In this document: in pieces, positions 1 to 57,806 of the stretch
Numbering within the stretch: the stretch's first letter is position 1
Layout: each line of letters opens with the position of its first letter
DNA from: an uncultured Sphingopyxis sp.
GTDB lineage: Bacteria > Pseudomonadota > Alphaproteobacteria > Sphingomonadales > Sphingomonadaceae
Length of the DNA: 57,806 bases
NCBI GenBank assembly: GCA_937873425.1
Contig: CALMYE010000285.1
Coordinates: 1-57,806 of the forward strand
Reading direction: 5' to 3'
The notes under the pieces: generated by a model
Databases searched by the model: none
What the model was told of the DNA's origin: nothing
What the model saw: the letters and a program-made list of their open reading frames with translations, nothing else
Position numbers and translations under genes: made by a program

Positions 1-54
1 TCCGTCCAATCTCCGCCAAGCATGCTCAAGCTTCACGATTTTTGCAACAGAGCC
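1..54 (-). mobile_element. IS6100 terminal end (partial, element continues off the left edge)
   Basis: Read on the minus strand, the element begins at position 54 with GGCTCTGTTGCAAA, the terminal inverted repeat of IS6100 (IS6 family), and continues with sequence that I recall as the tnp-proximal end of IS6100. Its transposase would lie to the left, outside the window. The insertion point is inside a Tn3-family tnpA. IS6-family elements make an 8-bp target duplication; only one copy (55-62, gtaggggg) could be in view, so this cannot be checked here. IS6100 is very common next to catabolic genes in sphingomonads. Confidence 0.85.
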
Positions 55-2217
55 GTAGGGGGCGCGCTGATCGGAGACATGCGTGTAGAAGCTGAAGCCG
101 TGGTCGACGCCGTAGCGCGCGTTGATGTCGCCGCCCGACGCACCGCGCTTGGCTCCCCGGAAGAACTGTCCATCGGAGCTTGAGGTGGTGCCGTCGCCCC
201 AGACCCGCGAGAATGGCATGCGGTGCTGGGCGTTGATGAGGACGGCCAGCGCTGCGCGATAGCTGTCATCGCGGATATAGGCGTCATGGGTCCACAGGAG
301 TTGATCGCGTGTGACGCCTTGGCTCGCGGCGGCCATGCGCGAGAGGCCGAGATTGGTGGCATCGGCAAGGATGGTCGCGAGCAGCGCGTTTTCGTTAGGA
401 CAGCGCTCACCGGTGCGCAGATTGGTGAACGCCGCGAGGAATCCTGTTTCCTGCGCCACCTCATGAAGCAATTCCGTGATGCGGATGCGCGGCATCATCG
501 CATCGAGCCGGTGGGCTAGTTCCTCGGCGTCAGGCGTCGTGATCGTGCGAACCGGCGATATCTGGAGGCGGTCGTCCCGGAACCGTACATCGTCCAGGGC
601 GTCGCGCTTCAGATGCTGGGCAAACTTCTTCAAGCGCCGATCCAGTTCGTGGCCCCGCTGTGCCAGCCATTCGTCCGCCGACAAGGGCAGGCCGAGCGCG
701 GACACGACCGGTTTCGCCTTTGGCTCGCTGAGCAGATAGCTGTCGAACCGACGATATCCCGCCGATCGTTCAACCCAGACATCTCCGGAGCGCAATTTGT
801 TGCGCAGGTGCGCGATCGTCGCGATCTCCCAGAGTCGCCGGTTGACCTTGCCGTCATCGCTAACCACGATCTTCCGCCATTCCTTGCGGAAGGGCATGGG
901 AGCGTCAGCAGGCAGATCGCGCTTGCCCGACCTGTTAAGCACGCGGAGCACTTCGATGGCGGCGGTCGTTTTCGTACTACCCTTGCCGGCCCTGAACTCG
1001 AGTGTTTCCAGCAAATCGGGCGCGAACTTGCGCAACGTCGCATAGCGATCGGCCGCGACCGTCAGCGGATCGAGGCTGGCGGTTTCTGCGATAGTTGCCA
1101 CTTCTGGCCTGACCCTCATGAGGGTTGTCCACCCGACCGATGCATCCAGGGCCTCCATCGGATCCTCGCCGGTATCGAGCGCATCGGTGAGAGCATCGAT
1201 CGTACTGCGAAAGATCAGCATCAGCCGTGCTACATTCTTCGACGTGGTAGCATAGCTGCGCGCCTGGGAGTTCCTTGCGCGGGTGAATATCCCGCCGATC
1301 AGCTTGTCTGCCATTTCCAGGGCGCTGTCCGTAAGTCGCTCTTCAAGGTCGAGCAGGAACGCGACCAGAGTGGCACGGCGCCGGGACGGCGTATAGCGCT
1401 CTATCATATAGGCAGGCGATGCTCGGCCTTCCCTGACATATTGGTGGAACCGGTCCGCATGGATGCGCCCAGCGATGTCCGGGCAAATGCCGATCACCCG
1501 CACGCGTCTCAAACGGTCGAGAATCTGGCGGATGTGATCGGGCTTGGCCGCAACGGGGATCGTCTTTAGCAAGGTGAGTTGGCTCACACCACCAGCGCCA
1601 GTCTCGTCAAAGAGTTGCTCGAGGGCGTGGACCTGTTCAACGCTGAGATCAGCGATCAGGGCGGAGGCCGCTTGTTTGCGGGCACGCGCTCGTCCCGCGA
1701 TGCTGACGCGTTCGATGGTAGAAATGGAGGGCAGTAGAATCCGGGCCTCGCGAAGGGCGGTGACGACACCGTTCGCGATCGTCATCCCCTTATCGGTCGC
1801 CCAGGCCGTTTTCGCCGCCGCCTCAATCATGAACGGAATATCAGTGCGGGTCGGCCCACGTAGATTAAGGTGCTCCGCCAGTTCCCGGGCATGGTCCGTC
1901 ATTGTTTGGTCGCGCGCCGCGTAATCGGCGAGGTCTGTTACGCACAGGCCGAGCTGCTCCGCCACAAAGGCCGCAAGATGGTGGGGTATCGCTCCCTTGT
2001 CCCGGATGATCTGCGCAAGAGTCGTGCCGGGATGCCGCAGCAACGCCAGTTGCAGCGCCACGCCTAATCGGTTCCGCCGCTCGCGGCGCGCGCCGATAAT
2101 GTCGATGTCAGATGGCTCGAACGAGTAGAGGCGGGCCAAATGGTCGCGGTCGGTCGGGATGGCGAGGATTTGATCGCGCTCACTCTCGGTCAGGAGTTGA
2201 TGTTTGCGCTTCACCAT
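55..2217 (-). pseudogene. tnpA: Tn3-family transposase TnpA, cut by IS6100 after 721 codons
   Basis: The reading frame is open from ATG at 2217 to the IS6100 junction at 55, giving 721 codons of a transposase that is normally about 950-1000 aa. The N-terminus (MVKRKHQLLTESERDQIL) and the run HGFSFYTHVSDQ just before the junction are typical of Tn3-family TnpA. The C-terminal part with the last catalytic acidic residue is missing, so transposition activity is lost unless supplied in trans. The frame has no stops up to the junction, so decay is recent. It is transcribed away from tnpR (5996), with the res region between them before a later insertion. Confidence 0.9.
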
Positions 2218-2265
2218 GCCGATTCCCGTCCACAAAAGGTCATCTGGGCCTATGGACAGCGACGA
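2218..2265. promoter_or_regulatory. tnpA-proximal part of a split res/operator region
   Basis: The 48 bases upstream of tnpA contain cgtccac (2228-2234) and tatggac. The same words recur upstream of tnpR (tgtggacgga near 5921, cgtccacag near 5962). When the inserted unit 2271-5904 and one GTAAA copy are removed, the two pieces form one intergenic region of about 140 bp between divergent tnpA and tnpR. This is the usual place for a Tn3-family res site. Confidence 0.5.
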
Positions 2266-2803
2266 GTAAACCCGGAAACACCGCGATGCGGCCCGGCTTG
2301 CCGTTCGGCGAATTGTGCAGGCCGTAGATCTCGTCGCAGGGAAAGCGCGTGAACAGGTTGTCCTTGATCATCGCGCGCGCGCCGCCGAGTCCTTCCTCGG
2401 CCGGCTGAAACACGAACACCGCGGTGCCGGCGAAGTTGCGCGTCTCGGCGAGATAGCGCGCGGCGCCGAGCAGCATGGTGGTGTGGCCGTCATGGCCGCA
2501 GGCGTGCATCTTGCCCGGCACGGTCGAAGCGTAAGGCAGACCCGTCGTCTCAAGGATCGGCAGCGCGTCCATGTCGGCGCGCAGGCCGATCCGCTTGTTG
2601 CTGTTGTGGTTGCCGCGCAGTTCGCCGACGACGCCGGTGCCGCCGACGCCGCGATGCACGGTGATGCCCCAGGTCTCCAGCAGGTCGGCGACGATGGCGC
2701 TGGTGCGGGTTTCCTCGAAGCCGATTTCCGGATGCGCATGAATATCGCGGCGGATCGCCACGAGATCGTTCTGGAAATCCTTGATCCGGTCGATGACAGG
2801 CAT
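2240..2803 (-). pseudogene. M20-family amidohydrolase, 3'-truncated
   Basis: The first about 178 codons encode a typical M20D amidohydrolase/carboxypeptidase (hippurate hydrolase type, usually about 390 aa). HAHPEIGFEE, LRADMDALPI and the metal-binding HACGHDGHTTMLLG are all present. The native sequence stops at 2271, and the frame reads about nine foreign codons into res DNA before a stop at 2240. The dimerisation domain and the C-terminal metal ligands are lost, so no activity is expected. It lies 93 bp downstream of the P450 gene on the same strand, so the two were probably one operon in the donor genome. The donor's substrate is not evident. Confidence 0.85.
2266..2270. repeat. Target site duplication GTAAA, left copy
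   Basis: GTAAA at 2266-2270 is repeated exactly at 5905-5909. The two copies flank the IS1380 transposition unit. Five base pairs is the duplication length of ISEcp1, a well-studied IS1380-family element. Confidence 0.7.
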
Positions 2804-2896
2804 GGCTCGCGCGCTCCGCTTGATCGCGGCACGTTATGCCACATCGCAAAGGCGAGTCACGCGGATTTCAGCCCGGCGCTTCGCCGGGCCGCGCAT

Positions 2897-4144
2897 TCAC
2901 CAGCTGGCCGGAAGCTCCTTGAGGCCGCGCAGCACGAAGGTCGGCCGCCACTTCGGATTTTCCACGTCGTCGATGCGCAGATTCGGAATCCGGCGCAGCA
3001 GCGTCGTGAGCGCGACCTCGGCTTCGAGCCGCGCGAGCTGCGCGCCGAGGCAGAAGTGAATACCACCGCCGAACGACAGCGGCCGCACGTTCGGCCGCGT
3101 GATGTCGAGCCGATCCGGATGATCGGGATAGACAGCCGGATCGTGATTGGCCGAGCCGAGCAGACACATCACGTTGTCGCCCTGCGGAATTTTCACGCCG
3201 CCGATCTCGACATCCTCCATCGCGACGTGGTAGGTGAGCTGCACCGAGGAGTCGTAGCGCAGGAATTCCTCGATCGCGTTCGGCATCAGCGACAGGTTGG
3301 ACTTCAGCAGTTCGAGCTGGTCCGGATTGCGATGCAGCGCCAGCAGCGCATTGCCGATCAGGTTCACCGTGGTCTCGTGACCCGCGCCGAACAGCAGGAT
3401 GATGTTCGCGGTCAGCTCTTCGTTGCTGAGCTTGCTGCCGGCCTCTTCCGCCTGAACCAGTTGAGTCGTCAGGTCGTCGCCCGGCTCGCGGCGGCGCAGA
3501 TCGAACAGCCGCTGGAAATAGGCTTCGGAATTGGCGTGCGCGGCATTGGCCTCGTCGATCTCGGCGCGCGACAGCGGCACCGGATCGAGCAGACGGCCGC
3601 CGGTGCGCTCGCGCTTGAAGAAGATTTCGCGATCCGTCTCCGGAATGCCGAGCATGTCGCAGATGACGATGACTGGCAGGCGGAACGCGAAGTCCGAGAT
3701 CAGGTCCATGCGGCCCTGCCCGATCACCCGGTCGATCGAGTCGTCGACGATCGCCTGGATCTTCGGACGCATGTCCTCGACGCGGCGCGCCGTGAACGCC
3801 TTGACGACAAGGCCGCGCAGGCGGGTGTGGTCGGGCGGATCCTGCGTCAGCATCCAGCGGCCCATCGCGCGATAAACAGGCTCGTTCAGCGCTTCCGGCC
3901 CGAAGCGGCGCGTGATGCGGGTGACGTAATCCTTGCCGAACCGCTTGTCGCGCAGCACCAGCGCCGCGTCGGCATTGCGGCTGACGAGATAGCCGTTCAG
4001 CGCCGGCAGATGCAGCACCGGCGCGTGCGTGCGCAGCTTGTCGTAGGAGGGATAGGGATCGCGGATGAAGTCCGGAGACAGCGGGTTGAACAGCGGCTGG
4101 GCGCTTGCCGTCTGGGTTGTAGCCCCTTGCAACTGCTCGTTCAT
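2897..4144 (-). CDS. Cytochrome P450
   Basis: A complete 415-aa bacterial class I cytochrome P450. The I-helix shows LLFGAGHETT with the acid-alcohol pair, EEFLR gives the ExxR motif, and FGGGIHFCLG is the haem-binding loop with Cys365 as the thiolate ligand. The start is ATG 4144 (MNEQLQG), preceded by GGGAG; a longer upstream reading frame has no such site. These soluble enzymes need a ferredoxin and reductase, neither of which is encoded in the window. The gene starts 89 bp from the downstream end of an IS1380 element in the same orientation, the arrangement in which ISEcp1 drives captured genes. Substrate is unknown; the neighbouring amidohydrolase fragment gives no firm clue. Confidence 0.93.
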   Translation of the reverse strand: MNEQLQGATTQTASAQPLFNPLSPDFIRDPYPSYDKLRTHAPVLHLPALNGYLVSRNADAALVLRDKRFGKDYVTRITRRFGPEALNEPVYRAMGRWMLTQDPPDHTRLRGLVVKAFTARRVEDMRPKIQAIVDDSIDRVIGQGRMDLISDFAFRLPVIVICDMLGIPETDREIFFKRERTGGRLLDPVPLSRAEIDEANAAHANSEAYFQRLFDLRRREPGDDLTTQLVQAEEAGSKLSNEELTANIILLFGAGHETTVNLIGNALLALHRNPDQLELLKSNLSLMPNAIEEFLRYDSSVQLTYHVAMEDVEIGGVKIPQGDNVMCLLGSANHDPAVYPDHPDRLDITRPNVRPLSFGGGIHFCLGAQLARLEAEVALTTLLRRIPNLRIDDVENPKWRPTFVLRGLKELPASW

Positions 4145-4233
4145 GAATGTCTCCCTGAAAATAGTTAATGCGATCACGCCGCGTTTGGCTGCCGTTTTAC
4201 GCGATCCCGGACCGGAAGCACAAGACAATTATA

Positions 4234-5904
4234 CCTGCATTCCCCAAGTGGCGTGGCGTTTGAGGTGAAGATCGCCTGTATCCGAGCGCTAGACAAGGAT
4301 TTTCTGCCGCAAGCGGCACCTGCGGTCGCGCAGACTGCTGGATCTGGACGGATCAGACCGCGAAGCCGCTGTTTCCTTGCCCAGGGGCGGCGTTTTTCAG
4401 CGCAGCGGACAGATCTGTCCAGCCGCTTTCGTTCAGTTTGAGCGTGGATCGCGATCATGCGCATAGCGGTGGCGCTCGCAATCGGCGGATAGCGGCGAGG
4501 ATGGCGCGTACCATCGTGCCGGTGACAGCGACCTCGGCCAGCTGGAAGGTGATGGTGCGGGCGTGACGGACCACACGTGCCCCGATCTTGATCAGCTTCA
4601 GTTGCAGGCTGGTCAACGACCAGTCGGCCATGGCCTCGGGCAGCTCGATGCAGCGCAAGAAGGTGGCCAGGTTGTACGCCAGGGCGTGCAGTTGCAGCCG
4701 CACCTCATTGTCGCGGAACTTCCGGCACGACAGCCGCGTCCAGCGAAAGGCGTATTTGCCCTCTTTGATGTGCTGCTCGGCGGTGCCGCGCTGGTTGTAG
4801 AACCGCACCACCCAGTCCGGCTCCATCGGCAGGTTGGTGACGATGAAGCCGACACGCGGGAACAGTTCGCCCGGATGCCATTCGATCTTGGCGATCACCC
4901 GGCGTTCCTTGTCCCAGGACGCCGCCTGATACTCGAATTCCTCGAAGAACCGCTTGACCTTGGTCAGTGACGGCCGCCCGACAGGGCGCGTTAGCCGATG
5001 CGCGATCTTGTCCTTGAGGACCGCGTTTGCGGGCAGCCGGATGGCGTAGAAGAACCGCGCTTCTTCCAATCGCTCATAGATCGCCGGGATCGCGTAGGCA
5101 GCATCGGCCCGGAAGAACCTGCCACCAAGGTCGCGCTCCGCGTAGCGCGCAATGACGGGGTCGAGAACATCACGCCAGCCATCGGCGCTGTGGACGTTGC
5201 CATGGCGCAGGGCGCAGCGTTCCAGCATCCCGAACTGGTTGAACAGAAAGTTGGGGTGATAGCAGCTACAGTCGAAATGGCCATTCCAGGCGGACCCTTC
5301 CTGGTCGCCATGGGTCGGGCTGACCGAGCTGTCCATGTCCAGAACGATGTACTTCAGCCCGTTACGGTCATGGAACCGGTCGATCCATTGCCCGTTCAGG
5401 TCGGCCAGCGCGGCACGGTTCCCGGCCAGAGCCAGCGTCTCGGTCTCGAACCGTCCCATCTGCGATGCCGAGGCCGCTTGTGCATCGACCGCTCTGCCGC
5501 CGACAACTTGGCGCATGACCGGATCGCAGGCGAGACGGTTGGCGTCGTTGACATCCTCGTATCCGGCCAGCCGCCCAAAGACTGATTGCCGGAACAGGCC
5601 GTCGAGCCGATGGACCGTGTTCTTGCCAGAGCGAGTATCGCGCAGCGCCGCTGACGCCAAATCGGACAACCCGAGCGCGTCATCAAGCTCGCGCATCACC
5701 AGAAGGCCGCCGTCGGAACTGAGCTGCGTGCCGCGAAATTCCAGCCGCACGCGAGGGTCGAAATCCACCCGATCTGCCCGTTGCAAGCCCGCACCCTCTG
5801 GGTGATCCATGAAACGCGCCCCTCGCAGCCTTCAACACCATGTTTTATATAGGAAATATAATGGTCAGGACAGCGAAATCAGCGCCTTACTTGGGAAATG
5901 TGGG
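4234..5904 (-). mobile_element. IS1380-family insertion sequence
   Basis: About 1.67 kb, the usual size for the family. Read inwards, the two ends begin CCTGCATTCCCCAAGTGGCG (left, from 4234) and CCCACATTTCCCAAGTAAGG (right, from 5904), an imperfect inverted repeat that shares CATTyCCCAAGT. The end positions come from this match and from the GTAAA repeat on the right side. The left end is not followed by GTAAA; that copy lies at 2266, which is why the larger unit is proposed. Confidence 0.7.
4455..5810 (-). CDS. IS1380-family transposase
   Basis: 451 aa with a DDE (RNase H-like) core. LDMDSSVSPTHGDQEGS carries the first catalytic Asp, GGRFFRADAAY the second, and the RFYNQRGTAEQHIKEGK segment the catalytic Glu, a pattern typical of IS1380/ISEcp1 transposases. 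The frame is intact and fills the element, so it is probably functional. The start ATG at 5810 lies 94 bp inside the right end. Transcription runs toward the captured P450 gene. Confidence 0.93.
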   Translation of the reverse strand: MDHPEGAGLQRADRVDFDPRVRLEFRGTQLSSDGGLLVMRELDDALGLSDLASAALRDTRSGKNTVHRLDGLFRQSVFGRLAGYEDVNDANRLACDPVMRQVVGGRAVDAQAASASQMGRFETETLALAGNRAALADLNGQWIDRFHDRNGLKYIVLDMDSSVSPTHGDQEGSAWNGHFDCSCYHPNFLFNQFGMLERCALRHGNVHSADGWRDVLDPVIARYAERDLGGRFFRADAAYAIPAIYERLEEARFFYAIRLPANAVLKDKIAHRLTRPVGRPSLTKVKRFFEEFEYQAASWDKERRVIAKIEWHPGELFPRVGFIVTNLPMEPDWVVRFYNQRGTAEQHIKEGKYAFRWTRLSCRKFRDNEVRLQLHALAYNLATFLRCIELPEAMADWSLTSLQLKLIKIGARVVRHARTITFQLAEVAVTGTMVRAILAAIRRLRAPPLCA

Positions 5905-5909
5905 GTAAA
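5905..5909. repeat. Target site duplication GTAAA, right copy
   Basis: Exact partner of 2266-2270, directly beyond the right end of the IS1380 element. Confidence 0.7.
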
Positions 5910-5995
5910 GAGACATAGTATGTGGACGGATATGTAGGGGCGAAACGCTTGCCCTTCACAGCGTCCACAGAACGGCCGTTTGGGAGACACAGGGC
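5910..5995. promoter_or_regulatory. tnpR-proximal part of a split res/operator region
   Basis: Contains the inverted pair tgtggacg (near 5921) and cgtccaca (near 5962) ahead of the resolvase gene, consistent with resolvase-binding subsites and the tnpR promoter. Subsite limits cannot be fixed by eye. Confidence 0.5.
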
Positions 5996-6565
5996 ATGGG
6001 CGGTATTCTGGGCTATGCTCGTGTGAGCACCGGCGACCAGGACGTGGCAGGGCAGACCATGCGTCTGGAGAAGGCTGGCGCCATTAAAGTGTTCACCGAC
6101 GTTATGTCGGGCAAGAGCATGGATCGTCCCGGTTTGGCCGACCTGCTCGCCTACGCCCGTAAGGGTGACACATTAGCCGTGGTTCGCCTCGATCGGCTCG
6201 GGCGATCGCTGGCCGAATTACTTGTCACGGTTGAGAAGCTGCACGCCCAAGGCGTGGCGCTGCTAAGCCTTGAAGAGAAAATCGACACTTCATCGGCCGC
6301 CGGCGAACTGATCTTCCATGTGTTCGGGGCCATCGCCCATTTTGAACGACGGCTGATTTCCGAACGCACCAAGGATGGCATCGCCGCCGCCCGTGCCAGG
6401 GGCAAGTTACCTGGCCGTCAGCCGCTCGACATGAGCAAGGTCCATGCCGCCATTAAACTGGTCGAAGCGAGTATCTCGCCAACAGAAGCGGCACGGCAAC
6501 TCGGCATCGGCCGATCAACCATATATCGAGAAATGCGCCGCCTTGGCGTGGAAAGGCCCGCCTGA
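5996..6565 (+). CDS. tnpR: Tn3-type resolvase (serine recombinase)
   Basis: 189 aa, the normal resolvase length. The N-terminal catalytic domain starts GYARVSTGDQD with the nucleophilic Ser; VVRLDRLGRS holds conserved arginines, and AHFERRLISERT is the typical E-helix region. A C-terminal helix-turn-helix (SPTEAARQLGIGRSTIYREM) binds res. It resolves cointegrates formed by TnpA. The start ATG 5996 is preceded by GGGAGACACAGGGC. The next gene begins directly after its stop codon, so the two are cotranscribed. Confidence 0.95.
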   Translation: MGGILGYARVSTGDQDVAGQTMRLEKAGAIKVFTDVMSGKSMDRPGLADLLAYARKGDTLAVVRLDRLGRSLAELLVTVEKLHAQGVALLSLEEKIDTSSAAGELIFHVFGAIAHFERRLISERTKDGIAAARARGKLPGRQPLDMSKVHAAIKLVEASISPTEAARQLGIGRSTIYREMRRLGVERPA

Positions 6566-7939
6566 ATGTCCAGATCAAAATCGGTTCACGATCTTTCGGG
6601 CCTGATGAAATATGCGGAACGGGCGCCATGGGATGAAGCGATGGTTGAAATGCTGTCCGCGCATCTTGGCCCAGCGTGCGAAGCAACCGGACTCGAGCCA
6701 GATGCCATATTCGAAATCATCGGTGATCACTGGCAAGGGCCGCTATGGGGCTGTTCCTTTGAAGATCTGCTGACGCAGGAACTGGAACCTGACGGTGGCA
6801 ATCTGATCGATGACTATCTCAAGCGCCGGGGCTGGAACGAAAAGGCGCCGAACAAAGCCTATATGCACGCACTACGCGATACGGTCATGTCGCTCTATGA
6901 AGTCAGCGAAGTGGTTCCCGGCCAATCGATGACCTTGCGCGATCTGCTGCGCGACGTTGCCCCGGTGAGGGTGCGGGAACACGGTGCGACCCAGACCCTC
7001 GTCAACTGGGACAAAATCGCCGCAAGAATTGTTGACGTGAACGGTCGGCACGGCATTTCCGGGGCACTTCTGCCGTTCAGCGCAGATGGCGCCGTGCGCG
7101 TAATCGACGCATTTTCCCGACTTGTGGACGATGCACAGGGCACTGTCGGATTGGATCCCCTAGACAAGGACGCGCTCTTGCGGGCATCGGGGCCGATGTT
7201 CACGAACATGTGGCTGCTCGACTGTCTGGGTAAGGCCATTCCCGGCAGCTCGCCGGATATGGTCAACGCCGACGGTGATGACCTTGTGTTCCACCGTATC
7301 GTTTTTCCGCTGGCAAAGGGCGTGATCGGCAAAGGCGTGGTTCGCAGGCTGAACGCGGCTCAATGGCTGGAACCTGCGAGCGACACGTTCTGGAACTGGC
7401 TGGCGCCGGTGACGAAGAAGAGGACACCAGGAACGACCAAAGGCGGGCAGGCTTTTGTGACAACCATGGAGGACGGCACACCCGTTTTTGCCAATGTCGA
7501 GTTGGCTGGACGCAAACTGATCGTTGAGGTCAACAGCGCCGCCCGCGCTGAACAGGCGATTGCGCAGATGAGCGAATGGCTTGGTGATTGCGTGAGCACA
7601 CCTATGACCGAAATCCGGACTCTGGCCCAGTTCATGGCCGATGATGCCGCCCGCGCTCCGCAGGAAGAGCCGCTCGATATCCCGCCGAACGAAATGGAAC
7701 GCATCGTTCATCAGATGCTGACACGCGAATATACCAAAACGCTTGATGAAGCGGTGCCGGCCCTCGGGCACAAGACGCCACGCGCTCTGGCCCGCACGAA
7801 GGCGGGCCGACCGAAAGTGGCCGACTGGCTCAAATATATAGAGAATGGCGCGGCAAAATCCGGGCCTGGCGATCCGATGGCTACCTATGATTTTACGTGG
7901 ATGTGGGATCAACTGGGGCTGATCGACCTCCGGCGTTGA
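6566..7939 (+). CDS. Uncharacterised 457-aa protein of the transposon; C-terminus resembles an MbcA/ParS-type antitoxin domain
   Basis: The ATG immediately follows the tnpR stop, so it is translated as part of the tnpR operon. I do not recognise the first about 370 residues. They are globular, acidic and tryptophan-rich, with no membrane segment or nuclease or ATPase motif that I can see. The last about 70 residues ([20 protein letters not shown] then [11 protein letters not shown]) look like the DUF2384/MbcA-ParS-Xre toxin-binding fold found in antitoxins. No RES, zeta or other partner toxin is adjacent. It could be a transposon-borne regulator or a passenger gene. The domain resemblance is by eye only. 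Confidence 0.75.
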
Positions 7940-8003
7940 CCGCCCTCATACCACCGTTCTGGCATCGTTCTCCCTTAGCGTTGTCTGGCGTACCATCCAC
8001 GCT

Positions 8004-8249
8004 ATGCCCTCATCAGGCCTGAACCTCGTATCGGCGGCAATCATCCTATGGAATACCGTCTATCTTGGCAGGGCTGCCGACCATCTCCGCCAAAGGGGTC
8101 GCGCCATAGACGATACGCTGCTCAGCCACGCCGCGCCGCTAGGCTGGGAGCACATCAGTCTGACGGGTGATTATCTATGGGCTGACATGAAATTGCCACT
8201 GGACGGGTTTCGACCATTACGCACGCAAAACCGCCAATCAGAGGCTTAG
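8004..8249 (+). pseudogene. C-terminal stub of a Tn3-family transposase
   Basis: The 81 codons [20 protein letters not shown], then [13 protein letters not shown] and FRPLR, are the conserved C-terminal end of Tn3-family TnpA. The rest of that gene is missing. Its orientation is opposite to the tnpA at 55-2217, so it is either the remnant of a second Tn3-family element or an inverted rearrangement of the first. The final eight codons overlap the proposed terminal inverted repeat, as is usual for tnpA in this family. Confidence 0.85.
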
Positions 8250-8256
8250 ACCCCAT
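8219..8256 (-). repeat. Probable Tn3-family terminal inverted repeat
   Basis: Read inwards from 8256 it begins GGGGTCTAAGCC, matching the GGGGTC start of many Tn3-family 38-bp repeats, and it overlaps the tnpA stub's stop codon. No second copy is visible in the window, so the call rests on the start sequence and the position. Confidence 0.55.
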
Positions 8257-8325
8257 GACTGCCCGAGCCTCGGAGGCTCGAATCTGAGATGCTGATGATG
8301 GATTTTTCAGCAGCGGAGGCGAGTC

Positions 8326-9441
8326 ATGACGGAGGCAGTGAAATACGTTGGTCTGGACGTGCATAAGGAAACCATTGCGGTCGCTGTTGCCGATGGACAG
8401 CGCGGAGGCGAGGTGCGTTTCATCGGAACAGTCGCCAACGAGGACGATGCGGTCAGAAAGCTGGTCAAGCGACTAACGGGACCGGGCGTTACGTTGAACG
8501 TCTGCTACGAAGCTGGTCCCTGTGGCTATGGCCTGCATCGGCTGCTGACGAAGCTGGGGCAGGATTGCATTGTCATCGCCCCCTCAATGATGCCGCGACG
8601 CCCGGGCGACCATGTGAAGACGGACCGACGTGACGCGATGACACTGGCGCGGCTGCTACGCGCCGGCGAACTCACCGCGATCTGGGTGCCGGACGAAGCG
8701 CATGAGGCGGTACGCGATCTCATCCGCGCTCGGCGAAATGCGCAGGACGATGCCATCGGGGCCAAGCAAACGGTGCGCAGCTTCCTGTTGCGTCATGATC
8801 GTCGTTTCGGCGGCAAGGCGGCCTGGACGAAAATGTACTGGCGGTGGTTGTCCGAGCAGCGGTTCGATTTTCCCCACCAACAGCTGGCATTCGAGGAAAT
8901 GCAGAAGCGGGTGCTGGAGGCGCAGGCGCGAGTGGGACGGCTCGAGGCAGCATTGGCCGAAGCGGTGGATGCATGGTGTTTCGCGCCGCTGGTCCGCAAT
9001 CTGCAGGTCCTGCGCGGTATCAGGCTGGTCAGCGCTGCGACGCTGGTCGCTGAAGTAGGCGATCTCACCCGCTTCGACAATCCTAAGCAGTTGATGGCGT
9101 ATGTCGGCTTGGTGCCGTCCGAGCACTCCAGCGGCGCCCGGACCAAGCGAGGCCGGATCACCCGCGCGGGCAACGCGCAGGCACGAACCATGCTGATCGA
9201 GGCGGGCTGGTCGTATCGGCTGCCCGCTCGCGAGGAACGGCGCTACCGTGAGCGGGTCATCGACTTGCCCGAGGACATCCAGGCAATCGGGTGGAAGGCA
9301 CAGGTTCGCCTGTCTCAGCGCTACCGTCGCCTAGCAGCCACCGGCAAGCCGCAGCCGAAGGTGACCACTGCGATCGCGCGTGAACTGGTCGGCTATGCCT
9401 GGGACATCGCCCGTCGGGTGTCACCGGCGGTCGCTGGCTGA
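8326..9441 (+). CDS. IS110/IS1111-family transposase
   Basis: 371 aa with the two-domain IS110 layout. The N-terminal RuvC-like DEDD domain begins YVGLDVHKETIAVAVADGQ (first Asp) and continues through VKTDRRDAMTLARLLRAGEL. The C-terminal transposase-20 domain has LRGIRLVSAATLVAEVGDLT and GLVPSEHSSGARTKRGRITR with the conserved serine. The start is supported by GGAGGCG seven bases upstream. The 5' non-coding part is short and the 3' part long, as in the IS1111 group. It sits about 70 bp outside a Tn3-family inverted repeat. The ends of the element could not be fixed. Confidence 0.93.
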   Translation: MTEAVKYVGLDVHKETIAVAVADGQRGGEVRFIGTVANEDDAVRKLVKRLTGPGVTLNVCYEAGPCGYGLHRLLTKLGQDCIVIAPSMMPRRPGDHVKTDRRDAMTLARLLRAGELTAIWVPDEAHEAVRDLIRARRNAQDDAIGAKQTVRSFLLRHDRRFGGKAAWTKMYWRWLSEQRFDFPHQQLAFEEMQKRVLEAQARVGRLEAALAEAVDAWCFAPLVRNLQVLRGIRLVSAATLVAEVGDLTRFDNPKQLMAYVGLVPSEHSSGARTKRGRITRAGNAQARTMLIEAGWSYRLPAREERRYRERVIDLPEDIQAIGWKAQVRLSQRYRRLAATGKPQPKVTTAIARELVGYAWDIARRVSPAVAG

Positions 9442-9640
9442 TCCACGCACAACGATCACGAGAGGAGGCGCCAGCGCATCACCTGCATAGCCTTGGCCGG
9501 CGTGCCGCGGGCACCCGACTGTGATGGGCAATCCGCGGTGTACGGTGGGGCAGGTTCGTCCGACGCCCGAACTTAGACGAAGGATAGGCCCAGCGACGGA
9601 TACGGGTAGTGCGGTAACCAACCCGCGGATGAGAGCGTGA
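9442..9640 (+). ncRNA. Candidate bridge-RNA region of the IS110 element
   Basis: IS110-family elements encode a bridge RNA in a non-coding end that pairs with donor and target DNA. This about 200-bp GC-rich stretch after the transposase holds no plausible gene and has several short hairpin-forming segments (for example gccggcgtgccgcgggcac). The word atgagagcgt at 9629-9638 recurs at 9749-9758. Placement is by analogy with the IS1111 group; no loop pairing was demonstrated. Confidence 0.3.
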
Positions 9641-10134
9641 TCAATCGTCGTCGATCAGGCGTCCGCGGCACACCCGCCAAGGTCAATGCGAACGCTGGTC
9701 TTGCGGCCAGCGAAGGGGTAAACTCGGGCAGTATCTCGGATGGCAGTCATGAGAGCGTACGTTTACGACCAGATTCTGCGATGCCCCCTGGTACGATTGC
9801 TAGGTGGACCCAAAGGCCAGCGCGGCACTGGTCATGTCATCGTGCGGGCACCAGCGATGCGATGTTCTACAGACGGACAGAGCTACGGCCGAGTGGTTGC
9901 CACTTGCAGACTTTCAGATGGCCGAGACCTCGCTCAAGCCATGCTCGCCACAAAGACGGTTCTGCCTTGGAGGTGAGTTTGATGCTCTATTCAGCTAGCC
10001 AAGGCACCATTGTATCAAATGCAATGCCCTCAGTAGCGCGCCTTCCGAGCACAAAGTTGGCTGACTGCAACTTGCCACTGGCGCGTTTGAAAATAGTTGA
10101 ATATTTTACCGGCGAACCATACGGGGGTGTTCGA
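9641..10134. other. Gene-poor stretch between the IS110 element and the defence operon
   Basis: No convincing gene. It contains the second copy of atgagagcgt (9749-9758), which could mark the IS right end or an old insertion site. The last about 120 bp before 10135 are AT-richer (gttgaatattttaccgg) and probably hold the operon promoter. Short frames here lack ribosome-binding sites and family resemblance. Confidence 0.5.
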
Positions 10135-10347
10135 ATGCCCGAAGAGATTTTGACCATCCGTGAAGTCGCTGAGTTCCTCAAGGTTACTGAACGGACGATC
10201 TACAGGCTTGCCGCTGACAGCCAGATTCCGGCCTTTAAAGTTGGAGGCTCTTGGCGGTTTCGAAAAGCCGAACTCATCCATTGGATGGGCGAGCAGACTA
10301 AAGGGGGCTCAGATCCATATTGTCGGCCCAAGATCGGAGAAAATTGA
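10135..10347 (+). CDS. Small helix-turn-helix protein (excisionase/MerR-like)
   Basis: 70 aa: ILTIREVAEFLKVTERTIYR, followed by IPAFKVGGSWRFRKAELIHW, is the standard excisionase-type winged HTH that recognises DNA through its second helix and wing. ATG 10135 is chosen because the domain starts at once and GGGGGTG lies upstream; the longer open frame to the left has no homology. It is the first gene of the defence operon; the next start codon is two bases after its stop. A role as operon regulator is likely by position. Excisionase function for an integrative element is the alternative. Confidence 0.88.
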   Translation: MPEEILTIREVAEFLKVTERTIYRLAADSQIPAFKVGGSWRFRKAELIHWMGEQTKGGSDPYCRPKIGEN

Positions 10348-10349
10348 TC

Positions 10350-13094
10350 ATGTTGGGTCTTACATTACGAGAGGAGTTCCGAGGCAAACGCCTAAAAGGA
10401 ACTGCCATTGAGCTCTCGAACGAGTCTAACACTGGCGCGACTCAAATCGCGGCCAGAGAATTCCTCGAGATCACCTACCCTACTCATGACCTGTTAAAGG
10501 GCATTGAGGCAGTCGGCCCAAGCCAGGGCCGACCTGTAGTTGTCATGGGTGAGCGCGGCCTTGGTAAGTCTCACTTGATGGCGGCGCTGTTCCACGCAGT
10601 TCACGATCCTTCTTCCACCGAGGCGTGGTTGAAGAGCTGGGCGGTCACGTTGGGCCAGCCAGAGATCGGCCAAATTCCGCTACGGAGCGGCATGCTCGTT
10701 ATCGGCGAGAGTCTTCATCGCCAACGTTACAAGTTCCTTTGGGATCTCCTTTTCGAGCAACACCCTCATGGGGCCTTCATCAAAGGCAAATGGGAAGGAA
10801 TGGGCGCTTCGAAGACGGATATTCCATCCGATCAGCTGATCCTCGAACTCCTGCGGCACACGCCGTCTATGCTGCTCCTTGATGAATTCCAGACCTGGTA
10901 CGACGGGCTCACGAATACCAAGCAGTTTCCTTGGAAAAACTGGGCGTTCAATTTCATTCAGATCCTCTCGGAGATTGCCAAAGAGCATCCCGACCTTCTA
11001 GCGCTGGTCGTATCGGTGCGAAATGGCGACACCGATGCCTACCAGCAGATCCACCGCGTCAACCCGGTGCAGGTCGACTTCAAGGCAGGTGGTAGCCCCG
11101 AGCGTATCCAGCACGATCGCCGCCGGATGCTGTTGCACCGTCTTTTCGAAAACCGGTTGCAAATCGGCAGGGCCGATGTCGAGGCAATTTTACGTGTACA
11201 CATCTCCGAGTACTTCCGCCTTCTCGACGTTCCGTCCTCTGAGCAGGATCGAAAGCGCGCCGACTTCATCGAGTCCTGGCCATACGCACCGCACCTCCTG
11301 CAATTGCTGGAAGATCAGGTCCTTGTTGCCACGGACGCTCAGGAAACGCGCGACCTCATCCGCATCCTCGCCAACCTTTTCAAGAGCCAAGGAGAAAAGG
11401 GCCCTCTCCTAACCGCGGCAGACTTCCGGTTGGATGACGCGAATTCGGGTATCGGCGCGTTGTTAGACTCGGTTGCCAACCAGCAACACCGGACGCTCCG
11501 CGAGAAGGCGCTGCGGAATCTGACTTCCGTGGTTGAGGCCGTCCCGGGGCATGCCGCCAAGGTGCCGCACCTACAGGAAATCGTCGGAGCGCTCTGGCTT
11601 CGGTCAATTGCGGTCGGCAACCTCGCCGGCGCGGAGCCCTCAACCCTTCAGGTCGACATCACACAGGGCAAGGCCATCGATGACAATGGTTTCCAGGTCG
11701 AACTGGCGACGGTTATCGAGAACAGTTTCAACATCCACCAGGAAGGCCAGAGACTCGTCTTCCGCGAGGACGAGAACCCCCAAGCCAAGTTGATGGCGTC
11801 GGCCCGCAATGACAAACTCTTCAGCGACGGAGAGGATCTGGTGCAACTGGCGAAGGAAGTTCGCTATGTGGTCGGTGGCTCAGAAGAGGTCGCAAAGACC
11901 TTCAGGGTTATCGCCCTTCCGCGGCAGTGGCTAACCGACCCATGGACGGCCCTCGATGAAGCTGAGCACCCCGACCGTTGGGACGAGCGCCTTCCCATTC
12001 TTCTGCTCCCGGAGGAGCCAGACAAGATCAATGAGCGCCTCGGCCGCTGGCTCAAGGAGCATCTTCAGAGGCGCCGCAACACCATTCGCTTCCTGCTGCC
12101 TCGCGCCGGCTCCTCGAATGCATTTTACGATCGGGACCTGCTGATCCTCGCACGCGCCGCGATGAAGGCTCAGGAATGGAGCGGGCAAAACCCCGAGTAC
12201 CGGAAGCTCCACACCAAATACCAAGGTGAGCTGAGGGACATCCTGAAAAAGCGGTTTGACCGGTTTGCGGTCCTGCATCGCTGGAATTTCGCCGACCCTG
12301 AAAGGTGCGAGTTCAGCGTTGAGGCGCTGCGCGAGCAGGGAGCCAAGATCCCAGAAGCTTTGGAGCAGGCGGTCGTAAACGACCTCTTCGTGCCCGAAGA
12401 TTTCCAGGCGCTGGTTCTAGAGGCGGCGGCTGACAATGCCTCGGTCGGCAAACTGCTCAAGGAACTTCAGGAGCCCCGTGCGGGCGGCCTGGACTGCACG
12501 CCGTGGCTGGGTGAAAGCGCCATGAAAGAGCGGATCGTGCGCCTGTGCGCGAGGGGCAAGATCGCGATCAATCTGCGCGGAATGGAGTATCTACAGTCTC
12601 AGCCAGGTGAGGATGAAGACACGGCATGGCGCCGCCTGCGTCCGAAACTGTCCTTCACCGGGCGTCAGCTTGATGAAGTGTTCCTGCTGCCACCTTCTGC
12701 CGTGCCGTCGACAGGTGGGGCAACGCCGCCAGTACCGGACGTGCCAGCCCCCGTCCCTGGGGGCGGCCTCTTTGGCGGGCAACTGACCACCGGTAGCTCA
12801 CCTTCGCCGATCCCTACGCCCGGTGCGGGTCCGACCGACGGCACGCCGTCCCCGGGCACTGGCGGCATCTTCGACGGCGGCGGTTCACAGCCTCGCGTGA
12901 GACTTTCCAATCCGCCGACGTCTGCCCTCAATCTCATAGGCCGACTTGAGGGTTGGGGCATCGGGCCGGCTACGCCGGTCGGCGGGGTCACGCTCGTGGT
13001 ATCCGCCGCAACCGGAGCTCAACTCAAGGAGCTTCTACGGAAGCTGCCAGATGGCATGACCTTTGAGCTCTCCTTGGACAAAGAGGAAGGCTGA
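10350..13094 (+). CDS. DUF499 P-loop ATPase (BrxC/PglY-like, BREX type 3-like system)
   Basis: 914 aa. Walker A is GERGLGKS at residues 67-74 and Walker B is MLLLDEF with Asp178-Glu179. The RFLLPRAGSSNAFYDRDLLI segment near residue 600 fits the DUF499 family of large defence ATPases that includes BrxC/PglY. A Gly/Pro-rich linker (about residues 795-855) leads to a small C-terminal domain. The start ATG 10350 follows AGATCGGAGAA. The pglZ start overlaps the stop (TGATG), so translation is coupled. By homology it should be a core ATP-dependent component that blocks phage replication together with PglZ and the methylase. It is shorter than the about 1200 aa usual for BrxC, so it is a compact variant. 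Confidence 0.88.
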   Translation: MLGLTLREEFRGKRLKGTAIELSNESNTGATQIAAREFLEITYPTHDLLKGIEAVGPSQGRPVVVMGERGLGKSHLMAALFHAVHDPSSTEAWLKSWAVTLGQPEIGQIPLRSGMLVIGESLHRQRYKFLWDLLFEQHPHGAFIKGKWEGMGASKTDIPSDQLILELLRHTPSMLLLDEFQTWYDGLTNTKQFPWKNWAFNFIQILSEIAKEHPDLLALVVSVRNGDTDAYQQIHRVNPVQVDFKAGGSPERIQHDRRRMLLHRLFENRLQIGRADVEAILRVHISEYFRLLDVPSSEQDRKRADFIESWPYAPHLLQLLEDQVLVATDAQETRDLIRILANLFKSQGEKGPLLTAADFRLDDANSGIGALLDSVANQQHRTLREKALRNLTSVVEAVPGHAAKVPHLQEIVGALWLRSIAVGNLAGAEPSTLQVDITQGKAIDDNGFQVELATVIENSFNIHQEGQRLVFREDENPQAKLMASARNDKLFSDGEDLVQLAKEVRYVVGGSEEVAKTFRVIALPRQWLTDPWTALDEAEHPDRWDERLPILLLPEEPDKINERLGRWLKEHLQRRRNTIRFLLPRAGSSNAFYDRDLLILARAAMKAQEWSGQNPEYRKLHTKYQGELRDILKKRFDRFAVLHRWNFADPERCEFSVEALREQGAKIPEALEQAVVNDLFVPEDFQALVLEAAADNASVGKLLKELQEPRAGGLDCTPWLGESAMKERIVRLCARGKIAINLRGMEYLQSQPGEDEDTAWRRLRPKLSFTGRQLDEVFLLPPSAVPSTGGATPPVPDVPAPVPGGGLFGGQLTTGSSPSPIPTPGAGPTDGTPSPGTGGIFDGGGSQPRVRLSNPPTSALNLIGRLEGWGIGPATPVGGVTLVVSAATGAQLKELLRKLPDGMTFELSLDKEEG

Positions 13095-14083
13095 TGGCTT
13101 TGGGCGTTGACGAACTCCGCGAGCTGGCAGGCGCGACATCAAAGGCTGCGTGGCAGTCCATCATCAGCCGCGCGGTCGAAATCTGTTCAGCGCCCCTGTC
13201 GGCGGCGACGGCTCCAAGCGAGGTGACCCGGCGCGATCGCGAAATCGGCACACTCGACCATTTCCTCTCCGCAGGTGGCTGGGATCTCTGGAAGCGGTTT
13301 GGCCACGATGTCGAACCGACGTCAGACCGTCTGGCGCGGTGGTGGGCCGAACCCTACAGCGCCAAGGCCGTCCTTATCCTCGACGGCTTGAGCCTACGCG
13401 AAATGCCCTGGCTCCTCGCAGGGGCAAAGGAACGCGGTTTCACCCTTCATGAGGCCACGGCAACAGGCTCCGAGCTGCCCAGCGACACCAACTCATTCGC
13501 AAGAGGGTTGGGCCTCAACAGCCGAAGTCAGCTTCAGAATAATGGCGGTGGCTCAGCGCATCGGCTGACACCGACCAAAACCGAATGCATCGATCTGCCC
13601 TGGGCCGACTGCGCAAACCTCATTGACGCTTCGCCAAACTGGCTTTTCTGGCACCAATGGCCCGACAGCAAGATCCATGATGGGTCGGGCGCGGGACAAG
13701 GCCTTGATGTCCTGACCCGCGATGTTGCCGAGCAGCTGAGCAGCGACGACTTTTGGGCATTCGTCGAGCGCCTGGCGCTCGGTAGAAGGCTGATCATCAC
13801 TTCTGACCACGGCTACGCCGCCACTGGCCTATTCTTCGATGCCGCTGACGAGCAGGCCAACTACCTCAAATCAACGCTCAAGAGTGGCCGCAGCATCGCC
13901 GGCGAGATCGACCCGGGGCCGTTTGTCCCGCCGATCGTAATGCAAACCAACGGCTCTAACGGCGCACATCTCTTGGCGGTAGGCCGCTGGAAATGGCGCA
14001 GTCAGGGCGGCTACCCGACATTGGCCCATGGCGGCCTTTCTCTGCTCGAAGTGCTCTCGCCCTTCGTCGAACTCTCCAAGTAA
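13094..14083 (+). CDS. pglZ: PglZ-domain protein (alkaline phosphatase superfamily)
   Basis: 329 aa. KAVLILDGLSLREMPWLL places the first metal-binding Asp at 97, LIITSDHGYAATG gives SDHG at 237-240, and YPTLAHGGLSLLEVLSPF near residue 308 is the hallmark PglZ ending. PglZ is present in all BREX systems and is thought to be a nuclease or phosphodiesterase-type component. At 329 aa it is far shorter than BREX type 1 PglZ (800 aa or more) and keeps essentially the catalytic core. The start overlaps the preceding stop codon, and the methyltransferase gene follows after 12 bp. Confidence 0.9.
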   Translation: MALGVDELRELAGATSKAAWQSIISRAVEICSAPLSAATAPSEVTRRDREIGTLDHFLSAGGWDLWKRFGHDVEPTSDRLARWWAEPYSAKAVLILDGLSLREMPWLLAGAKERGFTLHEATATGSELPSDTNSFARGLGLNSRSQLQNNGGGSAHRLTPTKTECIDLPWADCANLIDASPNWLFWHQWPDSKIHDGSGAGQGLDVLTRDVAEQLSSDDFWAFVERLALGRRLIITSDHGYAATGLFFDAADEQANYLKSTLKSGRSIAGEIDPGPFVPPIVMQTNGSNGAHLLAVGRWKWRSQGGYPTLAHGGLSLLEVLSPFVELSK

Positions 14084-14095
14084 GGACGCGAGACC

Positions 14096-17000
14096 ATGGC
14101 CACCAAGAAGGAATTCATCGCACAGGAAGTCGCCCGCGCGGTCGGTGCAGGCAAGGCCGTCGCCATGGAGACCGTCGATTTCAGCGATCCGAACCGGCCC
14201 AAGACCTGCCTTGAGGTGGATTTCCCGATCCTGCCCGTCAACCAGGTCGCCGTGATCGAGGGCAATGCCGGTAAGCCCATCTATCAGATGTCGAAGTGGT
14301 GGGCACGGCGACGGTCCAGCGTGTTCCGTTCCATGCTCATAGCGGCCGCGACCAAGGCTCCCGAAGATCCCTCCCACGCAGCCAAGCTTGTCTGGGACAA
14401 CTATTATGCCAACCACCAGAAGAAGGGTGCTTTCAAGCATCTGAAGGTCGCGGACATCTTCATGGGCGGCGGCACCACTCTGGTTGAGGGCTCCCGGCTG
14501 GGCATGCAGATGTCGGGCAACGACCTGAACCCCGTCGCCTGGTTCGTGGTCAAGCAGGAACTGGCTGATATCGATCTGCACGAAGTGAAGCGCCTGTTGG
14601 CCGATATCGAGGCCGAGGTGAAACCGCAAATCATGCCGTTTTACTATTGCGACGGTCCGAACGGCGAGAAAGGCACCTGGACGCACAAGCCTTCGGGCAA
14701 GGTGATGGGCGTGGATTTCGATCCACTTGTCCTGAAGTCGGACGAGCGGAAGAACTACGTCTATGAAGGGCCCGAGATCATATATACCTTTTGGGCCAAG
14801 CATGGACCCTGCCAGGTAACGGGCTGCGGCCACCGTACGCCGATCATGACAAGCAACGTCATGGCGATTAAAACACTGACTGTCAGGCATTGGCCGCACA
14901 AATGTCGATCGTGCAGCGAGCACTTCGATATCGAGGACGCCGAAGCGCGCATGGCACCGGACGTCCCGCTTTATGTAGCGCAAGACGAGAAGCCCTATTC
15001 TATTCTCGACACGAAGGGCCGCGTCATTTGTCCCCTCTGCGGCCACACCGAGATGGCAAAACTCGACAAGGGCAAGAACAAGAAGGTCGATCTCTCGCTT
15101 CTGGTCCATCCCGAGTGGCTTGCAGGGCTTCCTCGAAAAGATGAAGATGGAAATGAATATGGGGGCTCCGCTACCGACAACTATACGGCAACAGCCAAAT
15201 GGAACAAAGATCGCGCAGAGCAACTACGTCTAGTTGAGGTGCGTGGCTCGCTTCCTGATGAAGTTATTTGCCCAGAAACGAAAATCACCTTCGCTGCAGG
15301 CAAAGGCGGGGGAACCGTACCAAAGAAGTCTACGTTTACATGCCAAGCCGACGGTAAAGCCAATGACGTCCTAGATTCAATAAAACTGACCAAGAAGACG
15401 GGCCCGATGGCTGGTTACGCGGTTCAAAGCTTTTCTCCGAAGAGAAAGGATGCAAACTCTCCGTATGGCGGTCGTTACTTCCTTCCATTCAATGAGCGCC
15501 TTGCTAGCCAATACAATTCTGCCATTGCAGAATGGGAGGCTCGGAAGAATGGTGACCTTTTAGAATACTGGCCGAAATCTGAGCTTCCTTATGGCTTCAT
15601 GACACACCACCTCCAAGGCGGCGTTCCTAACCATGGATTCACTCATTGGTGGACCATGTTTAACCCGAGGCAGCTCTTGACTCTTAGTCTTCTGCTAAAG
15701 GCAATCGTAGAGGTTGGTGAATATTCGAATGCTGCTAGGGAGTATGTTCTGGGGGCATTCCAGAATTTCCTACGGAATCAGAACAGCTTGTCATTTTGGC
15801 ACATGACGATGGACAAGCTCGCGCCGGCCATGTCGAACAGCAATTTTCACCCGAAGAATAATGTGATCGAGGTCGGCATCTTCCCACCGATGGGATATGG
15901 GCCATGGAGTTCCACTGTTGAGGTTTTGGATAAATCGCATGGCTGGATAAATAACCCTTGGGAGATTGTCAGCAAAGAGAACCTTGAGAACGCGGGCGAA
16001 GACATCGCCGCCGAAATCTTTGGGAAAAGTGAAAAAGTCTATCCGAGAGATAAGAGCCTTGGCGCAGAGGTCCGCCAAGGATCGTCTACAGAGTTAAATC
16101 ACTATCCTGACAAAAGTATAGATCTTGTTATCACTGATCCGCCTTTTGGTGGGCTACTCCACTATTCTGAGCTTTCGGACTTTTTTTATGTCTGGATGCG
16201 GTTGGCGCTAAAAGATAAGTACCCGACACATTTCGGTCCGGAATATACTCCGAAATCGGTAGAGGCAGTTGCGAATAGGGCCCGTGAGCCGGAGGATCCA
16301 GACGGTTTCTATCAGCGTTTGCTGACGGCTTGTTGGAAGGAGGCCCACCGAGTGCTCAAACCCGGGGGCATCTTGGCGTTCACATTCCACCATAGCGAAG
16401 ATGCGCCTTGGGTATCGGTTCTCGAGTCGCTCTTCGATGCCGGTTTCTACCTGGAAGCTACCTATCCGATCCGCTCGGACGAAACCAAGGGGGAAGGCGA
16501 GTTCGGTTCTAAAACGATTGAGTACGATATTGTCCACGTCTGCCGAAAGCGCACGGAAGAGCCCAAGGAAGTAAGCTGGGGCCGGATGCGGCGCGAAGTG
16601 CTGGCAGATGTGCGCCAACTGCAAGGCATGTTGGAAAACCACGCTCGGGCTGGCCTGCCTGCCGCCGACCTTCAAGTTATCCGGCGCGGCAAGGCACTTG
16701 AATACTTCTCCCAACATTACGGGAAGGTCTATGTCGACGAAGGTCGGCCGATCTCGGTCAAGGACGCGCTGGTCGGCATCAATCAGCTGATCGACGAGGA
16801 CGCAAACAAGACCGCTGAGCCGCCCCCAGTGACGGCAGAGCCGATCACTCGCCAGTTCCTGCGCATATTCGACGGAAAGACCGAGCTTGCCCGCGACCAG
16901 ATGCAGAAACTGCTGCGCGGCTCTGGCATCGCGCCCGATGAATTCACCAGCCGTGGCTGGGCAAATGAAGAGAAGAAGGTCTTTCATCTGGCCGATCCCC

Positions 17001-17299
17001 TGGACTTTGCCCGGGATTGGCAGGGCAAGCACAGGCGGAGACTGACGGCTGACCTCGATCAGGCGTTGGTACTTGTGGGCGCCTGTTACGATGGCAGCGG
17101 GATTAATGCCTCTGACACGCTGAAGAACGACAATTTCAAGCCCCACCCGGCGCTCAAAGGTCTCTTGGAGTGGTTGGGCAAACGTGCGCCAAACCAGCCC
17201 ATGCGCAACGCGTCCTCAAGGGCGCTCTCCATCTATAACGCCTGGGCGGCCAGCAACAAAGACGCCGTCGTCCAGATGTCCTTGTTTCTGGAGGACTGA
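14096..17299 (+). CDS. DUF1156 adenine/cytosine-N4 DNA methyltransferase (PglXI-like)
   Basis: 1067 aa. The N-terminal DUF1156 segment contains CLEVDFPILPVNQVAVIEG and YQMSKWWARRRSSVFRSM. Motif I is DIFMGGGTT (residues 120-128, SAM binding) and catalytic motif IV is DPPF (681-684, in VITDPPFGGLLHYSELSDFF). Cysteine clusters between about 240 and 320 (CQVTGCGH, CRSCSEHF, CPLCGH) form zinc ribbons. It should modify host DNA so that the system spares self. The stretch about 15130-16350 is clearly AT-richer than both ends of the gene, with 21 of 60 G+C at 16081-16140 against 35 of 60 at 14521-14580, which suggests intragenic recombination. GCCATGG-type initiation follows AAGGACGCGAG. Confidence 0.9.
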   Translation: MATKKEFIAQEVARAVGAGKAVAMETVDFSDPNRPKTCLEVDFPILPVNQVAVIEGNAGKPIYQMSKWWARRRSSVFRSMLIAAATKAPEDPSHAAKLVWDNYYANHQKKGAFKHLKVADIFMGGGTTLVEGSRLGMQMSGNDLNPVAWFVVKQELADIDLHEVKRLLADIEAEVKPQIMPFYYCDGPNGEKGTWTHKPSGKVMGVDFDPLVLKSDERKNYVYEGPEIIYTFWAKHGPCQVTGCGHRTPIMTSNVMAIKTLTVRHWPHKCRSCSEHFDIEDAEARMAPDVPLYVAQDEKPYSILDTKGRVICPLCGHTEMAKLDKGKNKKVDLSLLVHPEWLAGLPRKDEDGNEYGGSATDNYTATAKWNKDRAEQLRLVEVRGSLPDEVICPETKITFAAGKGGGTVPKKSTFTCQADGKANDVLDSIKLTKKTGPMAGYAVQSFSPKRKDANSPYGGRYFLPFNERLASQYNSAIAEWEARKNGDLLEYWPKSELPYGFMTHHLQGGVPNHGFTHWWTMFNPRQLLTLSLLLKAIVEVGEYSNAAREYVLGAFQNFLRNQNSLSFWHMTMDKLAPAMSNSNFHPKNNVIEVGIFPPMGYGPWSSTVEVLDKSHGWINNPWEIVSKENLENAGEDIAAEIFGKSEKVYPRDKSLGAEVRQGSSTELNHYPDKSIDLVITDPPFGGLLHYSELSDFFYVWMRLALKDKYPTHFGPEYTPKSVEAVANRAREPEDPDGFYQRLLTACWKEAHRVLKPGGILAFTFHHSEDAPWVSVLESLFDAGFYLEATYPIRSDETKGEGEFGSKTIEYDIVHVCRKRTEEPKEVSWGRMRREVLADVRQLQGMLENHARAGLPAADLQVIRRGKALEYFSQHYGKVYVDEGRPISVKDALVGINQLIDEDANKTAEPPPVTAEPITRQFLRIFDGKTELARDQMQKLLRGSGIAPDEFTSRGWANEEKKVFHLADPLDFARDWQGKHRRRLTADLDQALVLVGACYDGSGINASDTLKNDNFKPHPALKGLLEWLGKRAPNQPMRNASSRALSIYNAWAASNKDAVVQMSLFLED

Positions 17300-17301
17300 C
17301 C

Positions 17302-17802
17302 ATGAAGCGATTGCTCGACAGCGTATGGCAGCGCCGAGGCGTCAGCTGGATTTGGGATGATGAAGCGCTCTACACCGTGGCGCGCCCATCCGAAGTTCTC
17401 AGCCTGCGTGAGCTGCTGCAGGCCGGAAAGAACTGGCCAGACGACCTGCCGAGCAACGATGGTAATACCCTTGTTGTCGCTGGCCTGGATGCCTGCATCG
17501 ATCTGTTGTCTCCGACCGATGCGGAGACATGGTTGGGGGACGACCTCAAGGCGGCGGTGCTGTCGTTTCAGGACGCCTATTCCGGCGAAGCGGCCTTGGT
17601 CTTCTGGCTACCATCCGGCCAGCGCCGCTTTCATACCGACATGGCTACAGACGCCGTCCGCTGGCGTTGCGCTGCTCCGCACAGTGATCAGCAGGTCGAG
17701 TTCGGGCGGCTCATCTGGGGAGAGGCCCGGGACTATCCGCAAGAAATCATTCTCGCCGATGGGGCCAAGCCGTCAGGCTTGTTCCACCTTCGGATCACCT
17801 GA
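17302..17802 (+). CDS. Uncharacterised 166-aa protein of the defence operon
   Basis: Begins two bases after the methyltransferase stop and ends nine bases before the helicase start, so it belongs to the operon. I do not recognise the family. It has an alpha/beta look, with hydrophobic strands NTLVVAGLDACIDLL and EAALVFWLPSG, and no Walker A motif, cysteine cluster or membrane segment. In BREX type 3 a small P-loop protein, BrxF, is present. The strand LVVAGLDACIDLL could correspond to the Walker B half of such a fold without its P-loop, but this is speculation from position and secondary-structure feel. It may equally be a small adaptor for the helicase. Confidence 0.8.
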   Translation: MKRLLDSVWQRRGVSWIWDDEALYTVARPSEVLSLRELLQAGKNWPDDLPSNDGNTLVVAGLDACIDLLSPTDAETWLGDDLKAAVLSFQDAYSGEAALVFWLPSGQRRFHTDMATDAVRWRCAAPHSDQQVEFGRLIWGEARDYPQEIILADGAKPSGLFHLRIT

Positions 17803-17811
17803 GGCGGTCGC

Positions 17812-20598
17812 ATGACAGACCAGCCTCAGTTCGCTCCCGGCGAGAGGATCGCCCACGCCGAGTTCGGCGCTGGCGTCGTCCTGGATGCGCCTCGCGAAGG
17901 CTACCTTCGAGCGTTCTTCAGTGTCGGCGAACGGCGTGTTCCCGTTGCCGGAATCCAAGGAGAGGCGTCTCGTACCGAGCGGATTCTTCGGTCGGTTGAA
18001 GGCACGGAGGATCGGGCGCGTAAGGCTTGGCTTTCTTACGAGGCGCATGTCTTGCCGCTGATGGAGAGCGCATCGGCTCTGACGTCGGCTCGCATCGACT
18101 TATTGCCTCACCAGGTGGTCCTCACACACCGGATTGCGACGGCTTCACCACGCAGGTTTCTAATCGCTGACGAGGTGGGTCTGGGCAAAACGATTGAGAC
18201 CGCGCTCGTGCTGAGAGAGCTGGCGAGCCGCGGGGAACTCAACCGCGCGCTCATGGTGGTACCGGCAGGGCTGGTGAACAATTGGCATCGTGAGCTCAAC
18301 GACGTCTTCAATCTCGACTTCGAGGTTTTCGGGTCTGAAGGCGACATCACAGACCGCAAGACCAACGCATTCGCCAAGCACGATCTGCTGATTGCCAGCA
18401 TCGACACACTGAAGCGCCCGAACCGGATCAAGCGCCTTCTGGACGCCCCCCGTTGGGATCTGGTGGTCTTCGACGAGGCTCACCACCTGACCGCCTATCG
18501 AACTGGCGGGAAGGTCAGAAAGACCGAGAACTACAAACTGGCGGAGGCTCTCAAGGGCCATACCCGTGACCTCCTTCTCCTTTCCGCGACCCCGCATCAG
18601 GGCAACCACTTTCAATTCTGGATGCTGATCCAGCTGCTCAATCCGACCCTGTTTAACGGACCAGAGGAGATGGTCGAGCATAGGCATAGACTGAATACAG
18701 TCATTTACCGCCGGACCAAGGCGGACGCCTGCAAGCCAGACGGTGAGCCGTTGTTCGCCAGGCGCTGGGTCCACACCGAGTCCTTCCTCATGCAGGAAGA
18801 AGAGCGCCGCTTTTACGAGAAGCTGCGTGAGTACCTTGAGGACGGTTTCGATCTGGCCAAGCGCAAGGGAAGCCAGGGGCGAGCCCTGGGCTTCCTGATG
18901 GCGATTTTCCAGAAGATCGCCGCTTCGAGCTTTGCGGCCGTCCGTCGGACCCTGAAGCGGCGTTTGCTCATGCTGACGCTCAAGGAAGCCCTTCTCCGCG
19001 ACCGCGAACTCGACATTGAGGGTCGCGAGCGCCTGTACGATGAAGCGCGTGAGCTGATCCATATTGAGTGGAACCTCGGTCGCGATCCGATTGGGCGGAG
19101 CGAAGTCGATCGGGTGGTGGCCGACCTCAAGTACCGGCTTGCCAGAAAGCTCGACGACGATGCTCTGGAAATGGCCTCAGACCCTTACGGCAGCGAGTTC
19201 GCCGCGTCACACGTCGAGGATATCGCCTCCTCCGTCGTGGACCTTCATCTGCCCGAGGAGCGGCTGCGCATCGGCGACCTGCTCGAAGCGTTCCCGCAAC
19301 CACGCGAGACCAAGGTCCAGAAGCTGCTGGATGGTTTGGGAACGCTGTGGCGTCAAAATCCGGGCGAGAAGGTCGTCATCTTTGCGACCTATCTCGGGAC
19401 TGTCGATCTGATCGCCCGTGAGATCGAGCAGGTCTATCCCGGCCAAGGCGTCGTCGTGCTTCGTGGCGGCGATCATGGCGCTAAGACGGCGGCTGAGCGC
19501 CGCTTCCGTATGAAAGATGGGCCCAGGGTTCTGGTCTGCACCGCGGCCGGCCGTGAGGGCATCAATCTCCAGTTTGCCCGCATCCTTTTCAATTTTGATC
19601 TGCCCTGGAACCCGATGGATATGGAGCAGCGTATCGGGCGCATCCATCGCTACGGCCAGGCACATACTGCCCAAGTCTATAATCTCGTTCTTTCCGACAC
19701 GATCGAGGGGCGGATATTCCTGCTCCTGGACGACAAGCTCACCGAGATCGCCCGGACACTGGGCAAGGTCGACGATCATGGGAATGCCGCTGAGGATCTC
19801 CGGGCCCAGATTTTGGGACAGCTATCCGAACGGTTGAACTACGACCGCGTCTATCAAGAGGCGCTCTCCGACCCCACCCTGCAGCGAACCACCGTCGAGC
19901 TCGAGGCCGCGCTATCCAATGCCCGAGAGGCTCGGGAAGTTGTGTTTGACCTTTTTCAGGACCTCGATGGATTCAGCCTGGATGAGTATCAGCCATTTTC
20001 CGACGTCTCGACCGGCATGGGGCGGATCGTCCAGTTCATGTCATCCTCTCTTCCCGACCGACACCAGCGGCTCGCAAAGGTGGATGATCAAACCTACGAT
20101 CTGACGTCCGCTGATGGGTCACGCAAGGCGCGTTTCACGCTCGATCGCGATGTCGCCACGAGCCAAGAAGGTATCGAATTGCTCGGCTTAGACCACCCGT
20201 TGGTTCAGGAAGAGCTGGGCCGGTGGAGGGGGCTGGAGCCAGAACAACTGGGTCTTTCCGTTTCCAGCGACGACCTGAGCCCGACACTCCTTTCCTTCTG
20301 GATTGTAGAATCTGCTGTCGCCAATGGTGAGCGGCGGACCACGATCCAAACCATTGCAGTGCAACCAGACGGCACACGGATGCCCGCTGTCGAAAGGCAG
20401 TCGGGTCAGTATCTGAACGCGCCGCTGGCCAAACCCTTCCTAACGGCTGAGGAAAGAGTGGAATTTTTCGGCAATGTGGTCGAGCCAACGCTCCAGCGAG
20501 AGCTCAAACACAAGGGATTGGCGACAGGCGATTTCAGCTATTCGGCAGAGCTGATCGGCTATGTGGAAATTTCAGGCGGGCAGTTCCAGCGCAGCTGA
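17812..20598 (+). CDS. SNF2/RapA-type helicase of the defence system (BrxHII-like)
   Basis: 928 aa. An N-terminal small beta domain (FAPGERIAHAEFGAGVVLDA), of the kind seen in UvrD/DUF3553-type tails, precedes a two-lobed SF2 helicase. Walker A is DEVGLGKT (121-128), motif II is DEAHH (221-225), and LLLSATPHQG is motif III. The C-terminal lobe has GREGINLQFARILFNFDLPW and MEQRIGRIHRYGQ, characteristic of SNF2/RapA translocases. It is the last gene of the operon. In BREX type 3 the helicase BrxHII occupies an equivalent role. It ends 67 bp from the convergent gene at 20666. Confidence 0.9.
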   Translation: MTDQPQFAPGERIAHAEFGAGVVLDAPREGYLRAFFSVGERRVPVAGIQGEASRTERILRSVEGTEDRARKAWLSYEAHVLPLMESASALTSARIDLLPHQVVLTHRIATASPRRFLIADEVGLGKTIETALVLRELASRGELNRALMVVPAGLVNNWHRELNDVFNLDFEVFGSEGDITDRKTNAFAKHDLLIASIDTLKRPNRIKRLLDAPRWDLVVFDEAHHLTAYRTGGKVRKTENYKLAEALKGHTRDLLLLSATPHQGNHFQFWMLIQLLNPTLFNGPEEMVEHRHRLNTVIYRRTKADACKPDGEPLFARRWVHTESFLMQEEERRFYEKLREYLEDGFDLAKRKGSQGRALGFLMAIFQKIAASSFAAVRRTLKRRLLMLTLKEALLRDRELDIEGRERLYDEARELIHIEWNLGRDPIGRSEVDRVVADLKYRLARKLDDDALEMASDPYGSEFAASHVEDIASSVVDLHLPEERLRIGDLLEAFPQPRETKVQKLLDGLGTLWRQNPGEKVVIFATYLGTVDLIAREIEQVYPGQGVVVLRGGDHGAKTAAERRFRMKDGPRVLVCTAAGREGINLQFARILFNFDLPWNPMDMEQRIGRIHRYGQAHTAQVYNLVLSDTIEGRIFLLLDDKLTEIARTLGKVDDHGNAAEDLRAQILGQLSERLNYDRVYQEALSDPTLQRTTVELEAALSNAREAREVVFDLFQDLDGFSLDEYQPFSDVSTGMGRIVQFMSSSLPDRHQRLAKVDDQTYDLTSADGSRKARFTLDRDVATSQEGIELLGLDHPLVQEELGRWRGLEPEQLGLSVSSDDLSPTLLSFWIVESAVANGERRTTIQTIAVQPDGTRMPAVERQSGQYLNAPLAKPFLTAEERVEFFGNVVEPTLQRELKHKGLATGDFSYSAELIGYVEISGGQFQRS

Positions 20599-20665
20599 AC
20601 ACGGCCTGGGCTCACTTCATCCAAGCCGCGCCGAAGCCGTCTCGTGGAACACCGCGATCAGCACA

Positions 20666-22846
20666 TCAGCCAGGCGGAGCCCAGCCTGCAGCAAGCCAAG
20701 CGTACGAGCAATCCTCTAGACGCTTGCGATCACGCCGGTCCAGATGCCCTTGGATCACAGAATTGGGCCGCTTCCCGAGAAGATGTTCGACCTTTTTGCG
20801 GACCAAAGCATCGAATTTGGGGCTTCGACGTGAGAGATACTGGTTGAGAAAGGCGCGATCTGCCGACTTTTGCGGTGGCAACTTCTGGCTGGCGAGAACC
20901 TTCTCCATTACTAAGTTAAGCCGGACCTTCGCCTCAAGTCGTGGTCCAGCTGGCTTCAATGCGCCGCACTTGATCAGCCGCTCACGCACTTCTGGCCGAA
21001 AGCAATTGCAGGTCGGATTGGAATACTTTTCCAACCACTTCCAGTCCGGATGCCTGCTATTCCAGCGCACTTCTCCGCTCTCGATCCCGCATAATAGTCC
21101 CTCAAGTTTTGCTCTTGTTGCTTCAATACGGGCAGCGCGAGGCTGCAAGTGACCAGACGCGATCAGGCGGGCGCGTAAATCAGGACGGTGTCCAGGAAAG
21201 CTGGGGGACAGAAGATTCTTCAGCCTCTCTTCGGCTTGGCTAAGGTCGCCATATTGCCGCAGTTTTGCGCGACCCTGGATGATGTCTTCAACGAGCGCTT
21301 CAGCCTGAATCGTCGAATTCCCTTTGCTGAAGCTCGAGAGTTCGATGCGCGAATGCTGGATTGAGCCGGCTGCAAATTCCACATCGAACAGGGGCACCCG
21401 CTCTACAGGGATATTGATGCCCGCCAGCCTGATAGCCGTGCGCTTAGGAACGGTGGTGCTGAACTGACCGTCGGGACTGATGTTGGTCTTCAGCATGGCC
21501 ACGTCCGCAAGGGTATCGAGTGAGAATGTCAGCTCGTCCTCCGCAGCGTAAACCTCCCGCATGGGGTCTAAAAATGACCGGTAGTATTGCCGCGAGCGGG
21601 AGACCGCGACGCTCAGCGCGTCGACAGCATAATAGTATGTGCTGCCCGGCTTCTGCTCCGCCTTTCTGATCAGGCGTCCGATCTTCTGGATGGCATTGCG
21701 GTAATTGTAGGGGTTCCAGGCGCAGTCGAAGCCAAGATGAAGCTCAGGGTAATCGAAACCTTCGCGAAGCCGATAGACAACGCAGGCGATTTTGGTCGTG
21801 CCGTGCGGATCGCGCCAAGCCTGGAGCTGTGGGTCGATTTCATCAGCGCCTTGTCCCGCTCTACTTTCGCCCAGAATGGCGGTTGCATAGTCTTGCGTGC
21901 CGAAAATCGTGTTGATGTATTGCGCGCAAGCACGTGCGTGCGCCTTGCTGGGTAACCAGAAAATCGCTTTCGAGCCGCTGTGATTGGCCTGGTACAGGTT
22001 CGCCATAAGCCGATATCTGTGTTCCACCAGTGCAGGAACGTCTCGCGGTCGCAGCCCCCGCCCGGCGAGTTCCTGAACCCGCCGGGTCAGCTTCTCAAAC
22101 GTACTGTCGGCACAATCTTCGTCGATAAGGATATTGCTCTTTTCATGTTGGAAGGCCCTCGTCAGGTCGCGGTATTCGTCCGACAGTTTGAGCTCGAGCT
22201 TCAGCGAGCAATCGACGCGCACCAGATCGACGCTGTTCAGGTGGCCGCTGTCAAATGCCGACTGATAGCCATAGAAAGCAGTGTGGTTCTGCCTCTGGCC
22301 CATGGTGCTCTCGTTCAGCATCCACGGAGTTGCCGAGATCCATACCGTCTTGTGCGCCATCGACCGAATGACGGGGAAGCACCGCTTCTGTTGGTTGGCC
22401 GATTGGAACGCACCTCCCATATGACATTCATCAACGAGGGCTATGTGAGGGGTTTCCTTGTCGATCAGCCCCTTGATGCTGGATGACACATATTTCCGCC
22501 AGGTGAGAAAATGCCACCGCTGTGCCGGGTCGGCGAGACCCTCCTCAACGAGCTCGGCGAGGCTGGCGCGGGCTTGCTTCAACAGGTCAATCGTGTGGGC
22601 GAGATAGTAGACCTCACCAATTCCGAGCGAACGTGCCAGCATCGCCATCACAACCGTCTTACCAGTACCGGTCGGGGCTTCCAGATAGGCATAGTCGCTT
22701 CTGGCGAGGATCTCTTCCAGATTGTCGACGAGATTGATCTGATAGTCCCGTGCTGTTCTCGCAGACGCGCCCTGCTCGCAATGTTGATCGCCAGGATCAT
22801 CGTCGCTGCGGAAATCCGGGCTTTGGTCGTTCCAGGTCTTGAGCAT
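20666..22846 (-). CDS. Superfamily-2 DEAD/DEAH-type helicase
   Basis: 726 aa. APTGTGKT (57-64) is Walker A, VDECHMGG (DECH 139-142) motif II, and ISATPWMLNE motif III. CVVYRLREGFDYPELHLGFD and NAIQKIGRLIRKAE are motifs V and VI of a UvrB/Res-III-like helicase. Arginine-rich repeats (RPDLRARLIASGHLQPRAAR, then RPEVRERLIKCGALKPAGPR) in the last 200 residues may bind DNA. ATG 22846 follows GAAAGGAAAGGAC. It lies 55 bp downstream of the last small transfer-region gene on the same strand and converges with the defence operon, so it may be read with either functional group. A nuclease partner is not visible. Confidence 0.85.
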   Translation of the reverse strand: MLKTWNDQSPDFRSDDDPGDQHCEQGASARTARDYQINLVDNLEEILARSDYAYLEAPTGTGKTVVMAMLARSLGIGEVYYLAHTIDLLKQARASLAELVEEGLADPAQRWHFLTWRKYVSSSIKGLIDKETPHIALVDECHMGGAFQSANQQKRCFPVIRSMAHKTVWISATPWMLNESTMGQRQNHTAFYGYQSAFDSGHLNSVDLVRVDCSLKLELKLSDEYRDLTRAFQHEKSNILIDEDCADSTFEKLTRRVQELAGRGLRPRDVPALVEHRYRLMANLYQANHSGSKAIFWLPSKAHARACAQYINTIFGTQDYATAILGESRAGQGADEIDPQLQAWRDPHGTTKIACVVYRLREGFDYPELHLGFDCAWNPYNYRNAIQKIGRLIRKAEQKPGSTYYYAVDALSVAVSRSRQYYRSFLDPMREVYAAEDELTFSLDTLADVAMLKTNISPDGQFSTTVPKRTAIRLAGINIPVERVPLFDVEFAAGSIQHSRIELSSFSKGNSTIQAEALVEDIIQGRAKLRQYGDLSQAEERLKNLLSPSFPGHRPDLRARLIASGHLQPRAARIEATRAKLEGLLCGIESGEVRWNSRHPDWKWLEKYSNPTCNCFRPEVRERLIKCGALKPAGPRLEAKVRLNLVMEKVLASQKLPPQKSADRAFLNQYLSRRSPKFDALVRKKVEHLLGKRPNSVIQGHLDRRDRKRLEDCSYAWLAAGWAPPG

Positions 22847-22901
22847 GTCCTTTCCTTTCGAGGCAGATTTTCATTGGATCGTTCAGTGCTGGGGGATGGG
22901 T

Positions 22902-23111
22902 TCACCGCCAGAAACCGTCGCGCCTTTGGCCGTGCTGGTTGTCGTAGTTTTCGCGGGTGTCGTAGGCGCTCTTGCGGATACCCACTTCGACGCGCTGGCC
23001 CCCGACGTTTCGGATGTGGAGATCACGCAAATCGACCTTGTTGCGCTGCGCCCAGTCCTTCGCCTCGCGCTCACTCCCGAAGGTCCCTGCGTCTTCGTAG
23101 TCAAATGCCAT
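22902..23111 (-). CDS. Small hydrophilic protein downstream of traI
   Basis: 69 aa, highly charged, with no membrane segment (MAFDYEDAGTFGSEREAKDW). The start overlaps the stop of the preceding gene by 11 bases and AGGAAGGAGAAC precedes it, which supports translation. I do not recognise it. Position at the end of the traI operon suggests an accessory transfer role. Confidence 0.7.
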   Translation of the reverse strand: MAFDYEDAGTFGSEREAKDWAQRNKVDLRDLHIRNVGGQRVEVGIRKSAYDTRENYDNQHGQRRDGFWR

Positions 23112-23523
23112 GTCTGTTCTCCTTCCTGATGATGATGTTGACGGCCCGTTTCAGGGGCTTTGCGCGACCCTTGTGCAGCGGGAGAAAGGCATCGGCGCAC
23201 TGTTCCCTGAAAAGAGCCGCGCGCTGCGCCACCAGCCTCACAAAGGCGGCCGCGATCGTGCCCACCAGAACTGCGACAAGGATCATCAGACCTACCGCCA
23301 CCAACTCGGCGGCCATTTTCTGGCTATCGAGGGCGGCTCGCAGATCAGCGCATCCCTGAACCCCGTGCGTATTGAGGTCGCAGACCACAAAGCTGTCCCC
23401 GCCAGCGGCACGCGCAATCTCCGAGAGTCCTGCCTCGTTCACCAGATTGGTCAGGGTCAGCTGCTGAGTGAGGTGAATCTCGAAAGTGTCTGAAGGCGGC
23501 GTGCCCGCTTTGGCATGGCCCAT
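23101..23523 (-). CDS. Small membrane protein downstream of traI
   Basis: 140 aa from ATG 23523 (MGHAKAGTPPS); AGGAAGAT precedes it. One clear transmembrane helix (ELVAVGLMILVAVLVGTIAA, about residues 75-95) follows a soluble N-terminal part and is followed by a basic C-terminal tail. I do not recognise the family. It starts 20 bases after the traI stop, so cotranscription with traI is likely. Confidence 0.7.
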   Translation of the reverse strand: MGHAKAGTPPSDTFEIHLTQQLTLTNLVNEAGLSEIARAAGGDSFVVCDLNTHGVQGCADLRAALDSQKMAAELVAVGLMILVAVLVGTIAAAFVRLVAQRAALFREQCADAFLPLHKGRAKPLKRAVNIIIRKENRHGI

Positions 23524-23542
23524 CTGTGTCACGATCTTCCTC

Positions 23543-26500
23543 CTATCGGCTGCGTTCGATGTTGCGTTCGGGAACGTCGAGCTGGGGCGTTGCCCGAAGG
23601 CTCGCCGGATCGATCCGTGAGGCATTTGCTTGCCTGTCCTCGGGTGCCCTCAAATGATCGGGAATTGTGGGCCGAAAATCGCCAGCCTCGCGGCCGCTGC
23701 GCTTGGCCTCGACCTGCTTTTCGCCAAGGGTTTCGAGCGCGCTGGTCTTGTCGCCCGGGTTGCGGTCGATCTGCGCCAGGAGCCGTTCGCGGTCGTTGGT
23801 AACGATTGTGATGTCGTCGCGCACCCGGGTTATCATGACGAGCGCCAGACGCTGGTTCGACAAGTGCCGGGCTGATGAGTGCATCTCACCGATCGCCATG
23901 TCGCGGGTGTCGCCCTGCGCCTGATGCATGTTGATCGCATAGGCCAGCCCCATGCGCTCGAGCATGCGGTCATTCTGCTTGAGTTCTACGGTCTCGCCTG
24001 CCTTGTTCTCGAGCGTGACGATCCCATCCCTGATCCCGAGGATCCTCGCCTCCTCGGACTTCATCAGCCCCCTGGCATCATCCTTTTCGGTCCAGCGGAT
24101 CTTGTCGCCTTCGTAGATTGTCTCCTTGTGCTTTTCGGAGAGCCTCAAGGCATCGCGCTTGTCCGAAGGGTCGATTGCCGCCGGATCGAATTTGATAAGC
24201 TTGCCGCTTTCATCGCGCAGCATGACCCGGCCCTTCGCGTCGAGACCTTCGACATCGTACCGGCCCCGAACAAGCCCTCCGGGGGCGTTCTGGCGCGTCA
24301 CTTCGAGCAGCTGGCCCTTGCTGTAGGTCGAGGCGTAGCGCAGCTCCTCGCGCGTCGCATGGGCCGGGAGGAGAGTGGTCAGCCTCAGCCCTTCCCCCTG
24401 GATCGCCCCTTCTGCCTTCAGGCCCTGCTGGACCATCCGGTTGAGTTCGCCCCGCGCCGCACGTCCTGATGAGTAAATCGCGGTCCGCTCGCGATCGTCC
24501 GGCGAAAGCTCGAGCCATTTTTGAGCGGTGACCTTGAGGTGGTCTGCGCCTGCTTCCACGACGCGCTCGCCAAGCGAGGCAAAGCTTTCCTTGAACATGC
24601 CCGCGCGCACCAGGCCCGCCGCTTCCTTCATGTGCTCGGTGCGTTGCCGCAGACTGGTGTCTATGCGGGCCATTGCGGGGTTATCGGACTGGATTAGCGA
24701 AAAGCTCTTGCCCGCCTCGATCGGTTGCAACTGGGCGCGGTCTCCAATCATGACCAGCTTTTCAACACCAAGCCGGTTGGCGATCGTGAGCAGGTCATTC
24801 ATCGGCTTGTTCGCAACCAGCGACGCCTCGTCCAAGACCAGCACTTTGCCGCGCAAGGCTTCGCGCGATGCCTCGAACTTCGGACCCGAGCCCGCAAGCG
24901 CGGGCCGCAGATGCTCATTCACAAAGGATGAGACGGTTCTTGCTGCGATTTCCTGCCTGACGATCTCCCCGTCTGGCCCGCGGATCTCCGTCCCGGTCCG
25001 AAGATCGCTGACCATCTTGTTGGCAAAGGCGAGGCCGATCACTTCCCTTCCCTCCTGATGCGCCACGCTCGCAATTGCCGAGATGATCGTCGTCTTTCCG
25101 GCACCTGCGACACCCTGGATCACGATCGTGCGGTCCTTGCTGGCGAGCGCCAGTGTTCCGGCGGCAATCTGCTCGGCGTTAAGGTCATGAGTGCCCGCGA
25201 CTTGCCGCAAGCGCCCGGGGGCCTCGGCCGCTTCGATGATGGAGCGGCCTGCACCCTTTCCCGCGGCGACATTGGCCAGCGTTGCCCGCTCGATCTCGAC
25301 ATGTTCAGGTGTGGTGTATTTCTCGGGCCGGCCATCGAGCCTGTCGCTCTTGCCCTCAAGCACCCTCCCGTCGGCCACCAAGACGCCGATCCGTGCTTCC
25401 ACACCGTCAGCGGTCACGCCCTTTACGCCGAGGTCGAGCGCGGTCTTGACCAGGTCGCCTCGGCTCCAGGAGGTTTCACGTTCGCCGATGATCCTGATCG
25501 CAGAAGCGGTTGCCATCTCAGTGCGCAGCTGCGTGGGCGTCAGGGTGATCCGTTGCAGGCCATTGGTTGTCAGTGTGTCCGCTGGCCGGGTGTAGAGCTT
25601 CGCGCTGTCGCGGAGCGCGCTCAGCGTCTCCTGTACCCGCTGAGGCGATCCCAAAGGGCTTTCGCGCCCCTCGAAGCCGCGCTCCCGCGCCTGCTCGACG
25701 AGCGCCTTGGCATCGAACCCGAGCCCCGCAGCGCGCTTGGCCCATTCTTGCCGAAGCGCCTGCTTGTCATCCGGATTGAGCTTGGGATCGCGGGTGCGCT
25801 TGGTGATTTCACGCAAGGCTTCTTTGTCGTTTGCGCTCTTCCCAAGTTTCTCGGCCGTCGCCAGAATGGTCAGCCGACGCTGGCTGAAGGCTTCGATCAC
25901 ATCGCGCGCCACGCCCTTGATCTCGAACTGGCCGTGCTTGCCCGTGATCTGGGTTTCGTAGCCAAGCTTCTCGAGGTTCGTCCGCAGCGCGGCGTTGTAG
26001 ATGGAGCCAAGGACTGTGTTGTTCTTCCAGATCTCACCGTTCCACAGCGCCTTCCAGTTGCCATCCTTGTCCTGCGTCATCGCGGCGATGACAGCATGGG
26101 TATGGTTCTGCGGGTCGAGCGCCCGGCTCGTGTCGTGCTGGAACAAGGCATAGAGGAGCTTGCCTGTGACCACGCCCTCGCCGTTGGCATTGCGTGATCG
26201 ATCGCGGGCCTGCGCATAGTGCTTCTCGAGATAGGCCATGGTCGCCTTGACGGCGGACAGCTGCGCATCGAGGATCCGCTTGTCGCCGCCCAACTGCGCC
26301 AGCAGGCTGGCCGATTTCGGCATGGAGAATGTGAGGTCTATCCCCGAGCGGCGGTTTGCGTTGCCATTTACGACCGTGTCATCGGGCAGTTTGCCATCGA
26401 GGACTTTTTCGAAGTCATCCTTGGCAACGGGACCGGCAAGACCGAGTGCTTCGGCGCCCTTCCCGCCCCATTCGCTGAGCTCCGCAGGGCCATCGCCGAC

Positions 26501-26569
26501 ATAGTAGTCGTCCTTGGCGAAATAGTTTGCGGCGCCGCCGGCTGACGCGACTGATGCGACCGACAGCAT
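23543..26569 (-). CDS. traI: MobF-family conjugative relaxase/helicase (TraI/TrwC)
   Basis: 1008 aa. The N-terminal MobF relaxase domain starts MLSVASVASAGGAANYFAKD with catalytic tyrosines at 22-23 (DDYY) and metal-binding histidines in HDTSRALDPQNHTHAVIAAM (145, 156, 158). A RecD-like SF1B helicase follows, with Walker A GVAGAGKTT near residue 485, VLVLDEASLV as motif II and VMIGDRAQLQPIEAG as motif III; LAYAINMHQAQGDTRD is the C-terminal UvrD-like motif. It nicks oriT, stays bound to the transferred strand and unwinds the plasmid. At about 1000 aa it is TrwC-sized rather than F TraI-sized. It follows traD by 93 bp. Confidence 0.95.
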   Translation of the reverse strand: MLSVASVASAGGAANYFAKDDYYVGDGPAELSEWGGKGAEALGLAGPVAKDDFEKVLDGKLPDDTVVNGNANRRSGIDLTFSMPKSASLLAQLGGDKRILDAQLSAVKATMAYLEKHYAQARDRSRNANGEGVVTGKLLYALFQHDTSRALDPQNHTHAVIAAMTQDKDGNWKALWNGEIWKNNTVLGSIYNAALRTNLEKLGYETQITGKHGQFEIKGVARDVIEAFSQRRLTILATAEKLGKSANDKEALREITKRTRDPKLNPDDKQALRQEWAKRAAGLGFDAKALVEQARERGFEGRESPLGSPQRVQETLSALRDSAKLYTRPADTLTTNGLQRITLTPTQLRTEMATASAIRIIGERETSWSRGDLVKTALDLGVKGVTADGVEARIGVLVADGRVLEGKSDRLDGRPEKYTTPEHVEIERATLANVAAGKGAGRSIIEAAEAPGRLRQVAGTHDLNAEQIAAGTLALASKDRTIVIQGVAGAGKTTIISAIASVAHQEGREVIGLAFANKMVSDLRTGTEIRGPDGEIVRQEIAARTVSSFVNEHLRPALAGSGPKFEASREALRGKVLVLDEASLVANKPMNDLLTIANRLGVEKLVMIGDRAQLQPIEAGKSFSLIQSDNPAMARIDTSLRQRTEHMKEAAGLVRAGMFKESFASLGERVVEAGADHLKVTAQKWLELSPDDRERTAIYSSGRAARGELNRMVQQGLKAEGAIQGEGLRLTTLLPAHATREELRYASTYSKGQLLEVTRQNAPGGLVRGRYDVEGLDAKGRVMLRDESGKLIKFDPAAIDPSDKRDALRLSEKHKETIYEGDKIRWTEKDDARGLMKSEEARILGIRDGIVTLENKAGETVELKQNDRMLERMGLAYAINMHQAQGDTRDMAIGEMHSSARHLSNQRLALVMITRVRDDITIVTNDRERLLAQIDRNPGDKTSALETLGEKQVEAKRSGREAGDFRPTIPDHLRAPEDRQANASRIDPASLRATPQLDVPERNIERSR

Positions 26570-26662
26570 CTCAGGCTACCCTTGCCTGTTCGCGCCGGAG
26601 CATCGGCCCGGCACATTGCGCGCAAGATAGGGGGCACACATGGCAGGTCTGTCCTGCCGCGC

Positions 26663-29059
26663 TCATCGGCCAAGCTCCTGATCATCGTCGATGGAAGGGT
26701 CCTGACGGCTCTGCCTTTCGTTGCCGATGCCGCGCATGCTCTCTTTGGATAGCTCGCTCTCCTGCGCGTCTGCCCTGCTGTTCTGCGCTCGCCCCTTTGG
26801 CCCTTCGATCTTCGCCTGCGCGCTGCGCTCTTCGCTTTCGCGCATGGCCAGGTTCTGCCGCTCGCGCTGGTCCTTTTTGCCCGGGCGGTGATAGCCATAG
26901 AGCTCCCCTTGCACTGGCCTGCGCTCTAAGCGTTCCCTCTCCTCTTCATCCTCCATCTTGCGCGCCACCTCCTCCTCGGTCAGCTCGCGCTCAGGGTTCA
27001 ATGGCCCTTCGATCGCCTCCCTCAGCTGCTGCGCTGCCCGCTCAGCCTCACTCAGCGCTACCTCTTCGCGATCCTTCGGCTCCTTAGGCGCGATGTCAGG
27101 TTGTGCGCCCTCCCTATCCCCACCCCCCAATTCCGCGCCATCCCCGGACGGTGGTGTGTATTCGGCCGCGCGCATGTCGGTGACGCGCTCAAAGCCCTTT
27201 GCGCGGGGTTCGTAATCTTTCCACGTCAGCCTGATCCGGGCAGCGGGGAATCCGTCCGGGAATTTCACGAACCCGTGCATGCTGGGCAGGTCGCTGATGT
27301 CGACCGGCATGACGAGTTCTTCGACGTTGGTACGGGGCGTGATCGTCGAGGCGTCGCGGTTGTCGTTATAGCCGTAGGAATAGGCTTCATCCATGATCCG
27401 GACCTGGCGGTTACCGATGAACTCGGAGCATCGCCGCGACGTCTCGGGATCGGCCGTCTTGAGAATCAGCTTGGTGCCCGCCAGCGAGGCCAGATTAGTA
27501 GCCCCGTTCTCGCCATAGGTTTCTTCAAGCTTGTCGAAGGAATGCATGCCAAGCACGAAGGCGCCGCCAAACGCGCGCGCGGTCTGAAGGCCATGGTCGA
27601 TCGCCGGGAGACGATGCAGCGCATGGACCTCATCGATGAGAAACCAGGTGCGCAGATCGCGGCTCCGTCCCATGTGGAACAGCGCATTGACGGCGAGATC
27701 CATCCAGAGGGTCAAGAGCGGGCGATTGAGGACCAGGTCCGGGTGCGTAGAGGTAATGAAAAGGATCGATCCTTCCTTGACCTCGGTCGTCATCCAGTTC
27801 TTGATCGAGAAGCCGGTTTCACCCGGAGGTGGTTCGGGCAGGAAGCGAAAAACATTCGCATTGGCGATGAAAGTTGTCCGGATCGACTCTGCCATTTTGG
27901 CTGCGGCGGGCGACATCATCGGCCCTGCAATCGTGCCTTCAAGTTGAGCATGGATCGTCTTCAGATCCGACTGCATCAGGAAGTAGGAAAGCGCGCCATT
28001 TGAGCGCACGCCCATCTTGATCATCTTGACGCACATCTCGACGAACAGGGTGCGCGCCGATTTCTGCCAAAAGTCATCCTCCGCGCTGTAACCGCTCGGA
28101 ACCAGCGCCGTCGCAGCGCTCATGAATTCGGCGTAGTTGTCGCAGTCGTTGAAGATCGACCATGGCACGCAGCGGCGGTCCATCGGATTGAGGATGATGT
28201 CCGTTTCGGCATCATAGAAGCTCTCGACGAAGGTGCCGGTCAGATCGAAAATGACGCAGCGATGCCCGCGCTCGCGCGCCTGCGTGACGATCTTCTTGAG
28301 CTCGGTTGTCTTGCCAGCGCCAGTCGTCCCGATGAACATCGCATGGCTTTGCTCAAGGCGCCAGGGAACCGGCACGCCTGCCAGACGGTAAGGCGCATGC
28401 AGACCCGCCCGGACACGGTCCTTCAATGGCTCTGCCAGGATCTTGTCGGGGTCGACTGCCGGCGTGCGCTTGCGGCACTCGCTGACATGCGCTTTCCAGT
28501 TATGGCTGGTGATGGCTTGAGCCAGCTCGCTGTGTGTCACAAGCACAGCACCGCGCTCATGGCGCTCGGTCAAAATGTCGGTGCCGCGCCGTTTCGAAAA
28601 GTCGACGAACCAGACGGTCAGAGGCACGCAGATAAAGGCTGCACCGAGACCTGCGGAAATGCTGACCTGCACGGCCTTGGCCCAAGCCCTTTCCACGGCA
28701 GGATGATAGGGCACCATCGACATAGTGCCTTGCACCATTTGACCCGACGGAAGGGTCAGGTTTACAGGCTTGTTCGGATTGAGCTGCACCCATCCCCAGG
28801 CCTCGGCGTAGAGCTTCATCAACACGAGCTGCACCTCGTGGTTTTTGAAGGTCAGACTGACGAGGATGCACAGCAGTACAACGGCGGTCCCGACCCAGAC
28901 GTAGAGGGGCATTCTGATGCCCGCCCAGGTCATCAGGATTTCGTGGTGGAACAGCTGCGACCCGCGCGTGAAATTGCCTGCGTTCCGCTTCACTTTTCCG
29001 CGCGCGGAAGCGTGGGTGAGAGTGGCAGCTTTTTTGCTGAACCGGATGTCTTCAGCCAT
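26663..29059 (-). CDS. traD: Type IV coupling protein TraD
   Basis: 798 aa. Two N-terminal membrane helices (VWVGTAVVLLCILVSL near residue 55 and LGAAFICVPLTVWFV near 140) anchor a cytoplasmic hexameric ATPase with Walker A GTTGAGKT near residue 243 and Walker B TWFLIDEVHALH. This is the TraD/TraG (VirD4) family that links the relaxosome to the secretion channel. The C-terminal about 150 residues are a charged, Glu/Arg-rich coiled tail. The start overlaps the stop of the RHH gene by eight bases. No type IV secretion channel genes are in the window. Confidence 0.95.
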   Translation of the reverse strand: MAEDIRFSKKAATLTHASARGKVKRNAGNFTRGSQLFHHEILMTWAGIRMPLYVWVGTAVVLLCILVSLTFKNHEVQLVLMKLYAEAWGWVQLNPNKPVNLTLPSGQMVQGTMSMVPYHPAVERAWAKAVQVSISAGLGAAFICVPLTVWFVDFSKRRGTDILTERHERGAVLVTHSELAQAITSHNWKAHVSECRKRTPAVDPDKILAEPLKDRVRAGLHAPYRLAGVPVPWRLEQSHAMFIGTTGAGKTTELKKIVTQARERGHRCVIFDLTGTFVESFYDAETDIILNPMDRRCVPWSIFNDCDNYAEFMSAATALVPSGYSAEDDFWQKSARTLFVEMCVKMIKMGVRSNGALSYFLMQSDLKTIHAQLEGTIAGPMMSPAAAKMAESIRTTFIANANVFRFLPEPPPGETGFSIKNWMTTEVKEGSILFITSTHPDLVLNRPLLTLWMDLAVNALFHMGRSRDLRTWFLIDEVHALHRLPAIDHGLQTARAFGGAFVLGMHSFDKLEETYGENGATNLASLAGTKLILKTADPETSRRCSEFIGNRQVRIMDEAYSYGYNDNRDASTITPRTNVEELVMPVDISDLPSMHGFVKFPDGFPAARIRLTWKDYEPRAKGFERVTDMRAAEYTPPSGDGAELGGGDREGAQPDIAPKEPKDREEVALSEAERAAQQLREAIEGPLNPERELTEEEVARKMEDEEERERLERRPVQGELYGYHRPGKKDQRERQNLAMRESEERSAQAKIEGPKGRAQNSRADAQESELSKESMRGIGNERQSRQDPSIDDDQELGR

Positions 29060-29351
29060 GATGCTCTCGCACGTTGGAGAGCGCCTGAGCGATCAGGTGT
29101 TCGGCATCAGCCGGATATTGCTCCTGAACGATGAGCGAGAGCGCAAGCTGGGTATGCTCGAGGATCGTGACAGCCCGCTCGGCGTTGAGCGACAGTCCCG
29201 CCTTCAGGAGAGGAATGCCCACTTCAAGGGCAATTCTGATGGCTTCAGACCGCGATACACCGCGGCTTGCCGCAAGTTGATCGACGACGTCGATCATCCT
29301 TGGGCTGAGCGTTACACCGACGCTCTGGAACTGTTTCTTTTCCACTACCAC
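29052..29351 (-). CDS. Ribbon-helix-helix relaxosome accessory protein (TrwA/TraY-like)
   Basis: 99 aa. SVGVTLSPRMIDVVDQLAAS followed by RGVSRSEAIRIALEVGIPLL is an Arc/MetJ-type ribbon-helix-helix. The gene order RHH, traD, traI copies trwA-trwB-trwC of R388, where TrwA binds oriT, represses its operon and stimulates nicking. The palindromic region directly upstream is the expected binding site. GTGGTAGTG precedes the start and the ribosome-binding site is weak. Confidence 0.85.
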   Translation of the reverse strand: MVVEKKQFQSVGVTLSPRMIDVVDQLAASRGVSRSEAIRIALEVGIPLLKAGLSLNAERAVTILEHTQLALSLIVQEQYPADAEHLIAQALSNVREHHG

Positions 29352-29383
29352 ACCTTTTCAGGCGTGGTTCGTCTATCGCAGGT

Positions 29384-29701
29384 ACCAGTATATAGCGCTG
29401 CATCGCACTTGCCAAGAGCGTCGGCGATGCAGCCCGGTGCAGCGCTATGGTATTGGTTTTTAGATGCTTTATTGAAGCCTTGAACATCCTGCAGCCGACT
29501 GCACCGCCCGAATTGTGAGCAAGACTCCAGCTAACCAATTGTGAAGTATGAAGAATATTGCTGCATCAGCCTACCGCGCAGCGGTGTACGGTGTGCGCAA
29601 AAAATCAGGAACTTGTGCCCTGTGCCAGGTCCATTGTCGTAGGGGGATCACTCGCGCAGGTGGTTCTCCAGCGGGATTGCGCGAGCGAGCCTGACTCGCG
29701 A
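29384..29701. other. Candidate origin of transfer (oriT) and RHH operator region
   Basis: Intergenic DNA upstream of the RHH-traD-traI operon. A nested palindrome has outer arms at 29384-29405 and 29435-29457 (sharing tagcgctgca) and inner arms gcatcgc (29400-29406) and gcgatgc (29424-29430). Further right are gcggtgtacggtgtgcgc (29581-29598), ccattgtcgtagg (29631-29643), which loosely recalls the R388 nic word ATTGTCTATAG, and cgcgag/ctcgcg arms ending at 29700. The position is where R388 keeps oriT. The nic site is not proved. Confidence 0.5.
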
Positions 29702-29739
29702 ACTCAGCGCAGGCGTTATGTCCGCCTACAGCGGGCGCT

Positions 29740-30123
29740 GTGGGACGACAATGGCTCTGGGTTTGGCCATGGCGATGGCTCAACCAGGCCATCTTCCGCG
29801 ACGAAGTGGCGCGAGAGCAGCAAGCAAAAAAATGCCTCGAACAGACCCTGCGATTGGTGCATCTTCGCATGGTCTTTCAAGGCTTGGAGGAATGCGCAGT
29901 GGTGTCGAAACTTGAACGCGAACGGTCCGCGCTTGCAGCAGCAGAAAAGGAGCTGGAAGAGCGCAGGCAGAAGCTTGCAGAGCTTGAGCGCGAGGAAGCA
30001 GAACGAGAGCTAAATCGGCTGATCAAGAAGGTGGGTCAGGATACGGCGATTGCCCTTCTGGAGCTGGCCGTCAAGGTGAAGCCAAAGGTGGCGATTTCTG
30101 CCCTCGAGAAGCTTGGCAGGTGA
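29740..30123 (+). CDS. Coiled-coil hypothetical protein
   Basis: 127 aa from a GTG start. A tryptophan-rich start (WLWVWPWRWLN) is followed by a strong coiled coil (ERERSALAAAEKELEERRQK and onward, about residues 58-95) and a short helical tail. It is divergent from the transfer operon across the oriT candidate. I do not recognise it. The start is uncertain: the ATG at residue 44 would give an 84-aa protein that is almost all coiled coil. Confidence 0.5.
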   Translation: MGRQWLWVWPWRWLNQAIFRDEVAREQQAKKCLEQTLRLVHLRMVFQGLEECAVVSKLERERSALAAAEKELEERRQKLAELEREEAERELNRLIKKVGQDTAIALLELAVKVKPKVAISALEKLGR

Positions 30124-30170
30124 GGTCTTTTTTCGTCGAGTTGGGCGGCGATGACCACCGCCCTGTCTCG

Positions 30171-30422
30171 TCAGAATTCATCGGCCATCTTGCCGGTGGC
30201 GGTGTAGACGATCTGGTCGATCAGATGCATCGGCAGCTCGCCATAGTCTCCCTCCTCGATGAGGATGTACCCGTCCGGGGTCTCAACGACGTGGACGTCG
30301 AAGAATGTGTGGTAGGAGCGCCGCTCAGCTTCCAGCGTTCTTTCATCAAGGGCGATGATGTTGGGGTTGATCTGACGAAGCACCGAAACGTCGTCTTCGT
30401 AGCTTTCCGTTGTGTAGCACAT
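30171..30422 (-). CDS. Small acidic hypothetical protein
   Basis: 83 aa from ATG 30422, with CAGGAGGCAAGGTC as an excellent ribosome-binding site. Acidic and globular (MCYTTESYEDDVSVLRQINP). No family recognised. Isolated on the minus strand between the coiled-coil gene and the terminator at 30717. Confidence 0.65.
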   Translation of the reverse strand: MCYTTESYEDDVSVLRQINPNIIALDERTLEAERRSYHTFFDVHVVETPDGYILIEEGDYGELPMHLIDQIVYTATGKMADEF

Positions 30423-30716
30423 GACCTTGCCTCCTGGCGCTTGGCGGCTCGTCCGCCATGCCATGAAACAGCGCCCCGTCAGTGTGCTGGTCACCGGAGC
30501 GAAGCGGAGGCTTGACCGCTAATTTTTCGATGGTGCGGAAGCCGGCGCAGCACGGCTTCTCGGTCGGGAAATTAGTGGTTGACCAGTATGCTGGCGGGGT
30601 GCTCATGGCGATGGTGGTGGACGTGCCTGCGGCAGGAGGCATGCGTTCCCAGCGACTTCGCGAAAGCTATGTCCTGGCTCGTGGCTGTTCGGCATTGGGG
30701 TAACCCCAGCGGTACG

Positions 30717-30754
30717 AAAAAAGGGCGCCGCGGCAACGTGCCGGGCACCCTTTT
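30717..30754 (-). terminator. Rho-independent terminator after the 188-aa gene
   Basis: On the minus strand a GC-rich hairpin (gggtgccc... gcgccc arms, loop near gtt) is followed by TTTTTT. It lies about 100 bp downstream of the gene ending at 30853. The plus-strand side also has TTTT, so it may work both ways. Confidence 0.7.
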
Positions 30755-30852
30755 CCACCTCGATCCTGCAGGAGGCTGGTTGCAGATCGAGCGTTAAACA
30801 TGGCGTCGAGTTGAGCCGATTCCCGGCTGCTCGTGAACTGGTGGCTGGTTCG

Positions 30853-31419
30853 TCATTGGCTCCATTCGAGCAGCGGGTGTTGCTCTCCACAATCGGTGGC
30901 GGCGATGAACGCGAGGCTTTCGAAGAGCGGAGTGATTCCTGCCTTGACGAAAGCCGCGTAAGTCCGGTGATCTTCGAGCGCTGTCGCGAGCTTCTGCAGG
31001 GACAATTGGCCAGATTCATTTGCATGGCGGCCGAGAGAGGTGAGTACCTTAGACGCAAGGTCGCTGCTCATTGTGATGTCACCTACCAGAGCGATGTGTT
31101 CGCTCACCCGCATCGTGATCGGCGCATCGCATTGCTGGTGCTCGATCCGTAGCATTCGTCCAAGAAACTGCGCTTCCTCGACGATCGCGATCATCTCCGC
31201 ACGATGGTCGAAGCATGATGCGAACGCGGCGATGGCAAGCGCGTTGGCATTGATCTCGAAGTTCAGGGGCGCGGCCAGGAATTCGCCTGGATCTGCATCG
31301 ATTGTACTGTTGGCGGTGTGCAGTCTGCGCATCAGCGCGGCGAGCTCTTGCGGGCGTATCTGAGCCGGTACCGAATGGAGCCTTGTCTCGATATCCTTGA
31401 CGCGGAATGTGACGAGCAT
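30853..31419 (-). CDS. Uncharacterised plasmid protein, 188 aa
   Basis: Starts at ATG 31419 with AGGAGGCAAAG upstream; longer frames extend left without support. Begins MLVTFRVKDIETRLHSVPAQ and is mainly helical. No family recognised. A polypurine leader (31443-31467 on the complementary strand) lies 24 nt before the start, as for several other genes in this region. Confidence 0.7.
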   Translation of the reverse strand: MLVTFRVKDIETRLHSVPAQIRPQELAALMRRLHTANSTIDADPGEFLAAPLNFEINANALAIAAFASCFDHRAEMIAIVEEAQFLGRMLRIEHQQCDAPITMRVSEHIALVGDITMSSDLASKVLTSLGRHANESGQLSLQKLATALEDHRTYAAFVKAGITPLFESLAFIAATDCGEQHPLLEWSQ

Positions 31420-31442
31420 CTTTGCCTCCTGTCGCTGCTCGT

Positions 31443-31467
31443 CTCCTCCATCCCCCTCTCCTTTCTC
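31443..31467 (-). promoter_or_regulatory. Polypurine leader element, copy 1
   Basis: The minus strand reads almost only A and G (gagaaaggagaggggg then atggaggag). It lies 24 nt before the start of the 188-aa gene, too far for a ribosome-binding site; a separate AGGAGG serves that purpose. Confidence 0.4.
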
Positions 31468-31717
31468 ACTTCCTGAGCTTGTGGCTGAATGCCCACAAGG
31501 GGTCTCGTCCAGCCTGAGGATTTCCGGTCGGCCCATTGTCCGGATACAGCCGCTGGCGCGGCAGCGATGCCCGCAAGATGCGAAGCATCGAGCACGGGCA
31601 ATGCGCGCCGGGCCAAGGTAAAAGTGCGGCTGATACATTCAGGGATCGCGATGCTCGCGGCAGCGGGCGAAGGGGGTTCGATGCCCCCAGAGCCCGCCCC
31701 TTGCGCAAAAGAAGAAC

Positions 31718-31747
31718 GGAAGGCCCCGGCATAAGCCGGAGCCTTCC
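31718..31747 (-). terminator. Terminator hairpin after the DUF2493 gene
   Basis: Arms ggaaggc-cccggc and gccgg-agccttcc close a four-base loop (ataa). On the minus strand it is followed by the U-rich run TTCTTCTTTT. It starts 10 bp past the stop of the gene at 31757. Confidence 0.75.
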
Positions 31748-31756
31748 GAAGAGCGC

Positions 31757-32749
31757 TCAGCCGAAGGTGCGCGAGCGCGTTTGCCCCTGATCGCTGATGC
31801 GGCGAATGTGCAGCGGCACGCCAGCCTGACGGAGGCGCTGTGCAAGGTTCGACTGGATGCCGGATCCTTCTCCGATGATCGCTTCAACCGGGTTCAGTTT
31901 GACGATGCTCTCGTTGCGCAGGAACGGAGCGCGGTTGCCGTGGCGCTGGTCGGGAACGAACAGGATCGTGTTGACCCCGTTCTGCTGCGCCCATGCACCC
32001 GCCATGGCGTCGACGCCCTTGCGCATGCCGGTCGTGCCCAGGACCATGTTCGGGATCCGGGACTTGATGTCGTCGAGGATTGCCCAGATCATCGCGAAAT
32101 CGTGCCAATCCTTTTGGCCACCTGACACGATCACCAGCGGGCCATCGGGCTGGAATTGCGCCCTGCGATCCTTGGCGCGTGCTGCGAGGAAATCGCGCGC
32201 CTGCACCTGGCTGGCGGTAACCCCGTTCTTGCTGACTTGCGATCCCCGTGCGGCCGTGAAGGGGCGACCGGTTTCGACCCGGTAAACGTCCGCTGCATGA
32301 TCGCGCATCGCCTCGAGCGCTTCGCGGCACCCTTGCAGTGTCTGGCAGAGCTGCTGTGTTTCCTCGAGCTCGACAGCGTAGATTTCCGAAGGATCGAAGT
32401 GGCGTGCCATTTCGCCCAGCTTCTTTGCAGCATCGTCCTCGCGTCCTTCAGCCAGGCGTGCGGTCATGTGGAACGAGTTGACCATGCCCCAGGCGAGTTG
32501 CTGCGCAAATTCTTCCATGCGCGTGTCCTTGAGGACATCGAAGATCGTTCCGATTGCCATCTCCACGGCGCGACGCGCCATGTCAGGGTCCGGCATCTCT
32601 GCAGCGATTGGAGCCTCGATGATGTTGAGCTTGGCCAGATCGCTATGTTCAAGAAACGCCCCGTCGTAGGATTCTGTGATCCCTTCACGTGCATCGGCCA
32701 GATTGATCCGTGCCTGAGCCAGATCTGCGAACGAATTGAAAACAGTCAT
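31757..32749 (-). CDS. DUF2493 domain protein
   Basis: 330 aa from ATG 32749 with GGAGGCTGTT upstream. The C-terminal half (PLVIVSGGQKDWHDFAMIWA, then GTTGMRKGVDAMAGAWAQQN) is the DUF2493 Rossmann-like fold of the SLOG superfamily, which is thought to bind nucleotide-derived ligands. The N-terminal about 180 residues are helical and acidic. This protein is frequent on sphingomonad plasmids; its function is unknown. SLOG domains occur in nucleotide-signalling and defence contexts, which is suggestive only. Confidence 0.85.
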   Translation of the reverse strand: MTVFNSFADLAQARINLADAREGITESYDGAFLEHSDLAKLNIIEAPIAAEMPDPDMARRAVEMAIGTIFDVLKDTRMEEFAQQLAWGMVNSFHMTARLAEGREDDAAKKLGEMARHFDPSEIYAVELEETQQLCQTLQGCREALEAMRDHAADVYRVETGRPFTAARGSQVSKNGVTASQVQARDFLAARAKDRRAQFQPDGPLVIVSGGQKDWHDFAMIWAILDDIKSRIPNMVLGTTGMRKGVDAMAGAWAQQNGVNTILFVPDQRHGNRAPFLRNESIVKLNPVEAIIGEGSGIQSNLAQRLRQAGVPLHIRRISDQGQTRSRTFG

Positions 32750-33457
32750 AACAGCCTCCGATTTTCGAAATCGTCCCCACATTGGGAACAGCCAAAAACC
32801 CATCGGGCCGGACGAACTGTGTCAGGGACGGCGAGCTCGTCTCGCCGCCGCCATGGCGGGCGTGGGGGAACCGATTTTCTGCGTGGTGGCTGGCGCGCAG
32901 CGATACAGCCTCCCCGCTGAAAATTGGGGGGACCGCGATCCTTGACTAAGGGTCGGCCGCCGATAGGTTTCGGCAGGTGTTCCTGTGTGTGTGGAAGAGA
33001 CGTTCCCGCCCTCGAGCAGGGAAGACGAAGGCAGGTCCGGTCAGGCGCTTCAGCGCCCCACCGGGCCGCCCCTTCGGCCCTGCGAAGGGGTTACAGCGGG
33101 AACACCACCAATCTTGAAAGGCCGTTTGGCGGGGCTGCTCGGACGACGACGGACTGTCAGGGACGATGCCGCGAAGCCGGCATCGCCGCCTCGCGGGCGG
33201 TGAAGGCAAGCGCAGCGACAGCCTGAGCCGATCCTTGACCGGACGGAGGATGCCGAATGATCCCCCTGCGTGCCACGGCGCGCGTTACGGTCGGAAAGCT
33301 CCGACCGCGAACGCCTTCCTGGCAAGGAAAAGCGCGTTCGCGGGTAAGTGGCGCTGCCCTGCCCGGACGGGCGGCAGCGCCGGGTTCCGGTAGAGCAGGT
33401 TCCGCGTTCAGCGAATGAGCCCATTGTCGGACCCCGCATTGGCGCTATGTTCGAGTG
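32750..33457. other. 700-bp non-coding stretch rich in inverted repeats
   Basis: No gene is supported on either strand. It holds several strong dyads: ggcgctgcc with ggcagcgcc near 33348-33381, ggtcgga with tccgacc near 33290-33307, and gaacgcctt with aagcgcgttc near 33310-33340. The density suggests a structured regulatory or replication/transfer element, but no direct repeats of iteron type were seen. Confidence 0.4.
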
Positions 33458-33943
33458 ATGGCCGTCTGGCAGTTCGTCATCAACCTGATCCCTGCCTCTG
33501 CGGCGCGTATCGCAGGGGTCGACGCTGCACGGATGAGCCGCACGCAGCTCGACGAGATTGTTCTGGCGCTGCCAATCGCAGAGGCGAATGCGCTATTCGC
33601 GAAGCTCGACATGTTGCTGCCCGAGAAACCGCGATCCTACACCGGTCTCCGGGTGTGGGGTGACGAACCTGCTGACGACATCCAGGTGAGCTTCGATGAG
33701 CAATTCATCGAAGAGATCCAGGTCCGCTTCGATGTGGCAGATATCTCTCTGCCATTCATCGGCGGGGGCTGCGACCTCGCGCGGCATTTCGACTGCGTCT
33801 TTGCAACGCCGGAGGGTGCGATCATTCAGCCAAGCAGGGAAGCTGTCATCAGGACGGTTCTGCAATCAGAGGCAGCGCAGTTCGTGCAAGATCCTCCGGG
33901 CTTTATCGAAAAGGCGGTCCGTCTGGATCGGGAGGACCGATAA
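33458..33943 (+). CDS. Uncharacterised 161-aa protein
   Basis: Begins GTG-ATG (33455/33458), giving MAVWQFVINLIPASAARIAG. Alpha/beta, acidic in the middle (FDEQFIEEIQVRFDVADISL). I do not recognise the family; its general look recalls small immunity-type proteins, which is weak evidence. It stands alone between the inverted-repeat region and the monooxygenase cassette. Confidence 0.65.
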   Translation: MAVWQFVINLIPASAARIAGVDAARMSRTQLDEIVLALPIAEANALFAKLDMLLPEKPRSYTGLRVWGDEPADDIQVSFDEQFIEEIQVRFDVADISLPFIGGGCDLARHFDCVFATPEGAIIQPSREAVIRTVLQSEAAQFVQDPPGFIEKAVRLDREDR

Positions 33944-34195
33944 GGCCCGCACCCCGTGAGGCGCAGTATCGATACTTGAAGCGGACAGGCAGCTTCGCTT
34001 ACTTTGCCGCCGAAAGCCGACGTTCGCAAATCGACCCCAAAGCGGCAATAACATCCGCTTCTGATTTGCCCACCTAGAGAGGAGGATAGCTCGCAATCCG
34101 ATAGAATGCCCAAAGGCGACAGTCTTGCCTGCTAGCTCGGTCTAGCACGCCGCCAGGCCGGGGACCGGCCGCGCCCCAAAGGAGTGGAGAGGCAG

Positions 34196-35761
34196 ATGGT
34201 GTCGGATCGGCAGAATATCGCAGCAGGCACGCAGCAACCCGAAAAGTTCGATGTGATCATCGTCGGCGCGGGCATTTCCGGGATCGGCAGTGCCACCCTG
34301 CTGCGCAAGCATTGCCCGGATCTAAGCTTTGCCATTCTCGAAGCACTTGAGGGCCATGGCGGCACCTGGCTGATCCACAAATATCCCGGCACCCGGTCAG
34401 ATAGCGACCTGTTCACCTTCGGCTACGGCTTCAAGCCGTGGACCGGGCAGCCGATCGCCTCGCGCGACCAGATCCTCGACTATCTGGGTGATGCGATCGC
34501 CGATGCGGGCCTTGGTCCCTCTATCCGATATGGCCACAGCGTAACTTCTGCCGACTGGTCCAGCGAAACGGCCAGCTGGCGGCTCACGGTTGAACGCAAG
34601 GACGCCGACGATGTGGTGGAGATGGAGGCGAGCTTCCTGTGGATGTGCCAGGGCTATTACCGCCATGCGCAGGGCTACACGCCCCAATGGCCGGGCATGG
34701 ACAGGTTCAAGGGTCAGGTAATCCACCCCCAGCACTGGCCAGAGGATGTAGATCTGGCGGGCAAGAACGTGACCGTGATCGGTTCGGGCGCCACCGCCGC
34801 AACCCTGATCCCGGCGCTCGCCGACCAGTGTGCTCACGTGACCATGCTGCAACGCACGCCCACCTATTTTGCCGCCGGTCGCAATGCTGACGCGCTGGCC
34901 GAGGAATTGCGCAGGCTGGATGTGGACCCTGCGTGGGTTCACGAGATCATGCGGCGCAAGGTGGTGCGCGACCGGGCCGATCTGCTCGACCGCGCGCAAT
35001 CATCGCCTGACAAGCTGAAGGCGATGCTGATCGGCGGCGTTCAGGCGCTGCTCCCGGAAGGGTTCGATGTCGAACGGCATTTCACGCCGCCCTATCGGCC
35101 GATGCAGCAGCGCGTGGCGTTTGTGCCGGACGGCGATCTGTTCAAGGCCATCGCGGCGGGCAAGGCTTCAGTCGCAACAGATACGATCAGCACCTTCGAC
35201 GAGACAGGGATTGTGCTCTCGTCGGGCGAACGCATTGATGCCGATGTGGTAATCACCGCAACCGGCTTCGAGATGGCAGTGATGGGCGAAATCCCGTTCA
35301 GCATCGATGGTGCGCCGGTCAACTTCGCGCAGACCGTCACCTATCGCGGGATCATGTTCACCGGCATTCCCAACATGGCCTGGGTCTATGGCTATGGCCA
35401 TTACAGCTGGACCTTGCGCGTCGATCTGGTCGCCGGCTTCGTGTGCCGCCTGCTCGATCACATGCACAAGGCCGGTGCAAGCAGCGTGATGCCGATGCTC
35501 AGGCCCGAAGATCAGGGCATGGAACTGAAGCCGTGGGTCGATACCGATTACCTCAACCCCGGCTATCTGCTGCGGAGCCTCGACCGGCTGCCCCGGCGCG
35601 GCGACACGCCTGAATGGCAGCACAGCCAGGACTATTTCTACGAGAGCGAGGCGATACCCGCGATCGATCTGACCGATCCGGTGTTCGCCTACAACTATCG
35701 GCCGATGCAGCGCGAAGCTGCCGGCATGGGACACCATGAAACGATGAGGAAGGCAGGATGA
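34196..35761 (+). CDS. Flavin-containing Baeyer-Villiger-type monooxygenase
   Basis: 521 aa. GAGISGIG (24-31) is the FAD Rossmann motif and VIGSGATAATLIPALA the NADPH one. FKGQVIHPQHWP between them fits the Baeyer-Villiger fingerprint FxGxxxHxxxWP. These enzymes insert oxygen next to a ketone using NADPH and O2, giving an ester or lactone. ATG 34196 follows GGAGAGGCAG; a GTG four codons earlier is possible. The dehydrogenase gene overlaps its end (ATGATG), so ketone formation and oxidation are encoded together. The overall sequence resembles EthA/AlmA-type flavoproteins; substrate unknown. Confidence 0.92.
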   Translation: MVSDRQNIAAGTQQPEKFDVIIVGAGISGIGSATLLRKHCPDLSFAILEALEGHGGTWLIHKYPGTRSDSDLFTFGYGFKPWTGQPIASRDQILDYLGDAIADAGLGPSIRYGHSVTSADWSSETASWRLTVERKDADDVVEMEASFLWMCQGYYRHAQGYTPQWPGMDRFKGQVIHPQHWPEDVDLAGKNVTVIGSGATAATLIPALADQCAHVTMLQRTPTYFAAGRNADALAEELRRLDVDPAWVHEIMRRKVVRDRADLLDRAQSSPDKLKAMLIGGVQALLPEGFDVERHFTPPYRPMQQRVAFVPDGDLFKAIAAGKASVATDTISTFDETGIVLSSGERIDADVVITATGFEMAVMGEIPFSIDGAPVNFAQTVTYRGIMFTGIPNMAWVYGYGHYSWTLRVDLVAGFVCRLLDHMHKAGASSVMPMLRPEDQGMELKPWVDTDYLNPGYLLRSLDRLPRRGDTPEWQHSQDYFYESEAIPAIDLTDPVFAYNYRPMQREAAGMGHHETMRKAG

Positions 35762-36669
35762 TGAACATGAAAGGCGGCGTGGCCGTGGTAACCGGCGGGG
35801 CTTCGGGCCTCGGCAAGGCAATGGCCGAGGAGGCTGCGCGGCGCGGCATGAAGGTGGTGGTCGCCGATGTCGAAGCGGGAGCGATGGAGAAGGCCGTTGC
35901 TGACCTGCGCGCAGATGGGGCCGAGGCGATCGGCGTGCTGACCGATGTGACCAGTGCTGCTTCGGTCGAGGCGCTGGCGCTCGCCACTGAACAGAACTTC
36001 GGCCCGGCCAACCTGCTCTTCAACAATGCCGGTGTCGCATCGGGCGGACCGATCTGGGAAAGCACCGAGAAGGACTGGAAGTGGCTGTTCGGCGTGAATG
36101 TCGATGGCGTTGCCAACGGGGTGCGCAGCTTCACCCCGCGCATGCTGGCCGCCGCCGCCGCCGATCCGCGCTATGAGGGGCGTATCGTCAACACCGCTTC
36201 CATGGCTGGGCTCGTGACCGCGCCGGGCATGGGCATCTACAGCGTTTCCAAGCACGCGGTGCTGGCCATGTCCGAATGCCTCTACCACGACCTCGATCTG
36301 ATCGGCCGACAGGTTCGGGCGGCGGTGTTGTGCCCGTTCTATGTGAGCACCAATATCAGCCAGTGCTACCGCAATCGTCCCGCTGATCTCGTCAATGACA
36401 GTGGACCGACCCGATCGCAGCTGGCCACGCAGGCCATCTCTGCGAGGGATCTCGCCAACGGCACGCTCACGCCCGAGGCAGTGGCTGCGATCACTTTCAA
36501 GGCGATCGAGGAAGACCGGTTCTACATCTACCCCAGCCCCGAACAGTTGCCGATCGTGCAGAGTCGCCTCGATCATCTGGGGAACGGCACCAATCCCGAC
36601 ATCCCTTACGACGACATTCCGATGTTCAAGGCGCGGCGGGACAGTCTGAAAGCTGCACTAGCGGGGTGA
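35758..36669 (+). CDS. Short-chain dehydrogenase/reductase
   Basis: 303 aa classical SDR. TGGASGLG is the cofactor motif, NNAGVASGG the conserved NNAG, and NTASMAGLV with IYSVSK provides catalytic Ser, Tyr and Lys. VVADVEAG after beta-2 suggests NAD preference. Its start overlaps the monooxygenase stop by four bases. It would interconvert an alcohol and the ketone used by the monooxygenase. Confidence 0.93.
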   Translation: MMNMKGGVAVVTGGASGLGKAMAEEAARRGMKVVVADVEAGAMEKAVADLRADGAEAIGVLTDVTSAASVEALALATEQNFGPANLLFNNAGVASGGPIWESTEKDWKWLFGVNVDGVANGVRSFTPRMLAAAAADPRYEGRIVNTASMAGLVTAPGMGIYSVSKHAVLAMSECLYHDLDLIGRQVRAAVLCPFYVSTNISQCYRNRPADLVNDSGPTRSQLATQAISARDLANGTLTPEAVAAITFKAIEEDRFYIYPSPEQLPIVQSRLDHLGNGTNPDIPYDDIPMFKARRDSLKAALAG

Positions 36670-36752
36670 GCGGGTCGCGCTCTTGCTGTGTGCGCCGCTT
36701 TTTGTAACCACGTGGCCGTTGCTGAAACGATCTTGCGGCGCGGAGGGTGTGC

Positions 36753-37400
36753 TTGGCCGAACCGGGAAAACTGGATGAGGAGCTCGACGCCCTCCTGCGC
36801 CGCCATGCACGCCAGCGCGTGTTGGCGCGTGGTGAGGCGCTTTACGGGCGAGGCTCGCCGCCCGATGCGCTGTTCTGCGTGGAGCGTGGCATCATTCGCC
36901 TCAGTGTTACCAGCCCTGCCGGCCGTGAAGCCGTGCTGGGTCTGGTGACGGCGGGGCACTGGTTCGGCGAGGCATCGCTGTTCACCTGCGAACCGCGTGG
37001 CAATGATGCGGTGGCCGCCGTCGGCAGCACCGTGCTGATGGTCCCCGCTGCCACCCTTCACGCCTTGATCGACGAGCGCTCCGATTATCTACGGCAGTTC
37101 CTCGCCATGATGGGCCAGCGTTACAAGGCGGTGCTCAGCCGGATGGACGACACCGTGCTGCTGCCGTTGCCTGCGCGCCTCGCACGGATCATCGTGCAAA
37201 TGATCGACGTAGGCGGCAATGCAGGCGATGCGCCAGTGCTGCGCTTCTCGCAGGAGGAGGCCGCTCATATGCTTGGTGCATCACGGCAAAGCGTCAATCG
37301 GGTGCTGAAGGAGTGGGAGGCTGCTGGCATCGTGCGCTTAAGTTATCGCACGCTTGCCCTGGCCGATCTCACGGTCATATTGCGGCTTTGCCGAGCGTGA
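36753..37400 (+). CDS. Crp/Fnr-family transcriptional regulator
   Basis: About 215 aa. A cyclic-nucleotide-binding-like beta barrel (LYGRGSPPDALFCVERGIIR, then GHWFGEASLF) is followed by a long dimer helix and a winged HTH (FSQEEAAHMLGASRQSVNRV). No cysteine cluster for an Fe-S centre is present at the N-terminus, so it is not an oxygen-sensing Fnr. A TTG start at 36753 is preferred because GGAGG (36742-36746) is well spaced for it but overlaps the GTG at 36747. It probably controls the monooxygenase-dehydrogenase pair 80 bp upstream. Confidence 0.85.
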   Translation: MAEPGKLDEELDALLRRHARQRVLARGEALYGRGSPPDALFCVERGIIRLSVTSPAGREAVLGLVTAGHWFGEASLFTCEPRGNDAVAAVGSTVLMVPAATLHALIDERSDYLRQFLAMMGQRYKAVLSRMDDTVLLPLPARLARIIVQMIDVGGNAGDAPVLRFSQEEAAHMLGASRQSVNRVLKEWEAAGIVRLSYRTLALADLTVILRLCRA

Positions 37401-37959
37401 GCGGCACGGCGAGAGGTTGCAGATCGAGAGGGGGCAAGCCAGCCAATGCGGCTCGCAACTAAGTTAGGAAAGCCGCCATTCGCCTACCCACCCATCATCG
37501 GTCATTGGGCAAGCTCATGGCATCGCCCAAAAGCCGACATGCCGAGTCAACCGGCCTCTCTCCGAGACGTCCGCACTGGAGACGGCTCCCGCAGGAGCCG
37601 CGGTCTGGCAGGCCGGGTTCGTCGCCCGCCGAGGCGGCGGCATTTGTCGCCGACCGTGCGCGCGGCAAGTCGGCCGCGAGCGGCGGGACCGAGAGCCGGC
37701 GGGGCTATCAGGAATGTAAGGCCCGGGCGAAGCCCGAGCCGCTGGAAAAGCTCCGCTCCTTATAGCCGCAGCGCGTAAGCGCGGTGCGCGGCAAAATGCG
37801 TCAGCGATCGTCACCCGAAGGGCCGAGACCCCCTCTGGGGCTCGTTGGAGCGAGGCTTGGGCACAGCCCTTAGCGAAGCTTCAGCTGAGCCAGGGCTGCG
37901 GCGCCGAGCGGAATAGAGCGCGGTCCCGGCCGAAGGCAGGGGGACGCCACCCCTTGAGA
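37401..37959. other. Non-coding stretch after the catabolic cassette
   Basis: No gene is supported. It contains GC-rich dyads (for example ggctcccgcaggagcc near 37582, gcgcgtaagcgcggtgcgc near 37774) and ends in a copy of a 43-bp repeat (37914-37956) that abuts the stop codon of the next gene. Confidence 0.45.
37914..37956 (+). repeat. 43-bp direct repeat, copy A
   Basis: Matches 38639-38681 at 36 of 43 positions; both copies share cggtcccggccgaagg and can fold (gtccc pairing with gggac). The pair brackets the 175-aa gene and an ssb remnant. Confidence 0.6.
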
Positions 37960-38487
37960 TCAGTGGCTTAGGTTGATGTTGGTTACGGCGACCAAATCCG
38001 CCTCGCTTAATTGTCCCGTAATCTTGATTTCGGCTTCTGGCTGAGCGCGGGTGTGGGTCGTAATCCGGTCAATCGCCCGGTCCGATAGAACGATGGCGCC
38101 GATCGAGGTCACATCGTCCATTGCGCCGCGATTTGGCGAATGGAGCGGGTCGAGAAGCCCGATGTACCCTTGGGGAAGGTTTCGGAATGCTTCCCAAGGT
38201 TTCCAGTCGCCTTCCTCGAAATCGTGCTGGATGTGCCAATCTGTTATGAGGTCAATGTCGCACCACCCGATGGACATTATGCTTCCATCATCAGTGCGGA
38301 ATCCTTGGGCGTTTGCCGTAATGCTGAGCCTGGCCGCGTCACCGTGCGCCGTTGCGTCCAGCAAGTACCGCACGCTGATATCTTTCAAAGTCAGGCACAT
38401 ATAGACATCGATGAGCTTCGGCGGAAAGCTGATGCGATAGTCATCTTCATGCGTGAACTGCGAGCTGCGATACGGTTTCCGGCTCAT
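37960..38487 (-). CDS. Uncharacterised 175-aa protein
   Basis: Starts at ATG 38487 with AAGGCGACC upstream (MSRKPYRSSQFTHEDDYRIS). Mixed alpha/beta with no motif I recognise. It lies between the two 43-bp repeats, so it may be a recently exchanged cassette. Confidence 0.65.
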   Translation of the reverse strand: MSRKPYRSSQFTHEDDYRISFPPKLIDVYMCLTLKDISVRYLLDATAHGDAARLSITANAQGFRTDDGSIMSIGWCDIDLITDWHIQHDFEEGDWKPWEAFRNLPQGYIGLLDPLHSPNRGAMDDVTSIGAIVLSDRAIDRITTHTRAQPEAEIKITGQLSEADLVAVTNINLSH

Positions 38488-38560
38488 CGTGGGTCGCCTT
38501 TTACTGTTGGGGTTCTGATAGTTCGAAAGGGCGGCATCTGGAAGGGTGCCGACTGATCGA

Positions 38561-38598
38561 TCAGAGGAACTGGACGGTCTCGGCGATGATCTCGCAGC
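38561..38598 (-). pseudogene. Remnant of an ssb 3' end
   Basis: 35 of 38 bases match the 3' end of the intact ssb gene (40508 onward), including its stop codon. On the minus strand it reads CEIIAETVQFL-stop, against CEIIAENVEFL in the intact protein. Upstream sequence is unrelated, so only the tail survives. Confidence 0.7.
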
Positions 38599-38638
38599 TC
38601 AAGTCCCACCTGGCCCGCTCGGCCGACGATGCGCGCAG

Positions 38639-38681
38639 TAGAGCTCGGTCCCGGCCGAAGGTCGGGAGACGCGACTCCCTG
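38639..38681 (+). repeat. 43-bp direct repeat, copy B
   Basis: Second copy of the repeat at 37914-37956, 725 bp away in the same orientation. Confidence 0.6.
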
Positions 38682-38736
38682 CGGAGGTGCTCCATTGCGG
38701 TTGACGATCATGTTCTCATGATGTTCTACGGCGCCT

Positions 38737-38976
38737 ATGGGAAGCAAGCGTCTCGACACTGTCGCCGATCTGGTCCGGTATGGTCTCAATGCGCAGGTTG
38801 AATGCAGAAGGTGCCGCCGCGTCGTGATCATCCCGGCGTCCAGGTTGCGCGATCAATGCTTCGCCAAGTCGATCCCGATGAAGCTTGCGGTGGTCGCGCA
38901 GCATCTCAGGTGCAGCTGTGGTCACCGCGGCGCAAAGATCGATGCGACGGGGACAATGATCGACCGAGGGTCTTGA
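38737..38976 (+). CDS. Small zinc-ribbon-like protein
   Basis: 79 aa. CRRC near residue 24 and CSCGH near residue 59 could bind zinc, and the protein is basic, suggesting nucleic acid binding. The ribosome-binding site is weak. Family not recognised. Confidence 0.6.
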   Translation: MGSKRLDTVADLVRYGLNAQVECRRCRRVVIIPASRLRDQCFAKSIPMKLAVVAQHLRCSCGHRGAKIDATGTMIDRGS

Positions 38977-39046
38977 GGGGGTGCTTGGGAGAGTGACGTC
39001 GATGCCGCATGGCTGCGGCGGGCATAGCGGCAGGCGCGCGTCCACG

Positions 39047-40369
39047 TCAGGAATCTATTGATCCGCTTAACCCGGAGTCGAATTGCTGGATCAATGGACC
39101 GATCGCGTCCGGAACCGAGCTGGCTGTCGTCACCGTCGCTTCTATTGGGTAATTGTTGCCCGCCTGGTTGAGTGCGACCGCGTGGAATCGGTCTGCCATA
39201 TGAATTGTGGCTGCAACCACGGCGAGACAGTTGGCGTGTGCTTCATCGCTCCGGCGGCGCTGCAATGTCGCGAGGTCACCGACCTTCAGGTCAACCGTCA
39301 GCATCGCATCAATCATCGCCACTTTACGCTCAATTTTCATGAAGGATCGCAGTTCGCTGCGATCGGTCTCGGCCGTCAGGACAATGGTTCCCTTGGGGCT
39401 CAGGTCGTCCGTGAGGCCGCTTCGTTTGGCGAAGGCGGGGTCGAGCGTATCGCCGCTCACATGGACCTTCAGCGTGCTGGATTGCCGTTCATACACCCGC
39501 AGTAGCCTCGCCAGCAGGTTGGACGTCGGTGAGGCAAAATCATGGGCGGCAATCCGCCCGGAGGGATGGAACTTCGCGATGAATCGGGCGTCAACCGGCT
39601 CTGGGACTCCGAATGCGGGAACTTCGATCGATGCGAGGTGCGGGACTTCGTGGGTTGTTTCAATTGCCGGATCATAATCAGGATGGGTCTTGAGGAACGG
39701 GGCGTTCAGGTCGATCCCGTTCTGAATGGTGTAGATCAGCTGACAAGGTGCCGGGATCGTGCTGAGGTTCCTGCCATTGATCATGGCTCCCTTCAGAATC
39801 GGCGCTCGTCGTGTGCCGAAGATGAGATGGTCCATCGCCTTGCCACTCTCGGCCATGTAGACGGGAGGCACATAGTTGGGCGCGAACTGTCGGACAAAGG
39901 CGAGGCATCCCCTGAGATATGCCTGAAGGTCGTTCGCGTAGGCAGGACCCCGCGAGGCTTCGATCTCGAGGTCGATGTCGCCAACGAGAGGATCGCCGCG
40001 CATGACGCTGCCGTAAAGGTAGACCCTGTTGATGCTGATCAGGCGATCGGGGTCGGCATTGATCGCCTCAAATCGCGCGAGCAACTGGTCGAGGACGGCG
40101 CGCGCCTTGGTCAACTCGGTTTTCACGACGCTGCGTGAATGGGCAACCGCCCTGCCTGTCGGGGTCAGTTCGGATCGCTCATCGTCGAGCAAACCAAGCA
40201 AGCTTGCGATTTCGAGGGCATGCGATCCGTGAATGAGGGTCGGAAAGACAGAACGAAGGCCGACAAAGGAGCCGGGATCACTCGTTCTGGAAAGAGATTT
40301 CAACCCTTCCTTGATGTTCGTGACAGGCACTCCCCCGATGGCGAACTTCCGAGGGAAGGTAATCGACAT
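39047..40369 (-). CDS. Nucleotidyltransferase-fold protein with predicted winged-helix N-terminus
   Basis: 440 aa. The YLYGSVMRGDPLVGDIDLEI segment has the polymerase-beta-superfamily signature: GS at 120-121 and metal-binding Asp131 and Asp133. Residues 20-80 (LIHGSHALEIASLLGLLD then ELTPTGRAVA) look like a winged helix. The C-terminal 250 residues are unrecognised. The start follows AGGAGGAGCCGCC. Such proteins transfer nucleotides to protein, RNA or small molecules and include toxins and signalling synthases; which applies here is unknown. It is followed by an intergenic region and the small zinc-ribbon gene on the other strand. Confidence 0.75.
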   Translation of the reverse strand: MSITFPRKFAIGGVPVTNIKEGLKSLSRTSDPGSFVGLRSVFPTLIHGSHALEIASLLGLLDDERSELTPTGRAVAHSRSVVKTELTKARAVLDQLLARFEAINADPDRLISINRVYLYGSVMRGDPLVGDIDLEIEASRGPAYANDLQAYLRGCLAFVRQFAPNYVPPVYMAESGKAMDHLIFGTRRAPILKGAMINGRNLSTIPAPCQLIYTIQNGIDLNAPFLKTHPDYDPAIETTHEVPHLASIEVPAFGVPEPVDARFIAKFHPSGRIAAHDFASPTSNLLARLLRVYERQSSTLKVHVSGDTLDPAFAKRSGLTDDLSPKGTIVLTAETDRSELRSFMKIERKVAMIDAMLTVDLKVGDLATLQRRRSDEAHANCLAVVAATIHMADRFHAVALNQAGNNYPIEATVTTASSVPDAIGPLIQQFDSGLSGSIDS

Positions 40370-40476
40370 GTGGCGGCTCCTCCTGGTTGCAGTCTTACTA
40401 TGGCGTTTGTCGTCGTCGGTCAGGATGGTTTTTTGGCCGATCAGGCCGGCGAGCTTCGCCTGTCGAGCGAAGCGAG

Positions 40477-40498
40477 GGGCGGCACCGAAGCGCCGCCC
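40477..40498 (-). terminator. Strong hairpin after ssb
   Basis: On the minus strand gggcggcgc-ttcg-gtgccgccc forms a nine-pair stem with a UUCG loop, 10 bases past the ssb stop. No U-run follows, so it may stabilise the 3' end rather than terminate. Confidence 0.5.
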
Positions 40499-40507
40499 TC
40501 CTGATGG

Positions 40508-40843
40508 TCACAGGAACTCGACGTTCTCGGCGATGATCTCGCAGCCGTAGCGGTCATTGCCTTCGGCGTCCTGCCAGCGCGAGTAGTGGATGCGGCCCGT
40601 CACAGCGAGCTGGTCGCCCTTGGCCTTGTGCTGGCGCAGCGGGAGCCCCATGCCGTTGAAGACAGTGACCTTGTGGAATTCGGCATCCTTGACGGGGTAG
40701 CCGGTTTCAGGATCCTTCTGGACCTTGCCGTCGCGGATGACCGGACGTTCGGTCACGAGGATCAGTTCGGTGATACGGGTGTCGCTGCGATCGCGGGCTA
40801 CGGGATCCTTGGCGAGACGGCCGACGAGGTTGACGATGTTCAT
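40508..40843 (-). CDS. ssb: Single-stranded DNA-binding protein
   Basis: 111 aa OB-fold protein from ATG 40843 (MNIVNLVGRLAKDP), with AAGGAGGCTCTTGCA upstream. FHKVTVFNGMG and the strand GRIHYSRWQDAEGNDRYGCE are typical of SSB. The acidic C-terminal tip (DDDIPF type) that recruits partner proteins is absent, so this is a short plasmid variant. It probably coats transferred single strands. A partial copy lies at 38561. Confidence 0.85.
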   Translation of the reverse strand: MNIVNLVGRLAKDPVARDRSDTRITELILVTERPVIRDGKVQKDPETGYPVKDAEFHKVTVFNGMGLPLRQHKAKGDQLAVTGRIHYSRWQDAEGNDRYGCEIIAENVEFL

Positions 40844-41312
40844 TGCAAGAGCCTCCTTGGTGCCGACGGCTCGTCCGCCGGTGCCCTTATCGAGCCTCGG
40901 CGGGAGAGCTGGGACACCGCGCGCCCTCGCGCGCGGGAAACCTCGGAAATCGAGGTGGTGCGGGCAGCCCGGCTTGCCGGGCAACACGGCTCGCATTTCT
41001 GCAGGTTGGCCCTAAGCTCGACCAGAGAGGCAGGGGCACTGGGCGGCGGACGTGCGGGTGGCACAGGGGCTGATTGCGTGCCTGAATATCAACCTCGCCG
41101 CGTCTCGGCTTGCTGTTATCAAGGATGATCGCATGATTGATCGTCCGTACTCGCCGATTTCGGTGAGCGAATAGTCCCTTTGCGGCAGTCGTCCGGAACA
41201 CCTGACCTTGGCTATCTGGGGTGCCGATCCGCAAGGTTGGTGCCACTGGCCTGGCGTTGATGCACAATCGGACAAGGCCCCAAGGGGGCTGCCTGTTTGC
41301 ACGTAGCGCCAA
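40844..41312. other. Non-coding stretch between ssb and the toxin gene
   Basis: No gene is supported. Short dyads occur (ccgcgcgccctcgcgcgcgg near 40917, gcccggcttgccgggc near 40967). It probably holds the ssb promoter and leader. Confidence 0.4.
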
Positions 41313-41717
41313 TCAATCCCGATCGACGGGAGCTGCTCTCCAGGCTGCTATGGCATCGATGATCTTTGCCGTGAACCGCGGTGGGAGTCGTCCGGCAATG
41401 TACCCGGGCTGCTTCATAAGGGGCCTTATATCGAACCCGGGCCAGGTGAACCGGTTGAATTCCGAAATGACGATTGCGCTACCGGGAGCAAGGCCAGCTG
41501 TGCGCGCAATCTCATCGGGGATCACGATGGCGTTCTTGCGCCCCTCGCCCTTGGTCGTGATCGCGGCGACCAGATAGCGTGAGCCCTCGACACCCACGAT
41601 GACGACAAAGCGTTCCTTGACGCCCTCATCGCGGCCTTGGCGCTGCTCTTCCTCGAAGAGGTAGACGTATCGGAGGATATGGCCTGCGGCGGGGCGGTCA
41701 GTCTTCCCAGCGGTCAT
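41313..41717 (-). CDS. PemK/MazF-like toxin
   Basis: 134 aa. ILRYVYLFEEEQRQGRDEGV, followed by KERFVVIVGVEGSRYLVAAI and ISEFNRFTWPGFDIRPL, matches the PemK-like growth inhibitor pattern of alphaproteobacteria; members cleave RNA. The start (41717) lies 20 bases inside the antitoxin gene, which couples their translation. Cytoplasmic; neutralised by the product of 41698-42000. Confidence 0.75.
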   Translation of the reverse strand: MTAGKTDRPAAGHILRYVYLFEEEQRQGRDEGVKERFVVIVGVEGSRYLVAAITTKGEGRKNAIVIPDEIARTAGLAPGSAIVISEFNRFTWPGFDIRPLMKQPGYIAGRLPPRFTAKIIDAIAAWRAAPVDRD

Positions 41718-42000
41718 TGGCGAGTTCGCTGTCCGAGGGCCGTGCATTGGCGAACGCTTGGCGGTCGGCGTCGGTCATGTCGGACGAAGCGACAGCTTCG
41801 ATATTCATGTGATCTGCGATCATACCGCGCGCCGCCTGTTCAAGATGGCGGAAATATTCGCTATCTGCGATCACATGCCGCTCGCGGCCATGGCTGGTCA
41901 GGACGACCGGCTGCTTGGTCGCAAGGTCGAGGAACTCGCCGGTGTTGTTGTGAAACCGGGTCAGGGGAATCCTGGGGTGCTCATTGGCCGTCGCTGGCAT
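41698..42000 (-). CDS. Phd/YefM-type antitoxin
   Basis: 100 aa from ATG 42000, with GAGGAGATACCACC upstream. The N-terminal part (IPLTRFHNNTGEFLDLATKQ, then PVVLTSHGRERHVI) is the Phd/YefM DNA-binding fold, and the acidic, flexible C-terminus (DADRQAFANARPSDSELAND) would wrap the toxin. It overlaps the toxin gene. A Phd-type antitoxin with a PemK-type toxin is a mixed pairing. Confidence 0.8.
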   Translation of the reverse strand: MPATANEHPRIPLTRFHNNTGEFLDLATKQPVVLTSHGRERHVIADSEYFRHLEQAARGMIADHMNIEAVASSDMTDADRQAFANARPSDSELANDRWED

Positions 42001-42021
42001 GGTGGTATCTCCTCGTGGCAC

Positions 42022-42051
42022 CCAAAATAGCAATTATTGCCAAAATAGCAA
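42022..42051 (-). promoter_or_regulatory. Operator of the Phd-PemK module
   Basis: The 12-mer ccaaaatagcaa occurs exactly at 42022-42033 and 42040-42051, and the sequence between them forms the palindrome gcaattattgc (42030-42040). It lies 22-51 nt before the antitoxin start, where autorepression by the antitoxin is expected. Confidence 0.65.
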
Positions 42052-42076
42052 GATTTCTGCGACGACGATTGCCGCG

Positions 42077-42448
42077 CTAGCCTTCCACCTCTGTCGCCGG
42101 CAGCTCCGGCAATAATGGGACGAGGCCCGCATCAATCGCAAAGCCGAGAGTCCTTGCGAGGCGGCAGGCTCGAGCGATTGACCCGTCTGGAACATCGAGC
42201 GCCTTTTCAATGTGCCCAAGGGTTTCGCCAGCGCCGGGTTCACAGACCGCATGAAGCTTGCCTGCCTCTGCGGTGATAGCAAAGGGCCAGGTCATCGCGA
42301 CACCGACGACCCGTTCGTCGAGGACAAGCAGCGTATCGCCAGTAGCGATAGTCTCGTCGGTCTGCACGGCGTCGTAGGCATTGCCCGTCGAGGCGAAGGC
42401 ATGGATCCGCCAGGCGCTGAAGGCGAAGCGCTCGCTGTCGCTCAGCAT
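42077..42448 (-). CDS. Uncharacterised 123-aa protein
   Basis: MLSDSERFAFSAWRIHAFAS; alpha/beta and acidic. The start overlaps the stop of the preceding gene by seven bases, so the two form an operon. No family recognised. Confidence 0.65.
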   Translation of the reverse strand: MLSDSERFAFSAWRIHAFASTGNAYDAVQTDETIATGDTLLVLDERVVGVAMTWPFAITAEAGKLHAVCEPGAGETLGHIEKALDVPDGSIARACRLARTLGFAIDAGLVPLLPELPATEVEG

Positions 42449-42957
42449 GGCACGGCCCCTTCGGGAAAGGCGCGCTGCGCCGCTTCCGGAAAGGCTGCGG
42501 TGAGGTTGCGATGGATCGGTCCGGAGGATTCCGGAAAGAATGTGCCGGTGCTGCTCGGCCGTGTGATCCGCAGCGCGCTTGCAACAGCCTCCACGACGAA
42601 TCCTGCAAGCTGATCGCTGGCCGTCAGCTTGCCAAACTCAGGCAGTGCAAACCCGGCCTGATGCCAGAAGGCGATGCCGGCCTCGAGGGTCTCGAGATAG
42701 CTGGCATGGCTGCCATCGTCCTGTTCGTCGTCGATGCGCGCCTCAACTGTCCGATAGGTCCCGAAATCATGGGCGTTGGCCTTGATCCGCAAAGTGATGC
42801 CGGCAGGCGGCGAACCGGCAACCGCGATCAGCGCAGCCCTGTAGAGCATGGCTTCGGCGGTATTCACGAGGTCGAAGTTCGGGGTGTGTCCGATCTGCGC
42901 GCAGTCTTCGTTCCACGGAGCCCCGCCAAGATCGAGAGTCCAGTTCGTGTGTGCCAT
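42442..42957 (-). CDS. Uncharacterised 171-aa protein
   Basis: MAHTNWTLDLGGAPWNEDCA; no motif recognised. AAGGAGGCTTGA before the start supports it. A polypurine leader is 24 nt upstream. First gene of a two-gene unit with 42077-42448. Confidence 0.7.
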   Translation of the reverse strand: MAHTNWTLDLGGAPWNEDCAQIGHTPNFDLVNTAEAMLYRAALIAVAGSPPAGITLRIKANAHDFGTYRTVEARIDDEQDDGSHASYLETLEAGIAFWHQAGFALPEFGKLTASDQLAGFVVEAVASALRITRPSSTGTFFPESSGPIHRNLTAAFPEAAQRAFPEGAVPC

Positions 42958-42980
42958 TCAAGCCTCCTTCGCTTGAACGG

Positions 42981-43000
42981 CACCTCCCCCTTCTCTCTCG
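42981..43000 (-). promoter_or_regulatory. Polypurine leader element, copy 2
   Basis: The minus strand reads gagagagaagggggaggtgc, 24 nt before the start at 42957. Confidence 0.45.
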
Positions 43001-43056
43001 CAGGCAGAGTTTCTGCAGCAGGTCTGGTCAGCTTGAAAGCAGCGGGCAAAAGAAAA

Positions 43057-43087
43057 GGCCCGCCCGCGACAAATGCACGGACGGGCC
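43057..43087 (-). terminator. Rho-independent terminator after the DUF736 gene
   Basis: Arms ggcccgcccg (43057-43066) and cggacgggcc (43078-43087); on the minus strand it is followed by TTTTCTTTT. It ends transcription of the DUF736 gene (stop at 43141). Confidence 0.8.
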
Positions 43088-43140
43088 TTCCTGGTGTGAC
43101 CGGCGCGGGTCGCGGCACCGGTCACGGGGGCTGATGACAG

Positions 43141-43647
43141 TCAGGCATCAACGCTTTCGCGGGCCTTGGTCTTGGCTGCAGGTTTGGGCGCGGTGCTTTC
43201 GCCCAGACCGTCGCCGCTGCTCGCGCCCGTGTCAACGCCGCGGTCGCTGGCCGGTTCGTCACCGGTCGCGGTCAGCGGCGGCAGAGCACCTTCGCTCTCG
43301 CTGCCGAACCCGTCGAGCGATGCCTTCGGCTTCGAACGCCGCCAGGCGACATTGAAGCTGCCGTCGTTCTGCTGGAACATGGCGACCGGGATCGGCGCCG
43401 AAAGGCTGGGATCGTCGATCTGGCCCGACAGGAAGCATTCGCCGGTCTCGTTCGACGAGTATTCCCAGAGCGCGCCGATCTTGACCCAGCTGCGGCGGTC
43501 CGCCGAGAGCGCCATGAGGTCGAACTTGGGTGCCCGCTCGTTGGTGGATTCGAAGGCCCGCAGAGCGACGGTCGCGCTGAAGGTCAGGGTGGTGATGCGG
43601 CCGATGTGAACGCCTTCTGCGTTGGCCTTGAGGGTGCCGATGTTCAT
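43141..43647 (-). CDS. DUF736 family protein
   Basis: 168 aa from ATG 43647. MNIGTLKANAEGVHIGRITT at the start and GALWEYSSNETGECFLSGQI in the middle are standard DUF736, a small beta-rich family almost confined to alphaproteobacterial plasmids and islands. The C-terminal 60 residues are a low-complexity Ser/Ala/Lys tail (about residues 110-168) not seen in short family members. Function unknown. AGGAGAACTTCGAC precedes the start and a polypurine leader lies 45 nt upstream. Confidence 0.88.
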   Translation of the reverse strand: MNIGTLKANAEGVHIGRITTLTFSATVALRAFESTNERAPKFDLMALSADRRSWVKIGALWEYSSNETGECFLSGQIDDPSLSAPIPVAMFQQNDGSFNVAWRRSKPKASLDGFGSESEGALPPLTATGDEPASDRGVDTGASSGDGLGESTAPKPAAKTKARESVDA

Positions 43648-43691
43648 GTCGAAGTTCTCCTGATGCTGTCCGAACCCCTTGTCCGGAACAC

Positions 43692-43715
43692 CTTCTCCCA
43701 TCCCCCCTCTCCTCC
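43692..43715 (-). promoter_or_regulatory. Polypurine leader element, copy 3
   Basis: The minus strand reads ggaggagaggggggatggga then gaagg, 45 nt before the DUF736 start. Confidence 0.45.
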
Positions 43716-43850
43716 GGGCCCGTGGCCCGGCCCGTGCGCCAGCCACCGCAGGCGCGCGTAATTCTATCCAGTCCAGAGGGCTGAGGAGTCTCGATGCCTG
43801 GTTTGGAGCTGAACCGGCCCTGCTTCGAGCCATGCGCGGTCTGCACCGAC

Positions 43851-44201
43851 CTAAGCTTCGGGCTCGGACCTGTCCTTGATCTGGCTGAGGCGCGCCATGA
43901 AGGCCTTGGCTTCGAGCTGATTGGGTCCATCGCGCGTGGCGAGGCAGGCCATCCTGTCGATCTCGAGCTGTGCGGCAAGACTTGCATCGATATGGCAATA
44001 GGGTTCGAGCACGCGGATTGCTTCAACCGCGCGGGGCAGCTCGCCGAAGTCTGTTCCGACCCACACAAGTTCGGTCTCCTCCCCGTCCTCGTCAGGCGCG
44101 CTCAGAACCTGCGCAAAGTATGTCTGCAAGGGGCGGTCCCAGCCAACATAGGCACTTGCCGCCGCAATCCCGTCACGAAGCGGTACTTTGTGTCTGCTCA
44201 T
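43851..44201 (-). CDS. Uncharacterised 116-aa protein
   Basis: MSRHKVPLRDGIAAASAYVG; helical and acidic, no family recognised. GGAGGTAAACGGCGC precedes the start and gives good support. Confidence 0.7.
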   Translation of the reverse strand: MSRHKVPLRDGIAAASAYVGWDRPLQTYFAQVLSAPDEDGEETELVWVGTDFGELPRAVEAIRVLEPYCHIDASLAAQLEIDRMACLATRDGPNQLEAKAFMARLSQIKDRSEPEA

Positions 44202-44273
44202 GCGCCGTTTACCTCCGCATCGGGCTTGGGCGGCTGCCCGGTCACGCAGCGAAATGCCTGCCCTTCACAATGA

Positions 44274-44645
44274 TCAGTAGTCCGCTGGCCGCATCAGCGT
44301 GATGACGCGCCGTGTCATCGCTGGATTGGCCGGATCCTCTGACCCGAACGCCAGTTCGGTGTCGTAATAATCGACTTTCATCAGCACCTTGATGCCATCG
44401 ACATCCAGGCTTGCAAAGTCTCGCTCGGGCGAATCCGGGGCGAAGGTGCAATGGCGCAGAGCGGCCATCAGCCGGGCCTGTGCCATCATGCTTTGTGCCA
44501 CCGTGTCGCCGCCGAGTTCTGCAAGCAGCCCGGAGGTCATGACGATGCGGGCCGTTCGGTCACGGCCCTGGCGTGCGGCATCATTGAGCAGCGCGATCCG
44601 CTCGGTGCGCTGCCGAGCGCAAGAGAGGTCGGATGTGTCATGCAT
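44274..44645 (-). CDS. DUF3768 family protein
   Basis: 123 aa. RIALLNDAARQGRDRTARIV, then MTSGLLAEL and KVDYYDTELAFGSEDPANPA, are characteristic of DUF3768, a small plasmid family of alphaproteobacteria without known function. The start ATG 44645 has GGAGGAGACCTCC upstream. It follows the GHKL ATPase gene by 59 bp on the same strand. Confidence 0.85.
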   Translation of the reverse strand: MHDTSDLSCARQRTERIALLNDAARQGRDRTARIVMTSGLLAELGGDTVAQSMMAQARLMAALRHCTFAPDSPERDFASLDVDGIKVLMKVDYYDTELAFGSEDPANPAMTRRVITLMRPADY

Positions 44646-44704
44646 TGGAGGTCTCCTCCCGATCAAAGGGGCGATCAGCGGGCAACCGGACGGCCTCGCG
44701 AACC

Positions 44705-46378
44705 TCAGCCCGCAGGCTGACAAGCGGATAGCTGAACATTGATCGCGGTCCCGGGGGCGACGGTAATGGCAACCTGCCGATCCTTGGGAATGACCCACAG
44801 GATGCTGGCGAGCGTGTCGCGGATACGCGCCGCAATGGCCTCGTCTTCGCCGAGCAGCACCCGGGCCGCGAGCTCGCGCGCATCGCGCAAGAAGTGCTCG
44901 TGCTGGGTGTCCCAGGAGTCGGCCTCGCTGTCGTCGCTAGCGCAGAAACAGACGTTCTCGATCAGATGAACCAGCGTTTCGGGGGTCAGCGCCGGACCCG
45001 GCACATAAGCGATGCGGATCTGGTCGACACCGCTGTACCAGCCATCCTCGCCCACGACGAAGGCCACATCTGCCGGGATCCGTTCTTCGCGCTGCGTTTC
45101 GCTGGAGCGGTGGAAGACACAGAACCTCAGCTCGATCGTCTCGGCACGAACATGGTCATCGAGCGGCGGAAAGCTGCCGTTCTCGGCGATGACGTGGCCC
45201 TGCTCCCCGGCTGCAACATAGAAGCGCACGTTGCCGAGCTGATGCAGCGCGTCATACCAGCCATAGCCAGCGTAGGCGGGATGGTTCTCGACGAGGTGTG
45301 GGCGCAAAGGGTGATCGCGCAGCGCGCGCTCCAGCCCCTGTGCAATATCGGGCTCAAGATCCGCGACAAGGATCGTGTCCGCACCTGCTGCGACTTCCTC
45401 ATACTCAACATTGACGTTGTCGCTCTCCGCGATGGCCGCATGCCAGCGGGGCAGGCAGGGGTCGGCCTCCGGCAGGGCAACCCCAAGATCGCGGGCTTCC
45501 TTCCAGTTCTCGAAGGAAAGCCGGTGCTGGCCACTGTGCGCCAGCGCGGCATAGATCGTGCGCTTGCACGCTGCCTGCAGCGCCGCAAATGCGGCGTTCT
45601 CGACGAATTCCTTGCGCGCCGGGAGCACAAGGGCAAGGCCCGGCGTGGCCCCGATATCGAGCCGGGCATGGTAGGTCTTGCCGCCAAGGCTCTCCGACAC
45701 ACTGGCAAGCTTGCGGGTGAGCACCATGCCATGGAAGTTCGTCGTGGGGTCCTGGTGGTATTCGCGCCCCTCGAACACGCCGATCTGGCTGCCGTTCCAC
45801 TCGGCGATGTAGATCGCCTTTGCGAGAAAGTCCTCGCGCGGCACGTGCGCGCCATTGAAGAACACCGGCAGCGGGTAGAACTTCGCGACCTCGCGCAGAA
45901 TCCGCTCGGTCGTCTGCTCGCTCACCCCGGGCATCAGGAAGGTGATGGTCGTCCCAACCGGGCGAGCCAGGGGCACCACGGCAATGTCCTGCGCACCGGT
46001 CCAGCCATCCGCTGGGACATGGACCGACCATCCGGTGTCGGCATCGGCATGACGCGTGCTGATCCGGGTATCCTTGCCCGCCAGGCTGAAGACACCCATG
46101 CCTGCCGGGTCTTCGGCCTCATGGATGTGCTGGCTCCAGCCCGAATCCCCCAGCGCAATCATGGTCTGGGGATCGGCTACCCCGGACCCATCATCGACAA
46201 GGGTCAGGCGCGCTCCGTCCTGATCCGCGCAGCAGGCGATATCGATCCGGGAAGCGCCAGCGCGGCGACTGTTCTGGAGGAGCTCGCCGAGGATATCGCC
46301 GATGGTGCCGTTAAAGAGGCGTGTGACTTTGGTGATCGTCTTCGGGCTGACGCTGGGTCGGATGACTGTCAGGTTCAT
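44705..46378 (-). CDS. GHKL-fold ATPase (Hsp90/MutL-type) of plasmid origin
   Basis: 557 aa. The N-terminal Bergerat fold has the N box GELLQNSRRAGASRIDI (Glu32, Asn36), G1 box DDGSG (62-66) and G2 box GMGVFSLAGKDT (93-95). The remaining about 350 residues are not recognised and show no kinase or nuclease motif. Proteins of this layout are common on sphingomonad plasmids, with unknown role; the Hsp90/MutL fold suggests ATP-driven clamping. A polypurine leader with four G-runs sits 30 nt before the start. Confidence 0.8.
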   Translation of the reverse strand: MNLTVIRPSVSPKTITKVTRLFNGTIGDILGELLQNSRRAGASRIDIACCADQDGARLTLVDDGSGVADPQTMIALGDSGWSQHIHEAEDPAGMGVFSLAGKDTRISTRHADADTGWSVHVPADGWTGAQDIAVVPLARPVGTTITFLMPGVSEQTTERILREVAKFYPLPVFFNGAHVPREDFLAKAIYIAEWNGSQIGVFEGREYHQDPTTNFHGMVLTRKLASVSESLGGKTYHARLDIGATPGLALVLPARKEFVENAAFAALQAACKRTIYAALAHSGQHRLSFENWKEARDLGVALPEADPCLPRWHAAIAESDNVNVEYEEVAAGADTILVADLEPDIAQGLERALRDHPLRPHLVENHPAYAGYGWYDALHQLGNVRFYVAAGEQGHVIAENGSFPPLDDHVRAETIELRFCVFHRSSETQREERIPADVAFVVGEDGWYSGVDQIRIAYVPGPALTPETLVHLIENVCFCASDDSEADSWDTQHEHFLRDARELAARVLLGEDEAIAARIRDTLASILWVIPKDRQVAITVAPGTAINVQLSACQPAG

Positions 46379-46407
46379 GGCAAAGGGTCCTTCATCGCAC
46401 TGGTTCG

Positions 46408-46432
46408 CCCTTCCCCTCCCCCTCCCCTTCAG
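46408..46432 (-). promoter_or_regulatory. Polypurine leader element, copy 4, with four G-runs
   Basis: The minus strand reads gaaggggagggggaggggaa then ggg, 30 nt before the GHKL ATPase start. The runs G4-A-G5-A-G4-AA-G3 could form a G-quadruplex in DNA or RNA. Confidence 0.55.
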
Positions 46433-46481
46433 ATAGGCGGATCAATGCCTGGCCAGAGCCGGGTGGCCTTCGGCCTGCTCT

Positions 46482-47117
46482 TCATCCGACTCGCTTGGGC
46501 CGCAGGGCCTCAGGTATCGGGATGACCTCGTGCGCCGTATCGCGCAGCGCCGTGACCTCGCCGCGCGCGGCGTAGAGGTCCTTGGCGATGAGCGCGCAGA
46601 CTTCGGCCTCGCCATAGGTTGGTCGGCCAAGGTGATCGACGCGTTCGACTTGCCGGGCAATCACGCCGACCTTGCCTTCCGGCACCCATTCGGCCCAATC
46701 GCCCCAGGCGCTGGTCACGCAGAATTCGCCGATCACGGCCATATAGGCCTTGCGCGTCCGCAGGATCGCGGACGCATTCTCCTCGACGGCCTCTCCGGTA
46801 AAGGCACCGAAGCGGTCCGGGTGCCAACACCGCGCGGTATCGCGGGCAAGCTGCAGAAAGCCCGCGGAGCAGGAGCGCTGGCGTTCAAGCTCGCTGGCGA
46901 AGGCAAGGATCGGGAGCGCCCAGTCGCAGTCTTCCTCGTAGGAGCCGCCCTCGATCAGTAGCGCCGGCGGCATGGCGGCCTGCCTCTGATCGGACAGAAT
47001 GATGCCGCCGTGGCTGGCGGTCATCACCGACCAAATGCCGGGGCCAAGCTGATCGGCCTGCTGGACTGCGCCCCAGATCGATGTCGATGGGCGCGGCGAC
47101 GGGGCAAAACATGTCAT
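46482..47117 (-). CDS. DUF7007-like plasmid protein
   Basis: 211 aa. The segment TSIWGAVQQADQLGPGIWSV followed by MTASHGGIILSDQRQAAMP near the N-terminus is what I recall of the DUF7007 family, again a plasmid-associated group without known function. The middle has three cysteines and a long helical part. AAGGAGAG precedes the start, and a polypurine leader is 34 nt upstream. Confidence 0.65.
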   Translation of the reverse strand: MTCFAPSPRPSTSIWGAVQQADQLGPGIWSVMTASHGGIILSDQRQAAMPPALLIEGGSYEEDCDWALPILAFASELERQRSCSAGFLQLARDTARCWHPDRFGAFTGEAVEENASAILRTRKAYMAVIGEFCVTSAWGDWAEWVPEGKVGVIARQVERVDHLGRPTYGEAEVCALIAKDLYAARGEVTALRDTAHEVIPIPEALRPKRVG

Positions 47118-47150
47118 GAGCGAACTCTCCTTCTTCAGGTTCGCTCAAAT

Positions 47151-47166
47151 CCTCCCCCTCCCCTTC
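47151..47166 (-). promoter_or_regulatory. Polypurine leader element, copy 5
   Basis: The minus strand reads gaaggggagggggagg, 34 nt before the start at 47117. It overlaps the last codon of the upstream gene (stop at 47165). Confidence 0.55.
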
Positions 47167-48451
47167 ACTCGAGAAGGCTGCGGGCTTCGCTGATAATTGC
47201 CTCAGGCGTCACGCTGCTCACCGGCAGGCATACGACAATCCCGGCCTGACCGAGACGCTCGCGCTCGATGCTGCGCAGTTCAAGATAGTCAGCATCATCC
47301 GACTGCAGGATCTGGAGCGCGAACTTGCACTCCACCCCGCTATGCTCATCGAGCAGCGCCACCAGGAAATCCGGCCTCGCTGAGCCCGCAGCCAGCGTTA
47401 TGTCAAAGAGGACCTTTTTGACCGCCATCCTGACACCGAGACGGCGCAGTTCATATTGGGCCTGTTGGAGCGCGCGCAGCACGTCGCGATCATGGTCGCG
47501 CTCGGCGGGCACGAACTGGTTCCCGCTGAAGACAGGCTGGGCATAGGCGCGCAGCGCCAGGTATCCTTCGCGCCGACTATGCTCGCCGACGACGGCCAGC
47601 ACGAGAAAGGGTGGCTCGACCTCGGCCCGGATGATCCCAGTGTGCTGGATGCGATTGCGGATTTCGACAGTTCCGAGCCCCGTCACCACTTCGCTCGATG
47701 TGACCTCGCTTGCTTCGAGAAGCAGGAAGGACTGCGGCGCAAACTCGGGCGGCCAGGTCTCGGCGGCAGCCCGTAACCGGGCATGGACCCGCCGCTTCTC
47801 GTAATCGATGGCGTTGGTGTAGAGGTGATCCGACAGCCGAATGCCCGGCGCGATCTCGAGGCCCTCGGCTGCGCGCTTGAGGTGGTGCATTTCTTCGCTG
47901 ATCGAGCCTGCGCGCCTGCCACTGGGCGGTAATTCGCGCAGGATGTTCGAGCCTGCGCGTTCGAGCAGAAGCCAGAGTAGCTTGCCCAGGCGCGGGATGG
48001 CGACGCCGCGTGAGCGGTCGTCAGGCTCTATGTCCTCTGGCCTTTGTGCAAGCTTCTCCGGTGCCTTCTGGTGGGCACTGAACAGGCCTTTTGGTAGGCC
48101 AATAGCATAGAGCGAATCCTTCACGGTCTCGCGGATGCGCGGTGGCGCCTGCGGCAGATGAAACGGGCAACCTGGCTCGTGGCCTGGCCGCGCAGTAAGG
48201 CGCCGGAGGTAATAGGTCTCCTGAAAACTGAGATAGGCCGCGCTCATCAGCGGCGGCGGCCGCTCTGCCCCAAGGCAATCGCAGGCGATCCACTTGTGGT
48301 TCTCTCGCGCGGTCGAGACCAGTGAGACTGAAGCGCGGTGGTCGGCCTCGCTGCCCCGGCCTGTATACCACCGCACCAGCGCAGCCTTCAGCTCGTCGCT
48401 GATCGCGACCCTGCCGGTCTTTCCTGTGGTGTCCTTACCTACCAGCCACAT
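47165..48451 (-). CDS. Plasmid protein with predicted PD-(D/E)XK nuclease-like C-terminus, LexA-box promoter
   Basis: 428 aa. The N-terminal half contains CDCLG and HEPGCPF, a possible zinc site, and resembles DUF1173-type plasmid proteins. The C-terminal part has ARPDFLVALLDEHSGVECKF: Pro360-Asp361, then Glu374-x-Lys376, the spacing of a PD-(D/E)XK nuclease active site. The upstream intergenic region shared with 48519 carries an exact LexA operator 29 nt before its start, so it should be induced by DNA damage. No ribosome-binding site stands out. Nuclease activity is a prediction from a short motif. Confidence 0.65.
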   Translation of the reverse strand: MWLVGKDTTGKTGRVAISDELKAALVRWYTGRGSEADHRASVSLVSTARENHKWIACDCLGAERPPPLMSAAYLSFQETYYLRRLTARPGHEPGCPFHLPQAPPRIRETVKDSLYAIGLPKGLFSAHQKAPEKLAQRPEDIEPDDRSRGVAIPRLGKLLWLLLERAGSNILRELPPSGRRAGSISEEMHHLKRAAEGLEIAPGIRLSDHLYTNAIDYEKRRVHARLRAAAETWPPEFAPQSFLLLEASEVTSSEVVTGLGTVEIRNRIQHTGIIRAEVEPPFLVLAVVGEHSRREGYLALRAYAQPVFSGNQFVPAERDHDRDVLRALQQAQYELRRLGVRMAVKKVLFDITLAAGSARPDFLVALLDEHSGVECKFALQILQSDDADYLELRSIERERLGQAGIVVCLPVSSVTPEAIISEARSLLE

Positions 48452-48479
48452 GCATGATGACGCCTTGACCCTGTCATTT

Positions 48480-48494
48480 GTTCACGGTATGTTC
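48480..48494. promoter_or_regulatory. LexA operator (SOS box)
   Basis: GTTC-ACGGTAT-GTTC is an exact match to the alphaproteobacterial LexA consensus GTTC-N7-GTTC. It lies between divergent genes starting at 48451 and 48519, so it could control both. Confidence 0.8.
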
Positions 48495-48518
48495 ATAATC
48501 TGCAGGAGCCCACAAATA

Positions 48519-49016
48519 ATGAACAAGGTCTTTGATATCGGCAAGTTCGACCTCGATGTCACGCTGCGCGACGCGGCGCTTGATCCGAATTGCCGCCCAA
48601 CCAAACGTATGCTCGCCAATGCCTCGATCGGAGTGGAGCCGTTCGATGCTTATTACTCGGCGCGCGAGCTCTACGAGACCTTGCAGGGCGTCTTTCAGGG
48701 CCTGCCCAATGCCAAGGCCCGGCTGACACAGATCCTGTCCTGCCATTGCGATGACTATCAGCGCTGTCTTTACTACGCGCTGGCAGGGCGCGGGGTTGTC
48801 CAGATGCTCGACGATCTCGAATGGCTCTTCGAGCTCCTCGGGCCGCGGTGCCAGATGTCGGGGCACATTCTGCGCTCGGGCCAGCACCCTGCGCCGATGG
48901 TCAACCCTTACGTCTCGTCAGAGCCTGATGGCCCTGTTCCTGCCCGCAATGCCGACTTTATTGAAGGACCATCGTGGTATCTCGATCCCGGTCTTGGAGG
49001 GATGATCGAGGAATAA
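48519..49016 (+). CDS. Uncharacterised 165-aa protein, probably SOS-controlled
   Basis: Starts at ATG 48519 (MNKVFDIGKFDLDVTLRDAA) with GCAGGAGCC upstream. Helical, with a cysteine-containing turn (SCHCDDYQRC). No family recognised. The LexA box ends 24 bp before the start codon. It converges with the RES toxin gene, leaving a 7-bp gap. Confidence 0.75.
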   Translation: MNKVFDIGKFDLDVTLRDAALDPNCRPTKRMLANASIGVEPFDAYYSARELYETLQGVFQGLPNAKARLTQILSCHCDDYQRCLYYALAGRGVVQMLDDLEWLFELLGPRCQMSGHILRSGQHPAPMVNPYVSSEPDGPVPARNADFIEGPSWYLDPGLGGMIEE

Positions 49017-49023
49017 GCGGCCA

Positions 49024-49518
49024 TCAGTTATTGCGAAGGCCAAGCCGGTCGGCGTCATCAACAAGCGTGATGCGCCCGTCCCAGTCCCACAGGACCAGAT
49101 TGAGCGCGTCCGCGGGGGCGCCGCGGGCGTAACTCGGGACAACGATGCCGGCATAGCCTTGCGCGATCGCGGCCTCCGCCAGGTCTTGCGTCGGGACCGC
49201 CTTGCCTGAGAGCATCTTATCACGCCACGCCGGGTCGGCGAGCTCAGCCGGTGCGATACCGAAAGGCCGCAATGCAGCCCCATCGCGGCCATCGAGCAAC
49301 GGTCCGATGTCGGCCTGATAGGCGACCAGCGTGGTGGGCTGCAGCGTGCCAACCTGATTGGCCTCGCGCAGCGCGGTCTCAGGGGCGAGGGAAGTATAGA
49401 GCGCGATGCGCCCGATGCGATTGAACCGTCCGCCAAACCGGGCCGCCCCCTCCCCTGAGAGGGGTTCGCGGGACCAAACCGGATTGTGGGCGCGGTAGAG
49501 CAGCCCGGTAAAGAGCAT
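49024..49518 (-). CDS. RES-domain toxin
   Basis: 164 aa. LYRAHNPVWSREPLSGEGAA, then RFGGRFNRIGRIALYTSLAP and ETALREANQVG, give the Arg, Glu and Ser pattern of RES toxins, which deplete NAD+ by phosphorolysis. Starts five bases after the antitoxin stop, so they form one operon. Full-length for the family. Confidence 0.88.
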   Translation of the reverse strand: MLFTGLLYRAHNPVWSREPLSGEGAARFGGRFNRIGRIALYTSLAPETALREANQVGTLQPTTLVAYQADIGPLLDGRDGAALRPFGIAPAELADPAWRDKMLSGKAVPTQDLAEAAIAQGYAGIVVPSYARGAPADALNLVLWDWDGRITLVDDADRLGLRNN

Positions 49519-49522
49519 TGGA

Positions 49523-49873
49523 CTAGGCGTGGACGCCGGCGTCGACCGCGTCGATATAGGTCAGCACGTCATCGGCCCGGTTGCTTTGCACCAGCTGCAT
49601 GGCGGTCTGGCCCGAGAAGCCGGGCAGCGGTTCCGAGCGGTACCAGGCATAGGCCAGCAACGCCGAGCCAAAGCGCGGCTCGACCTTGTTGAGCACCTCG
49701 ACCATCTGGCGAAGGCGGCGCTGGGTACGTGTCGACGCGATCCGGTCTTTGCGCTGGATCGCGTCCTTGCCGAGGCCCAGCGAGCGTGCGAGTTCGTCGC
49801 TGGTGGTCCGCAGCGCGTCGACGATCTTGCGCGGAGCAAACGCGCCGTTGTCAGCGTAGTTTTGAATCGCCAT
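49523..49873 (-). CDS. Xre/MbcA/ParS-type antitoxin
   Basis: 116 aa. An N-terminal helical part (TSDELARSLGLGKDAIQRKD) and a C-terminal DUF2384 domain (VEPRFGSALLAYAWYRSEPL, then PGFSGQTAMQLVQSNRADDV) are the standard partner of RES toxins. ATG 49873 follows GGGAAAGTGCA. A perfect dyad 19 nt upstream is its likely autoregulatory operator. Confidence 0.88.
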   Translation of the reverse strand: MAIQNYADNGAFAPRKIVDALRTTSDELARSLGLGKDAIQRKDRIASTRTQRRLRQMVEVLNKVEPRFGSALLAYAWYRSEPLPGFSGQTAMQLVQSNRADDVLTYIDAVDAGVHA

Positions 49874-49891
49874 TGCACTTTCCCATGAATT

Positions 49892-49911
49892 TTGACGCGA
49901 TATAGCGTCAA
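49892..49911. promoter_or_regulatory. Operator of the RES-Xre module
   Basis: TTGACGC-GATATA-GCGTCAA is a perfect dyad (7-bp arms, 6-bp centre) 19 nt before the antitoxin start. TTGACG could also serve as a -35 box. Confidence 0.65.
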
Positions 49912-49985
49912 TCTTTGCGGTAATCAAGGTTTGCTGTGCCCAGACCCAGCAGGTGTTCCGGTTCAACCGCAGAGGTTTCCCGCTC

Positions 49986-50186
49986 TTACAAAACCACGAC
50001 CTGCAATTCGATCGCACCGGGAAGGCCCTCTTCTGCAGGCATAACGCAGAAGGGCTGGAGCTTGCTGTCCGTCCTCACCACGGCATGGCTCTGCCCGGAA
50101 TTTGCGGTCATCCGAATGGCGACACGCTCGGCATTGGCGCGTCCGCACAGGATCGCCCTTCTGGGATCGAGGCTCTGAAGCAGCAT
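49986..50186 (-). CDS. Small hypothetical protein, 66 aa
   Basis: Starts at ATG 50186 with GGGAGGTGACC, an excellent ribosome-binding site, 17 bases after the stop of the split DUF6927-like gene. MLLQSLDPRRAILCGRANAE; no family recognised. Confidence 0.6.
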   Translation of the reverse strand: MLLQSLDPRRAILCGRANAERVAIRMTANSGQSHAVVRTDSKLQPFCVMPAEEGLPGAIELQVVVL

Positions 50187-50202
50187 GGTCACCTCCCGAG
50201 CG

Positions 50203-50552
50203 TTACGGCGTTGCCGGGAAGAATGTGCGCGGCGCACGCTTGGGGGGCACGACTTCGAACCGGCGCTCCATCAATCTGCTGATGCGGAACCGGCCTCGAC
50301 CATCGGGCGTACTGAGTTCAATCTTCGCCCCGCGCTTTGTCACCCTGAATTCGGCGTGTTCGCTCCCGTCGGTGAACTTCATGGGTTCAGGCAGCCGGAT
50401 CATGTCGCCATCGGCGATCTTGCGTTCCTTCAGCCGCAGCTGCCGGTAGCACCGGTTGCGCCAGTCGAGGGCATAAGGGTGATTGGTTGGCCCCAGCTCC
50501 TCGAGGATATTTCTGGGACATCCGGCCTCCACCGGCCCGGAGTTTTCATCCA
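50203..50552 (-). CDS. DUF6927-like protein, exon 2 (interrupted by a group II intron)
   Basis: The 3' part of a gene split by the intron 50553-53107. Joined to exon 1 (53108-53381) it gives 624 nt, 207 codons plus stop, in one frame: exon 1 ends GGC TAT AAG GAC A and exon 2 starts TG GAT GAA AAC, reading GYKD-MDEN. This half encodes SGPVEAGCPRNILEELGPTN and a C-terminal beta-rich part ending in RISRLMERRFEVV. Reading exon 2 alone from an ATG at 50577, inside the intron's last bases, adds a spurious N-terminus. Function unknown; the family is plasmid-associated. Confidence 0.85.
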
Positions 50553-50581
50553 GTCGGGTAGGATTGGTGCTGCTCATGGAG

Positions 50582-52501
50582 TCAGCCCTGATCCCCCCGC
50601 CGAACCGCACGTGCAGCTTTCACTGCATGCGGCTCTCCACTGTGACGAACCGTTCCTTCGCGTTGATCGGGCAATCGGCCAGCATGAGTGTCCCGGTGGC
50701 ATTGCTCACACAGGACCACCGTCCTGCGGGCGCGGGCCGCCTTCATTCTCACGACAAAACCGCGGTGCGAAACATCGGCCATTCCCCGGATATGATGCAC
50801 CTGACACGGAATATCAGACCGACCACAGGCCTCGCATTGCTTGGCATTCTGACGGTCAACCCAGTCCGTACGTGAGTGAGTGAACACCTGGGTCCAAGGC
50901 TGGATATCAATCCTGGACGAGGTGGCCGGATCACGTTTCAGATGAGTCAGTTTCCAGACTTTTACCGATCGGGGCTGGCCATCGACGTCGTAGTCGATTG
51001 TGAATTCCTGCCCCGTCCTCATGCGGGCCACGACCGCTCGCACACTGGTTTTGTGCTTGCTGGCCAAGGTCTTGAACAAGCTCCACCGCTGGAGGAACTC
51101 AAGCCTGTTCAGCTTGAAGCTCACATCCTTGGCAAGAGCATAATAGTTCGCAAAACCCCGCAATTCGGCGTTGTAAGCAAGGACGATCTCAACATCGCTG
51201 CAGCTGAGCAGCAGGCTACGATGACGCGGCTTTAACACCGACAGATCACCATAACCTTTTGCGGAGGCAAACGCGTGGACCTTCTCCCAAGGAACATGCA
51301 GCTGCATCACTTCCGACGGCGGCCTACGGAGGAAGCTTACGGAACCTTGTCGGCTCCGGACAACCCGTTGGCGTGTCGTATATGTGCGAACCTCATATCC
51401 AAGGAAGGCGGCCCCATCGCTCGCCTTGCGGATACCGCTTTTCTCCTCGGACACCGTAAGCGCCAGCGCATCGGTCAGGAATGCCCTGACTTCGGCGAAC
51501 ACGCTTCGTGCATCCTCCTTGCTACCGATCACTCCAATCATGAAGTCATCTGCGTAGCGACAGTAACGAAGTCGGCGATAACCGGGGTCCATGGCGTCTC
51601 CTGACGGCATCGACCGCTTTTGCGGCAGTAAGGTTTGGATTTTGGCCAAGGCGGCCGCAACCTTCACCTCGTCGACATTGTCTTTGGCCCGCAGCATGGT
51701 GACGCGCGTCCGTTGTTTCTGGATGCGTCCAGCCAGTCGCCGATATTCCGGGTTCGTGGCACGGACCTTCCCCCTCTCGAAAGCCGCGATCCGTTCCGCC
51801 ATGAACATATCGAGTTCATGGAGATAGATGTTGGCCAAGATTGGAGAGACGATACCGCCCTGCGGAGTGCCGCTGTAGGTCCGGGTGTGAACCCGGTCTT
51901 CCATAACACCCGCCTGAAGCATGCGACCGATCAGACCGATGAATTTCTCGTCATCGATCCGTTTCCGCAGCAGCCGCAGGAGAATGTCATGGTCGATGTT
52001 CTCGAAGAACCCTGCGACATCCACATCTACGAGCCATTTCACCCCCGTCCATACGGCTTTGACGTGTTCAAGCGCCGTATGACACGACCGGCCCGGCCGA
52101 AATCCATGGGAGGCGTTCGAGAACACCGGCTCATAGATCCGTTCGAGCAGCTGCCGCGCCACTTCTTGAACGAGGCGGTCGTCACGTGTGGGAATCCCCA
52201 ACGGACGCCGTTTGCCCTTGCCTTTCGGGATAAACACCCGACGCACTGGTTTGGGATTATAGGTCCCTGCCGTCACGCTGGCGATAATCGGGTCGAGGTC
52301 TTCCGGTCCGAAGTCCGCGAAAGTCTCGCCGTCAATGCCCGGCGTCATCGCACCCTTGTTGGATGCGATCTTTTGGAGCCCCTCCTCCCAAAGGAGGCGA
52401 GACCCCATCAGACGATAAAGCCCATTCACCCGTTTGCCCGACGCAACGAGCGTCGGAATGGCCTCCAACCGGCCTTTCACAGTTTCTGGCAGCATCAGCA
52501 C
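50582..52501 (-). CDS. ltrA: Group II intron-encoded reverse transcriptase/maturase with HNH endonuclease
   Basis: 639 aa. Reverse transcriptase blocks include KGKGKRRPLGIPTRDDRLVQ, DVDVAGFFENIDHDILLRLL and the catalytic YADD in YCRYADDFMIG. A maturase X domain follows (FANYYALAKDVSFKLNRLEF), and the C-terminus is an HNH nuclease (CEACGRSDIPCQVHHIRGMA, then CEQCHRDTHAG) for second-strand cleavage. The reading frame lies in domain IV, but its last codons run through domain V (EPHAVKAARAV) and stop in domain VI at 50582, which is unusual. The start at 52501 leaves about 600 nt for domains I-III. Confidence 0.95.
   Translation of the reverse strand: MLMLPETVKGRLEAIPTLVASGKRVNGLYRLMGSRLLWEEGLQKIASNKGAMTPGIDGETFADFGPEDLDPIIASVTAGTYNPKPVRRVFIPKGKGKRRPLGIPTRDDRLVQEVARQLLERIYEPVFSNASHGFRPGRSCHTALEHVKAVWTGVKWLVDVDVAGFFENIDHDILLRLLRKRIDDEKFIGLIGRMLQAGVMEDRVHTRTYSGTPQGGIVSPILANIYLHELDMFMAERIAAFERGKVRATNPEYRRLAGRIQKQRTRVTMLRAKDNVDEVKVAAALAKIQTLLPQKRSMPSGDAMDPGYRRLRYCRYADDFMIGVIGSKEDARSVFAEVRAFLTDALALTVSEEKSGIRKASDGAAFLGYEVRTYTTRQRVVRSRQGSVSFLRRPPSEVMQLHVPWEKVHAFASAKGYGDLSVLKPRHRSLLLSCSDVEIVLAYNAELRGFANYYALAKDVSFKLNRLEFLQRWSLFKTLASKHKTSVRAVVARMRTGQEFTIDYDVDGQPRSVKVWKLTHLKRDPATSSRIDIQPWTQVFTHSRTDWVDRQNAKQCEACGRSDIPCQVHHIRGMADVSHRGFVVRMKAARARRTVVLCEQCHRDTHAGRLPDQREGTVRHSGEPHAVKAARAVRRGDQG
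50602..50635 (-). ncRNA. Group II intron domain V
   Basis: 34 nt on the minus strand: GAGCCGCATGCA, GTGAAAG loop side, CTGCACGTGCGGTTC. The GNAAA-type loop and the AGC-like catalytic triad position at the stem base mark domain V. It overlaps the end of the reverse transcriptase coding frame. Confidence 0.92.
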
Positions 52502-53107
52502 ACCCCATGATCGGTGGTTGAAGAATCACAGCTGCCGCCCTTCCCCCGGCCTTCCCCGCTTTCGGCCCGATCGCTCGAGACCTTATACGGTTGCACCGCC
52601 GCCTCCGAAGAGGTCGATGTCCCGGGCATTACCCCGGGCGTTTGAGTAATATGGCGGCTCCGTACCCATGCAGGCCGGCAGAAGCCGCCTGTTTAGGGCA
52701 TCCCGTAGTTACGCTGAATGGAGATGCGGCGCGGTTAGGTGTCCCGTTCGTCCACTAAACCCCTCGACGAGAGGCGCACCGGATGGGCTGAGAAACAGAC
52801 GGTCAGGACATGAGACCGCTGCCATCATCCGGACCTGGCGTGACAGTCGCTTTCGCCAGTATCGCTATATAGATTGCTGCAGACTGGGATTTAAGCAGTG
52901 TAGCCTTCACCATACGCACCTTGCTCTGACCGTCATCGCCTCGATTTGCGACTGAGACGCATCCGGCCTTTTCCCGAACATGCTATTGTTCCCCGTCCCT
53001 TTCAGGATTTCAGACCTTGTGAGGCCCGAGGTTAGTTCGGCGAGCAGAGGCATTCTCAACTTACCTCATCATCACTGATACTCCATTTCAGCGCCACAAC
53101 GGCGCAC

Positions 53108-53381
53108 TGTCCTTATAGCCGAACAGGAGGCCGTCTGCGGCCTTGGGGTTCCAGCGCACCAGACAGATCACCGCGGAGATGGCGTGGGTCTGGTTGTTCG
53201 GTCCAAAGCGCTGGACAGCCGCGTAATAGGCCCCGGTTGTGGACACGCTTCTGATGACCCGGCATCCTTCAAAGCTGCCGGTTTCTTCATTCTCGCGCTC
53301 CCATGTGAGCTGATTGTCGAGATAGGCCTTGGGAGTGTCGAAGCCCCCCATTCCGGCACGGTGCATGTAAAGCCAGCCCAT
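53108..53381 (-). CDS. DUF6927-like protein, exon 1
   Basis: The 5' part of the split gene: MGWLYMHRAGMGGFDTPKAY to LLFGYKD, 91 codons plus one base. I recognise the MGWLYM and TPKAYLDNQLTWER start as that of the DUF6927 family. Without splicing, translation runs six codons into the intron (SAPLWR-stop, ending at 53088) and gives a 97-aa product. GAAGGAGAACACGC precedes the start. It starts 13 bp after the upstream gene's stop. Confidence 0.85.
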
Positions 53382-53393
53382 GCGTGTTCTCCT

Positions 53394-54035
53394 TCAGATG
53401 AGCCCCGGCTGCGCCGGAGGTGCGATCTTCAATTCGCGCGCGATCCGCGCCGTAAGTGCGGGAATGTCTGCAAGGGCGGTGATCGGCGCTTTGCGCATCA
53501 CCGCGCCAGGCGGTTTCCAGAACGGGTTGCGCCAGGCGAGACCCGGCTCGCCGAACCTTTCCGGGCTGATCCGGACATAGATACCTTCGGCTTCCAGCAC
53601 ATGCTCGCCCGCGAGCTGTTCCTGTGAGGTGTAATAGCTGATGCGGTAATCGGCATGCTCGAGCCCGATCCCTGCTGCAATCTGGCGGAGTGCGCGCGTG
53701 CCCTCACGCCGGTAGTGGCGCAGCTCTTCGGGACGATAGTCGATCCCGCGCTTGACCAGCGCAATGATCGCCGGTCTGTGCTTGAGCTCGGCAAGGCGTT
53801 CGATGCACTGGGACCGCAGCGCCTGGTCGTCTGCCTCACATTCGGTCGGCCTTCCGTCGGCAATGCGCTGAAGGTGGCGGGTGAGGAGCAGCACTGCCGG
53901 GCAGCTTCCAACCTTCCGGCCTGCAAGGCGGACATCATCGACGGCCTCGTTCAATGCTCGCAGCGCATTCTCGAAGGTTGTCAGTCCATCAGGCTGGAGT
54001 GCGCGGCGGTAACGGTAATCGATGTCGCAGGACAT
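53394..54035 (-). CDS. Uncharacterised 213-aa protein
   Basis: From ATG 54035 with AAAGGAAGCCTC upstream (MSCDIDYRYRRALQPDGLTT). Helical and basic in the middle; no family recognised. It stands directly before the DUF6927-like gene, so the two are likely cotranscribed. A polypurine leader is 32 nt upstream. Confidence 0.7.
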   Translation of the reverse strand: MSCDIDYRYRRALQPDGLTTFENALRALNEAVDDVRLAGRKVGSCPAVLLLTRHLQRIADGRPTECEADDQALRSQCIERLAELKHRPAIIALVKRGIDYRPEELRHYRREGTRALRQIAAGIGLEHADYRISYYTSQEQLAGEHVLEAEGIYVRISPERFGEPGLAWRNPFWKPPGAVMRKAPITALADIPALTARIARELKIAPPAQPGLI

Positions 54036-54066
54036 GAGGCTTCCTTTCCATTGCAAGATGCAATGG

Positions 54067-54084
54067 CCCCATCCCCCTTCCCTC
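54067..54084 (-). promoter_or_regulatory. Polypurine leader element, copy 6
   Basis: The minus strand reads gagggaagggggatgggg, 32 nt before the start at 54035. It overlaps the stop codon of the upstream gene. Confidence 0.5.
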
Positions 54085-54475
54085 AATGCAGGCTGCGACG
54101 ATGTTCGCTTAGGCCCTGCAGCGGCAACGGCTCGTAGATCATCGGTCGTAGGAGCGTGTTTGGCGCAATCTGTTCGAGGATTCGTGCAACAGCCGAGACG
54201 GCAACGCCCGCCTCGGTTGTCTGGATGATGAGCGTTCGGCCTTGACCCGGAGCTGTGCCAAGCGACCAACCGGCGTCCCCCTTGCCGAGAAGACCGTCCA
54301 GCACCTGGCGTGGATCCCTCTGGGGGAACAGGCCTGCGATATACTCAGCCAGCACACCGCCAATGGGCGCCTTCCCCCGGCCTGCAACATCGCCGGCATA
54401 ACGGTGAAGCTGGGTGAGGCGAACGACCTCCTCGGGGGCTGGCTCAAGCACAAGCCGGAACTGGCGCCGTTTCAT
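54083..54475 (-). CDS. Uncharacterised 130-aa protein
   Basis: MKRRQFRLVLEPAPEEVVRL. Starts 32 bases inside the end of the ardC gene, with GAAGGGGAGAAAGCCG upstream, so it is translationally coupled. No family recognised; the partner of ArdC in this operon. Confidence 0.7.
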   Translation of the reverse strand: MKRRQFRLVLEPAPEEVVRLTQLHRYAGDVAGRGKAPIGGVLAEYIAGLFPQRDPRQVLDGLLGKGDAGWSLGTAPGQGRTLIIQTTEAGVAVSAVARILEQIAPNTLLRPMIYEPLPLQGLSEHRRSLH

Positions 54476-55394
54476 CGGCTTTCTCCCCTTCATCCTCCGC
54501 AGGTTCGCTCTGGTAGCCCGAATAGGCCGCAAGATGGTTGAATGCCTGATCGGCCTTCGCGGCCGCGGTGATGATCGCCGTCTTGTCGGCCTTGAGGATC
54601 TCCAGCCAGTGCGAGACATAACTTGCATGGCTTTCGTGGAGGTCTGCCGGAAGGCCCAGTTCGTAGCAGATCCGGGCACTCACCTGCTCTGCTACCAGCT
54701 CCTCGAAAGAGTATGCCTTGTCGCCGAAACGCTTGCCAAATTCGCGGGCAAGCCGCGAGGCATGGCCTGACCAATGGCCAAGTTCATGCGCTTTCGTAGC
54801 CACGAATCCGTCTTCGGTGTTGAAGACATTGGGGTGCGGAAGCTGAATATAATCAGCGCCCGGCGAGTAGAACGCCCGGTCTCCGCCGAGGCGTATGTCA
54901 GCCGGGACGGGTGCGAAGAAGCGCTCGATGGCAGCGGCCTTCTGCGAGGGCGTCGGCGGCGCTTCAGGCACCGGGCTCGGATAGAAATGGGGCGGCAGGC
55001 CATCGATCTGCGCGGCGTTGAACACGCTGTAAGCGCGCATGAATCGGATTGTTTTCGACGACTCCTCACCGGTCGCCTGGTCGACCGCGGTCTTCTTCGT
55101 GCTGTTGAAGTAAATGCTCGGCTCGGCGGTCTCGCCCTTGCGGACTTGTCCGCCAAGCTCGATGGCTTGCCGCCAGGTCATCCAGTAGCGTGAGCCATAG
55201 CCATAGTGGTCGGCGACCGCCCAAAGATAGAGGCGGTTGATCCCTGTGTAAGGGACGCCTGCAGCGCGCAGCGGCGCTCCGCCCATACCGGTCTTCTTCC
55301 AGGGTCGGCGCCAGGGCAGCGTTCCGGCCTCGATTGTAGCGATGATCAGATTGGTGATTTCCTGCGCGACGTCGCGCTTGGGTCGTTGGCGCAT
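54444..55394 (-). CDS. ardC: ArdC-like antirestriction protein
   Basis: 316 aa. An N-terminal ssDNA-binding domain (ITNLIIATIEAGTLPWRRPW, YTGINRLYLW) is followed by a zincin metalloprotease-like domain with HELGHWSGHASRL and a downstream SFEELVAEQVSA. ArdC proteins enter the recipient or act early to shield plasmid DNA from restriction. ATG 55394 follows GAGGAGCAGGCCA. Fits a conjugative plasmid that also carries its own defence system. Confidence 0.9.
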   Translation of the reverse strand: MRQRPKRDVAQEITNLIIATIEAGTLPWRRPWKKTGMGGAPLRAAGVPYTGINRLYLWAVADHYGYGSRYWMTWRQAIELGGQVRKGETAEPSIYFNSTKKTAVDQATGEESSKTIRFMRAYSVFNAAQIDGLPPHFYPSPVPEAPPTPSQKAAAIERFFAPVPADIRLGGDRAFYSPGADYIQLPHPNVFNTEDGFVATKAHELGHWSGHASRLAREFGKRFGDKAYSFEELVAEQVSARICYELGLPADLHESHASYVSHWLEILKADKTAIITAAAKADQAFNHLAAYSGYQSEPAEDEGEKADETAPVPACA

Positions 55395-55410
55395 TGGCCT
55401 GCTCCTCAAC

Positions 55411-55448
55411 AAAAAGAGGCCCGGCTCACTCAGGCGAGTGGCCGGGCC
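55411..55448 (-). terminator. Rho-independent terminator after the ParB-like gene
   Basis: Arms ggcccggctcactc and gagtggccgggcc, followed on the minus strand by TCTTTTT. It separates the ParB-like gene (stop at 55477) from ardC. Confidence 0.85.
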
Positions 55449-55476
55449 AGGTCATCAGGAGGGGTGTTTTGCCGCC

Positions 55477-57582
55477 TCAGGCGGCTACCGCCGCTTCTTC
55501 ACAGGCGACTTCTGGTTGATGGTCATCGATCAGCTCTTCGGCCTCGCTGTCGGCTTCACCGTCATCGCCATCGCAGACGTCGGCGACAGGGTCGCTTTCG
55601 TCGGTGTCCGGGATGACCGGATCAGCGGGGTTGGCACCAATCGTGAACTTCATGCCTTCAGGCAACCAGGCCAGCGCTGCTTCCTTGACGTCCTGTTCAA
55701 CGATCGCCTTGCCGGCGAAGATCGTCTCGCAGGTCTTGGCAAGGTCAGCTTTCTTCGAGGCGGCATAACGCGCCGCAAGATCGCTGCCGCCGACTTCGGT
55801 CAGCGCGGCAAGACACGAGATCTTGCTGACTCGGTCGAAGAAATTCTCGGCTGTCGGCCGCCACATCGCTGCAACGTCGATGTCGAGCATACTGCCGATG
55901 ACAGCATGGATCGGATGGTATTCCGAACCATAGCCCTTCTTGGCTTCGAGCGAGATGGCTACCGCATAGGCGAGCCACGCCGCCTTGGCTTCGTCGGCAA
56001 GTTCGCGGAAGGCAATGAAGCGCTGGGCTGCACAGCTATGTTCCTGCCATCCCGTGTCGAGCGCGTTTTCGGCCTCGGCGAGAATCCCTTCGCCTGTGGA
56101 TTGCGAAAGTTCTCCGGTCGCAGGATCGCTGGGTCGTCCGCCCTTGATCGAGGTGCCCCGGCTTTCATAGCTGCGGCTGTCAGCCAGCGCGAAGATGGCG
56201 AAGTCGAGCGCGAGCCCGGCATCGCTGAGGAGGGATGCCGACAGGATATTGCGGCGCTGAACCGAAAGCTCGTCGAACAGGCGGGCGCTGATCGGTTTCT
56301 CCGTGCCCGGCGCAACTGCCTCGGGCCTGGAAGGTGCAGCGCTGCCTCGCTTGGTGGAACCTGGGACCGGCTCTTCGGCCGTCGCTGTCACTTTGCCATT
56401 CTCATCGGTCTCGAACGACAGGCGCTTTTCGCTGTAGTAATCGGCCTCGAGCACCATTTCGCCGCGGGTGGTGAGAACCAAGAACCGTCCGGCCTCACTG
56501 CGCCATTCTTCGGGCAGTTCGCGCACCGGGTTATTGAGGTCGCTGCGCTCAGCATCGAGATTCTCATACTCGGCCTCGAGCTGCCCGAAATCGGCCCCGT
56601 CGCCTTCAGGGCCGCCTTCATTGCCTTCGTCGATGATCTCGCTGATTTCTTCCATGCGGGCATCGATCGCGTCAATTCGGGCTCGTGCATCTTCGGACAG
56701 CGGCGCGGGCGGCAGCCGGACAGCATTGACGCCCATTTCGCTGCGCGCCTGCCATGAATTGGTCGACGCCACCGGGCTGATCCAGGCAAGGCCCGTCTCG
56801 GCAGTGATACGCTGGGCTTCGGCTTCCATTTTCTCCGCCGCAAGCCTGTGGGCGATCTCGATGTCGATCCAGCGATCATCTGCCGCTTCGCTGAAGAGGT
56901 CGCGCTCGATCTTGCCGCCGGCGGCCACATAGGCATCTTCGCCGATCAGCAGCGCGATTGGGTCGTTGCCGCGCATGGAACCGCTCGCTACCATGCGCCG
57001 GATGGCATCGGCGCTTGGATTGTAGGCGTACCGCATCTGCTCAAAGACCCGCAACTGCACCTCGTGCTGATCGGTCGCAGCATAAGCCTTGGCGATCTCG
57101 AGGGTGACATCGCCCTTGGCGAGTGCTTCGAAAATCGGCTCGGCAAGGTTTGCTAGCCGCAAGCGGCCTTCAACGAAACGCTGGGTGAGACCAAAGCGTT
57201 TGGCGACCGCGGCAACATCGCTGCCCTCCTTGATGAAGTGCTGGAAGGCGCGGCATTCCTCAGCGGGGGACATCCCGACACGCTGGAAGTTCTCGGCAAG
57301 CGAGGCCTCGCCAGCTTCCTCTTCGCTGCCCTCAAGCAGCTTGCATTCGATCTCGGCATCGGGGGTCCACGCACCGCGCGCGACGATCATCTCGATGGCC
57401 CGCAACCGGCGACCACCCGCAATTACGGCAAACTTGCCGCGCTTCTTGCTCTTGGTGACCAGCAGATTCTGCAAAAGGCCGCGCGCTTCGATGTCGGCGG
57501 AAAGCTGGATATCGTCTTCTTCGCTGCGCGTTTTGCGCACATTGGCATCGCTCAGATAGAGCCGGGAAAAGGGAATAAGCAT
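55477..57582 (-). CDS. Large ParB/Spo0J-domain plasmid protein
   Basis: 701 aa from ATG 57582 with CAGGAGTGACCAAG upstream. The N-terminal 100 residues are a ParB nuclease-like domain (PFSRLYLSDANVRKTRSEED, VIAGGRRLRAIEMI, SLAENFQRVGMSPAEECRAF). A KorB/HTH-type segment follows (VAKRFGLTQRFVEGRLRLAN). The last 450 residues are an extension with a Glu-rich middle and a very acidic tail. Canonical ParB is about 300 aa, and no parA is adjacent, so this is more likely the plasmid ParB-like family of conjugative elements than a partition protein. Confidence 0.88.
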   Translation of the reverse strand: MLIPFSRLYLSDANVRKTRSEEDDIQLSADIEARGLLQNLLVTKSKKRGKFAVIAGGRRLRAIEMIVARGAWTPDAEIECKLLEGSEEEAGEASLAENFQRVGMSPAEECRAFQHFIKEGSDVAAVAKRFGLTQRFVEGRLRLANLAEPIFEALAKGDVTLEIAKAYAATDQHEVQLRVFEQMRYAYNPSADAIRRMVASGSMRGNDPIALLIGEDAYVAAGGKIERDLFSEAADDRWIDIEIAHRLAAEKMEAEAQRITAETGLAWISPVASTNSWQARSEMGVNAVRLPPAPLSEDARARIDAIDARMEEISEIIDEGNEGGPEGDGADFGQLEAEYENLDAERSDLNNPVRELPEEWRSEAGRFLVLTTRGEMVLEADYYSEKRLSFETDENGKVTATAEEPVPGSTKRGSAAPSRPEAVAPGTEKPISARLFDELSVQRRNILSASLLSDAGLALDFAIFALADSRSYESRGTSIKGGRPSDPATGELSQSTGEGILAEAENALDTGWQEHSCAAQRFIAFRELADEAKAAWLAYAVAISLEAKKGYGSEYHPIHAVIGSMLDIDVAAMWRPTAENFFDRVSKISCLAALTEVGGSDLAARYAASKKADLAKTCETIFAGKAIVEQDVKEAALAWLPEGMKFTIGANPADPVIPDTDESDPVADVCDGDDGEADSEAEELIDDHQPEVACEEAAVAA

Positions 57583-57806
57583 CTTGGTCACTCCTGATGT
57601 GCACCCGGCAATCACCCGGGCACACATCCCCTCCCCCTCCCCTTCTTATCTACGTTTCACGCAGACCTCAGGGTTAGTCGTTCTCACCCCTGCGGGTGAA
57701 CAGCGCGGCATGTTTCGGAGTGGGACGGCGCGGCTCATCAGAGGACAGAATGGGTCGCGTCCGTCAAGGTGGTGTAATTTCGGCTGTGGCCGTGGGCCAT
57801 CGTCAG
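57583..57806. promoter_or_regulatory. Promoter region of the ParB-like gene, with polypurine leader element copy 7
   Basis: 57628-57647 reads aagaaggggagggggagggg on the minus strand, 46 nt before the start codon. Further upstream gttctcaccc and gggtgaac (57679-57700) form an imperfect palindrome that could be an operator. No gene is seen up to the window edge. Confidence 0.5.

Follow-up and report, generated by a model that had tools for sequence, protein, structure and literature searches.

A probably mobile group IIA intron at one conserved codon of a plasmid-borne DUF6927 gene

Organization of the locus

The window, a 57,806 nt stretch of DNA from an uncultured Sphingopyxis sp. (contig CALMYE010000285.1), carries on its minus strand a gene in two exons with a group II intron between them. 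The features are as follows:

50203..50552, minus strand: 3' exon of the host gene; encodes the DUF6927 domain and includes the stop codon
50553..53107, minus strand: intron assigned to group IIA (Ll.LtrB-like), 2555 nt
50555..50599, minus strand: domain VI (fold)
50559..50559, minus strand: predicted bulged branch-point A at -7 (fold and sequence)
50582..52501, minus strand: intron-encoded protein, 639 aa from a GTG start; reverse transcriptase (YADD), maturase and AI2M-like HNH endonuclease
50602..50635, minus strand: domain V (Rfam and fold)
52805..52810, minus strand: EBS1, TGTCCT, intron positions 298-303
52811..52812, minus strand: delta (CA), pairing with TG, which opens the 3' exon
52864..52869, minus strand: EBS2 candidate, intron positions 239-244
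53108..53113, minus strand: IBS1, AGGACA, formed by the second and third bases of a Lys codon, an Asp codon and the first base of a Met codon
53108..53381, minus strand: 5' exon, 274 nt long, with 91 codons of the host gene and the first base of the split codon
53114..53119, minus strand: IBS2 candidate, GCTATA, complementary at 6/6 positions to TATAGC (intron positions 239-244)

A preliminary description of this DNA had proposed that splicing restores a frame of 207 codons, and this is exact: the joined frame reads ...FGYKD-MDEN... and ends at the stop codon at 50203. An uninterrupted homologue on the Sphingopyxis macrogoltabida plasmid NZ_CP012701 is identical to the joined protein at 207/207 residues, and the plasmid contains the exact 50-mer junction, flanked on one side by 300 nt with 0 mismatches and on the other by 300 nt with 3. 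The closest empty allele is nearly identical to the gene in the window. Uninterrupted homologues continue across the junction when aligned with the joined protein, which is covered over at least 80% of its length in one place in 89 of the 272 plasmid records with a match. No uninterrupted copy of the host gene was found in the organism's own genome assembly (92% complete). Read without splicing, the 5' exon continues for 6 codons into the intron before reaching a stop (97 aa in all).

The same description had a DUF6927-like gene split by the intron. While the gene is indeed interrupted, the Pfam DUF6927 domain itself is uncut, as it lies wholly within the 3' exon (residues 21-93 of that exon), placing the intron between this domain and an unnamed N-terminal part. 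The family itself (PF21992) is sparse, with matches in 6/289 genomes of the class, five of them above its cut-off. Folded alone, the N-terminal exon product gave a confident model (pLDDT 92.7) and the DUF6927 exon product a moderate one only (pLDDT 73.4). Neither had a match among PDB folds at E ≤ 0.001 (N-terminal model: 851 matches at E ≤ 10, the best being a phosphatase at 0.41; DUF6927 part: 281 matches at E ≤ 10), and a literature search for 'DUF6927' found no paper using the name. The host gene is plasmid-borne and without assigned function.

Intron anatomy and class

All of the elements that the preliminary description named for an intact group II intron within a real coding gene are present on the minus strand. 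The intron begins with GTGCG at 53107 and ends with ...CCTACCCGAC at 50553, so that the boundaries GTGCG...GAC agree both with the group II consensus (5' GUGYG, 3' AY) and with the ends of the relatives. Rfam model RF00029 (domain V/VI) matches with 57.2 bits (threshold 40, E-value: 1.2e-8), and folding the last 100 nt as RNA gave domain V in its standard form, together with a domain VI in which the predicted branch-point A is bulged at -7. Secondary-structure folding covered these two domains, with D1-D3 covered by sequence alignment only. Rfam's own end (50576) falls inside the domain VI delimited in the preliminary description. The genome of origin contains this intron once.

In the intron-encoded protein, RVT_1 and Intron_maturas2 exceed their Pfam cut-offs, the YADD motif is present and the C-terminus matches AI2M-like_HNH (29.5 bits, cut-off 23); NCBIfam TIGR04416 scores 295.1 bits, slightly below its cut-off of 300. 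Among relatives with solved structures, LtrA is the best match (5g2x, E-value: 1.9e-110, residues 28-604), rather than a protein of the CL or C class (E-values of 2.2e-50 for 6ar1 and 1.5e-37 for 6me0). These comparisons identify the element as an Ll.LtrB-like (IIA) group II intron, its protein being nearest to LtrA by E-value. A phage origin was considered and set aside, as the viral collection gave only three loci at 30-32% identity.

Insertion at the same codon across relatives

In the 60 fetched loci of close relatives (a redundant set, L numbers) where blastn reached an intron end, all 103 of the 103 readable ends abut a DUF6927 exon at the same codon. Most of these loci were not sampled by host gene: 52 of the 60 were found via the intron or its protein, or as the neighbour of such a match. 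No close relative at any other site was found among the fetched loci. The preliminary description called a location within a coding gene uncommon, and a passage of PMC6003770 does describe bacterial group II introns as usually intergenic or in non-conserved genes. However, this location is the site of every close relative found, and bacterial group II introns in coding genes of plasmids have precedents in Ll.LtrB and Ef.PcfG (PMC5072309). The carriers are many related soil and water bacteria.

Among 28 distinct copies, 18 (L097 itself included) are at least 99.88% identical to the L097 intron. In 121 pairs whose introns are less than 0.25% apart, the host proteins are 36-100% identical, with a median dS of 1.10. 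Five distinct comparisons of filled and empty alleles show an exact junction with 0-2 mismatches per 250 nt side, without duplication or loss, and identical flanks hold either of two introns that are 79.5% alike, or none (L101, L105, L041/L042). Residues Y89, K90 and D91, which precede the junction, are invariant in 20 aligned 5' exons. Because near-identical introns occupy the same codon in diverged hosts with matched empty alleles, the sequences suggest that the intron has recently and repeatedly homed, by horizontal transfer, into a single invariant Y-K-D-(M) motif.

Descent of an ancient intron along with the gene, followed by many losses, would also leave all close copies at one site, and host-gene and intron-protein divergence are similar in L060/L002 (dS 0.234 vs 0.207) and L106/L107 (dS 0.630 vs 0.523). 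However, intron identity is near 100% against a host dS of around 1 in most pairs, near-identical empty alleles exist alongside filled ones and two different introns occur within identical exons. Ancient inheritance is already contradicted for the majority cluster, and we consider it extremely unlikely as a general account.

Evidence bearing on splicing

The host frame is restored in full in 26 of the 28 distinct copies. The exceptions are L010, with a one-base difference at the 3' junction, and L005, whose 3' exon soon runs into a stop. Constraint on the intron protein is shown by dN/dS of approximately 0.07 (window/L002) and 0.22 (window/L097). Shortened proteins occur in L066 (397 aa) and L107 (577 aa). 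In 8/28 copies, all in the 77-80% lineages, a string check did not find the HNH string CEQC. The use of dN/dS as proof of splicing was dropped: close empty alleles exist for both L060 and L002, and the L060, L002 and L097 introns are roughly equidistant (dS 0.19-0.21). Likewise, because the arrival of most copies is so recent, their intact exons are no proof that splicing is selected for.

It is conceivable that the intron is a splicing-dead insertion, a mere passenger that inactivates a dispensable gene of the plasmid. The case for splicing is comparative, two host frames are broken and the unspliced 5' exon would yield the 97 aa product described above. Set against this are the exact frame restoration in the other 26 copies, the canonical catalytic parts, the conservation of the intron protein in the two window pairs and the lack of a close relative at another site among the loci surveyed. 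We therefore regard a dead insertion as very unlikely and favor an intron that is probably removed from the transcript.

Guide and target pairing

The perfect 6 bp IBS1-EBS1 match noted in the preliminary description is present, but taken alone it is close to chance, with 0.47 such matches expected in the intron. Two further observations strengthen it. First, delta and EBS1 together form 8 continuous bp across the splice junction; this 8-mer is unique in the intron, with 0.03 expected by chance. Second, the position of EBS1 is homologous to that in the relatives; of the 28 distinct full-length copies, all but the window's (27) read TGTCTT there. EBS1 pairs at 6/6 positions in all 28, and delta and EBS1 pair at 8/8 in 26, window included. 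The common guide would pair at 8/8 positions with 22 of 23 empty sites (not dereplicated). The candidate EBS2-IBS2 pairing is 6/6 in the window, and a TAC Tyr codon breaks one pair in many relatives.

Two third codon positions face a U and a G in the common guide, UGUCUU, which pairs with all of the synonymous variants seen, while the window's guide (UGUCCU) is narrower. Wobble is a pattern here and not a test, as there are only two informative purine third positions (Watson-Crick pairing with G would call for C in the guide, and U is found). The Lys codon is AAA in 6/28 filled and 0/23 empty alleles (Fisher p 0.027); the samples are not independent and this difference was not interpreted.

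Distant relatives in ardC

On plasmids of sphingomonads, sinorhizobia and Kozakia, more distant relatives are located in the nearby ardC, a zincin-like antirestriction gene. Among the 14 distant loci examined (not dereplicated), ardC sequence lies on the same strand at the junction in nine: L024, L068, L071, L099, L110, L111, L112, L113 and L114, the last being doubtful as the ardC match extends slightly beyond the presumed start of the intron. L115 shares the target word and has no ardC match, and neither ardC at the junction nor the target word was found in L067, L069, L070 and L081. EBS1 pairs at 6/6 positions in L024, L068, L110, L112, L113, L115 and L117, and a 6/6 match was not found for L071 or L114 (5/6 each). 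These introns resemble the DUF6927 lineage in their ends, the position of EBS1 and their proteins (about 48-63% identical over the best segments), but differ in gene, conserved codons and guides. At three ardC sites the guides are CGUUGA/UGUUGA, UGUUGA and CUUCGA, in which every third codon position faces G or U.

We tentatively propose, as a reading that may well prove wrong, that this lineage homes to a protein motif and not to a fixed DNA word. The guide would have evolved U and G precisely opposite the purine and pyrimidine third positions (AAR GAY A/TG, where the slash marks the junction), so that wobble accepts every synonymous version, a design repeated at the three ardC sites. Together with conjugative plasmids, this could produce a near-clonal epidemic at one codon, the shared 2.5 kb then being the joint at which lineages swap exons and halves of plasmids. 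Homing endonucleases are known that are indifferent to third codon positions; a codon-tolerant guide, if true, would be their RNA-guide counterpart.

Exon exchange between plasmids

In one plasmid trio (L020/L022/L006), halves have been swapped, exons included, across the shared intron. These three are draft records, in which a 2.5 kb repeat can misjoin short reads. An assembly artefact was rejected because L098 and L102, plasmids from separate strains in records described as complete, show the switch by themselves, from 76% identity upstream to 100% downstream; the third type (L020) is supported by a draft only. This suggests that the intron could knit together otherwise diverged plasmids. 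Ll.LtrB reportedly shuffles exons in relaxase genes (LaRoche-Johnston, Bosan and Cousineau 2021). There too a group II intron is the joint at which two genes exchange exons, while the present cases are natural plasmid recombinants recognized by sequence comparison only.

As the trio makes clear that intron-bearing plasmids recombine, the intron might have spread by homologous recombination of whole gene regions instead of retrohoming. However, dS is around 1 between the host genes of most near-identical introns, so that the identity is confined to the stretch between the splice junctions, and entry of whole regions into diverged empty alleles would have brought exon sequence too. Such a route is very unlikely to account for the spread, and retrohoming remains our preferred reading.

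Proposed cycle

Taken together, the sequence evidence makes it highly probable that this group IIA intron is mobile and either active now or active until recently, that its home is a single conserved codon of the DUF6927 gene on plasmids, and that it splices out to restore the protein, homes to empty alleles, spreads by conjugation and acts as a recombination joint. The host gene would be transcribed with the intron inside, and the intron RNA and its own maturase would carry out excision after the A of the Met codon, giving the 207-residue protein. The excised RNA, with the reverse transcriptase and HNH nuclease, would then locate empty alleles on incoming plasmids. Recognition would occur by delta-EBS1 pairing with A-R-G-A-Y-A/TG, which encodes the invariant Lys-Asp and the next Met; with an invariant motif encoded in the target, and U/G in the guide at third positions, far-diverged genes would stay targets. 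Copying into the target would leave the flanks unchanged, as the matched empty and filled alleles suggest. Conjugative plasmids would carry the intron between genera, and its shared copies would provide stretches of identity where diverged plasmids recombine, exchanging exons.

Comparison with known introns

A passage of PMC5072309 describes Ll.LtrB of Lactococcus lactis and Ef.PcfG of Enterococcus faecalis as introns in conjugative relaxase genes, 99.7% identical to each other at the same conserved position of genes that are 61% alike, with splicing and mobility shown for both. L118, a Lactococcus relaxase-gene intron on pAH82, resembles the window's intron in its 5' GTGCGCC, its ...AC 3' end and parts of the core. 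Unlike Ll.LtrB and Ef.PcfG, the window lineage is alphaproteobacterial, lies in DUF6927 genes and not relaxase genes, occupies its codon in a much larger number of natural host genes in this survey and has a guide matched to third codon positions.

The introns of Novosphingobium plasmids pNL1 and pLA1 (L108, L109) occupy the same codon of the same gene and are 77-78% identical to that of the window, forming a diverged sub-lineage relative to it. Part of PMC12350094 names a group IIA intron of N. aromaticivorans Nv.a.I2 and reports group II introns in phage genes; the latter differ in having phage hosts, and that part of the source describes no fixed-codon series. The DUF6927 gene, in contrast, offers a natural allele series across genera, with empty, filled and differently filled alleles and host proteins that range from identical to 36% identity, making site choice, synonymous-codon tolerance, the need for splicing and exon exchange directly testable.

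Intron boundaries and the interrupted gene

The group II intron and its protein occupy the following positions in the window:

53107 (GTGCG) to 50553 (CCTACCCGAC), minus strand: group II intron, 2,555 nt
50582-52501, minus strand: intron-encoded protein, 639 aa from a GTG start

Removal of the intron fuses a 91-codon 5' exon to the 3' exon via a split ATG codon, giving a single 207-codon frame with its stop at 50203; both the ends and the restored frame claimed in the preliminary description are present. Rfam identifies domain V/VI (57.2 bits, threshold 40) with a 3' end inside the domain VI drawn earlier, and folding of the tail predicts a domain VI longer than Rfam's with one bulged A at -7, supporting the proposed branch point and domain V. 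The intron protein contains reverse transcriptase, maturase and HNH domains (each exceeding the Pfam cut-off) and a YADD motif; its top solved-structure relative is LtrA of Ll.LtrB, and it falls narrowly below the cut-off of the NCBIfam group II equivalog model (295.1 vs 300).

An intact host gene on a Sphingopyxis macrogoltabida plasmid is identical to the joined frame at 207/207 residues, with an exact 50-base junction and, per 300 nt, 0 mismatches upstream and 3 downstream. By this comparison, the intron boundaries are exact. Homologues were expected to continue across the junction, and they do: of 272 plasmid records with a match (183 predicted conjugative), 89 span 80% or more of the joined protein at a single location. 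The host gene was matched in 26 of 249 family genomes, six of which (the window's own, G017, G125, G149, G174 and G237) show a two-piece match split at residue 91/92 with intron sequence between the pieces. Another genome (G122) has a second, truncated copy. Because the window's genome (92% complete) contains one intron copy and no intact host gene was found in it, the full host protein should depend on splicing; splicing and its dependence on the maturase are presumed from the sequence.

No solved structure resembled either part of the host protein at E ≤ 0.001. The host gene is frequent on plasmids, and in the window it lies close to ParB- and ArdC-like genes. Directly downstream (49024-50017, minus strand) are adjacent genes for a RES-domain protein and an Xre/MbcA/ParS-type antitoxin, likely a plasmid-borne RES-Xre toxin-antitoxin pair.

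One codon in many host genes

A blastn match reaching an intron end was found in 60 loci (a redundant set; 77.6-100% identity), 52 of them chosen independently of the host gene. Within this set, all 103 readable ends (49 5' and 54 3') adjoin a DUF6927 exon at the same codon. The Y-K-D encoded by the target is invariant across 20 aligned 5' exons. There are 41 full-length copies, 28 of them distinct by intron plus flanks; 18 of the 28, counting L097 itself, share 99.88% identity or more with L097, and such copies come from Sphingomonas, Sphingobium, Novosphingobium, Sphingopyxis and Rhizorhabdus records. Among the 26 intact-frame copies, introns differ by <0.25% in 121 pairs (120 among 16 members of this majority cluster, plus L019-L108), while the host proteins of these pairs are 36-100% identical with a median dS of 1.10. 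The gene and intron histories therefore differ, and on these divergences the intron has moved recently.

Against this uniformity, the host frame is not restored in two of the 28 copies (L010 and L005), the intron protein is shortened in L066 and L107, and the HNH string CEQC is absent from 8/28. Intact exons may reflect either selection for splicing since the intron arrived or constraint that predates its insertion.

The intron most similar to the window's (98.7%; L016, 3395-5610) comes from a metagenome bin labelled Hyphomicrobium, so either the host range is wider or the contig was binned wrongly; the protein of its 5' exon is ~49% alike to the window's. In genome G257, two contigs (L072 and L082) each carry the final 93 nt of the intron adjoining different DUF6927 3' exons, which suggests that two host genes are filled in this genome. 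One copy (L053, 2363-6075) is split by a ~1.15 kb stretch of non-intron DNA, and its two pieces overlap by 8 nt of intron sequence at the break, the kind of trace an insertion sequence leaves behind. Plasmid pSFD01 of Sphingopyxis sp. FD7 (L055, L065, L103) carries a 5'-truncated intron, its 3' exon still attached, near an IS6-family transposase, and an intact DUF6927 gene.

Filled and empty alleles

The exact junction was found in eight of ten pairs of alleles with and without the intron; the exact 28-mer was absent from L060/L029 and L002/L030. Five distinct comparisons (window/L049, L003/L045, L017/L035, L101/L041 and L105/L041) show 0-2 mismatches per 250 nt on each side, L042 as the empty allele merely repeating the last two, and L002/L031 shows 8 and 1. 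No duplication or deletion at the insertion site was seen in these comparisons, as retrohoming, which the alleles suggest, predicts. L101 and L105 have identical exons and introns just 79.5% alike, indicating that one allele was filled by two lineages.

Guide pairing

The EBS1 guide, which pairs with the end of the 5' exon, is placed as follows:

Intron 298-303, window: TGTCCT
Starting at intron 293-297, other 27 of 28 distinct copies: TGTCTT

The perfect 6-bp IBS1-EBS1 match reported earlier extends across the junction to an 8-mer with delta, which pairs with the 3' exon start; this 8-mer occurs once in the intron (chance expectation 0.03, against 0.47 for TGTCCT). With wobble allowed, EBS1 pairs at 6/6 positions in all 28 copies, and delta plus EBS1 at 8/8 in 26, the exceptions being L010 (3' junction changed) and L109 (delta changed). 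Placing the window's EBS1 letter in all copies lowers 6/6 pairing to 22/28. The host word is A-R-G-A-Y-A|TG, and the U and G of the common guide (UGUCUU) stand precisely opposite the third codon positions R and Y. With this guide, 8/8 pairing is predicted for 22 of 23 empty sites (counted without dereplication), and a wobble guide would presumably be of benefit. The window-type guide, also present in L016 with an AAG GAC host, pairs fully with AAG and would be expected to miss AAA hosts. EBS2-IBS2 forms 6/6 pairs in the window; in many relatives with a TAC tyrosine codon one pair is broken.

Exon exchange across a shared intron

Upstream of the intron, locus L022 matches L020 over 3,395 nt at 99.94% (5' exon 100%); downstream, it matches L006/L098 over 3,968 nt at 99.92% (3' exon 100%). 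L020 and L006 are merely 78% alike upstream and ~75% downstream, and the introns of the three differ by no more than one or two bases. This switch is most simply explained by crossing over inside the intron that they share. L022-type flanks are common to L096 and L102, and to L097 for 455 nt upstream; this is the one such trio among 26 intact genes. As the intron separates an N-terminal part (confidently predicted as a separate fold) from the DUF6927 part, such exchange would swap whole protein parts.

Distant relatives in ardC

More distant introns (proteins ~48-63% identical over their best segments) lie inside ardC, whose copy in the window is close to the host gene on its upstream side. 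They occupy several conserved codons:

After VFN-G: L068, L110-L113, and L115 by its target word
After GIN-: L117, L071
After EQVE-G: L024
Perhaps FEELA: L114

The guides at the VFN-G (CGUUGA/UGUUGA) and GIN- (UGUUGA) sites are at most one letter apart, suggesting that the target was switched step by step from one word to a similar one within a single gene. On Sphingobium sp. CAP-1 plasmid p3, an ardC intron (after GIN; L117, 1811-4399) and a DUF6927 intron (L099, 2501-5055) lie in neighbouring genes and are related to each other. Not all of the distant introns are in ardC: four of the 14 loci examined lie elsewhere, and L067 and L081 are beside an ardC gene of opposite strand.

Comparison with known introns

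Our literature searches on group II introns covered Sphingomonas, pNL1, ArdC, exon shuffling, DUF6927, plasmids of sphingomonads, and wobble of the guide at synonymous positions. Among the open-access matches listed, titles and abstract starts describe neither this intron lineage nor a codon-tolerant guide. Group II introns have been reported within phage coding genes, one antirestriction-like (PMC12350094), and the same behaviour is reported for Ef.PcfG and Ll.LtrB at a site in a relaxase gene (PMC5072309). The kind is therefore already known; whereas the site of those two introns is in a relaxase gene, here it is in the DUF6927 gene.
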